Below, piece after piece: positions 1-35,153 of a stretch of 35,153 nucleotides of DNA. The translations under genes were made by a program, and so were the position numbers. How positions within the stretch are numbered: the stretch's first letter is position 1; the number at the start of each line of letters is the position of its first letter. Where the stretch lies: positions 1 through 35,153 of IMG/VR virus record IMGVR_UViG_3300022198_004140; one strand, written 5' to 3'. Below the pieces are notes generated by a model. It was given only the letters and a program-made list of their open reading frames with translations. It was not told the origin of the DNA and did not search any database. The stretch is from a virus.

Positions 1-125
1 GCTTTTTTGGTACTTACTTTTCCACTCATAAATATGTTTATCTCTTCCCCTTCAATTGTTAGCCTGAAGTGATAATTGTCTACATTAATTAACTTAAAGC
101 TAAATTCAATGTTTGAACATATTAG
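1..125 (-). CDS. Possible partial reading frame at left edge
   Basis: Reading leftwards from position 125 there is a frame with no stop for 41 codons up to the window edge. It encodes gene-like sequence such as NIEFSFKLINVDNYHF. It is the same frame as the upstream 78-aa gene and is separated from it only by that gene's TAG stop. No ATG occurs in this frame before positions 29-27, where ATG follows a GGGGAAGAG stretch by about 12 nt. So either a new gene starts near 29, or the codons before it belong to a read-through or broken version of the upstream gene. The function is unknown. Confidence 0.3.
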
Positions 126-362
126 CTAATATAGCTTCACCCTAACTAAAGATAAGTTGCGATCATACAACCTCTTTTTCTCAGCGTTTTTACTGTAAAA
201 AATAGTTTCAGCATGAAGTAGTGTATGCAACAATTCTCTATTAAATTCAACTAATTGCATATACTCTTCTCTACAAGTTTCAGCATACATAGAGACAATT
301 TTGTAATGATGTTTTTTAGGAACATATTTTCTAAATACCCATTCTTTAATAAATTTAATCAT
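126..362 (-). CDS. Small basic hypothetical protein, 78 aa
   Basis: A 78-residue protein rich in Lys, Arg, Glu and aromatic residues, starting MIKFIKEWVF and ending VRVKLY. I do not recognise a family and see no signal peptide or membrane segment. It starts 4 nt after the stop of the 109-aa gene at 366-695, so it is probably the last or next-to-last cistron of the NAD+ gene operon. Its stop is TAG and the same frame stays open beyond it to the window edge, so the annotated end could be a nonsense mutation or a leaky stop. Confidence 0.6.
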   Translation of the reverse strand: MIKFIKEWVFRKYVPKKHHYKIVSMYAETCREEYMQLVEFNRELLHTLLHAETIFYSKNAEKKRLYDRNLSLVRVKLY

Positions 363-365
363 AAA

Positions 366-695
366 CTACCATAATACCTCATCTTCATTAAGATTATCTA
401 TACTTAAGTCTAAATCACCATGACATCCTAGATGAATGTCTAAACATTCCTCTTTCTCAATCAAACCCCATTTAACTAAGTGACATATAAAAGAGTTTTT
501 TTCGCTTGCATTTCCCCATATATCTGAGCCATATTCTCTATAATTTTTATTTCTTAAAATATAGTCCTCTTTCAGTTTATCTATGTCAAAATCTTTTTTA
601 CATCTATAAAGACCAACATTATGTAAATCATCATATGAGTCAGCATTAAATAAAATTAACTTACCTTTTTCGATATAATTTGTTTTAGATTTCAT
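366..695 (-). CDS. Hypothetical protein, 109 aa, in NAD+ gene operon
   Basis: I chose the ATG at 695 (MKSKTNYIEKG). A longer form would need a TTG codon two codons upstream. The start lies inside the last codons of the NAMPT-like gene (11-nt overlap), so translation is probably coupled to it. The protein is acidic towards the C terminus (DIHLGCHGDLDLSIDNLNED) and has no membrane segment. I do not recognise the family. Its position directly behind the NAD+ pair makes a role in the same process possible, but that is only context. Confidence 0.65.
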   Translation of the reverse strand: MKSKTNYIEKGKLILFNADSYDDLHNVGLYRCKKDFDIDKLKEDYILRNKNYREYGSDIWGNASEKNSFICHLVKWGLIEKEECLDIHLGCHGDLDLSIDNLNEDEVLW

Positions 696-2154
696 CTGCA
701 ATATCTCTTATTTGACGTAATGAAGTTTCTTGTACTAATTTACCGTTTTCATACACAACTTCCAACAGCCCTTCACTTTCCTCTTTAACAGTGCAGTTAT
801 CGTTAACTTTAATATTGTCACCACTTCTATAAACTTTTAATAATCCTTTTAGAGATTTTTTGCCATTATCGGTCTTAGGGTCTTTGTAGATAGCTTCCCA
901 TTTATTGTTCTTGTAAACAGCAGTTGCTTTAACAGCGGTGCCATGGGTATCTCTAGTTACATATTGATACGTATAAGAACCTATGCCTAACACTATGTTT
1001 GAACTAGCAAATCCTTTTCTTTCTAACTTATCCAATATCTGCTCTTGTCTTTCTAATGTTATACTATCACCGTATATGGCACCGATTTTGTCATTTAAAA
1101 CCTTATAGCCTTTTGAGTTTATGGTTCCGCCAAAAATATCCCACAAGCACTCAATTAAACCTTTATCCTCTGGCATTTCTCTTAAAGGTGATTTACCACA
1201 AATAATATCTACTGGGTCTCCTGAGTCAGGACGTATAACAACTTTACCATCGCGAGCCATTATATCTTTTTTTAACTGAGGTAAAAACTCATTAACTACT
1301 TTCCAAAAATCCCAAGTATCACTAACAATACTTAAAACCCCCACTGGAGATACTTCGTTCATTAGATATTTAAAAAACTCAATTTCCCCTTCATTCTGCC
1401 AAGAACATGTTACCGAGTGTTCTGTCGCATTAACTGAACACCCTATAAGTTCTTTTGATGAGTCTGCGTTGTAATAATCTTCAGCAAATCTTACTGCGGG
1501 TATTGTGTCAGTACCGACAAATCCTGAACATAAATGAGCGAACCCAGACATAGCAGCTGCTTCTAACCCAAACATTCCCCTAAAACTGAAATCGTGCCCT
1601 TGAAACTTAACGTGGTCATCGTTATCACATGTTTTTTGTGAGTATTCCATAAACTTATCATAATACGCTTTTGCCGTTGTAGCTGAGGTTGAAATCGCCC
1701 ATATATAAGAAGACAATACTGTTTCTACCATGTTTGTAAGCCATTGGAAACCTTCGACAGTATTAACTATCGTAAAGCAAGGTACTTGATATGGAACTAA
1801 GGTACCTTCTGGTAATGCTTTTATTTTTAACGGCAGATAACCTAAATCGTACAAGTTACTTAAATAATCAACATTTACGTCATGCCCTAGCATATTCGAT
1901 AGTAATTCTTTATGGTTTTTCATGGCTACATCTTTTGATACTTTGAAAAAAGTTTCATTCCATGTTTTAATTAAATATTCTTTGATGAAATATTGTAATC
2001 CAAGAAATACAACACCTTTAGAATCCTTTATGTTAGAAAGTTTACTGCTTCTATTTGTGTAATTTGAATAGACTTTTTTAACATCTGGGTGATATGCATG
2101 CACATGAAATTCTTTGTATACATCTTTTTGTAACGTGGCTTGTATCATTTTCAT
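685..2154 (-). CDS. nadV: Nicotinamide phosphoribosyltransferase-like enzyme (NAMPT/NadV, or Namat of NARP1)
   Basis: A 489-residue enzyme of the NAMPT/nicotinate phosphoribosyltransferase family, near the usual 460-500 aa. Visible family landmarks are FRG at 191-193, GTDT at 214-217 (the Asp that contacts nicotinamide), TEHSV at 244-248 with the catalytic His at about 246, RPDSGDP at 308-314, and the C-terminal phosphate-binding stretch TRDTHGTAVKA plus YKDPKTDNGKKS (about 400-434). The classical reaction is nicotinamide + PRPP to NMN + PPi. In the phage NARP1 pathway a NAMPT-like protein (Namat) instead joins nicotinamide to ADPR-pyrophosphate, giving NAD+ directly. Sequence alone does not decide between them, but the 4-nt ATGA overlap with a PRPP-synthetase-like gene, and no visible NMN adenylyltransferase here, favour NARP1. 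A second ATG two codons in is an alternative start. Confidence 0.93.
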   Translation of the reverse strand: MKMIQATLQKDVYKEFHVHAYHPDVKKVYSNYTNRSSKLSNIKDSKGVVFLGLQYFIKEYLIKTWNETFFKVSKDVAMKNHKELLSNMLGHDVNVDYLSNLYDLGYLPLKIKALPEGTLVPYQVPCFTIVNTVEGFQWLTNMVETVLSSYIWAISTSATTAKAYYDKFMEYSQKTCDNDDHVKFQGHDFSFRGMFGLEAAAMSGFAHLCSGFVGTDTIPAVRFAEDYYNADSSKELIGCSVNATEHSVTCSWQNEGEIEFFKYLMNEVSPVGVLSIVSDTWDFWKVVNEFLPQLKKDIMARDGKVVIRPDSGDPVDIICGKSPLREMPEDKGLIECLWDIFGGTINSKGYKVLNDKIGAIYGDSITLERQEQILDKLERKGFASSNIVLGIGSYTYQYVTRDTHGTAVKATAVYKNNKWEAIYKDPKTDNGKKSLKGLLKVYRSGDNIKVNDNCTVKEESEGLLEVVYENGKLVQETSLRQIRDIADEI

Positions 2155-3017
2155 AATTTTATTACCTCTATATATTTATTTGATTCACCTGAATAATAAC
2201 TATCTGTCGTATAAATTTTATCAATATATGGTTTTAGTGCGTCTAAACCTTTCGTAAATATTCCGTGAGTCACAACTAACTCCACCGATTTAGCGTCATA
2301 TAATTCTTTAGTCTTAGCCAACTTAGCTAGTTCTATGAACGTTCTTCCACCATCACAAATATCATCTATTATAACTACATTCTTATTTGTAACATTACCG
2401 TGTATAGTAACTCTTGAAATTTCTCCTGTTTTTAAATCACGATGTTTGAACCCAGTGGCTACTGAGTTTTTTGCATTAAACTTTAAAGCTAGTTCATTTA
2501 CTTCTTTGTACGCACCGACATCTGGTGACAGGACTATAGTGTCCGTTGAACCTACTTTTTCTGACAGTAAGTCAAAAAATATTCTGTTTTTACCTATAGT
2601 TTTAGCGTTATTTATCAATAATGGAGCTACATTGCTATGAGGGTCATATATGTTAACTTCGTCAAAATTCATTGAGTTGACCATACCGGCAACGACATTT
2701 AAACTAAAACATTCTCCAGCCGAGCAAACTCTGTCTTGACGCATATACGGTAAGTATATTAAGTCTAAAATATATTCAAACTTACATGGTGAGGCAGAAC
2801 CTAATGCATCTTTAATCAACATTAGCTCAAATAAATCTTTCTCGTCTTTTAACCTTGCTCTGAAATGTATCATTTTGAGTTCTGTTATTATTTTTTGATC
2901 TTTTATTTCTATTTTTATTTCACCAGATGGGAATTTTACTTTATTGTATTCTATGTTATAAGTTTTTATTAAATCTTTATTTATATATGGTATTGCCGTC
3001 AATTCAATTGTTTTCAT
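2151..3017 (-). CDS. prs: Ribose-phosphate pyrophosphokinase-like enzyme (Prs, or Adps of NARP1)
   Basis: 288 residues, a little shorter than cellular PRPP synthetase (about 315). Motifs in order: FPSGEIKI at 29-36 (FSDGE-type region), the ATP loop PYMRQDR at 90-96, DPHS at 125-128 (DLH-type metal/ATP site), SPDVGA at 164-169, a Lys in TGFKHRD (about 191), and the phosphoribosyl loop VVIIDDICDGGRTF at 214-227. That loop reads CDGGRT rather than the usual DT-GGT/AGT, a change in the ribose-phosphate pocket. The family transfers pyrophosphate from ATP to ribose 5-phosphate. The phage NARP1 member (Adps) acts on ADP-ribose instead. It is the promoter-proximal partner of the NAMPT-like gene, overlapping it by 4 nt (TTATGA), with ribosome binding site AAGGGTGA upstream. 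Confidence 0.92.
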   Translation of the reverse strand: MKTIELTAIPYINKDLIKTYNIEYNKVKFPSGEIKIEIKDQKIITELKMIHFRARLKDEKDLFELMLIKDALGSASPCKFEYILDLIYLPYMRQDRVCSAGECFSLNVVAGMVNSMNFDEVNIYDPHSNVAPLLINNAKTIGKNRIFFDLLSEKVGSTDTIVLSPDVGAYKEVNELALKFNAKNSVATGFKHRDLKTGEISRVTIHGNVTNKNVVIIDDICDGGRTFIELAKLAKTKELYDAKSVELVVTHGIFTKGLDALKPYIDKIYTTDSYYSGESNKYIEVIKL

Positions 3018-3044
3018 AATTATTCACCCTTGTTATATTTTCTA

Positions 3045-3344
3045 TTAACAATTCTTAGCATAGCTCTCCCATCTCCACATACCCACTTCACCACAACCCC
3101 CCATCTCACACTCTCTGACCACACTCATTATTTCCTCTTCATCATACTTATCGCATATATGCTCCATTAACACCTCCCCCACACTCTCTCTCACTCTCTT
3201 GTCAACATTATCGCACAATATGACTTCTTTTATAGCCTCATTCATTTTTTTGTAGTTTAGGTTATAATTTCTGTCATAGAATTGAACTGTTGTTTTTTCG
3301 ATCACTTCTTGTATCAACCATTTATCTTGATCTTTCCACACCAT
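3045..3344 (-). CDS. Hypothetical protein, 99 aa, first gene of the NAD+ operon
   Basis: A longer frame could start at 3374, but that ATG forms the end of a consensus -10 box (TATAATG) and would lie upstream of the RNA start. The ATG at 3344 (MVWKDQDKWLIQ) follows AAAGGAAAAT at good spacing, so I use it. No family is recognised. The C-terminal third is odd: its codons are rich in GAG, GTG, GGG and TGG (ending MGGCGEVGMWRWES) and the coding strand is almost free of C there, unlike the neighbouring genes. It has several Cys residues but no clear zinc-finger spacing. It leads the operon that continues into the kinase and NAMPT-like genes after 27 nt. Confidence 0.6.
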   Translation of the reverse strand: MVWKDQDKWLIQEVIEKTTVQFYDRNYNLNYKKMNEAIKEVILCDNVDKRVRESVGEVLMEHICDKYDEEEIMSVVRECEMGGCGEVGMWRWESYAKNC

Positions 3345-3372
3345 ATTTTCCTTTTGTTTTCTTGTTATGTTC

Positions 3373-3400
3373 ATTATACCCTATCAACAACACTTGTCAA
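3373..3400 (-). promoter_or_regulatory. Consensus sigma70 promoter for the NAD+ operon
   Basis: On the minus strand TTGACA (3400-3395), a 16-nt spacer and TATAAT (3378-3373). Both hexamers match the consensus perfectly. RNA would start near 3366, about 20 nt before the AAAGGA ribosome binding site and ATG at 3344. This points to strong early transcription of the 99-aa gene and the NAD+ pair by host RNA polymerase. Confidence 0.8.
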
Positions 3401-3428
3401 CAGTTAATTCCATTTTTTATTAAACTTT

Positions 3429-3839
3429 TTATTTTAATTGCTGATACAGAAATTTATAAGCAGCATTGCTAATGCTTTCTTTTACCATCTGCTTTCTATC
3501 TTCCCATTCTTTCAACTCGCGCTCATCAATTCTATTGATCAAAGCCACTGCTTTGCTTATATTGACTTTTTTAGCCCTCATCATAGTGGCAAGCCTGTTG
3601 CTTTTATGGCGAGGATATAAAGCACGTGACAAGTCAAACAAGCTAGCATATACTTTGCCTTTGTATTTAACACTATAATCATTTTTACCCAATCTACCAT
3701 TCATCAATATTAATCTTTCAATATCATTTATTTTGCGATAGTTGATAACAAAAGTAGAGTAAGATGGATAGCTGTCATTTTTAAATTTATCGTATACATC
3801 ACGTAAGCTTGAGTATTCAACACCCATTATTTTTATCAT
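3429..3839 (-). CDS. Putative DNA-binding protein with NUMOD-like repeats, 136 aa
   Basis: The start is the ATG at 3839 (MIKIMGVEYSS), preceded by AAGGA with a 7-nt spacer. A longer frame running into the upstream gene lacks such a site. Two copies of a short motif are visible, GVEYSSLRDVYDKFK (about 6-20) and GKVYASLFDLSRAL (about 60-73). This is the G-x-x-Y-x-S-L-x-x-x-x pattern typical of NUMOD1-like helix-turn-helix repeats found in homing nucleases and phage regulators. No nuclease motif (HNH or GIY) is present. The C terminus is basic and helical. The likely role is sequence-specific DNA binding; the target is unknown. Confidence 0.55.
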   Translation of the reverse strand: MIKIMGVEYSSLRDVYDKFKNDSYPSYSTFVINYRKINDIERLILMNGRLGKNDYSVKYKGKVYASLFDLSRALYPRHKSNRLATMMRAKKVNISKAVALINRIDERELKEWEDRKQMVKESISNAAYKFLYQQLK

Positions 3840-3852
3840 GTCAAAATCCTTT

Positions 3853-4413
3853 TTATTTTTCTGTATGTATAGCACAAACAATAGCAATCATGTCACCGCA
3901 TTCAATCCTTAGATTTTTGTCACACACATACATTTTTATTTCACTATTCATCAAGCTAATCGCATCGTTGATATAGCTAGCATCAAAATACATGCCCCCA
4001 ACAATAGCGATTCTTTTATGATCTAGCCATTCATATTCAATATGACAACTTTCTAAACGCCAAGGCAATTCAAGTAGTTTTTTATGATCCGGATATTTGA
4101 CTGCAAATTGCACATACCCCATATATCCTTTATCTATATTTGCATCTTTAAGAATATGCATCCTATGGCCATCACTTGCAACCAAATCGCAACCATCGCT
4201 ATGAATATGCTTCAAGAAAAAACGCACAGTTTGTTTGGCTTTAGCTAATCCAACCCATTCAATTGCTGTTTTTGGCTGCACCTGTGTAGGTTGCAAGTAT
4301 TTAATAGCATGCATCAATGCAATATCTTTATCTTTTCCAGTTACTAATGCATCAATGCAAATATTGATCACATCTTGTTTTTTATTCTTATTTATCTCTT
4401 CAAAACTTTTCAT
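3853..4413 (-). CDS. Small DNA sliding-clamp (DnaN)-like protein, 186 aa
   Basis: Three stretches resemble the bacterial beta clamp. CDLVASDGHRMHI at 75-87 resembles the family signature LVATDGHRLA. FDASYINDAI at 143-152 resembles the strand/helix that opens a clamp domain. LRIECGDMIAIVCAIH at 168-183 resembles the C-terminal strand ending VVMPMR. Cellular clamps have three domains in about 370 aa. This protein has room for at most one and a half, so it may oligomerise differently or only bind clamp partners. It lies in a run of small early genes and has no strong Shine-Dalgarno sequence. A partner polymerase is not in the window. This is a motif-level call only; no structure comparison was possible. 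Confidence 0.5.
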   Translation of the reverse strand: MKSFEEINKNKKQDVINICIDALVTGKDKDIALMHAIKYLQPTQVQPKTAIEWVGLAKAKQTVRFFLKHIHSDGCDLVASDGHRMHILKDANIDKGYMGYVQFAVKYPDHKKLLELPWRLESCHIEYEWLDHKRIAIVGGMYFDASYINDAISLMNSEIKMYVCDKNLRIECGDMIAIVCAIHTEK

Positions 4414-4431
4414 AATACAACATTTTAAAAT

Positions 4432-4542
4432 TTAATAAGGATTTTTAATAACATCTGCTGCATGGTTTAGCATCGTAATGCAAGATAGCAAGATAACTAC
4501 AGCAACACCCATACAAATCCAAAAAACTTTATTATTCTTCAT
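4432..4542 (-). CDS. Tiny single-pass membrane peptide, 36 aa
   Basis: An ATG at 4542 opens a 36-codon frame beginning MKNNKVFWICMGVAVVILL. It has a short basic N terminus, one hydrophobic segment of about 18 residues, and a short tail ending NPY. Its ATG overlaps the TGA of the next upstream peptide gene (ATGA), the usual sign of coupled translation. The role is unknown. It is too small for a classical holin but could act at the membrane, for example in exclusion or lysis timing. Confidence 0.5.
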   Translation of the reverse strand: MKNNKVFWICMGVAVVILLSCITMLNHAADVIKNPY

Positions 4543-4652
4543 AAAACAAACACCATAATAATTACACCCCACACTACTGCACCAATAATCCAACCTATTG
4601 CACGATATTTCAATGCATCATCATCAACCTTATATTTATAAGGTTTCTTCAC
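4539..4652 (-). CDS. Tiny single-pass membrane peptide, 37 aa
   Basis: A GTG start at 4652 gives a 37-aa peptide: a charged N terminus (KKPYKYKVDDDALKYR), then a hydrophobic segment of about 20 residues (IGWIIGAVVWGVIIMVFVL) reaching the C terminus. It overlaps the upstream peptide gene by 17 nt and the downstream one by 4 nt. This layout of three consecutive overlapping hydrophobic peptides supports real translation. The function is unknown. Confidence 0.5.
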   Translation of the reverse strand: MKKPYKYKVDDDALKYRAIGWIIGAVVWGVIIMVFVL

Positions 4653-4731
4653 TTTCTAAAACCTCGTTCCATTCTTTAAAAAAGCAACTAATGCTAATCA
4701 AAAACATTATAAAAAATATTATGTAAATCAT
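4636..4731 (-). CDS. Tiny membrane peptide, 31 aa
   Basis: An ATG at 4731 begins MIYIIFFIMFLISISCFF, a hydrophobic N-terminal segment that could be an anchor or a signal sequence, followed by the acidic tail KEWNEVLESEETL. It is the first of three overlapping short frames. No strong Shine-Dalgarno sequence is visible. The function is unknown, and it is less certain than the two peptides that follow it. Confidence 0.4.
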   Translation of the reverse strand: MIYIIFFIMFLISISCFFKEWNEVLESEETL

Positions 4732-4755
4732 TCTCAATGCTCCATTTTATTTGTT

Positions 4756-5076
4756 TTATAAATTTATTGTTATATCCTCATCAGCCTCATAATATCGTCC
4801 TTCATATACAATCATCGAACCTTTTCTTTTCATCACACCACAAACAATAGCATTTAAACGCGATACTGTTGTATTTGTAGCCCAATTACAGCAATTCATC
4901 GTCAAAGTTCTTTGACCAAAATTACTAACGTGCATCGTAGCAATGCAGTTATCATGCAAAAATAATTTTACCCAAATACAATTTTCTTCAATTTCCACTT
5001 TAATTTCAGTGTTGCCACTCTTCATTTTAACAGCATCAAAAAAACAATCTTTAACTAATTGATTAATCTTTCTCAT
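4756..5076 (-). CDS. Hypothetical protein, 106 aa
   Basis: A soluble-looking protein, MRKINQLVKDCFFDAV at the start and YEADEDITINL at the end, with alternating beta-type segments and six Cys residues. No recognised motif. GGAGAACAAATAAA precedes the ATG, a good ribosome binding site. It is transcribed with its neighbours from the promoter at 5756-5783, after the 130- and 74-aa genes. Confidence 0.6.
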   Translation of the reverse strand: MRKINQLVKDCFFDAVKMKSGNTEIKVEIEENCIWVKLFLHDNCIATMHVSNFGQRTLTMNCCNWATNTTVSRLNAIVCGVMKRKGSMIVYEGRYYEADEDITINL

Positions 5077-5099
5077 TTTATTTGTTCTCCATTTTGTAA

Positions 5100-5324
5100 T
5101 TATTTAAGTAAATGTGTATTTATTCTTTTTTGATCAGTTTTAGATATATTAATTTGGTTATCATATTTTACTGGTAGAAAACCAAAAAAAATAAATAAAT
5201 TCACAATCTTATTATCTTTGTTAAGTATTATATAGCGTCTACTACTATTAGGTTGTTGACCGCTAATGTATGCTAATATTTTCCCACCTGATAACTTTAT
5301 ACAGTGTATGTTTTCAATATGCAT
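5100..5324 (-). CDS. Hypothetical protein, 74 aa
   Basis: A basic 74-residue protein (MHIENIHCIKLSGGKILAYI at the start) with a hydrophobic patch IVNLFIFFGFLPV in the middle. It starts 5 nt after the stop of the 130-aa gene, with GGAG upstream at long spacing, so it is very probably co-transcribed and coupled. I do not recognise it. Confidence 0.5.
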   Translation of the reverse strand: MHIENIHCIKLSGGKILAYISGQQPNSSRRYIILNKDNKIVNLFIFFGFLPVKYDNQINISKTDQKRINTHLLK

Positions 5325-5329
5325 TTTAT

Positions 5330-5722
5330 TTACTCCATCTCTAAATTGTCTAACTTTTCTACTAACTCAGATATTCTTGCTTCGCTTGGTCTCATATCCA
5401 ACTCATCAATAGCAGATTGCAACTCTTCAATTTTTTTAATTTTCAACTCTTCGTATTTCTCTTCAACATCAGCACGTAAAGCCCAAAATGCATATGCTTG
5501 CTTTAACTCGTCTAAATCATCAGTGGCATAGATTAAACCACAATCCACGCCGTAATCTGCATTACTACTATGATCAATTACATAATCATGGTGCATGTTG
5601 TAAATAATATATTCGCAGCTATCAACAATTTCGTCTAATGTTTCATAATAACCATCCATAACGTTGCTCAAAACTTCTTCAGCTAGCATCTTGACTGTTG
5701 CAGTGTATTCTTCATAAGTCAT
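5330..5722 (-). CDS. Acidic hypothetical protein, 130 aa, first gene of the left operon
   Basis: An acidic, mostly helical protein. The N-terminal half is tyrosine- and histidine-rich (YIIYNMHHDYVIDH) and the C-terminal half (about 88-130) is a likely coiled coil (VEEKYEELKIKKIEELQSAI). GAGGAAAT precedes the ATG at good spacing. It is the first gene after the promoter at 5756-5783. Proteins of this look, with Asn/Asp/Tyr-rich N-terminal parts, are common small early phage proteins. No function can be given. Confidence 0.65.
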   Translation of the reverse strand: MTYEEYTATVKMLAEEVLSNVMDGYYETLDEIVDSCEYIIYNMHHDYVIDHSSNADYGVDCGLIYATDDLDELKQAYAFWALRADVEEKYEELKIKKIEELQSAIDELDMRPSEARISELVEKLDNLEME

Positions 5723-5755
5723 TTTTTTATTTCCTCTTGTTTGTTATCTGTGATC

Positions 5756-5783
5756 AGTATACAACACCCAATTTATTAGTCAA
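5756..5783 (-). promoter_or_regulatory. Sigma70-type promoter of the leftward operon
   Basis: On the minus strand TTGACT (5783-5778), a 16-nt spacer and TATACT (5761-5756), each one base from consensus. RNA would start near 5749, close to the sequence TGATCACAG, which recurs in the intergenic region at 6593-6601 and could be an operator. The first gene downstream starts at 5722 with a good ribosome binding site. Confidence 0.7.
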
Positions 5784-5841
5784 CACTTTTTTTAAACTTT
5801 TTTAAATTTAAATAAAACTTGGCATAAATTGTATTTTATTG

Positions 5842-5869
5842 TTGACATCAATAAAATTTATGTTATTAC
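5842..5869 (+). promoter_or_regulatory. Possible plus-strand promoter in the intergenic region
   Basis: TTGACA (5842-5847), a 16-nt spacer and TATTAC (5864-5869, 4 of 6 bases). The RNA would run rightwards from about 5876 into non-coding sequence and meet a T8 run at 5967-5974. This would give a transcript of about 100 nt. The -10 box is weak. Confidence 0.35.
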
Positions 5870-6397
5870 GTGCGTACGTTCAAATAATAGTCATTATGAT
5901 ATTAATGTAGTCATGCCCAATTTTGGGTGTGAGTTTCAGTGGTTTGGGGCTACCCTCTCTCTCAGATTTTTTTTATTTTCATCGTTTTCAAAGCACTATC
6001 GTTAAACAGCCCATAAATCACCTTCACGAGGACTTTTATTTAAACGTGATACATTTTATGTTTTTCAAAAGAAAACTCAATGTACCCCATTCAAAAGCTC
6101 ATTAATGACTATTTATTTAAAAACTCAATGACTATTATGCTGCAAATTGATAAAACAAACATGCTGCAATTTTGGTTGTGTCATAGATAAAAAATTTTTT
6201 CATCACTTTTCACACGTAAAAGCGTTATGCAAAATGATATATTATATATACACTAGACAAATGTATAAAAAATGATCAACCAAGAGGGAGGAATAGGTAA
6301 TATATGTATAATAATAATACACATGAAGAATATATATAATATAAAAAAAAAAAAAATTATACATACCCCTATATGTGATAGAAAGTGAAAATAGCTT

Positions 6398-6710
6398 TGA
6401 CACTGTTAGCTTCAACATGCGTCGACCATGACACACTTTAGCAGACCATTAGCAAACATTAGATCAATGTGACATAGGCAGTTAAAAAGTGTCAAGTTTT
6501 GTCAAAATGTACAAAATATGACACAAATTGTCATTTGGTGTCATATAGTTGTTAACTTTTTCTTTTTATTTTATATATAATTAGATGTTAAGTGATCACA
6601 GTGTGCATCACTAGTTGCCATTTATATATATGAAAAACCACAAAATCTTGACAGTTCCTGACAAAATTGACAAAATGGTCAAAAAAAACCCTTTACGTCA
6701 TAGTTTGTCA
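6398..6710. repeat. TGACA/TGTCA box array (iteron-like)
   Basis: Twelve copies of TGACA or its complement TGTCA begin at 6398, 6429, 6470, 6490, 6500, 6519, 6529, 6539, 6649, 6659, 6668 and 6706. At this base composition fewer than one would be expected in 313 bp. Several neighbours are 9-10 bp apart (6490/6500, 6519/6529/6539, 6649/6659/6668), so they face the same side of the helix. Between 6500 and 6519 there is a TGTACA at 6508. Boxes occur in both orientations. A DNA-binding protein, possibly one of the two plus-strand products just downstream, is the natural candidate to bind them. Confidence 0.7.
6592..6611. repeat. Inverted repeat GTGAT-N10-ATCAC
   Basis: A 5-bp inverted repeat with a 10-bp gap between the two TGACA clusters. 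Its left half contains TGATCACAG, also found at the start of the leftward operon's transcript (5749-5757). The spacing suits a dimeric repressor. Confidence 0.35.
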
Positions 6711-6714
6711 ATGA

Positions 6715-6736
6715 TAAGCTAATGGGAGCTAGCTTA
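6715..6736. repeat. Inverted repeat TAAGCTA-N8-TAGCTTA upstream of the plus-strand genes
   Basis: A perfect 7-bp inverted repeat with an 8-bp gap, 42 bp before the ATG at 6778. It could be an operator of the plus-strand pair or a hairpin in their leader. No clear promoter hexamers could be assigned for these genes. Confidence 0.4.
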
Positions 6737-6777
6737 CTGCTATCTATGTGCTAATATATAACTAACGAGGTGCTAAA

Positions 6778-7239
6778 ATGAACTTTGAAACAAATAAACC
6801 AAGAGAAATGTTCCTGATAAATGGAGAAGTAAAATTCAAAAGCAATGTATTTGCTCAGGACATAACGCAAAAGATGAAAGATGAATATCGTGAACTTATT
6901 AAAAAAAGAATAGAGTTTGATGGAGAAATAGAAAAGGAAGATGAACACTGCGACTTAGTAGTAAGAGATGATGAAGTCGTTGGGTGGCTTGAACTACACG
7001 ATAAGAATACAGTAGTAGCACTGTTTGATTCAATAAAAAATGCAACTAAACCTATTACTGAAAAAGACAAAGATTATCTTCAGGATAAACTAGATGAACT
7101 GGGGGGAATTTGCAATTTGAGAGACCTTCAAAGAAAATGCGGCAAATGGAGAAAAAAAAGAATGCTTAAAATAATTGAGGAAACTGACGGAATTATCGTC
7201 GTTGGTAAAAATGTGAAATTTAGCTTTTTAGGAGAATAG
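6778..7239 (+). CDS. Unknown protein A of a duplicated pair, 153 aa
   Basis: The ribosome binding site GAGGTG lies 6 nt before the ATG. The middle of the protein (about 13-88) is homologous by eye to the next gene: FLINGEVKFK against YLIDGVVKEK, then DEHCDLV against DKHHDLM, VVGWLELH against VAKWLQKH, and ALFDSIKNA against EIFDSIRNK. The C-terminal part (about 108-153, GGICNLRDLQRKCGKWRK then IIEETDGIIVVGKNVKF) looks like a winged helix: a helix pair, a recognition helix and a beta hairpin. That suggests DNA binding. With a TGACA array just upstream, a replication initiator or regulator is plausible, but I do not recognise a named family. Confidence 0.65.
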   Translation: MNFETNKPREMFLINGEVKFKSNVFAQDITQKMKDEYRELIKKRIEFDGEIEKEDEHCDLVVRDDEVVGWLELHDKNTVVALFDSIKNATKPITEKDKDYLQDKLDELGGICNLRDLQRKCGKWRKKRMLKIIEETDGIIVVGKNVKFSFLGE

Positions 7240-7243
7240 GGTA

Positions 7244-7726
7244 GTGCACATACAAGCTATAATAAATGATCAAGAAACAAAAGAATGGATTAAAGAGTAC
7301 AAAAAGAGAGAGGGAGTGAGCAACTATAAAATGATCATCAGTGCAATTGATGCATTGAAAAAAATAAATAACGATGGGGGTGCTGTATACTTAATAGATG
7401 GCGTAGTAAAAGAAAAAACAAATAAACGTGCTCTAGATGTTACTGATGAAATAAGAAAAAAATATAATATAAAAGAAATGTTCGAAAGAAAAGGATTGAT
7501 AGCTGATAAACACCACGACCTCATGGCTAAAGGAAATGTCGCAAAATGGCTGCAAAAACATACTAATGACGAAATAATCGAAATATTCGATAGCATAAGA
7601 AATAAAAATGTCGATGCAATCAAAGAAGGTATGAAAGTAGCAGAAGTGGGTGAAATAATAGTAAGGTTGGCTATAAATATGGGGTGGGAAGTCGTTGGGG
7701 GAAGGTTAAGACTTGGTGAAGGTTAG
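7244..7726 (+). CDS. Unknown protein B of a duplicated pair, 160 aa
   Basis: The GTG start at 7244 lies 4 nt after the stop of protein A, with GGAG 9 nt upstream, so the two are one transcription unit. Residues about 48-122 align by eye with protein A. The N-terminal 45 residues (MHIQAIINDQETKEW...) and the C terminus (EVGEIIVRLAINMGWEVVGG) differ. The end overlaps the stop of the convergent baseplate hub gene by 21 nt. Residues 125-160, the stop codon and the next 5 nt are repeated exactly, in inverse orientation, at the right end of the window. The function is unknown; regulation or replication is the best guess from context. Confidence 0.65.
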   Translation: MHIQAIINDQETKEWIKEYKKREGVSNYKMIISAIDALKKINNDGGAVYLIDGVVKEKTNKRALDVTDEIRKKYNIKEMFERKGLIADKHHDLMAKGNVAKWLQKHTNDEIIEIFDSIRNKNVDAIKEGMKVAEVGEIIVRLAINMGWEVVGGRLRLGEG

Positions 7727-7731
7727 GATTG
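7617..7731 (+). repeat. Left copy of a perfect 115-bp inverted repeat
   Basis: Every base is the reverse complement of 35039-35153, read through by eye. It covers the last 36 codons of the gene at 7244, its TAG and 5 further bases. The match ends at 7732 (G, where T would be needed to match). On the left side the match is still perfect where the window ends, so the true repeat may be longer than 115 bp. Confidence 0.97.
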
Positions 7732-9214
7732 GTGTCGTGTGATTAAGCGGTATAAGCTGAATTGTTAATATAGATTGTGCAAAACTTATTTGAATGTCTG
7801 AAATCACCCATAAAGATGTATCTGAATCTGGTATATTTATAATATCTCCAACATCAAGAAAGTTAAATGACTTTATAAATGGCAATGTAATTGTATAAAC
7901 CTTTGTTTGAGGCAGGTATTTGTAATATTGCTGCAACAATTGTAATTTCATGTACGTTTGAAATGTTTTTGGCAATTGAGTGTCACCAGATTCCTGATCC
8001 AAAGAACCTGAATTAAAACTTATATCAACAACATTTGATTCAACATTTTCTTTATTTATTGATGCAAATAAAGTTGTTAAATTAGAAGTTGTTGGAAAGT
8101 TAAGTGTTTGTGTTTTCACGCATGTAAATTCATTGTCAGGTTGATCTTTTAGTCTTCCAGTCACCCCTGCAAGTTGATTTGTGAATATAGGTGCGTTTGC
8201 ATATGTAAGGCTTAGAACATGAGGTATAGTTGAAAAATCTTCATTGTAATATACAGATATAGCTGCTGTTTGTATCGCTTTCCAGTCAACTGTATTAAAT
8301 GTATCCTTAATTCTATTGTTATAAAGTTGAGTTATATAAACATCACCATTCCTGCGTTGGAATACTAGTCTTGATAACTGAGATGTGAGTTTGTTGAGAA
8401 CATCTCCTTGAGTGTCGTCAATGTTAATCATAGAGAAGTATTGGGTACCTTTTAGATCATGTTTTATTGGAACATGTTGAAGATAATTACCAGTTTTAAT
8501 TTGCTGTATAACCTCAGTTGTTATTCTATTTGGTGTTGCAGGTGGTGTTACTCCATATTGCTTCAAAGTTGCAAGGTATGAGTTTTGTCTGATCCTTGAT
8601 AAAAAAGATGAAACAGTAATTACTATATAGTGACCACCATTATTGTAGCTGTTTTGAATTGAAGATATAAATCCAAAAAACAAATCTGGCGTGTGCACAG
8701 TAACATTTGAATTATCATCATGCATTGTTACTTCTACAATATCTCCAACTCTTGAATCTATTTTAATTCTTGTCTCTACTTTTCTATCTTTTATATTATA
8801 TGGAGTTATAACTAAAGTACATTCAGCACTGCTATAAAGATTACTAGAAACATTAATTTCAGATAAATAATGAGTTGTTATTGATTGGTCTGAATTATTG
8901 ATTGGTTTAGTAGAATACGCTTCTTTTGGATCAGAAACCGGAACAGATTTACTATTTGCATCTGAATAAAGTTTGTCATAAACAACTCTATTCCATTCAT
9001 CTAAAGATGAAACTGGCTCCCTTGATGTATCATTTATTATTGTTGTGATATCTCCATCAATAAAAGATTGAATATTTGACAAAGGATTAACTTTTTGCAC
9101 TTCTGGTGCTCTAGCAATAAGTGCTGGTGTCGTTTGCGATATCTCAGCTTCTTGGGATGAAGACCGTGATACATTTGAAGGTGGATAAACCACGCAATTA
9201 ACGTAAATTGACAT
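7706..9214 (-). CDS. Baseplate hub-like protein, 502 aa
   Basis: The last gene of the virion module. An N-terminal Ser/Thr-rich region (about 1-110) is followed by beta-rich segments with repeats of the type VGDIVEVTM (about 163) and LDVGDIINIPDSDTSLWVISDIQ near the end. Such motifs are typical of tail hub proteins of the T4 gp27 / P2 gpD fold, which form the ring between tail tube and spike. It follows the LysM tail protein gene with a 1-nt overlap, the position where myoviruses encode the hub. The assignment rests on position and overall look, not on a clear motif. It overlaps the plus-strand gene end by 21 nt. Confidence 0.5.
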   Translation of the reverse strand: MSIYVNCVVYPPSNVSRSSSQEAEISQTTPALIARAPEVQKVNPLSNIQSFIDGDITTIINDTSREPVSSLDEWNRVVYDKLYSDANSKSVPVSDPKEAYSTKPINNSDQSITTHYLSEINVSSNLYSSAECTLVITPYNIKDRKVETRIKIDSRVGDIVEVTMHDDNSNVTVHTPDLFFGFISSIQNSYNNGGHYIVITVSSFLSRIRQNSYLATLKQYGVTPPATPNRITTEVIQQIKTGNYLQHVPIKHDLKGTQYFSMINIDDTQGDVLNKLTSQLSRLVFQRRNGDVYITQLYNNRIKDTFNTVDWKAIQTAAISVYYNEDFSTIPHVLSLTYANAPIFTNQLAGVTGRLKDQPDNEFTCVKTQTLNFPTTSNLTTLFASINKENVESNVVDISFNSGSLDQESGDTQLPKTFQTYMKLQLLQQYYKYLPQTKVYTITLPFIKSFNFLDVGDIINIPDSDTSLWVISDIQISFAQSILTIQLIPLNHTTPILTFTKS

Positions 9215-10707
9215 TATTTTGACTCCACTGTAACTGTCATGCCTTTTCTAAGCTTTCTGTGACCAATAAGCAAATTTGAATTTAATTGGAAAAATTCAGA
9301 TATATCCATGTTAAATCTTGATGCTACTTGCATTGGCAACATATCTTCGTCTAACAGAAAATCTCTTATATTTCCTGATTTGAATACAACATCAACAAGT
9401 TGTTCTAAATATGATATGAGTGTTGTGAAGTGATAATATAGATATGAATATAGCTTCGTCATCACACCTGCAACATTTATTAAAATATCTATTTGTGATT
9501 TTAATATTGATATATTATTTGGCTTTGCTACTGGTTTAATAATAGTCGTAGTCTCGGTAACAATAGATGTGCCATCAGAGTTCTCTCCAGTTACTTGATA
9601 CTCTATTTTTGTAACAACACCATCAACTGATGTGCTTTCAGTGTTTTTATAAGCATCTGGATTTACTGTATTAATCGTCTTAACAGTAGATGTTCCTAGA
9701 CCTCCTTGACCATATCCTTGAACTACTGTTCCTCTATATTGCATACATTGCTCAATCATTTTTTGTGTCTCAAGAACTGTATCATAATCAAGAGGGATGC
9801 CTTTTGCATTAAACTGCTGCACAGCACTTGCTAAGTTTGGGCTATCTGCCTGTAAATTTGTTGTTTGAGCTTTATACTTAGTGTCAGATTCTCTTTGCAC
9901 CTGTATGAACTCATTAGATGATCCTCCAAAGAAAGAATCTGGGAAGTAAGCACTCGGATAAAGCGATTTCAATTGATCACTAATTGTTCCTACACTTCCT
10001 ATAATAGTTAAAGTATTGATAGCATTATTAACTAAAGTGTTTATGGTAGTTGCAGTTGCAGTGGGTATGATTGGAACGAAATTGTCAGCAGTTATGAAGG
10101 TTATTTCAACTATTGACGCATTGAATGGTGAAGCAGTTGATAGAACTGAAAACTGGTCAACGAAAACTCCATACATTATACCATAAAGAGGGTGGTTTAA
10201 TGTACCTCCCTGTTCTCCAGTATCTTGTGTTAGAATTTGTTGCAAATATCTTAGCTTATCAAGATATCTATCTCCAGATAATATAGTTGTTACTTTAAAT
10301 GTAGTTACTTCACTTCCCCAAAATTGAATAAGAGGCTGATTATTTGGGAGTCTATATATCATCAATTGATTTTTAAATTGATCCATTTGCTTTATATATA
10401 ATGTATCTCCTGACTTATCAAAACTTTTATTAGCGAATGGCAATGAAGAAGGGTCATTTATTGCGCTAGCAAGAGTTTGAGCCAATGGAATGGCGGACAA
10501 ATCAAGATTTATTCCTGCCGATGATAAGGTACCTTCCATATCCAAGAAGGTTACGACTTGATCTTGTGTATTACCAGATAAACCACTTGAAGATTTAAAT
10601 TTAGTATTTGTTGGGGTGTAACTACAAGTAGATAAATTCCAACCGTCAATCCCTAGCAAATTTTGTATTTGTTTTATTCCAGATGTTAAGTTTAAGAAGC
10701 TCATCAT
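9214..10707 (-). CDS. LysM-domain tail/baseplate protein, 497 aa
   Basis: Two adjacent ATGs (10707 and 10704) follow AGGATTTT. The final 50 residues or so (MLPMQVASRFNMDISEFFQL then KLRKGMTVTVES) match a LysM-like fold, as in T4 gp53 and other baseplate proteins that bind glycans or the tube end. The N-terminal half (starting FLNLTSGIKQIQNLLGIDGW) resembles tail proteins encoded just after the tape measure in Mu-like phages. Ser/Thr-rich linkers sit in the middle. It lies between tape measure and hub, fitting a tail-tip or baseplate-initiator role. Confidence 0.6.
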   Translation of the reverse strand: MMSFLNLTSGIKQIQNLLGIDGWNLSTCSYTPTNTKFKSSSGLSGNTQDQVVTFLDMEGTLSSAGINLDLSAIPLAQTLASAINDPSSLPFANKSFDKSGDTLYIKQMDQFKNQLMIYRLPNNQPLIQFWGSEVTTFKVTTILSGDRYLDKLRYLQQILTQDTGEQGGTLNHPLYGIMYGVFVDQFSVLSTASPFNASIVEITFITADNFVPIIPTATATTINTLVNNAINTLTIIGSVGTISDQLKSLYPSAYFPDSFFGGSSNEFIQVQRESDTKYKAQTTNLQADSPNLASAVQQFNAKGIPLDYDTVLETQKMIEQCMQYRGTVVQGYGQGGLGTSTVKTINTVNPDAYKNTESTSVDGVVTKIEYQVTGENSDGTSIVTETTTIIKPVAKPNNISILKSQIDILINVAGVMTKLYSYLYYHFTTLISYLEQLVDVVFKSGNIRDFLLDEDMLPMQVASRFNMDISEFFQLNSNLLIGHRKLRKGMTVTVESK

Positions 10708-10717
10708 AAAATCCTAA

Positions 10718-12667
10718 TTATAAGTTGTTTGGAAAAGAACTGGCAGGGGTGAATTGCATAATATTATTTTTTAATGTATTCATGGATAATTCTTTTTTAA
10801 CTTCAGAAACATTTTTAGAAATTCTTTCTTTCTCCGCCCTTTCGTTTATCTCTTTAAGCTCGCTTACTTGCGCCTTAGATGCAACTAGCATTTCATCTAA
10901 ATTCTTCGCAATTCTGTCTTGCGTATCATCTTTTGATTCTCCAGTTTTTGATGTTCCCATAACTGTGTTGTATAAGTCTGGGCTTATGTCTTTCAATAAT
11001 CTAGCAGAATCTTTCGTACTTAATCCAAACTGACCAGATAACTGTTTAAGCATTGAGTCTTTGGTCATAGAACCTTTATCTATCCCAGAGAAAACTTGAT
11101 CCATGCTTTTACCAAAGAACGCTTGGCTTAATGCGTCAGTTGTTAATGCGCTTGAGTATCCTGCGTTTTGATAATTTGAATATGATTGAGCAAGGAGAGG
11201 GGAATTTGATGTTCCTAGTCTAGCCATAAGTGCAGTTTGAGGTGCTATATTTTGATTTGCTGATGCAGATGAATACATTAACGATTGAGCTGACTGCATC
11301 ATAATATCAGCATTAATCCCTTTGTTTTCTGGTCTGTTTACTAAGTTTTGCATGTTAAGTAAGTCAATACCACCTGCTCTACTGGTTGTAATTGATGACC
11401 CAATTAATCTTAACATATCTTCTTTTGTTAGTTGAGGCAGACCAAGTGAAGTAGCAAGTGCTGATGTATTGTCAATATTTCCTATCTTTGACATAACATT
11501 TGTAAGACCTTGACCTTCTCCCATAATTGGTGAAAGTAAAATTTTCATATTAGCAAAAGCATCTGCGCCAGTAGTTCCCATTAACCCACGTAAACCTTTC
11601 ATTTGTTCATCAGATATATTAGGATTACGCATAGTGCTTCTAATGAAATTGGAACCTTCTGATGAATCTGATTCAGCTAAAGATGAGATATACGCACCTG
11701 CTGAATGACCAAGAGAACCTCCTATAGCCCCACCTGCTATCATTCCTCCTACACCACCAAACGCTCCTATTCCTGCGCCAACAGCTCCCAATATTCCTGT
11801 AGTGGCAGTAGTTGCCATATCCATTCTGTTTTGTGCTTCTCTTGAATATTTCTCAGTAGCAGATTGGAAAGGTTTATTAAGTATAGATGCTTGAAAAGAA
11901 AGTTGTACAGCACCCAAAGCAGAAGTGTTTGCGACAGCAGCTTCAGTCATTCCTACAATTGATTGGTTTAGCTTATTTACTTTTTGAGAACCTGCATTTA
12001 TTTCGTCAAGAATTGTTTTTATTTGACGTTGATCACCACCTGCATCTACTATTCTTTGCTTTTCACTTTCCGTTGGAAGTCTTCCTAGTCTCCTTATATC
12101 ACCAAGGTTTTTCAGCAATTGTTCATTATTCATAACCTCACTAAATGAGCTTAGTGTTTCTGGGTTAGTACCCATCAATCTACCCTTTATCTGCTGGAAA
12201 AGCTGCTTGTCTTCAATAGAAGATACATCTCTAATAAATTTTTCTCTTTCTTCTTGGTTATCTTTTCTGAATGTTGGTGAAATTAGATGTTCAAGAACTT
12301 TGGTATTTTTTTCTTGATATTCAGACCGTGATAGCGCTTCTTTTTTGGAATTTGATGTTGCTGAGCTAGTGCTTCTTGATAAAGCATTTGAAAGTTCAAT
12401 GCTGTTTTTGGCAACTGATTCTAATACCATTTCAAGTTTGTCAAATTTATTACTTATTCTATCAAATGAATCATCTGAAAAAGTCTTTTTACTTTCAGAT
12501 ACGTCTGATATTTTTTTATCTGATCCAACTTTATCAATTATTTGTTCTAATCTTGCAATTAGTCTTGGCATCTGGTCTTCAATTCCAGATTTTCCTGATC
12601 TTACATCATCAACAGCATCAGACAGGTCTTTAAGTATTTCATCCGGTGTTCTTATATTTTTTCTCAT
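10718..12667 (-). CDS. Tail tape-measure protein, 649 aa
   Basis: The ATG at 12667 (MRKNIRTPDEIL) has TGGAGGA at ideal spacing; a TTG codon six codons upstream is not needed. The protein is long, helical and rich in Ser, Gln and Lys. It has a glycine-rich hydrophobic stretch at about 289-325 (GILGAVGAGIGAFGGVGG), typical of tape-measure proteins whose membrane-active part helps DNA entry. The N-terminal 130 residues and the C-terminal 60 are charged coiled coils. At the usual 0.15 nm per residue it would set a tail of about 100 nm. It follows the frameshifted chaperone gene, and its ATG overlaps the stop of the shifted frame by one base. Confidence 0.8.
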   Translation of the reverse strand: MRKNIRTPDEILKDLSDAVDDVRSGKSGIEDQMPRLIARLEQIIDKVGSDKKISDVSESKKTFSDDSFDRISNKFDKLEMVLESVAKNSIELSNALSRSTSSATSNSKKEALSRSEYQEKNTKVLEHLISPTFRKDNQEEREKFIRDVSSIEDKQLFQQIKGRLMGTNPETLSSFSEVMNNEQLLKNLGDIRRLGRLPTESEKQRIVDAGGDQRQIKTILDEINAGSQKVNKLNQSIVGMTEAAVANTSALGAVQLSFQASILNKPFQSATEKYSREAQNRMDMATTATTGILGAVGAGIGAFGGVGGMIAGGAIGGSLGHSAGAYISSLAESDSSEGSNFIRSTMRNPNISDEQMKGLRGLMGTTGADAFANMKILLSPIMGEGQGLTNVMSKIGNIDNTSALATSLGLPQLTKEDMLRLIGSSITTSRAGGIDLLNMQNLVNRPENKGINADIMMQSAQSLMYSSASANQNIAPQTALMARLGTSNSPLLAQSYSNYQNAGYSSALTTDALSQAFFGKSMDQVFSGIDKGSMTKDSMLKQLSGQFGLSTKDSARLLKDISPDLYNTVMGTSKTGESKDDTQDRIAKNLDEMLVASKAQVSELKEINERAEKERISKNVSEVKKELSMNTLKNNIMQFTPASSFPNNL

Positions 12668-12840
12668 TATTCCTCCAAGAAACAAAGACTTTCTTGCTCA
12701 TTTTTAAGCATCATTATGGCTATTCTGTAAGAGAAGATGAAAGTATTTTGTCCATGCGTGCATTCTCTTGGATTAATAGATTGAATCCAGTTAAAAGCGC
12801 GTTGTAGCTCAAGTCCTTTGACTTGAGTTCTTGCTTTTTT
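12667..12840 (-). CDS. -1 frame extension of the tail-assembly chaperone (GT-type product)
   Basis: After the slippery sequence at 12840-12834 the -1 frame has no stop for 55 codons (GCA AGA ACT CAA GTC ... TTG GAG GAA) and ends at TAA 12669-12667, sharing its last A with the tape-measure ATG. The shifted product would be 176 residues of the normal frame plus 55 new ones, 231 aa, against 213 aa for the unshifted form. In lambda and many other tailed phages the two forms, G and GT, coat the tape measure during tail assembly. Here the site has all canonical parts, so I treat the extension as coding. Confidence 0.8.
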   Translation of the reverse strand, partial: KKARTQVKGLELQRAFNWIQSINPRECTHGQNTFIFSYRIAIMMLKNEQESLCFLEE

Positions 12841-13361
12841 ATATATTCAATCAACTGAAGAACGTATGACTCCTCCATTCCTTCAAAATGAGGATTAAAT
12901 CTTGCCTCTAAACTTTGGTATTCTTTTGCAATTTCAAGTAAAGTTGCCAACGTTAATTGAGAAACATCTGAGTATTTCAATTTAGCTGCGGCATTATATC
13001 TAAAGAAAGTTGATCCAAACTTCATGGGAGGGGTTGTAATCATCATTAGCTTGATTTTTAACTCCTCAATAGCTTTTATTTCTTCTCTTTTGTTGTCATC
13101 TATTTTTGAATATGGATAATATTCTAGAACTGTGCTTACAAATGATTTAACGGCAGCTTCTTCTGATATTGTAAGCAATCTAATTGGCAGAAACACATCT
13201 TCTGTTATTTGTATTTCATAAAACTCATCAGAACCTTTTTTTAATGCATTTACGATATCTGATACATTTTCGTCACCACGCATCACCGCATCCCACTGCT
13301 CTTTTGCAGGATGTTTTTTATCGTTTGTTGATTTTTTTGATAATTCTTCAATTAATGACAT
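12720..13361 (-). CDS. Tail-assembly chaperone, 213 aa (zero frame)
   Basis: It lies between tail tube and tape measure, the fixed position of chaperones. AAAAAGGA precedes the ATG by 7 nt. The protein is helical and charged with a small beta part (FYEIQITEDVFLPIRLLTIS, about 47-66), which is the usual look of these otherwise poorly conserved proteins. Codons 174-176 (ATA AAA AAG) form the slippery heptamer for a -1 frameshift (see the extension entry). The zero frame ends with TAG at 12722-12720. The upstream leader contains two hairpins and its own promoter. Confidence 0.75.
   Translation of the reverse strand: MSLIEELSKKSTNDKKHPAKEQWDAVMRGDENVSDIVNALKKGSDEFYEIQITEDVFLPIRLLTISEEAAVKSFVSTVLEYYPYSKIDDNKREEIKAIEELKIKLMMITTPPMKFGSTFFRYNAAAKLKYSDVSQLTLATLLEIAKEYQSLEARFNPHFEGMEESYVLQLIEYIKKQELKSKDLSYNALLTGFNLLIQENARMDKILSSSLTE
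12808..12840 (-). promoter_or_regulatory. Programmed -1 frameshift signal
   Basis: Slippery heptamer A AAA AAG (12840-12834, in frame as ATA AAA AAG), a 6-nt spacer (CAAGAA), then a perfect 8-bp stem CTCAAGTC (12827-12820) / GACTTGAG (12815-12808) closed by the loop AAAG. The heptamer is the same as the one in E. coli dnaX, and stem distance and size fit known stimulators. Confidence 0.88.
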
Positions 13362-13416
13362 ATATTATTCCTTTTTATTTCACTAAGTAAATTATAAGTA
13401 AAATCATTAAGATAGT

Positions 13417-13505
13417 CAAAGCCATTGTTAGTGGTTGGAAACGAATTTATAATGGCTTTGGCTCCGAGGGCACAAAAGGAAAATAACAAGAAGAAACGCC
13501 CTCGG
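13417..13505 (-). ncRNA. Two-hairpin leader RNA upstream of the tail-assembly chaperone
   Basis: In the minus-strand transcript hairpin A is CCGAGGGC/GCCCTCGG (8 bp, positions 13505-13464) with a 26-nt pyrimidine-rich loop. Hairpin B is CAAAGCCATT/AATGGCTTTG (10 bp, 13460-13417) with a 24-nt loop. No U-run follows, so they are not ordinary terminators. Loop A contains UUCCUUUU, complementary to AAAAGGAA at the chaperone's ribosome binding site. The predicted RNA start lies at the foot of hairpin A. It may be a translational switch or an RNA-stability element; function not shown. Confidence 0.55.
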
Positions 13506-13513
13506 CATTATCA

Positions 13514-13542
13514 ATAATAGTTTATTTAAATTTATTTGTCAA
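13514..13542 (-). promoter_or_regulatory. Promoter between tail tube and chaperone genes
   Basis: TTGACA (13542-13537), a 17-nt spacer and TATTAT (13519-13514, 5 of 6 bases). It starts 4 nt after the tail-tube stop codon. RNA would begin near 13507, just before hairpin A. Confidence 0.6.
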
Positions 13543-13545
13543 CTA

Positions 13546-13986
13546 TTATGATCCCCCAGAAACAGATAATTTACCAACTAAAAATGAAAAAGTCTGGGAT
13601 GCTACGCTTCCTTCTCTAGCAGTGAAATTACCAGTTTCTGGTGCAAGATCACTCATTGTATAAGTGTTTCCTGAGAAATCAAGAGCGTCATTGTTGGCAC
13701 TTGGTCTGTTAAGAGTTGCAATTATTTGCGTTCCATCTCCTATAGCAATATCATTAATATCAACAGCAAATTCATTTAATACTGAGATTGGAATGTCAAT
13801 ACTAACTGTCCATGATATTTGCTGTTGAGTAGCACCAGCAGCAGTTGCACTGTTAGAAATAGTGTAGACAATATTAGATGATGCCCTAGCTTGGTTTAAA
13901 GACCAAGAACTTATGAAGGGAATCTCAACGTCTGCTATTTTAATCTTGATGAAAGATGAAAACGCTGTAAATGGTTGAACCGCCAT
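13546..13986 (-). CDS. Tail tube protein, 146 aa
   Basis: A compact beta-rich protein of the size expected for a contractile-tail tube (about 120-165 aa): MAVQPFTAFSSFIKIKIADVE at the start, VASQTFSFLVGKLSVSGGS at the end. It lies directly after the sheath gene (21-nt gap), the usual sheath-tube order in myoviruses. A Shine-Dalgarno sequence (CAGGAGA) precedes the ATG. It would form the stacked hexamers through which DNA passes. The identification is by position, size and beta character rather than a unique motif. Confidence 0.72.
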   Translation of the reverse strand: MAVQPFTAFSSFIKIKIADVEIPFISSWSLNQARASSNIVYTISNSATAAGATQQQISWTVSIDIPISVLNEFAVDINDIAIGDGTQIIATLNRPSANNDALDFSGNTYTMSDLAPETGNFTAREGSVASQTFSFLVGKLSVSGGS

Positions 13987-14007
13987 ATTTTATTCTCCTG
14001 TTGTATG

Positions 14008-15339
14008 TTATGCTGTCAAAATATTAAATTGTTGCAAAAGTGGCACGAAGTTCTTTGCGGTTACACTTTGATCAATTTGATAAACAATGCTAGAAGGATA
14101 TAATGGCTTACTAGCAATTATGTTGTTTATGTTGTTGGTATTCAATCTGGCTGTGTATTCAGAGATATACAACTTAGGATCAACAGCAACCATTCCTTCA
14201 TTAAAAAGCTGAGTATCAACTGCTACTGCAATATCTCTAACTTCTTTAAGAACTGGTGAGTTACCTGATCTGTCTACTGTAAATCTATCATTCATAACAC
14301 CAGACGTTGACAATCTGTTATAAATTCTTGTCAAAGATAAATAGAATATTCTAAAATCTTGATAATCAAGCATGAAGTCACGGGCAATCTGAGTAACTGA
14401 ATCTTCAAGTAATGCACTCACAATCCTGCTTTGGTAGACAACGCTTGTGCTTAGGTTTGATCTAATTGGACTCCATCCAAGCTGCAATATAGTAGATGCG
14501 TTGTCTTCTGTAATATAGTTATCTGTAGAAGGAACAGGCATCGTTGCTAACTTCTCACCTTGACGACCATAAAAAGGCTGCTTCATACCAACCATATGAG
14601 TAGCCATTGACGCACCGACCATTCCTGCTGAAACAACGGTATTATCACTAGGAAAGTAGAAATTAGTTGAGTTTTGAAATGCTGTGTTATCGAGATCGTC
14701 TGCCAGAGTACCTGAAACTTTGGTAATTGATGAGAAAATACCCCAATTGTCTCCATACACAGGTCTTCCAGTATTGATTCTTGTTTCTAAAAACGTTTTT
14801 AACTCACCAAAGTACCCTCCGGAAACATCTTTATCACCTTTTGCATATTCATATGGGCACACAAACGCATCAATAGGTGTTTCTTGTAGTGATATTTGAG
14901 ACAGAAGATTCTTAGGTGTTACATCAGTGTTCTGCCAAGGATTGGTAGTAGCTGTACTGGTATCATCTAAAATACCAATTGTTACATTTATTGGCTCCAA
15001 ATCATATCTATCCAAACTAGCCAAATAACCCTCGTATTCCATGCCTAAAGTTATCAACATAGCACCAATCTCATCAGTGTTTGTCAAGTCAAGTGTTGAG
15101 CTTGAAGCAAATTTGTAATCGATTCCTAGGGTAGTGCAAATTGCAACTGCAGATGACTTTGATGTAATCTGACCTACTACTAATGGAGTGTATTTATCAC
15201 CAGAAGATACCTTAGTATTTCCTGATTTTATATGCCCTGCTAAGAATACATTTCTTGATACACCTTGGAATGGACTTGGTTGAATGAATCCTTTTACCTT
15301 GATGTATGGATTGAGTTGTTGTGACGTTTGTATTGCCAT
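14008..15339 (-). CDS. Contractile tail sheath protein, 443 aa
   Basis: Size and position (immediately before the tube gene) fit sheath proteins, which are usually 390-660 aa. The N-terminal part (YIKVKGFIQPSPFQGVSRNV) resembles the extended arm and first strand of the Mu/P2-type sheath. The C-terminal third has the helical core and ends in a strand (KNFVPLLQQFNILTA) that would interlock with neighbouring subunits. GGAATGAAAA precedes the ATG. Its presence makes the phage a myovirus. Confidence 0.72.
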   Translation of the reverse strand: MAIQTSQQLNPYIKVKGFIQPSPFQGVSRNVFLAGHIKSGNTKVSSGDKYTPLVVGQITSKSSAVAICTTLGIDYKFASSSTLDLTNTDEIGAMLITLGMEYEGYLASLDRYDLEPINVTIGILDDTSTATTNPWQNTDVTPKNLLSQISLQETPIDAFVCPYEYAKGDKDVSGGYFGELKTFLETRINTGRPVYGDNWGIFSSITKVSGTLADDLDNTAFQNSTNFYFPSDNTVVSAGMVGASMATHMVGMKQPFYGRQGEKLATMPVPSTDNYITEDNASTILQLGWSPIRSNLSTSVVYQSRIVSALLEDSVTQIARDFMLDYQDFRIFYLSLTRIYNRLSTSGVMNDRFTVDRSGNSPVLKEVRDIAVAVDTQLFNEGMVAVDPKLYISEYTARLNTNNINNIIASKPLYPSSIVYQIDQSVTAKNFVPLLQQFNILTA

Positions 15340-15362
15340 TTTTCATTCCTTATTTTATTGTT

Positions 15363-15656
15363 TTAAAATCTATACTGCACCCAACAAACCTCGCCAACAG
15401 AGCCTTCTGTTAACTTGATTTCCCGCTGCCCCTGAACCTGCTGTCTAAGCAATCTACTCTGAACTTGAGGATCAGTTCCATTATACAGCATTATTTCACC
15501 AACGACAGAAATTGGCTGATAAGTGCATATAATTCCCACCCCTCCTGTAACAAGATTTGTGATGGATATCTGCTCAGCATATACCCCCATAGATACGTCT
15601 GTGCCTGCAAAATCCACACCTATCTCATTTGGCTGTAGTGTATTTGTTTCTATCAT
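15363..15656 (-). CDS. Small head-tail or tail protein, 97 aa
   Basis: A beta-rich protein (MIETNTLQPNEIGVDFAGTD at the start, VGEVCWVQYRF at the end) between the tail-completion-type gene and the sheath. Its start overlaps the stop of the 201-aa gene by 1 nt. Position and size suit a tail completion, tail terminator or minor connector role. No motif is recognised. Confidence 0.5.
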   Translation of the reverse strand: MIETNTLQPNEIGVDFAGTDVSMGVYAEQISITNLVTGGVGIICTYQPISVVGEIMLYNGTDPQVQSRLLRQQVQGQREIKLTEGSVGEVCWVQYRF

Positions 15657-16261
15657 TATTCACTCTTCCTAAACTTATCATAGTAATTGTCTGGCGTTGT
15701 AACTGTTTCTGTTTGTTCTGGAGAGGTAGTAAATGTATACCTTTTTTGATCTCCAGTAGCATTGAAGTTGAATTTACTAACCCATCTTATATATTCAGGA
15801 ATCCAGCATGTGCATAGAATATCAAGAACACAAACTCCACTATCTTCATCATACTGACTAACATATTTTTCACCAAACAATGTTATATATGATAGCTCCC
15901 TGTTGATATTTCTTACAAAAAATTCGTTACTATAACAAAGTGTTAATATCAATCTTTCTATAATGTTCTGATTAAACTGATAAGCAGCACCCCTGTTTGC
16001 AGTGTTTTTATTCCTTACAACTTCTATTCTTACAATTGTTTCTGATCTATACCCTGCCGAACTGCTCTTGATAGTAGTTGGATATATGAAAACTGCAGGG
16101 AGAGAAATATCAGGTATGTCTTCTCTTCTATATGTATATATAGAACCATTGAAATCTCTCATGAATGGCTGAACTTTTAAGTAATCAGCAATAATCCTAA
16201 CGACATTAAAAAATGGTAGTCTTCTTGAATTAACATATTCATTATCAAATATCTCAGTCAT
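15656..16261 (-). CDS. Putative tail terminator/completion protein, 201 aa
   Basis: The protein begins MTEIFDNEYVNSRRLPFFNV and has the mixed alpha/beta pattern of tail-terminator proteins (an N-terminal helix, then strands such as IVRIEVVRNKN and YITLFGEKYV). It lies between head-tail connector genes and the sheath, the usual place of tail completion genes. It overlaps the upstream gene by 8 nt. The call is positional. Confidence 0.45.
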   Translation of the reverse strand: MTEIFDNEYVNSRRLPFFNVVRIIADYLKVQPFMRDFNGSIYTYRREDIPDISLPAVFIYPTTIKSSSAGYRSETIVRIEVVRNKNTANRGAAYQFNQNIIERLILTLCYSNEFFVRNINRELSYITLFGEKYVSQYDEDSGVCVLDILCTCWIPEYIRWVSKFNFNATGDQKRYTFTTSPEQTETVTTPDNYYDKFRKSE

Positions 16262-16670
16262 AATAACTATCCATTGCTTTTAATACTAACTCATTTACCC
16301 AATTATACATATGATCTGTAGGATTTCCATCATTATTAAAAGCAGGATTGTTCTCTGGCAAAAAATGCCTCACTTTATTTTTGTTCTTTATGTACTGATA
16401 GCTACTATATTTAAATTCTTGACTAGAATCAATATAATACTCGTTCCATTTGGAAGGCGAATTGATAAAACGTATACCGAGTAAAAAATATGAATATTTT
16501 GTATCAATATAGAATTTATTATCTCCTTTGAATTTTACCCACTCATCACTCAATGGAACATCTGATACATAATCATTGATATAATCACGCATCATTGTCT
16601 GAACATCGTTCTCTATTTTAAAAGCAATAGATTGATCGATTTCAATAGTATCAGCATATTCTGGAATCAT
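16254..16670 (-). CDS. Putative head-tail joining protein, 138 aa
   Basis: A Tyr- and Asn-rich protein (MIPEYADTIEIDQSIAFKIE at the start, WVNELVLKAMDSYYD at the end). Its ATG shares a base with the stop of the upstream connector gene and its end overlaps the next by 8 nt, so the three are translated together. The location suggests a neck or head-closure protein. Family not recognised. Confidence 0.45.
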   Translation of the reverse strand: MIPEYADTIEIDQSIAFKIENDVQTMMRDYINDYVSDVPLSDEWVKFKGDNKFYIDTKYSYFLLGIRFINSPSKWNEYYIDSSQEFKYSSYQYIKNKNKVRHFLPENNPAFNNDGNPTDHMYNWVNELVLKAMDSYYD

Positions 16671-17215
16671 TAGTATTTACCAAAATTTAATATTTGTGTA
16701 TTGAAACTACTCATTGATCCAGTGCTTATTGTTGGAATTGGGTTTTGTTCTCTTGTCAAATACTTTGATGAAAGTTCCAAGTCTTGAAATGAAGGATAGA
16801 CTATTCCGCCTGATATATCTTTTTCTAGGGAAAGCAACATGTTCTCATCAAACCTAGATTTCAATTCATGCAAGTAATTTCTAATTTGTATGCTATTACC
16901 TTGCTGAGCAAATGCATAGCTAACTATTCTGATACAAGTTGCATCTATGAATAATGATTTTAGATTATATTTAGTCATGTCATTAAAATCATCAAGTGTT
17001 ACTCCTCCGTTTACTGAAGAAGTCAATGGGATAGAATAAAGAGTTGATAACTTCCTTAGAACAAATGCCTCTGATTCATTTATATAGCTTAAAACGTCAT
17101 TTTCAGTCATCACAAAACCTCCAGAGTTTGCCCCATACCTAGTGGAGCCTCCTTCGTCAAAGTTTATAATTGACTTAAGAGAAAGTTTTATATCATCAAA
17201 TGTTATATAAGCCAT
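16670..17215 (-). CDS. Putative head-tail connector (gp6/gp36-like adaptor), 181 aa
   Basis: A helical protein beginning MAYITFDDIKLSLKSIINFD, then ENDVLSYINESEAFVLRKLS, and a helix with FIDATCIRIVSYAFA. This N-terminal pattern (an I-T-x-x-D-I start followed by helices with Y-I-x-x-A/S) is typical of adaptor proteins that bind under the portal. It follows a small gene downstream of the capsid cluster, where adaptors are encoded. Confidence 0.5.
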   Translation of the reverse strand: MAYITFDDIKLSLKSIINFDEGGSTRYGANSGGFVMTENDVLSYINESEAFVLRKLSTLYSIPLTSSVNGGVTLDDFNDMTKYNLKSLFIDATCIRIVSYAFAQQGNSIQIRNYLHELKSRFDENMLLSLEKDISGGIVYPSFQDLELSSKYLTREQNPIPTISTGSMSSFNTQILNFGKY

Positions 17216-17223
17216 AAATCACC

Positions 17224-17598
17224 CTAAGCAGTAGCTCTGCTCCATGCACCAAATCGACTGTTTGTTTTCTTTCTTTCATTATCTGACTCATTTTTCAATG
17301 ATTCATATTCAGATTTTGTTATCTTAGACATGAAATTTACTATTTTCATTGGTATGCCATAAATTGGATTGCTTCCTTCATATCCTGAAACTGGATTTTC
17401 ACCTTTATACTCAGCAACACCAATTGCATTTTTATATTGATCTACTGGAGTTAAAGATTTTCTTTCTGTCATAGATTTTATAATTTCTTCTTTATTTTCA
17501 TATCCATCAAACACTGAATCAGTAACTACCATACCTTCCTTTAAAATTTCACTATTATTTAATGTAATAGTTCCGCGATTTATCTTAAAATATTGCAT
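17224..17598 (-). CDS. Hypothetical virion-module protein, 124 aa
   Basis: Starts MQYFKINRGTITLNNSEILK and ends RKKTNSRFGAWSRATA, basic at the C terminus. AAAAGGAAT precedes the ATG. It lies between the capsid cluster and the head-tail connector, downstream of a candidate promoter at 17629-17657. The first 35 residues look like a small beta domain, seen in some head-fibre or head-tail minor proteins. No firm function. Confidence 0.5.
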   Translation of the reverse strand: MQYFKINRGTITLNNSEILKEGMVVTDSVFDGYENKEEIIKSMTERKSLTPVDQYKNAIGVAEYKGENPVSGYEGSNPIYGIPMKIVNFMSKITKSEYESLKNESDNERKKTNSRFGAWSRATA

Positions 17599-17628
17599 AA
17601 TGTATTCCTTTTGAATTAACCTATTATT

Positions 17629-17657
17629 ATATTAACTTAATAACATATTATTTTCAA
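17629..17657 (-). promoter_or_regulatory. Candidate promoter before the head-tail connector genes
   Basis: TTGAAA (17657-17652), a 17-nt spacer and TAATAT (17634-17629). It overlaps the last codons of the 197-aa gene and lies 31-59 nt upstream of the ATG at 17598. Confidence 0.45.
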
Positions 17658-18247
17658 GATTTCACTGGTTTCTCTATATTTATATAACAAGTATTTTCAT
17701 CTTCACTTTGAGATAAGCTTATTTTCATGTAGTAAGTTTCAAAAGGAGAAGTTGCTGATTGTGTCAATAGCCATACTTTATTATCATCACCAAATTTTGT
17801 AACCAAGTTTCCAGACCAAAATCTATTGTGCCATTCATTTTTTTCAGCATCAAAATATTTTTCCATTCCTATAGGAAATGCGAACATTGTTAACCAGTTA
17901 TTATAAAGACCTTCTTGTTTTACATTTAGTTTAACTTGATAAAACCAAACCATTTTTTCTGGTGTATAATCCGCATAAGTGCTGCGTGACATTGCTCTAA
18001 GATCATCAGTTGTACCGTAATAGAAAAATCCATTAGTTTTTTGATCACCTCTTTCTTTTCCATCAAACCAATAATCAATTTCAAATATTCCTTCATCATT
18101 CTTCTTTGGGTTTTTTGTTAATTCTCCACCATTATGCGCTATCAAACTCCCATAAGGAGGGTTGCTATAGTCAACATTCATGCCCACTAGCTCAAGCCCT
18201 TCTTCTGCATTGAATTTAATAAATCTTTTAAAATATTGCTTACTCAT
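17654..18247 (-). CDS. Hypothetical virion-module protein, 197 aa
   Basis: A Trp- and Tyr-rich, probably beta protein: MSKQYFKRFIKFNAEEGLEL at the start, then FEIDYWFDGKE, and EDENTCYINIEKPVKS at the end. GGGGAAAAGATC precedes the ATG. It sits right after the terminator that follows the major capsid gene, so it is probably made in smaller amounts than capsid. It could be a minor capsid or decoration protein. I do not recognise a family. Confidence 0.5.
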   Translation of the reverse strand: MSKQYFKRFIKFNAEEGLELVGMNVDYSNPPYGSLIAHNGGELTKNPKKNDEGIFEIDYWFDGKERGDQKTNGFFYYGTTDDLRAMSRSTYADYTPEKMVWFYQVKLNVKQEGLYNNWLTMFAFPIGMEKYFDAEKNEWHNRFWSGNLVTKFGDDNKVWLLTQSATSPFETYYMKISLSQSEDENTCYINIEKPVKS

Positions 18248-18273
18248 GATCTTTTCCCCATAAATTAAAAAAA

Positions 18274-18289
18274 GCCGCTTTAAAGCGGC
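18274..18289 (-). terminator. Terminator after the major capsid gene
   Basis: A perfect 16-nt palindrome GCCGCTTTAAAGCGGC, followed on the minus strand by TTTTTTTAATTT, 20-odd nt after the capsid stop. This is a classic intrinsic terminator, probably partial so that downstream head-tail genes are made at a lower level. Confidence 0.8.
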
Positions 18290-18309
18290 ATTATTATTAA
18301 TTCTTATAA

Positions 18310-19638
18310 TTAAGAAACATAATTGGCTACTTCAATAATGTACGATGTAGATGCTGCAATTGGGTTTACGAATGCATATCTAGCACCTGCCTCAACAAAC
18401 CAATAAGGTGTTTCAGCTCTCGGGTCTTGAAAAGAACTTACTACACGCATATATGCTGATCTAGGATTACTGATTCCTAGAGAGCCTGTAGGTAAAGAAG
18501 ACGCACCATATAACCAAACTGCACGTGGTTCTGGAGTGAACAGCATAGTGCCCATACCTACAGCTTGATAATCAATAATAGGTATCAATAAACCAGTTGG
18601 AATTAAATAATCAAGATCACTAATTACTCCATTTGTTACCTCGTTATTAATTCTACCATCATAAACCATGATATCAACATTAGATAGTGCTGGTACGTTT
18701 GACTTAATGACATTACCAGCATCGTAATCTCCGCGCTTAGCAGCCATATATGCGACAGCATCAATCGGAGATTGGCTATTTTGTGCATATTTAGTCAGGA
18801 TTCTAGCAGTCTCAGGATTCATTGCCAAACCTTTTAAATACGGTAAAGTATTTTGAATAATTGTATTAGCAGGATTCGTGTAAAGATCGATTAGATCATT
18901 AATTGGATTAATTCCTGTATTATCTGTAACCGCACCTGTAGTAGTATTAATAGTTTGCCAAGGATTAGTTACTGAGAAATTATTAGCTGACAGTCGACCA
19001 TAAATTAATGTTGTTGCTTGAGTCTTTGCCTCATTTTCATAATATGTATATTCGTTATTTGCAATTGAATGAACAATAACCTCTCGTTGTCGTTGGTACA
19101 TGTCGATAACTACTTGAGAAATACATCTACGCATGGCTTCTGAAGCATAACTTCCGTCGAGTTTTGTTGTTTCACGTAGCATTGCTAGTTCATCAAGACC
19201 TAGACTTGCTTTTGATCCAAAAAAACCTGTTCTTGCTCTCATTGCTCCTCGACCAGTTGTCGGCTTAGATACAACGCTTGATCCGAAAGTTCCACCAAGA
19301 GCTTTACCAGCTTGTGCATCAAGAGTTTGGAAATATACTTCTTGAGCATTTTCAAACTTGCCTTTAACAAGAGACATGATTGGGTCTTCTCCCTGAATCA
19401 TTGTCATTACTTGGTTGTAAACTTCACTAGCAATGGCTGTTGTATATTGACCAAGGACAGTAAAGTTTTTATTGAAATCAGCAGACACAGGGTCGCCCTG
19501 ATAGCCATGTGATAGCAAAACTGATTTCTCAGAACCATTTTTTAGGTTAGCCATCTCTTTTTCCCAAACTTTATTAAAACCTGCTTCAGCAGCAACATTT
19601 AATCTTTGGTTCTCTGATTGTGTATTATAAAATTTCAT
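18310..19638 (-). CDS. Major capsid protein, 442 aa
   Basis: A protein of typical major-capsid size in the classic position: protease, scaffold-like protein, decoration protein, capsid. It begins MKFYNTQSENQRLNVAAEAG. It has a long helix-rich centre (LDELAMLRETTKLDGSYASE then RCISQVVIDMYQRQREVIVH) and a C-terminal beta part (YWFVEAGARYAFVNPIAAST), compatible with the HK97 fold. An AGGAGC Shine-Dalgarno sequence and a strong terminator behind the gene suit high expression. N-terminal processing by the neighbouring protease is possible. Confidence 0.75.
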   Translation of the reverse strand: MKFYNTQSENQRLNVAAEAGFNKVWEKEMANLKNGSEKSVLLSHGYQGDPVSADFNKNFTVLGQYTTAIASEVYNQVMTMIQGEDPIMSLVKGKFENAQEVYFQTLDAQAGKALGGTFGSSVVSKPTTGRGAMRARTGFFGSKASLGLDELAMLRETTKLDGSYASEAMRRCISQVVIDMYQRQREVIVHSIANNEYTYYENEAKTQATTLIYGRLSANNFSVTNPWQTINTTTGAVTDNTGINPINDLIDLYTNPANTIIQNTLPYLKGLAMNPETARILTKYAQNSQSPIDAVAYMAAKRGDYDAGNVIKSNVPALSNVDIMVYDGRINNEVTNGVISDLDYLIPTGLLIPIIDYQAVGMGTMLFTPEPRAVWLYGASSLPTGSLGISNPRSAYMRVVSSFQDPRAETPYWFVEAGARYAFVNPIAASTSYIIEVANYVS

Positions 19639-19651
19639 TCTTTAGCTCCTG

Positions 19652-20098
19652 TTATGCTGAATATTGACCATCAACTGCAAATAACTTCATTACTGCTTGA
19701 CCTTGGAATGCAAACTCATCATAAACAGATGATCCAACAGTTGTAAGAGCCAAGAACTTAGCGAGAGTAAAGTTTGATACTGTCGTTCCATTAGACTCAG
19801 TAACTCCTACAAAGTTCAATGGAGACACTCTAATTGCTCCTTGAACGATAACTCTTACTTCTTCCGCATCCTTTGCTACATCATAAGCACAAAAACCTGC
19901 AAACTTTTTATCAGCGGCTTCTGCTGTCCATGTAAATGGAACCACATTGCCACCTGCATCACGAGCCAATAGATCACCTGCTTTAAAGGATTTAGTGTTG
20001 TCTTTATACATTGTAGGTGCAAACCAAGGCTCTATATTTGAAGCAATCAAGCTAGGTACATCTGAGTAAGAATTTAAAAATACGCTTTGTGCTGACAT
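19652..20098 (-). CDS. Head decoration protein, 148 aa
   Basis: A beta-rich protein with the pattern of decoration or cement proteins: FKAGDLLARDAGGNVVPF (about 38-55), FAGFCAYDV, EVRVIVQGAIRV, and a Phe/Ala-rich C terminus. It lies 13 nt upstream of the capsid gene with the ribosome binding site TAGGAGAAC. Such proteins bind outside the capsid and stabilise it after expansion. Confidence 0.65.
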   Translation of the reverse strand: MSAQSVFLNSYSDVPSLIASNIEPWFAPTMYKDNTKSFKAGDLLARDAGGNVVPFTWTAEAADKKFAGFCAYDVAKDAEEVRVIVQGAIRVSPLNFVGVTESNGTTVSNFTLAKFLALTTVGSSVYDEFAFQGQAVMKLFAVDGQYSA

Positions 20099-20108
20099 CT
20101 TTGTTCTC

Positions 20109-20534
20109 CTATTTTAGCGTTTCTATTCTGTCAAAAAGACTTTGAACTTTAGCGCCAACTCTGCGTGCTACGTCTCTATCTTTAATACCTTGAATTTCAT
20201 TATCAAGTGAATTTAAGTCACTTTCGATTTCATTTGCAAAAGATTTCATTGCTGACAACTCAATTTTTGCTTCCTCAGAGTAATCTTCTGTAACTTCTTC
20301 TGATTGTGATTCATCTTTGATTTCTTCTTCTTGCTCTTCATCTTGAACATGTTCACTAAGAAGAACTGCAATTCCATCTAAATCTTTTGATTTCACACAC
20401 GCCTTAATTTGACTAAGAACACCTTGAAAAGCAGTTACTACGTCTGCTGATAATTTATCCTTAGACTCAGAAAGGTGCTCATCTGAATTTTCGCCATTCA
20501 GAATTTTCTTCACATCTTCTTTGTTAATTTTCAT
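20109..20534 (-). CDS. Acidic scaffold-like protein, 141 aa
   Basis: A strongly acidic, coiled-coil protein: EEQEEEIKDESQSEEVTED in the middle, then a helix to the C terminus (VGAKVQSLFDRIETLK). It sits between the prohead protease and the decoration/capsid genes, the place of internal scaffolds, which are typically acidic, helical and later removed by the protease. It is smaller than most scaffolds. It may act together with the helical tail of the protease protein. Confidence 0.55.
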   Translation of the reverse strand: MKINKEDVKKILNGENSDEHLSESKDKLSADVVTAFQGVLSQIKACVKSKDLDGIAVLLSEHVQDEEQEEEIKDESQSEEVTEDYSEEAKIELSAMKSFANEIESDLNSLDNEIQGIKDRDVARRVGAKVQSLFDRIETLK

Positions 20535-20570
20535 TGTTTTTCCTCTTTTTTATTAACGAGCATGTAGCAA

Positions 20571-21407
20571 CTAACTTTTTACAGTTTGTTGTGGCTTGAA
20601 ATTAACTCCTCTATGAAGCTTGAGGGGGGCAACCTTAGAGAAGATAGCTTCAAGTTCTTTTGGACTTACGCTTTGGCAACTATCTAATAAATAGTCAACG
20701 TCTTTCCTTATTAGTTTGTTCTTTTTCACTTGAGATAAAAGAACTGATCTTATTTCGTTCTTTTTATCAATTAATTCATTAGCAATTTTTATTCTGTTAT
20801 TTGATTTTTCACTATAAACATTTCTCATGGACTCAAGACGAGAAACCTTATCTTCTATATCAAATATTGATTCAATAAGAGGGGTGGCACTAAAAGTGTA
20901 TTCACCTTTTTCTTTGCTCAACAAAACAGCTTTTTTTAAAGCAGGATTAGATGTTAACGTTAATTCTTTTAAATAAGGCTTATCATTCTTATCAAAGTAT
21001 ATACCTGCGCTTAGACCTGAAAGCATATTTTTTTCTATTCTTGAAATAATCTCAGGCTCGCTTAGAAGAACTTCACACATTAGAGCAGTTCTGCTTGATC
21101 CATCAATTTCAACATTAACAATATTCATTGGTGAGTTAATTCTTCCAACTACTTCATCAACTTTGTAATTATGCTCCATTATTACTTTTGGAAATCTCTT
21201 TCCCAACCCAAGTATTCCTCGGTGATCTCTATTGAACCTATCACCAATATCCTTTATAAAGTCATGTGTAAGCATAACTTTTGTATGAGAGGAATCAACC
21301 ACTGGATAATCTTGAGAATAAATAACAAGTGCTTGTGCAGTTGCAACACCATCAGCAATTTTCTTTAGAGTCTTTACTTCTGTTGGTTGGAATATTTTTC
21401 TGCTCAT
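20571..21407 (-). CDS. Prohead maturation protease with helical C-terminal part, 278 aa
   Basis: The N-terminal 160 residues carry the herpes/HK97-type serine protease pattern: a His in VIMEHNYKVDEVVGRI (His 79), a Ser in NMLSGLSAGI (Ser 133 most likely), and the following KELTLTSNPA (147-156), which matches the conserved E-L/I-S/T-L-T-x-N-P-A motif. Residues about 175-278 are charged and helical and could serve as a fused scaffold. It would cleave scaffold and perhaps capsid during maturation. It lies between portal and scaffold-like genes; GGAAT precedes the ATG. Confidence 0.8.
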   Translation of the reverse strand: MSRKIFQPTEVKTLKKIADGVATAQALVIYSQDYPVVDSSHTKVMLTHDFIKDIGDRFNRDHRGILGLGKRFPKVIMEHNYKVDEVVGRINSPMNIVNVEIDGSSRTALMCEVLLSEPEIISRIEKNMLSGLSAGIYFDKNDKPYLKELTLTSNPALKKAVLLSKEKGEYTFSATPLIESIFDIEDKVSRLESMRNVYSEKSNNRIKIANELIDKKNEIRSVLLSQVKKNKLIRKDVDYLLDSCQSVSPKELEAIFSKVAPLKLHRGVNFKPQQTVKS

Positions 21408-21441
21408 TTTCTATTCCTTATAAATAGTTATACTAATCATA

Positions 21442-23007
21442 CTATAGTTGCTCACCAGAAGCAAATGGAACGCCATTATTCTTGACAAATTCGCCTTTTT
21501 GTTGATCTCTTATATTTGTTTTATTAATAGACTCATCTTCAAGAAGATTATTGATTGGTAAATCTTCTTTCTTTTCAATTTTTGACAATCCCATAGACTC
21601 CCTGAAGCAATTTACATCTTCTAAGCTATGTGGATTTAAAAGACCAGAGTTTCTTCCAGTTTCAAAAAGTTTAGCTTTTTCAAGTTTTTCAGATTCTCTA
21701 ATTTGAGGTATGAACTTCCCAAAATCTTCATCAATAATTTTTTTGGTAAAGTTGTTATTTATTATTGGTTTAACAACCTGTTTGAATAATGATTCTTTGT
21801 ATGTTTCAGTGTATAGCTTCAACATATCTACATATGTTTCTTTTTGTATTGTTCCGCTTGAATAGCTACCACCATCTCCAAGCAATATTTCTTGAGGAAA
21901 ACCTAACGAACGCACCATCATTTTGTCACAATAATTAACAAAATCCAAAAAAACATTTATGTTTGAGCTATCAAGTTTAATTGCGTCAATTTCATAAGCG
22001 TCTCCTTTACGACCTGGCAAATATATCGCTCCACCTATAGAAAGAGAATCAGCGTTGTTCTTTAATTCTTCCAACTGATCTGGATTCTTTATCATGTCTT
22101 TTTGGTAATACATAGCCATTGTAGGTACACCATTCCTGCTAAGTGCAGTCATGAACATTTGGAGAGCTAAATTTTTAAGCTCGAAATATTTATATGCCCT
22201 TCGCATTGGACTGGTTCCATATGGATTGAAAGTATTATCATATCCTACATAGAACAAATCCTCTTTATCAACCATGATAAATGGAAGCATATTTGGTATA
22301 AGATTTCTTATTGCAAAAACAGATTCAGGAGCGTCAAATGACTGACCTTGAAATATTCCATATTGACTAGCAACTAAATTCGGCTGCAAAGCTGCATTCA
22401 TACAACCATATTCGTCAATCATGAACTCTATATTAGTAGGTGGAGCGAATGTTATTCTATCTATATAATTATAACCATCACTATTCACTCCCCAACTTTT
22501 TTCTCCCACAGAGAATCCGTATATTAAGAAATCAAGACCTCTGTAGTGAAATGTTGTGTTTCCCAACTTATCAATAGTGTTATTTATTATTTTATTTATT
22601 GTTTTATCTTGATGATAATAATCACCAAGATTGCTTATAATTAAAGATTTACCCACTTGAAGGATTGCACCTAGAGTGGAGTCAAGTGATGCTTCGTACA
22701 TTTGAGTTAGACTTATCTTAGATGGTGGAGTAACGTATTGCCCGAGCATTCCCATAAGTCTTGGAACAGAACTAAAACCATTAGTTATTTCTTCATTTGA
22801 CAAGTCATCTATTTTTTTTTCTTTTTTGCCAAGAGAACCAAATAATCCATTTTCTGAATATGCATCATTAGGGTTTTTATATGATGACAAGTCTGTCTTA
22901 TTTCTACTAGATACAAGAGTATTATTAATTTTTTTTATCACATCAGGATCAGAAAGAACTCCCGAAACAAGATTTGCTCCATAATTTCCTAAATTGTCTT
23001 CTGACAT
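21442..23007 (-). CDS. Portal protein, 521 aa
   Basis: The size fits portals (about 450-550 aa), and the central region shows the Mu gp29/DUF935-like pattern: IYGFSVGEKSWGV (about 166-178), DRITFAPPTNIEFMIDEYGC, a YGTSPMRRAYKYFELKNLAL helix (about 263-282) and a MVRSLGFPQEILLGDGG stretch followed by GTIQKE. The last 60 residues are polar. It would form the dodecameric ring at the capsid vertex and bind the large terminase. It lies directly upstream of the protease gene. AAGGTGATT precedes the ATG. Confidence 0.8.
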   Translation of the reverse strand: MSEDNLGNYGANLVSGVLSDPDVIKKINNTLVSSRNKTDLSSYKNPNDAYSENGLFGSLGKKEKKIDDLSNEEITNGFSSVPRLMGMLGQYVTPPSKISLTQMYEASLDSTLGAILQVGKSLIISNLGDYYHQDKTINKIINNTIDKLGNTTFHYRGLDFLIYGFSVGEKSWGVNSDGYNYIDRITFAPPTNIEFMIDEYGCMNAALQPNLVASQYGIFQGQSFDAPESVFAIRNLIPNMLPFIMVDKEDLFYVGYDNTFNPYGTSPMRRAYKYFELKNLALQMFMTALSRNGVPTMAMYYQKDMIKNPDQLEELKNNADSLSIGGAIYLPGRKGDAYEIDAIKLDSSNINVFLDFVNYCDKMMVRSLGFPQEILLGDGGSYSSGTIQKETYVDMLKLYTETYKESLFKQVVKPIINNNFTKKIIDEDFGKFIPQIRESEKLEKAKLFETGRNSGLLNPHSLEDVNCFRESMGLSKIEKKEDLPINNLLEDESINKTNIRDQQKGEFVKNNGVPFASGEQL

Positions 23008-23045
23008 ATAATCACCTTCTTAATACTGATAATAATATTAACATA

Positions 23046-23336
23046 TCAATTATTCTTACTCAATTGCTTGTTGTATTCTATTATGTAATCTCTTAAATAA
23101 TCTATCTTCAAGGCATTAGAATAATTGCTTGATTTCAATAAAAAATTATTATACATCAAATTGTCAATAATAAAATTTCCTGATACGTCATATATTTTAA
23201 CAAGATCAGGGCGAGATGGTTTTAGAATCGATTGAGGTATGCTTATTGTTGTGTACATCTTTACTGGGTAAGTCGTGCAACTGGTCAAGGTAAGAATTAC
23301 GAACAAAGCCGGCATTTTTTGATATATAATCTTCAT
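23046..23336 (-). CDS. Rz1: Outer-membrane lipoprotein spanin (Rz1-like), 96 aa
   Basis: An N-terminal signal MKIIYQKMPALFVILTLTSC contains the lipobox LTSC with the lipidated Cys at residue 20. The mature part is 76 residues. The gene begins inside the inner-membrane spanin gene (131-nt overlap in another frame), the Rz/Rz1 architecture. It is longer than lambda Rz1 and less proline-rich. With its partner it would span the periplasm and fuse the two membranes at lysis. This shows a Gram-negative host. Confidence 0.75.
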   Translation of the reverse strand: MKIIYQKMPALFVILTLTSCTTYPVKMYTTISIPQSILKPSRPDLVKIYDVSGNFIIDNLMYNNFLLKSSNYSNALKIDYLRDYIIEYNKQLSKNN

Positions 23337-23571
23337 ATTCCTTCCTGTATGAATTTGTAGCTTTATCTATCTCTTTATTAATTTTTTGATAGTTAACTAA
23401 ATTGTAATCTTCCATATGTCTAGCCATCTGATTATTGTGCTTAACATTTATTTCATAACTCTCAGCAAGACATGAGTTTTTCCCCCATTCATAAGAAACA
23501 TATACTATAAAAATCATCATTACTATGAGAATTGGAATAACAAGTAATTTGTATAGTGAACTAATAGTCAT
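23206..23571 (-). CDS. Rz: Inner-membrane spanin (Rz-like), 121 aa
   Basis: An N-terminal transmembrane segment (LLVIPILIVMMIFIVYVSYE, about 9-28) is followed by a helical, charged periplasmic domain (MARHMEDYNLVNYQKINKEI and on). This is the N-in, C-out topology of Rz. The 3' third overlaps the lipoprotein spanin gene in another frame. AAGGATAAT precedes the ATG. No endolysin or holin is next to it, so the lysis genes are split or lie outside the window. Confidence 0.75.
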   Translation of the reverse strand: MTISSLYKLLVIPILIVMMIFIVYVSYEWGKNSCLAESYEINVKHNNQMARHMEDYNLVNYQKINKEIDKATNSYRKEYEDYISKNAGFVRNSYLDQLHDLPSKDVHNNKHTSIDSKTISP

Positions 23572-23580
23572 TTATTATCC

Positions 23581-23652
23581 TTAACTTACTACGTATTGAT
23601 TTCTTATATTATGATTATAAAATTTGTGAAGATTTATTTTTCTTTTAGCCAT
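23581..23652 (-). CDS. Possible 23-aa peptide
   Basis: An ATG at 23652 opens a short basic peptide, MAKRKINLHKFYNHNIRNQY ending VVS, which finishes 9 nt before the spanin start. Only a weak Shine-Dalgarno sequence (AGGG) is present. It may be a coupling leader or chance. Confidence 0.2.
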   Translation of the reverse strand: MAKRKINLHKFYNHNIRNQYVVS

Positions 23653-23761
23653 TAATTAAAACCCTAAATTTTTATTTAAATTATCAATTTTTTTTTTAAT
23701 TTCAAATTTTTTCAAAAGTTACCAAACATGAGGTTACTGCTCATAGCCTTAATTATTTTAA

Positions 23762-24781
23762 TTAAACCCCGCTGTAAATAAACACATTACCACCAAACAA
23801 AGTTGGTTGCATAACGCTAAATGCTGTACCTGAGCCAGTAACGCCAGAAGTACCTGAAAACGTAGGGATATCTACAGTATGAGTATGCTCTGGAGCTGTG
23901 CTTGTCGTGCGTGTTTCAAAAGAATCATATTCCCAAACTGTTCTGAGGTTACTAAGATCACCATACGGGGCTTTTTGTTGGTATGTCCTCTGATCATAAG
24001 TATGGTTATGTGATCCATCAGAACTAGACGTAACACTTGGGTGATCATGGTCTATAGTATGGTTATGCGAAGGGATATTTGAGATAGATAAGCTTACGTT
24101 TTCCGCCCCCAAAGTCTGCCCCAAAGGATGTGAACCATTAATGGCACCAAAAGCTCTACCTCTAAAATTTGGTAAATTGAATGTTGTAGAACCGTCCCCA
24201 ACCCCAAATGATGTTCCGATCTCGTTAAATAAAGCTAAATAAGTAGTTCTTGATACCTCAGAACCATTACATAGTAACCAACCTCCGTGATCCGAACTTT
24301 TAGCACTTTGTTTGTAATCTCCTGTGAATATTTTGTCAGAAGGGTTTGTTGCTTGTATATCATCTACCATAGCCACCGTGATGCTTGCATCTGGCGTGTC
24401 AGTATTTATAATGAGTGCGTCGCCAGATTGGACGTTAATATTTCCGTCAGAAAGTGTTAATACCCCACTACTAAGAACCACGAATAAATCACCGACTTTA
24501 TACTCAGAGGAACCATCCGCATAAGCATTCCCTGTTGAATTTGTTGTTAAATCACATGGCATACTTAAAGTACCGCGATACGTAACTCCCCCAGCTAACT
24601 GATTAGCTATATAAGCCACAATTGATTGCTGCGTTGGTAGTCTAACATTTGAATCCGATACCATGTTATCTTCATCAATAACAATTGATGCTGTCAAAAA
24701 TGCATTGGGATTTTGATCTATTATATCTTGCGGTTTAGCTTTTGCGATGATAGATCCTGAATCTTTAGGTATAAAAGGCAT
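23762..24781 (-). CDS. Tail collar-domain fibre protein, 339 aa
   Basis: Residues about 160-215 are a clear phage tail collar domain: WLLCNGSEVSRTTYLALFNE, then IGTSFGVGDGSTTFNLPNFR, then GRAFGA, as in T4 gp12-like short fibres and DUF-type collar proteins. The C-terminal part is rich in His-x-His pairs (NHTIDHDHP, DGSHNHTYD, EHTHTV), which in short tail fibres bind metal along the trimer axis. The N-terminal 90 residues (SIVIDEDNMVSDSNVRLPTQ) are an attachment region seen in many fibres. It is likely a trimeric receptor-binding fibre. Confidence 0.8.
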   Translation of the reverse strand: MPFIPKDSGSIIAKAKPQDIIDQNPNAFLTASIVIDEDNMVSDSNVRLPTQQSIVAYIANQLAGGVTYRGTLSMPCDLTTNSTGNAYADGSSEYKVGDLFVVLSSGVLTLSDGNINVQSGDALIINTDTPDASITVAMVDDIQATNPSDKIFTGDYKQSAKSSDHGGWLLCNGSEVSRTTYLALFNEIGTSFGVGDGSTTFNLPNFRGRAFGAINGSHPLGQTLGAENVSLSISNIPSHNHTIDHDHPSVTSSSDGSHNHTYDQRTYQQKAPYGDLSNLRTVWEYDSFETRTTSTAPEHTHTVDIPTFSGTSGVTGSGTAFSVMQPTLFGGNVFIYSGV

Positions 24782-24789
24782 ATGTGTCC

Positions 24790-25059
24790 TTAAGCCGAAG
24801 CATCTATTGTTAACTTTCCTTTTGAATTAGGATTGTCAATCCTAACCCAAAGATTTTCAGTAGCTTGAGAAAATCCTATTTCATCATTATATGGGATGCT
24901 TTTACCAACTTCATTGGCTGCAGGTTGTGATGATGCTTCAAATGTATATAAAGTTTGTTTACTTGGATTTCCAATAACATAACTACTTCCATTACTAAGT
25001 GATGCCAGTGTTGTAACATCTGACCATTCGCTAGTTACGTTTAAAACCAATGTTGTCAT
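24790..25059 (-). CDS. Small fibre-associated protein, 89 aa
   Basis: The ATG at 25059 (MTTLVLNVTSEWSDV) follows AGGAGATATT, so I use it rather than a longer frame that would start inside the upstream gene. A small beta protein (LYTFEASSQPAANEVGKSI, ending KLTIDASA) that looks like a fibre cap or a short adhesin domain. It lies between two fibre genes. Confidence 0.55.
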   Translation of the reverse strand: MTTLVLNVTSEWSDVTTLASLSNGSSYVIGNPSKQTLYTFEASSQPAANEVGKSIPYNDEIGFSQATENLWVRIDNPNSKGKLTIDASA

Positions 25060-25067
25060 AATATCTC

Positions 25068-26333
25068 CTAGTATAATCCCTTGAGTAAATAAGTTGCTGT
25101 AAAATCTATATATGTTGTAAGAGCATGCCAAACTATTTTTCCAGAAGTGTTTGTTACTGAAACGCTGTTTCCTTCTGTATAATATTGCACTCCGCTCCTC
25201 AATCCAACTTGCTGTGCAAACTGATCTGTTAATGTTGCTGAGAAATTGTTATCATCCTCAAATCTGACATCCATTGCAAAAGACTTAGGTAAGTTATTCG
25301 GCATAAGAATTGTTGAGCTTAATGTCTGATTATTATTCACTTGAATTAAAGGTATATCAGATAGATATACGTAGTTTCTGTAGTGTGTAAACTTAGGTGG
25401 TGTAGCTGTAGATGTGCTTCTGAAAGAAAAAATCCTTTGCTGCACATAATTAGTTGGGAGAGATGGATTTCCTGTAACAACATTATACATATTTACTGTG
25501 ATGTCTGATATAACATTGTTAATATAGCTATATTGCAAAAACAGATGATAGTCAGTGTTCGCCGTCATTACTGGCAACGTAAATGGGATAAAAGGTATTA
25601 AAGTTGTTCCAGCTCCTATCTGATTGAAGTAAATTTCAAATGCAGTAAGTGAGTTCTGAAACACCCTTATCTCCCACTCGCTATTATCTGTTAGCCCAGT
25701 AACTAAACTAACAGGCGCTACAGTATCTTGACTAAGATTAGACACTTTAGAATAATAATCGTGGTTTTGAACTTTAGTAAATAATGGTAATGATGACTGT
25801 GAATTGCTAAAAGGTATAATATCAAAATCTGTTCCATTAACATTCTTCACCATAAATGCATCCAAGCTTACTAACTCACTTCCTGATGAAGTAGTGTATT
25901 CTAATGTTATATCCTGATCAGTCCTTACATGATATGTATAATTTACTGGAGAACCTGAACCTGTAGAAAACGTTGATGCACCATCAAACCATGCTGAGCC
26001 ATTATCTTTTTTTTCAAGTAATATTGTTATTATTTCTGTTGATCCAATGGCAATAGTTTTTGAAATTGATCCAATTTGAACATATATGCCATCTAACTGC
26101 TGAGCAGAACCATCTATAGGATCGTTTAAAAAAGCACTTGGAGCGGCTATCTCAACATCATTAAATGTGAAATCATTATTATTATTCAGTGTTACTGAAC
26201 CAATTCCTAATAAAACACCAGTTCTACCCCAACTTTGTGAATTAAAAGCAGCTTCAAATGACTCGTTGACAGTCTCAGTTGTCAACATCTCTTTGTCTCT
26301 AATTATTCTAAATTTTCTACTTGTATTAGGCAT
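25068..26333 (-). CDS. Baseplate/tail fibre-like protein, 421 aa
   Basis: A beta-rich, Asn/Thr/Ser-rich protein. The N-terminal part (TVNESFEAAFNSQSWGRTGV then GIGSVTLNNNNDFTFNDVE) resembles proteins that join a baseplate to fibres in Mu-like tails. The centre has jelly-roll-like stretches (ITILLEKKDNGSAWFDG, NSEWEIRVFQNSLTAFEIYF) typical of adhesins. It follows the wedge protein gene, where fibre genes start. It has its own promoter candidate at 26362-26390. Exact role unknown. Confidence 0.5.
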   Translation of the reverse strand: MPNTSRKFRIIRDKEMLTTETVNESFEAAFNSQSWGRTGVLLGIGSVTLNNNNDFTFNDVEIAAPSAFLNDPIDGSAQQLDGIYVQIGSISKTIAIGSTEIITILLEKKDNGSAWFDGASTFSTGSGSPVNYTYHVRTDQDITLEYTTSSGSELVSLDAFMVKNVNGTDFDIIPFSNSQSSLPLFTKVQNHDYYSKVSNLSQDTVAPVSLVTGLTDNSEWEIRVFQNSLTAFEIYFNQIGAGTTLIPFIPFTLPVMTANTDYHLFLQYSYINNVISDITVNMYNVVTGNPSLPTNYVQQRIFSFRSTSTATPPKFTHYRNYVYLSDIPLIQVNNNQTLSSTILMPNNLPKSFAMDVRFEDDNNFSATLTDQFAQQVGLRSGVQYYTEGNSVSVTNTSGKIVWHALTTYIDFTATYLLKGLY

Positions 26334-26361
26334 GTTTTATCTCAGTAAATTTCCTATTTAA

Positions 26362-26390
26362 ATTTTAAACCATTAATTCAATGTAGTCAA
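26362..26390 (-). promoter_or_regulatory. Candidate promoter before the fibre genes
   Basis: TTGACT (26390-26385), a 17-nt spacer and TAAAAT (26367-26362), each one base from consensus. It lies in the 61-bp gap between the wedge gene and the 421-aa fibre gene. Confidence 0.55.
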
Positions 26391-26394
26391 ACAA

Positions 26395-26772
26395 CTAAAC
26401 TAAAAGAAATGATGAGAATATTGCAGTTGTTTGAACTCCATCATCAGCTGTAAATGTGATGCTTATTTTCACTAGATTTCCACTTTTCAAAGGAATTATT
26501 TTTAAATTATTTTTTATTCTTCCGTTATTAATCATAGGCTGAAGCGCATCCCTAACCCATGCTGATATCTGACCAACTGATATATTTCTACTGTTTAACA
26601 ATAGATAAAGGTCACTGCCATACGTTCTATCAAATATATAACTACCACGTCTTGAACGAAGTCTTTCCATAACTTCTGACAATATATCATTATTAGACAA
26701 AACCATATTGAATTTTTCGTTTAGTTGCAAGTAGCCGCTGCCATCATAAAGTGGCGCTGTATTTTTTTCCAT
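26395..26772 (-). CDS. Baseplate wedge protein, gp25/W family, 125 aa
   Basis: Size and pattern fit the gp25/GPW family (T4 gp25, P2 W, Mu gp46): a helix with ILSEVMERLRSRRGSYIFDR, then TYGSDLYLLLNS (the conserved YGS-x-L-x-x-LL stretch), a helix VGQISAWVRDALQPMINNGR, and closing strands NLVKISITFTADDG. It bridges the sheath and the wedge in contractile baseplates. It is followed by fibre genes and preceded by the spike gene. Confidence 0.75.
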   Translation of the reverse strand: MEKNTAPLYDGSGYLQLNEKFNMVLSNNDILSEVMERLRSRRGSYIFDRTYGSDLYLLLNSRNISVGQISAWVRDALQPMINNGRIKNNLKIIPLKSGNLVKISITFTADDGVQTTAIFSSFLLV

Positions 26773-26781
26773 ATTTCACCC

Positions 26782-27444
26782 CTATATGTCTTTTATTAGA
26801 TTAGTTCCGTCTTGAATATATGTCTGGGATTGCTCGTTGTAGGCATCTCCTTTTAAAAGAACAGGATATGATGAACTCTGACTTGTAAAATAATCAATTG
26901 GCGGCGATGCAGACGCCGTATTAGCTGCATTTGAAGTAGCTGTATCATTTCCGCCTTGTATATTTGGCACTGTGTGCGTATGCGTTTTAAACGAGTTGCT
27001 AAGGGCATTAAGTTGACTAGAAACAGTCTTTAAGTATAGAAATATTGATCTAAGTATTGCTTGAGTATTTTCTGCACTTGTTGCATGAGTTTTGAAACCA
27101 TCTTCTCTATATACTTCGACACCTCCCATTTTCACGCACAAAGAATAACTGTCAGAGAATATTGCACACTCCCCTGCTATAAGATCACTAAGACCCTCAA
27201 CAATTCTATTGTCTAAATATCCTATACTGATGTTGTTCAATAAATACTGAGGTGTTCCTTTTTTTGGAAATCCAAGAAAACCGTAAGGATTCATAGTTTG
27301 TGATTGAGGAATTTTTGGAATGCTTATATATTCAGAATCAGGCATTGCAGGTACGCTAAAAGAATTTCCTTGAAAGCCAACAACATTTCCAATCTTAAAA
27401 GACTGTACTCCAACCCATAAACTGTAATTATAAAAATCAGCCAT
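26782..27444 (-). CDS. Baseplate spike-like protein (gp45/V-type), 220 aa
   Basis: Located between J- and W-like genes, where Mu gp45/P2 gpV spikes are encoded. The sequence KMGGVEVYREDGF gives a beta strand pair. A long helix (ILRSIFLYLKTVSSQLNALS, about 130-150) is followed by KTHTHTVPN (about 153-161), the H-x-H motif that holds iron at the tip of central spikes. The C-terminal stretch after it is Ser/Ala-rich. It overlaps the J-like gene by 8 nt. The call rests on order plus the HxH motif. Confidence 0.5.
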   Translation of the reverse strand: MADFYNYSLWVGVQSFKIGNVVGFQGNSFSVPAMPDSEYISIPKIPQSQTMNPYGFLGFPKKGTPQYLLNNISIGYLDNRIVEGLSDLIAGECAIFSDSYSLCVKMGGVEVYREDGFKTHATSAENTQAILRSIFLYLKTVSSQLNALSNSFKTHTHTVPNIQGGNDTATSNAANTASASPPIDYFTSQSSSYPVLLKGDAYNEQSQTYIQDGTNLIKDI

Positions 27445-28519
27445 TGTTGTTCACCACTCCTATATTTATAGAATCCATTAATGGACTTGTTCTTTTTATA
27501 GACGCAAAAGAATTAAATGAGTATGACTCAACATAGTCAGGATAGTCTGGATATAATGAGAATGGTGTAAGAAAATCCCCTGAAAACTCTAATAATGCTT
27601 TCCTTGTTTTTTTACGCACTTCAACCTCTTGTGCAGATGTCAAATTCTCTCCATTTGAGGTAGTAATATAAACAACAATATTGTTTATTACTTGTGTAAA
27701 TGGTGAATTAAGTTGCATAACAGCAGTTACTGTTGAATAATTTCTTAGTGAACTAGAAGCAAGATCAACGCTTGGAATATTTATTTCATTAATAACTGGA
27801 TTTGATGCAGCGGTGTCAAAGTCATTAACTATGTTTGCAACTGATAAATTTACACCATAAGGAACAACATTTTCAACAAATATAGTCTCAGCTTCAGCAT
27901 AGGAATAAACTTCAAGCGCTCTCTGCAAATAATCCGTCAACATTCCATCAGTTTTTCTTCTGCTTATATTTAATAATATTCTTTGGAGTAATGCAGAATC
28001 TGTTTCGTCACCAGTTCCTCCAGTTATCGTTTCTGATTCAGATGCCAACCCTATTGAGTTTTCCATGTTAATACCTGCATTAATATTAAACTCTGCACCT
28101 ATTCCGGATGATACAACTGGCACATTAACATTTTGTGCATCTATAATTGTATCTTCCGTTGAAGTATACTGAAGCGTTACTACTGAAAACACTGTTCCTG
28201 CAGGTATTGTGAAAGGGAGATTCGCTCCGGTTGTATTAATTTTAGCAAAACCAGTTGCAAATTTTCCTGTTTTTCTGGGAACTATACCTAATCCATTAGC
28301 CCAATACTCAAGCATAATTCCACTTGCATTCTCAGGTATGTTTCCGTCTGATACTTGCTGATTCCAGTCAAGAATCTCTTTGCCAACAGCACTAGATGCG
28401 AATGCAGTAACATCCCAGTATGTTCCAACCGAAGATGTGTCTATTTGTGAATTAAATGATTTCAAAGCGTTCTTGTATTGAACAGCTAAACCTTGTACAG
28501 TATAAGTGCTTGTTGCCAT
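27437..28519 (-). CDS. Baseplate J/gp47-like protein, 360 aa
   Basis: Length and pattern fit the Baseplate_J family (P2 J, Mu gp47, 300-380 aa). GFAKINTTGANLPFTIPAGT (about 92-111) gives the conserved strand before IPAGT-x-F. Then come SESETITGGTGDETDSALL with the D/E-T-D-x-x-L motif and a helix ILLNISRRKTDGMLTDYLQR. The C-terminal part (VRKKTRKALLEFSGDFLTPF) is the family's last domain. It forms baseplate wedges around the hub. Confidence 0.78.
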   Translation of the reverse strand: MATSTYTVQGLAVQYKNALKSFNSQIDTSSVGTYWDVTAFASSAVGKEILDWNQQVSDGNIPENASGIMLEYWANGLGIVPRKTGKFATGFAKINTTGANLPFTIPAGTVFSVVTLQYTSTEDTIIDAQNVNVPVVSSGIGAEFNINAGINMENSIGLASESETITGGTGDETDSALLQRILLNISRRKTDGMLTDYLQRALEVYSYAEAETIFVENVVPYGVNLSVANIVNDFDTAASNPVINEINIPSVDLASSSLRNYSTVTAVMQLNSPFTQVINNIVVYITTSNGENLTSAQEVEVRKKTRKALLEFSGDFLTPFSLYPDYPDYVESYSFNSFASIKRTSPLMDSINIGVVNNNG

Positions 28520-28711
28520 TTACTTTCCTTTGTTTATAAATACATGTTTATATTGTGTCTTGATTTGTTCATATACTCTAGTTTGAACTGCTTTATCACT
28601 TTTATGTTCAGGTAGGTTCTTTTGGTTAGGATATTCCTTAGACCACTTCTCAGCAATCTCAGGATAATTAGCCCACATGTAACGTCTTTGAGATTCAGAT
28701 TGAAATGGCAT
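28520..28711 (-). CDS. Small conserved phage protein with S-x-x-Q-R-R-Y-x-W motif, 63 aa
   Basis: MPFQSESQRRYMWANYPEIA, then KWSKEYPNQKNLPEH, is a pattern I know from many short phage proteins (M-P-F-x-S-x-x-Q-R-R-Y, P-E-I-A-x-x-W, L-P-x). Function is not known to me. Highly basic and helical. It sits between the second adhesin gene and the baseplate J gene with 1-3 nt spacing, so it is co-translated with virion genes. Confidence 0.7.
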   Translation of the reverse strand: MPFQSESQRRYMWANYPEIAEKWSKEYPNQKNLPEHKSDKAVQTRVYEQIKTQYKHVFINKGK

Positions 28712-28713
28712 AG

Positions 28714-29934
28714 TTAATCCCTCTTGTCTTTTCTAGCTAGAACTAGACTTACTAACGCTGAAACAGATTGATCTGTTCTAGTGTTTTGTCCATATATCGT
28801 AAGTGTAGGAAATCCGGTATTTACTGAAATACCTGAACTCAATGGTTCAGCTGTACCATAGGTGGTAGCCTGAACATTGTATATTCCTATGAACTCTTCT
28901 CCAAATATCGGGGTTAGGAAAGAGGATAGATTTATAGCTATAGATTCCGTATCTACAACATTGGTCAAGTTAGGAAAAGTAAAAATGAAATAAACTTTTG
29001 AAACTAGAGGGGTTTCATAGTGTATGGACAATAAACCTATTGGTAGTGAAATGTTCCCAGTCTTATTAGAAACGGCTGCAATATTAGTAGAACTTAGAAA
29101 AGTAACTTCACCTTGGTTAACTCCTGAAATTTGGAATTGGTTAGAACCTTGGTTTTTAGATATTGTTAAATAGGTGTTAATAGAGTTATGTATGAATGTA
29201 ACTTTACTATTTTTAGCTATATTATTTCTTAACAGTAGATCAGTGCCGTTAGGTATTATTTCGCAAAAACTACCTTGATCTAACACTAAGACCTGAACGT
29301 ATATTTCCCAAGTAGCAGAAACACTAGCTGCTGCAGGAAGTGTTATACTAGAAACTCCCCCTCCAGATGATTGTAAAGTAATAACCCTTTTGTCATCAAG
29401 CTGAGAAGCTACGTAATTTCCAGAAGTATGTGTAATAGGTTCTGGTGTGACAAAATACGCTTTAGCTTTACCTCCGCTAGCTGACCATTCTATATGTTCA
29501 CTATTTTCAAACTTGTCTACTAATCCACTCCCACTAACATCAACCGTGCTAGTATTGTCATTAACACTTTCACTAATTGTAATAGCGCTACTACCAGCTT
29601 TTATATTTTTTTGATAAACAGCCCAAGTTGAGTTTCCACCTATAACGGGGCTAACTCCTGTGTTTGAAATTAATGACTTATACACAATTCCATTTAAATT
29701 AACTAAATCACCAACAGCATAAGGCGTGGCATTATCCCATAAAGAAATTCCATGCTGTAATATGTGGTTTATTTTTTTTTGCTGCTCATTGTGAACCCAG
29801 TTCATAGTTCCATGAGGAGGCTTCTGACCAAGAGTCCACCCTTGATCAATCGTTGGCTGTGAAGGAGATGTTATATTTCCAGAACTCGCCCATGTTTGTA
29901 AAAGTGTACCATTAGGACTAACTTGTGCCGTCAT
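28714..29934 (-). CDS. Tail fibre/adhesin 2 with shared N-terminal anchor domain, 406 aa
   Basis: Residues about 20-110 match the N terminus of the adjacent adhesin at 29939: GTMNWVHNEQQKKINHILQH then GISLWDNATPYAVGDLVNLN, as in the sister's NWIHNIQEQKINHILKHGIA. The W-x(6)-Y-x-x-GD-x-V-x-x-x-G-x-x-Y pattern is the carbohydrate-binding (chitin-binding type 5/12-like) motif also used in tail fibres. The rest (Ser/Thr/Ile-rich beta sequence) differs between the two, so the N terminus probably attaches to the virion and the C terminus recognises the receptor. Confidence 0.65.
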   Translation of the reverse strand: MTAQVSPNGTLLQTWASSGNITSPSQPTIDQGWTLGQKPPHGTMNWVHNEQQKKINHILQHGISLWDNATPYAVGDLVNLNGIVYKSLISNTGVSPVIGGNSTWAVYQKNIKAGSSAITISESVNDNTSTVDVSGSGLVDKFENSEHIEWSASGGKAKAYFVTPEPITHTSGNYVASQLDDKRVITLQSSGGGVSSITLPAAASVSATWEIYVQVLVLDQGSFCEIIPNGTDLLLRNNIAKNSKVTFIHNSINTYLTISKNQGSNQFQISGVNQGEVTFLSSTNIAAVSNKTGNISLPIGLLSIHYETPLVSKVYFIFTFPNLTNVVDTESIAINLSSFLTPIFGEEFIGIYNVQATTYGTAEPLSSGISVNTGFPTLTIYGQNTRTDQSVSALVSLVLARKDKRD

Positions 29935-29938
29935 TTAA

Positions 29939-31243
29939 TTACCCCCTATTTAACCAGTTTTGGAATTTAAGTCTTACGTTTAGATAAATGCTATCATTCG
30001 TACGTGCTGTAGTAGGACATTGTACAGCTACTTCAATTTGGTTAGTTTGATTAGGTGCAGTGCCAAATGTAGAAACTAATGATACTGCTGTAGTAATAGC
30101 TGTAAACTTCCTATTATTACCAAAGTTAGCATTATACATAACAGGTTGACAACTGAACTCACGAATAATACTAGCTGTAGTGTATTTATTTGTAACATCG
30201 TTCAAAGGTGATAAGTCTATTACATGTGCCTTAGCATAATACCCACTATAATTAGTCCAAGTTGAATCTCCAACTAATCCTATGATCAAATTGAAATTTA
30301 ATTCAGCCCATCTATCGTCAGCTTTTTCAACTAATATTATATCAGTAATACCAGAATCAGCTGTAGGCTTATCTATATTAGTATACGTACAATTAGCAGC
30401 CCATTGATTGTGTAAAATACCTGCTAAGAACCAAGATGATAAGTTTTCACGCTTTAATAACCTTACTATTGTATTTGGACTTCTTATAGTGTAACCAGTA
30501 TTAGAATTGTAAATTCCTGAAGCCCTTTGTAAAGTATCACCACTTTGCAATACTAACTTAACCGAGGTTAGTTGATCTGGATATGAAGAATACCCTGCGT
30601 CAAATACGTAAATGTCTACATACCAACCTACAGGAACACTACTAAAATCGGGTAATGTAATATTAGCTTGAACACTGTCTGCATTAGCAAATACCATCTT
30701 ACCATGATCTGCGGCAGTAATAGTTAGATTCTTTCGGTTAGCGTCTAAAAGAGGTACACCATATTCAGCTTTCAGTTTACCTGCAGCTTCTGACCAAGTG
30801 ACATTATTAGTGTTTTGAAACTTATTTATCAAGTTAGACGAAGGCAAAGTTATATCAACTTCATTTTTAATCGAATCAACAAAGATATCTACGCTTGTAT
30901 CACTTGATACATAAGTAGGAGATGTTGGAGACCAATCTGTGCTAGATGCACTTGGAACTGAATTATTATTAGTAGTCAATGATATATAATGTACACCACT
31001 ATAATTAACGATATCCCCTGAATCATAAGTTGTTGTTGAGTTCCACAGCGCAATTCCATGTTTAAGGATATGATTTATTTTCTGTTCTTGAATGTTATGT
31101 ATCCAGTTAATGAAGTATGGATTTGGTTTTTCTAAATTAACCCAACCAAGATCAATCTTTCCAGATGTTGGAATATCCACTGTTGATGCTGAGTTTCCCC
31201 AAACATTAAGAAGTGAACTGTCACCAATTGTAAAATCAGGCAT
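29939..31243 (-). CDS. Tail fibre/adhesin 1 with shared N-terminal anchor domain, 434 aa
   Basis: Sister of the gene at 28714, 4 nt apart. The shared N-terminal domain (GKIDLGWVNLEKPNPYFINW, then KINHILKHGIALWNSTTTY, then DSGDIVNYSGVHYISL) is again of W-x-Y-x-x-GD-x-V type. Further C-terminal beta-rich parts share the layout but little identity (for example NVTWSEAAGKLKAEYGVPLL against IEWSASGGKAKAYFVTPEPI). TAGGAGAAT precedes the ATG. It is probably one of two alternative or co-assembled adhesins. Confidence 0.65.
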   Translation of the reverse strand: MPDFTIGDSSLLNVWGNSASTVDIPTSGKIDLGWVNLEKPNPYFINWIHNIQEQKINHILKHGIALWNSTTTYDSGDIVNYSGVHYISLTTNNNSVPSASSTDWSPTSPTYVSSDTSVDIFVDSIKNEVDITLPSSNLINKFQNTNNVTWSEAAGKLKAEYGVPLLDANRKNLTITAADHGKMVFANADSVQANITLPDFSSVPVGWYVDIYVFDAGYSSYPDQLTSVKLVLQSGDTLQRASGIYNSNTGYTIRSPNTIVRLLKRENLSSWFLAGILHNQWAANCTYTNIDKPTADSGITDIILVEKADDRWAELNFNLIIGLVGDSTWTNYSGYYAKAHVIDLSPLNDVTNKYTTASIIREFSCQPVMYNANFGNNRKFTAITTAVSLVSTFGTAPNQTNQIEVAVQCPTTARTNDSIYLNVRLKFQNWLNRG

Positions 31244-31274
31244 TATATTCTCCTAAAATTATAAATTTATTGTA

Positions 31275-32618
31275 TTATAAAAATATGCCTTCGTCAAAGC
31301 CAAGACCAACTCCACCTTCAAAGGTAAAGAATATATCGTCTGTTGCTATTTTCATAAGGAAATTTTTACCGTTATATCTTATTGCAATCTTTTGAATATT
31401 TTTACTAAAGGAACTTAACCATATAAGATATTCTTGTTCATCAATTAAAAGCCTATTATAAGGAGGAAGTATAAATTCAAAATTAAGTTCACTTATATCT
31501 ATGTTACTTTTATCATATATTACTTCATTGCTTAGAGGCATTCCCTGAATATCTTTCCAAGTGGTTAATTCTGTAGATATCTCTCCTGATCCACCATCAT
31601 ACCAAACACCATCATTAAAACCTTTTCCTTCAGTGGTTCCTTGATCAACGCTCATAATAAAATAATTATTATCTTCTGTAACATGTTGACCAACATATAC
31701 AACCTTATTTTTGCTAACAAATTTTAAATCATCCGTTTCAACCTTTGCAGCTCCATATTTCAACTCATAGTCACGACCTCCGCTAATATCATACACCCTT
31801 ATTAAGTTGTATTTCTGTGGAGAGTAATCACTTGAGTATAGAGTCATATTCAGTCCATACTGATTAAAATCAGTATTTGGGTCTGGTATATTCTGTACAA
31901 TTCCACCTATATACATTGGAGCGACTGGCTCTGGGTCTAACGATCCGCTTAATTGCTGAGTAGTGTTTGATGCTGGGAAACGACTTGACTTTACAGATGC
32001 TGTTTTTGGACTTGTTGTTGAATCTTCATCTTCAACAAATACAGTATTGATTGTATCTAAAAATTCAGATATTGAAGAAACTGTTCCGACATTATTAGTC
32101 CACACAACAATTTCAGTCTTATTTCCATTGTTATATTCAGATATAGCCAACTGCATAGCAATACCTATAAATTGACTTGAACAATAACTCCACCAATCAC
32201 GATGGTATCTATCTATAATTGGGGCATTTATTTTTAATGAGTCAGGTACATTATATGCATTATTTACTGCCACAAGTTCAGCAGCTTTAGGATTTATTTT
32301 ATCCCATTCAAACATTCCTGTGGGGTAATACCTTTCTATGCTATTTACTAAAGAACTATCTTTTATATAATCTATTTCATAAATAACAGGTAGATTTATA
32401 TTGCCTTGACTAGAAATTACTGGTATTGAAAATAATCCAGTTTTTTTATTTGATGGCAATATTGAAACGGTTAATTTGTCTTGAGATATAGAATACAGTT
32501 CTTCATCAAAATCAACTTCAAAAATTTTAACATAAGACAAAGAGGTTGTTGAGTATAGCTGTATATTAATATCATCATTGCTTACTCTCAAACTGTCACC
32601 AACAATAATTAAAGCCAT
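31275..32618 (-). CDS. Virion-associated protein of unknown role, 447 aa
   Basis: Beta-rich N-terminal half (MALIIVGDSLRVSNDDINIQ), a middle linker rich in Ser/Thr/Pro (DSTTSPKTASVKSSRFPASN, about 197-216), and a C terminus of beta strands ending VGLGFDEGIFL. No motif is recognised. It sits between the large terminase and the adhesins, with 7 nt to the terminase stop. Context suggests a fibre, baseplate or head-appendage protein. Confidence 0.55.
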   Translation of the reverse strand: MALIIVGDSLRVSNDDINIQLYSTTSLSYVKIFEVDFDEELYSISQDKLTVSILPSNKKTGLFSIPVISSQGNINLPVIYEIDYIKDSSLVNSIERYYPTGMFEWDKINPKAAELVAVNNAYNVPDSLKINAPIIDRYHRDWWSYCSSQFIGIAMQLAISEYNNGNKTEIVVWTNNVGTVSSISEFLDTINTVFVEDEDSTTSPKTASVKSSRFPASNTTQQLSGSLDPEPVAPMYIGGIVQNIPDPNTDFNQYGLNMTLYSSDYSPQKYNLIRVYDISGGRDYELKYGAAKVETDDLKFVSKNKVVYVGQHVTEDNNYFIMSVDQGTTEGKGFNDGVWYDGGSGEISTELTTWKDIQGMPLSNEVIYDKSNIDISELNFEFILPPYNRLLIDEQEYLIWLSSFSKNIQKIAIRYNGKNFLMKIATDDIFFTFEGGVGLGFDEGIFL

Positions 32619-32625
32619 ACAACCC

Positions 32626-34539
32626 TCATAACCTACATATTTGATTTACTCTATTCTTATTCAGTGAATTATATCTTGTTTTTAGTCTATTGATAAGAGA
32701 TTCTCCACTATTTGTTTTTGAATGAAAATTAAACTCTGTTCCGCTGTCATTTCTATTACTCAAATCTAAAGAACTAACATCACTAACTGAAACCTTAAAT
32801 TTAAACTGCTCATCATACCATCTAATCAGTTGCACTGATATATCAACCAAATCGTCTTTTTCATGCTTGCCTTCTCCTGTAAATGATACAAGCTGAGAAA
32901 GCATATCCAATCCCATTCTATTATCTGGCAACATTAACTTACCACTCTGTATAACTGGACTTATTGACAAAAGACGAGCTTTCTTGCTCTCAGTCGCATC
33001 AATTGCAATGATCCTGCTATATTTCTTCTCTAAAGTTTCATATACTGCCTGACCATTTGCTTTCAACTCAATAAGAATAGCGCTGTAATCAATATATGTT
33101 TTTATTAATGAATCTAACTTATCAACACAATCCATGAAACTTAAACGCTCATATATTAAATCTATTAAATAATACTCTCCTTTTTTTGTTATTCCAAATA
33201 CACCCAACGCAGCTTTGTCTGAACTTTTCTTATCATTATATGAGGTATCAACAGATATAACTATATCTTCAAAATCAAATGGAATATCATCCTCTGGAAT
33301 CATTTTTATCCATTCTTTTTTAACTAAACTTATAGAGTCAGATATTGGCTTTTGTTGATATACACTATTCCATGTTACGACATCGTCAGAATATTTCGCA
33401 TTCAAATATGCAGTGGAACTAACCTCAGCCCATAACATTTGATCATGGTTTTTTCTAAAATCATAAGGAAAATCATCAGTGCTATCATTAAATGCACGGA
33501 AACAAATATTGACAACCTCTCTATCAAATTCCCCTTCTATTTCTTTTATTTGATTTACTTTTCTTTCGGTGTGACCAATTACGTCTCCGTTTGACCATCT
33601 TGTCTGCACAACGGCAATCAAAGTGTTATTTCTTACACGTGACATAGCAGATGCATCATATTCTTGAGTAATCTTTCTTATGTTTGTTTCTGATCTTGCA
33701 ACTTCGGCGTTAGGTATTGGATCATCAATCAAAATAAATTGAGCAGGATTTCCAGTAAGTTGCTTTAATGAACCACCGAAAATACGACCTCCGCTAGTAG
33801 TTTCCTTAATCTGTGAATTATCTAGTGGCAAAGTTATTCCAGACGCAGCAAACTGCTTTTTCTCTGCAGGAGTTAAATTCTTATTAAAACGTTTACCAAA
33901 CAATTTAACATAACCAGATGTACTGACCAAGTGCATGAAATCTTTTCTTAGAACAGATGCAGCGTAATTTGCGTTATATGTTCCAAGTACACCTTTAGAT
34001 GCAGGATGGTTCCCCAATATCATTGCAGGAAGAGCACCTGAGAACAAACTGGACTTTCCTGACTGCGGAGGACAAGACATCAATAAAAACTTACCAGTCT
34101 CTCCCTTACGCCAACTATGAAAAGCACTATCAAGCTCATTTGCCATGACAAAATGAAACCATGCAAATCTATACACATTATCACGCCTAACTGGATCAAT
34201 CCAATTACCAGTGCTTTCATAGCAGTATTTTGTTAAACCAAAGATTGTCTCTCTGAAGAAGAATCCGTTTATTTCATTTAACTCTTTAGCTAAATCTCTA
34301 AATTCTTTAGAAATTTCTATAACCCTATTGGTCATCTCGCTGCATAATATATCGTGGCTAAATATCTCGTTTAACCAGATACGCCTCACATCATCACTGT
34401 AGCAATTTAGTTTAACATCAATTTGAAACTTACTTCTATCAAACCATTCTCTAGCCTTTTTAACATCCAAATCAAGACGCTCAAACTCATCAACTAGAGT
34501 ATCTGTGAAGCATTCAAATGAAGTCGCTGGTGTCTGCAT
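32626..34539 (-). CDS. terL: Terminase large subunit (ATPase/nuclease), 637 aa
   Basis: The packaging motor. The Walker A site is CPPQSGKSS at 156-164 and Walker B is FILIDD at 268-273. A VQTRWSNGD coupling motif follows at about 311-319. The C-terminal nuclease (RNase H-like) has VISVDTSY with Asp 431, then ILIELKANG (Glu 491), and KDDLVD with Asp residues at about 562-566. An extra N-terminal part (1-120) precedes the ATPase. It would cleave concatemers and pump DNA through the portal. It overlaps the small subunit gene by 26 nt. Confidence 0.93.
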   Translation of the reverse strand: MQTPATSFECFTDTLVDEFERLDLDVKKAREWFDRSKFQIDVKLNCYSDDVRRIWLNEIFSHDILCSEMTNRVIEISKEFRDLAKELNEINGFFFRETIFGLTKYCYESTGNWIDPVRRDNVYRFAWFHFVMANELDSAFHSWRKGETGKFLLMSCPPQSGKSSLFSGALPAMILGNHPASKGVLGTYNANYAASVLRKDFMHLVSTSGYVKLFGKRFNKNLTPAEKKQFAASGITLPLDNSQIKETTSGGRIFGGSLKQLTGNPAQFILIDDPIPNAEVARSETNIRKITQEYDASAMSRVRNNTLIAVVQTRWSNGDVIGHTERKVNQIKEIEGEFDREVVNICFRAFNDSTDDFPYDFRKNHDQMLWAEVSSTAYLNAKYSDDVVTWNSVYQQKPISDSISLVKKEWIKMIPEDDIPFDFEDIVISVDTSYNDKKSSDKAALGVFGITKKGEYYLIDLIYERLSFMDCVDKLDSLIKTYIDYSAILIELKANGQAVYETLEKKYSRIIAIDATESKKARLLSISPVIQSGKLMLPDNRMGLDMLSQLVSFTGEGKHEKDDLVDISVQLIRWYDEQFKFKVSVSDVSSLDLSNRNDSGTEFNFHSKTNSGESLINRLKTRYNSLNKNRVNQICRL

Positions 34540-34978
34540 TTATCATCTCATCTTTTGACTTTATTACACTTCCATATTTATTATAAAGTGCATTCATATC
34601 TACGGTTAAAGATTCAGCGTGTTGCTTTAATCTGTCGATTGCTTTTTCACTCATTCCATCTAAGTCATCTTTATCCATAAGAACAAGCTCATTGTACCTA
34701 GTAATTAATTCACTAATCCTGTGTTCCATACCCATCATAAACGCATCAAACAGCAGTGGTTCATCCTTAATCATTTTCTCAAAAGATGCACGGTTCATCG
34801 CCATTCTATGTGGTAATGTATCCCACTTACCACCTTTCTTGGCATAGTCAGCTATAAATCTTTGTACTGATACATTAGCTTCATCCGCTACCCTTGCTTC
34901 CCATTCATAAACTTTGGCATTTTTACCATTTCTACCCTTATTAAGCCATTCTAGCACCTGTTTGTGTGTCAGTAGCAT
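34514..34978 (-). CDS. terS: Terminase small subunit, 154 aa
   Basis: It lies directly upstream of and overlaps the large subunit. The N-terminal part (MLLTHKQVLEWLNKGRNGKN, then KVYEWEARVADEANVSVQRF) is helix-turn-helix-like for recognising the packaging site. The centre (FDAFMMGMEHRISELITRYN) is the coiled-coil oligomerisation region. The C terminus DEMINADTSDFI would dock to the large subunit. It is the first gene of the virion module, downstream of a promoter at 35013-35041. Confidence 0.75.
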   Translation of the reverse strand: MLLTHKQVLEWLNKGRNGKNAKVYEWEARVADEANVSVQRFIADYAKKGGKWDTLPHRMAMNRASFEKMIKDEPLLFDAFMMGMEHRISELITRYNELVLMDKDDLDGMSEKAIDRLKQHAESLTVDMNALYNKYGSVIKSKDEMINADTSDFI

Positions 34979-35012
34979 GTGTTTGTGTTACCTTTATGAT
35001 AAACTTATACAC

Positions 35013-35041
35013 ATGTTAGTTTTGTTTTTTGTTTTTGTCAA
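35013..35041 (-). promoter_or_regulatory. Promoter of the virion module
   Basis: TTGACA (35041-35036), a 17-nt spacer and TAACAT (35018-35013). RNA would start near 35006, about 28 nt before the small terminase ATG. The first three bases of the -35 box lie inside the 115-bp inverted repeat, the rest just outside it. Confidence 0.55.
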
Positions 35042-35153
35042 TCCTAACCTTCACCAAGTCTTAACCTTCCCCCAACGACTTCCCACCCCATATTTATAGC
35101 CAACCTTACTATTATTTCACCCACTTCTGCTACTTTCATACCTTCTTTGATTG
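35039..35153 (-). repeat. Right copy of the 115-bp inverted repeat
   Basis: Exact reverse complement of 7617-7731. The window ends inside the match, so its full length and what lies beyond are not visible. See the left copy. Confidence 0.97.
35044..35153 (-). CDS. Partial second copy of the gene-B 3' end (36 codons)
   Basis: Within the right repeat copy the minus-strand frame encodes the last 36 residues of protein B (AIKEGMKVAEVGEIIVRLAI and on), ending in TAG at 35046-35044. The 5' part is cut off by the window edge. It is either a real inverted duplicate of the gene, or the end of an assembly path that runs back into the copy at 7244. Confidence 0.6.
   Translation of the reverse strand, partial: IKEGMKVAEVGEIIVRLAINMGWEVVGGRLRLGEG

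Follow-up and report, generated by a model that had tools for sequence, protein, structure and literature searches.

It has been shown that the NrsAB system of Vibrio phage ICP1 raises NAD+ during infection, that the phage needs it to overcome Nezha, an NAD+-depleting SIR2-HerA system, and that it is a fitness burden in the absence of Nezha (PMC11559045). Similarly, the NARP1 systems of Bacillus phage SPbetaL1 and of Paenibacillus rescue cells from Kongming and SPARSA (PMC12774641). A structural study of the SPbetaL1 Namat yielded a signature for its clamp helix, GSX(Phi)X(Phi)X(Phi)TRD, in which two aromatic residues, at positions 3 and 7, grip the adenine of ADPR-PP; these aromatics are absent from NAMPT (PMC12774641). 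An origin of NARP1 in bacteria, followed by co-option by phages, has also been proposed (PMC12774641).

Here we describe a gene pair (positions 685-3017) on a virus fragment of 35,153 bases, which forms the whole IMG/VR record and is referred to below as the window. Most probably, this pair is a phage NARP1 module that would refill NAD+ after cleavage by a defence system; it adds a member from an uncultured phage lineage to a system already known. The earlier note on this DNA had reported overlapping PRPP-synthetase-like and NAMPT-like genes and considered them NARP1-like. Both open reading frames exist exactly as it gave them, and its reading of the enzymes is supported by the Namat signature, the catalytic residues, both protein trees and the loop of the kinase. 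The pair is located on the (-) strand and consists of a gene for an Adps-type kinase (a predicted ADP-ribose pyrophosphate synthetase of 288 aa; 2151..3017), assigned by its family matches, tree position and loop, and a gene for a predicted Namat-type nicotinamide ADP-ribose transferase (489 aa; 685..2154), assigned by its family matches, signature and tree position. The Adps stop codon and the Namat start codon overlap by 4 nt in the sequence ATGA (2151..2154, (-) strand), and it is likely that translation of the two genes is coupled through this overlap. SPbetaL1 has the same gene order and the same 4-nt overlap, and the gene order is also that of ICP1 NrsAB, the closest tested relative, which belongs to a different phage lineage; the ICP1 isolate that we compared carries a broken nrsB.

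Several lines of evidence place the transferase with Namat. Firstly, it contains the clamp helix GSYTYQYVTRD (residues 392-402; 949..981, (-) strand), which fits the published signature and has aromatics at positions 3 and 7, as in SPbetaL1, and it lacks the non-aromatic NAMPT-type helix, GGGLLQ..RD, that is a trait of NARP2. Secondly, in an alignment the NAMPT-like core retains its catalytic residues and those that contact nicotinamide, including D11, Y13, F189, R192, D216, R308, D310 and others, and the catalytic residues are shared with SPbetaL1. Thirdly, its top matches among solved structures, 9w5x and 9w5w, have the sequence of the SPbetaL1 Namat, to which it is 48.6% identical and whose NAD+-contacting residues it conserves except for three replacements (Arg40 by Lys38, Ala362 by Ser364 and Phe392 by Tyr394). 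The first of these concerns the clamp-loop position that stacks on the adenine, where the window has Lys38 followed by Leu39; we counted this against NARP1, because the pi-stacking described for Lys-type loops is not possible for a leucine. Finally, in a tree computed without the clamp columns the split between Namat-type and NAMPT proteins was fully supported, a result that was repeated in a second tree. The window transferase is placed in the ICP1 NrsB branch of the Namat clade, in a 24-row clade with 100* support that also includes Aeromonas phage PhAER-3 and marine gammaproteobacterial proteins; the ICP1 Namat, in the same fully supported clade, is about 56% identical to it.

Automatic models label the pair as ribose-phosphate diphosphokinase and nicotinate phosphoribosyltransferase. 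The transferase matches Pfam NAPRTase (1.6e-44) and PHROG 448, 'nicotinamide phosphoribosyl transferase' (4e-196), and the kinase matches Pfam Pribosyltran and Pribosyltran_N as well as PHROG 619, 'ribose-phosphate pyrophosphokinase' (2e-78). In an alternative reading, the pair would serve ordinary or NARP2-like salvage, in which the kinase converts ribose 5-phosphate into PRPP, the transferase produces NMN, and an NMN adenylyltransferase of the phage or its host completes NAD+. In line with such a role, and counted by us against NARP1, the kinase scores 121 bits on the NCBI PRPP-synthetase subfamily model TIGR01251, above its cut-off of 113 bits. Moreover, the Namat family can act as NAMPT, since the SPbetaL1 Namat keeps PRPP chemistry, also making NMN from PRPP in vitro (PMC12774641), and NadV of Shewanella oneidensis makes NMN in E. 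coli (PMC7384224). We nevertheless consider salvage improbable, because the clamp aromatics are present and the threonine of the PRPP loop is absent in the window pair, both trees place the pair with Adps and Namat, and the sequence available contains no NMN adenylyltransferase gene. The comparison shows how NARP1 pairs can be distinguished from ordinary salvage despite their automatic salvage-type labels.

The loop of the kinase deserves attention in this respect. The earlier note had pointed out that it reads CDGGRT instead of the usual DT-G/A-GT, and the loop is indeed present, as DDICDGGRTF (residues 218-227; 2337..2366, (-) strand), where PRPP synthetases have the loop DTxGT. Its sequence, DGGRT, departs from the housekeeping form with the conserved threonine, [DS]T-x-[GS]-T. 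This threonine was present in all 12 PRPP synthetases compared and in 0 of 151 Adps-type proteins, 129 of which have a glycine at this site, as does the window kinase (Gly223); the others have Tyr, Phe, Arg, Lys, Ala or Leu. We infer that the absence of the threonine reflects the absence of a terminal phosphate on the substrate; the comparison thereby offers an easily tested mark by which to recognise Adps. CDGG itself is not required, because the assayed SPbetaL1 Adps has the loop SSFGGT. The loop of ICP1 NrsA reads DGAAS. The kinase tree was computed without the loop columns from 42 Adps-type proteins encoded at Namat loci, the window included, and from the 12 PRPP synthetases, which comprise 5 PDB sequences and 7 housekeeping Prs from bacterial genomes (4 of the 7 genomes also carry a Namat-linked Adps). 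The two groups were separated with 100* support, and the window kinase is on the Adps side. In the phylogenetic check that the earlier note proposed, both proteins thus group with the characterised Adps and Namat, apart from PRPP synthetases and NAMPT.

Two other views of the kinase were considered and rejected. CDGGRT is not a peculiarity of the window, as CDGGxT is the majority state among Adps. Nor is the kinase swapped or unusual: compared with the same relatives, the window Namat is about 60% identical and the Adps mostly <40%, but Adps is the faster-diverging protein across the whole family, with a mean identity of 34% where that of Namat is 55-65%, and the window pair is no outlier.

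Salvage of the NARP2 type is characterised by an NMN adenylyltransferase encoded alongside NAMPT. Neither the window nor two overlapping contigs that extend it by at least 7.3 kb contain such a gene (PF01467 or NadM), a result that covers a fragment of an incomplete genome and agrees, for this fragment, with the earlier note, which had seen none. The search with NadM proteins was added because PF01467 alone missed the annotated NadM of Aeromonas phage Riv-10. The NAMPT-type phages compared (n=3), of which the NARP2-like Riv-10 is an example, share the NAMPT fold and nicotinamide chemistry with the window, but they have the motif GGGLLQ..RD and NadM or another NMNAT-like gene (NadM-type in Riv-10), and no Adps. 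Among 169 loci from viruses and bacteria, 149 combined an aromatic at clamp position 3 with an Adps gene, and 5 had the aromatic without Adps, some of them on short contigs. Neither was present at 13 loci, namely those of the 3 NAMPT-type phages and 10 NadV loci, mostly from Pasteurellaceae, whose motifs are GAQTYQRNTRD (9 of 10) and GSLTYQHNTRD (1 of 10). At the 2 remaining loci Adps was present and the motif unreadable; wherever the motif could be read, none of the 169 loci had Adps without the clamp aromatic. This association is suggestive rather than strong, because on the tree it reflects only two changes.

By analogy with the assayed NARP1 systems of SPbetaL1 and Paenibacillus foliorum and with ICP1 NrsAB, the pair would make NAD+ in two steps. 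Adps would transfer pyrophosphate from ATP to ADP-ribose, generating ADPR-PP, and Namat would couple ADPR-PP to nicotinamide to yield NAD+, so that no NMN adenylyltransferase would be needed. The same relatives suggest a role in counter-defence: during infection, the pair would refill the NAD+ pool after SIR2, TIR or a similar defence has cleaved NAD+ into ADP-ribose and nicotinamide. It is also conceivable, if unlikely, that the same chemistry serves metabolism, clearing ADP-ribose and sustaining a high NAD+ level while the phage replicates, and is not directed at any particular defence. Most bacterial relatives have an NrtR-type regulator in their vicinity, and some have NADAR, KptA or PnuC genes there, a setting of NAD+ and ADP-ribose recycling that would fit such a use, but the need for ICP1 NrsAB against Nezha and its cost where Nezha is absent argue against a general metabolic benefit (PMC11559045).

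Decayed or inactive alleles of such pairs exist. ICP1_2001_A has a nonsense mutation (PMC11559045), and in ICP1 2017_Dha_Y the equivalent of Arg399 is a Cys. A decayed or inactive pair is nonetheless very improbable for the window, where both frames are intact, identical protein sequences occur in 3 contigs from different records, and every mapped catalytic residue is present. In ICP1 2017_Dha_Y (L082:6148-7467), the only annotated form of NrsB is shortened, and its motif is GSYTYQYVTCD; Arg399 is a residue that contacts the NMN phosphate.

The bacterial relatives of a pair that is most probably NARP1 were surveyed by scanning 84,980 species genomes of bacteria and archaea, from which 80 matches were listed. 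Among the matches listed, 70 are Namat-type loci (L093-L162), from gammaproteobacteria, Bacteroidota, alphaproteobacteria, Verrucomicrobia and others, and 67 of these 70 have Adps nearby. An NrtR-like gene is present in the neighbourhood of 64 of the 70, at a distance of <=500 bp from the pair in 57, and in all 3 examples checked the encoded protein combines a Nudix domain with the NrtR winged helix. The marine gammaproteobacterial pairs, annotated prs/nadV, resemble the window pair in that their Namat is about 60% identical, belongs to the same clade and has the clamp, and their kinase has the CDGGRT loop; they differ in being chromosomal and adjoining an NrtR-type regulator, whereas the window phage has no NrtR. 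In several bacteria, the repressor NrtR releases DNA upon binding ADP-ribose (PMC6800001).

These observations lead us to a tentative proposal, to which we give somewhat less than an even chance: that NARP1 began as an NrtR-controlled bacterial circuit for ADP-ribose repair, that phages took the enzymes without the regulator, that the nadV-prs 'salvage' pairs are NARP1, and that NadV of Pasteurellaceae is a Namat that reverted to making NMN. In such a circuit the breakdown of NAD+ would induce its own repair, as ADP-ribose is both the known effector of NrtR and the substrate of Adps. Under this proposal, bacterial nadV-prs pairs annotated as PRPP and NMN enzymes would really be NARP1. Beyond the published proposal on the origin of the system, our analysis adds the NrtR link only, which bears on the purpose of NARP1 in bacteria; within the library searched, we found no literature tying NrtR to Adps or Namat, and the study that made the proposal does not mention NrtR (PMC12774641). 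As for NadV, the Pasteurellaceae-dominated loci (L163-L172) are placed within the Namat clade, next to the SPbetaL1 group, and have neither the clamp aromatics nor a nearby Adps, and a return from Namat to NAMPT is possible. One viral locus, L068:6093-6836 ((-) strand), is the sole one with an NrtR-like gene adjoining an Adps-Namat pair, at a distance of 166 bp on a 138-kb contig; either this is a phage that retained the regulator, or bacterial DNA has been classified as viral.

The remainder of the window encodes tailed-phage functions, including terminase, portal, baseplate and tail-fibre genes. The two contigs that overlap its start (99.96% and 100% identical) add genes for RtcB, an RNA ligase 2-like protein, a 5'-3' exonuclease-like protein, a VRR nuclease and a helicase. 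An exact 115-bp inverted repeat is located at 7617-7731 and 35039-35153; the record terminates inside the second copy, and contig L002 begins exactly at the first. The record joins the NARP1 region to the structural genes through the copy at 7617-7731, and the linkage of the two depends on the repeat. Many structural-region genes between 7706 and 34978 have no PHROG or Pfam match, a scan of viral contigs found no relatives of the portal, and all terminase matches among isolates are <30% identical. Judged from the sequence, in particular from the unmatched structural genes and the portal, this is a poorly sampled phage lineage.

The operon is preceded by a perfect sigma-70-type promoter, TTGACA-N16-TATAAT (3373..3400, read 3400-3373 on the (-) strand). 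Such a site is expected 0.15 times per shuffled window, and at least one copy occurred in 12 of 100 shuffles, compared with the 1 perfect site observed. The consensus promoter that the earlier note placed at the head of the pair is thus real, but it directly precedes a small gene and not the pair itself. This gene (99 aa; 3045..3344, (-) strand) lies between promoter and pair, and its start is likelier at 3344, as the earlier note had it, because the -10 box overlaps the ATG at 3374. On the other side of the pair, also on the (-) strand, one small gene overlaps the end of Namat (366..695) and is followed by another of 78 aa (126..362), which has a weak match to a PHROG family of unknown function. 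None of the three has a convincing family match, and viral-contig scans with 366-701 and 3045-3344 returned the same phage only. The suggestion in the earlier note that these genes could be accessory parts found no support, as no homologues were detected beside other NARP1 pairs; they may share the transcript of the pair, and no tie to the pathway was found. Elsewhere, an extra small gene, which in crAss-like phage cr111_1 has no Pfam match, lies between Adps and Namat themselves, in Aeromonas phage PhAER-3 and in cr111_1 (L086:4595-4966, L087:6487-6918).
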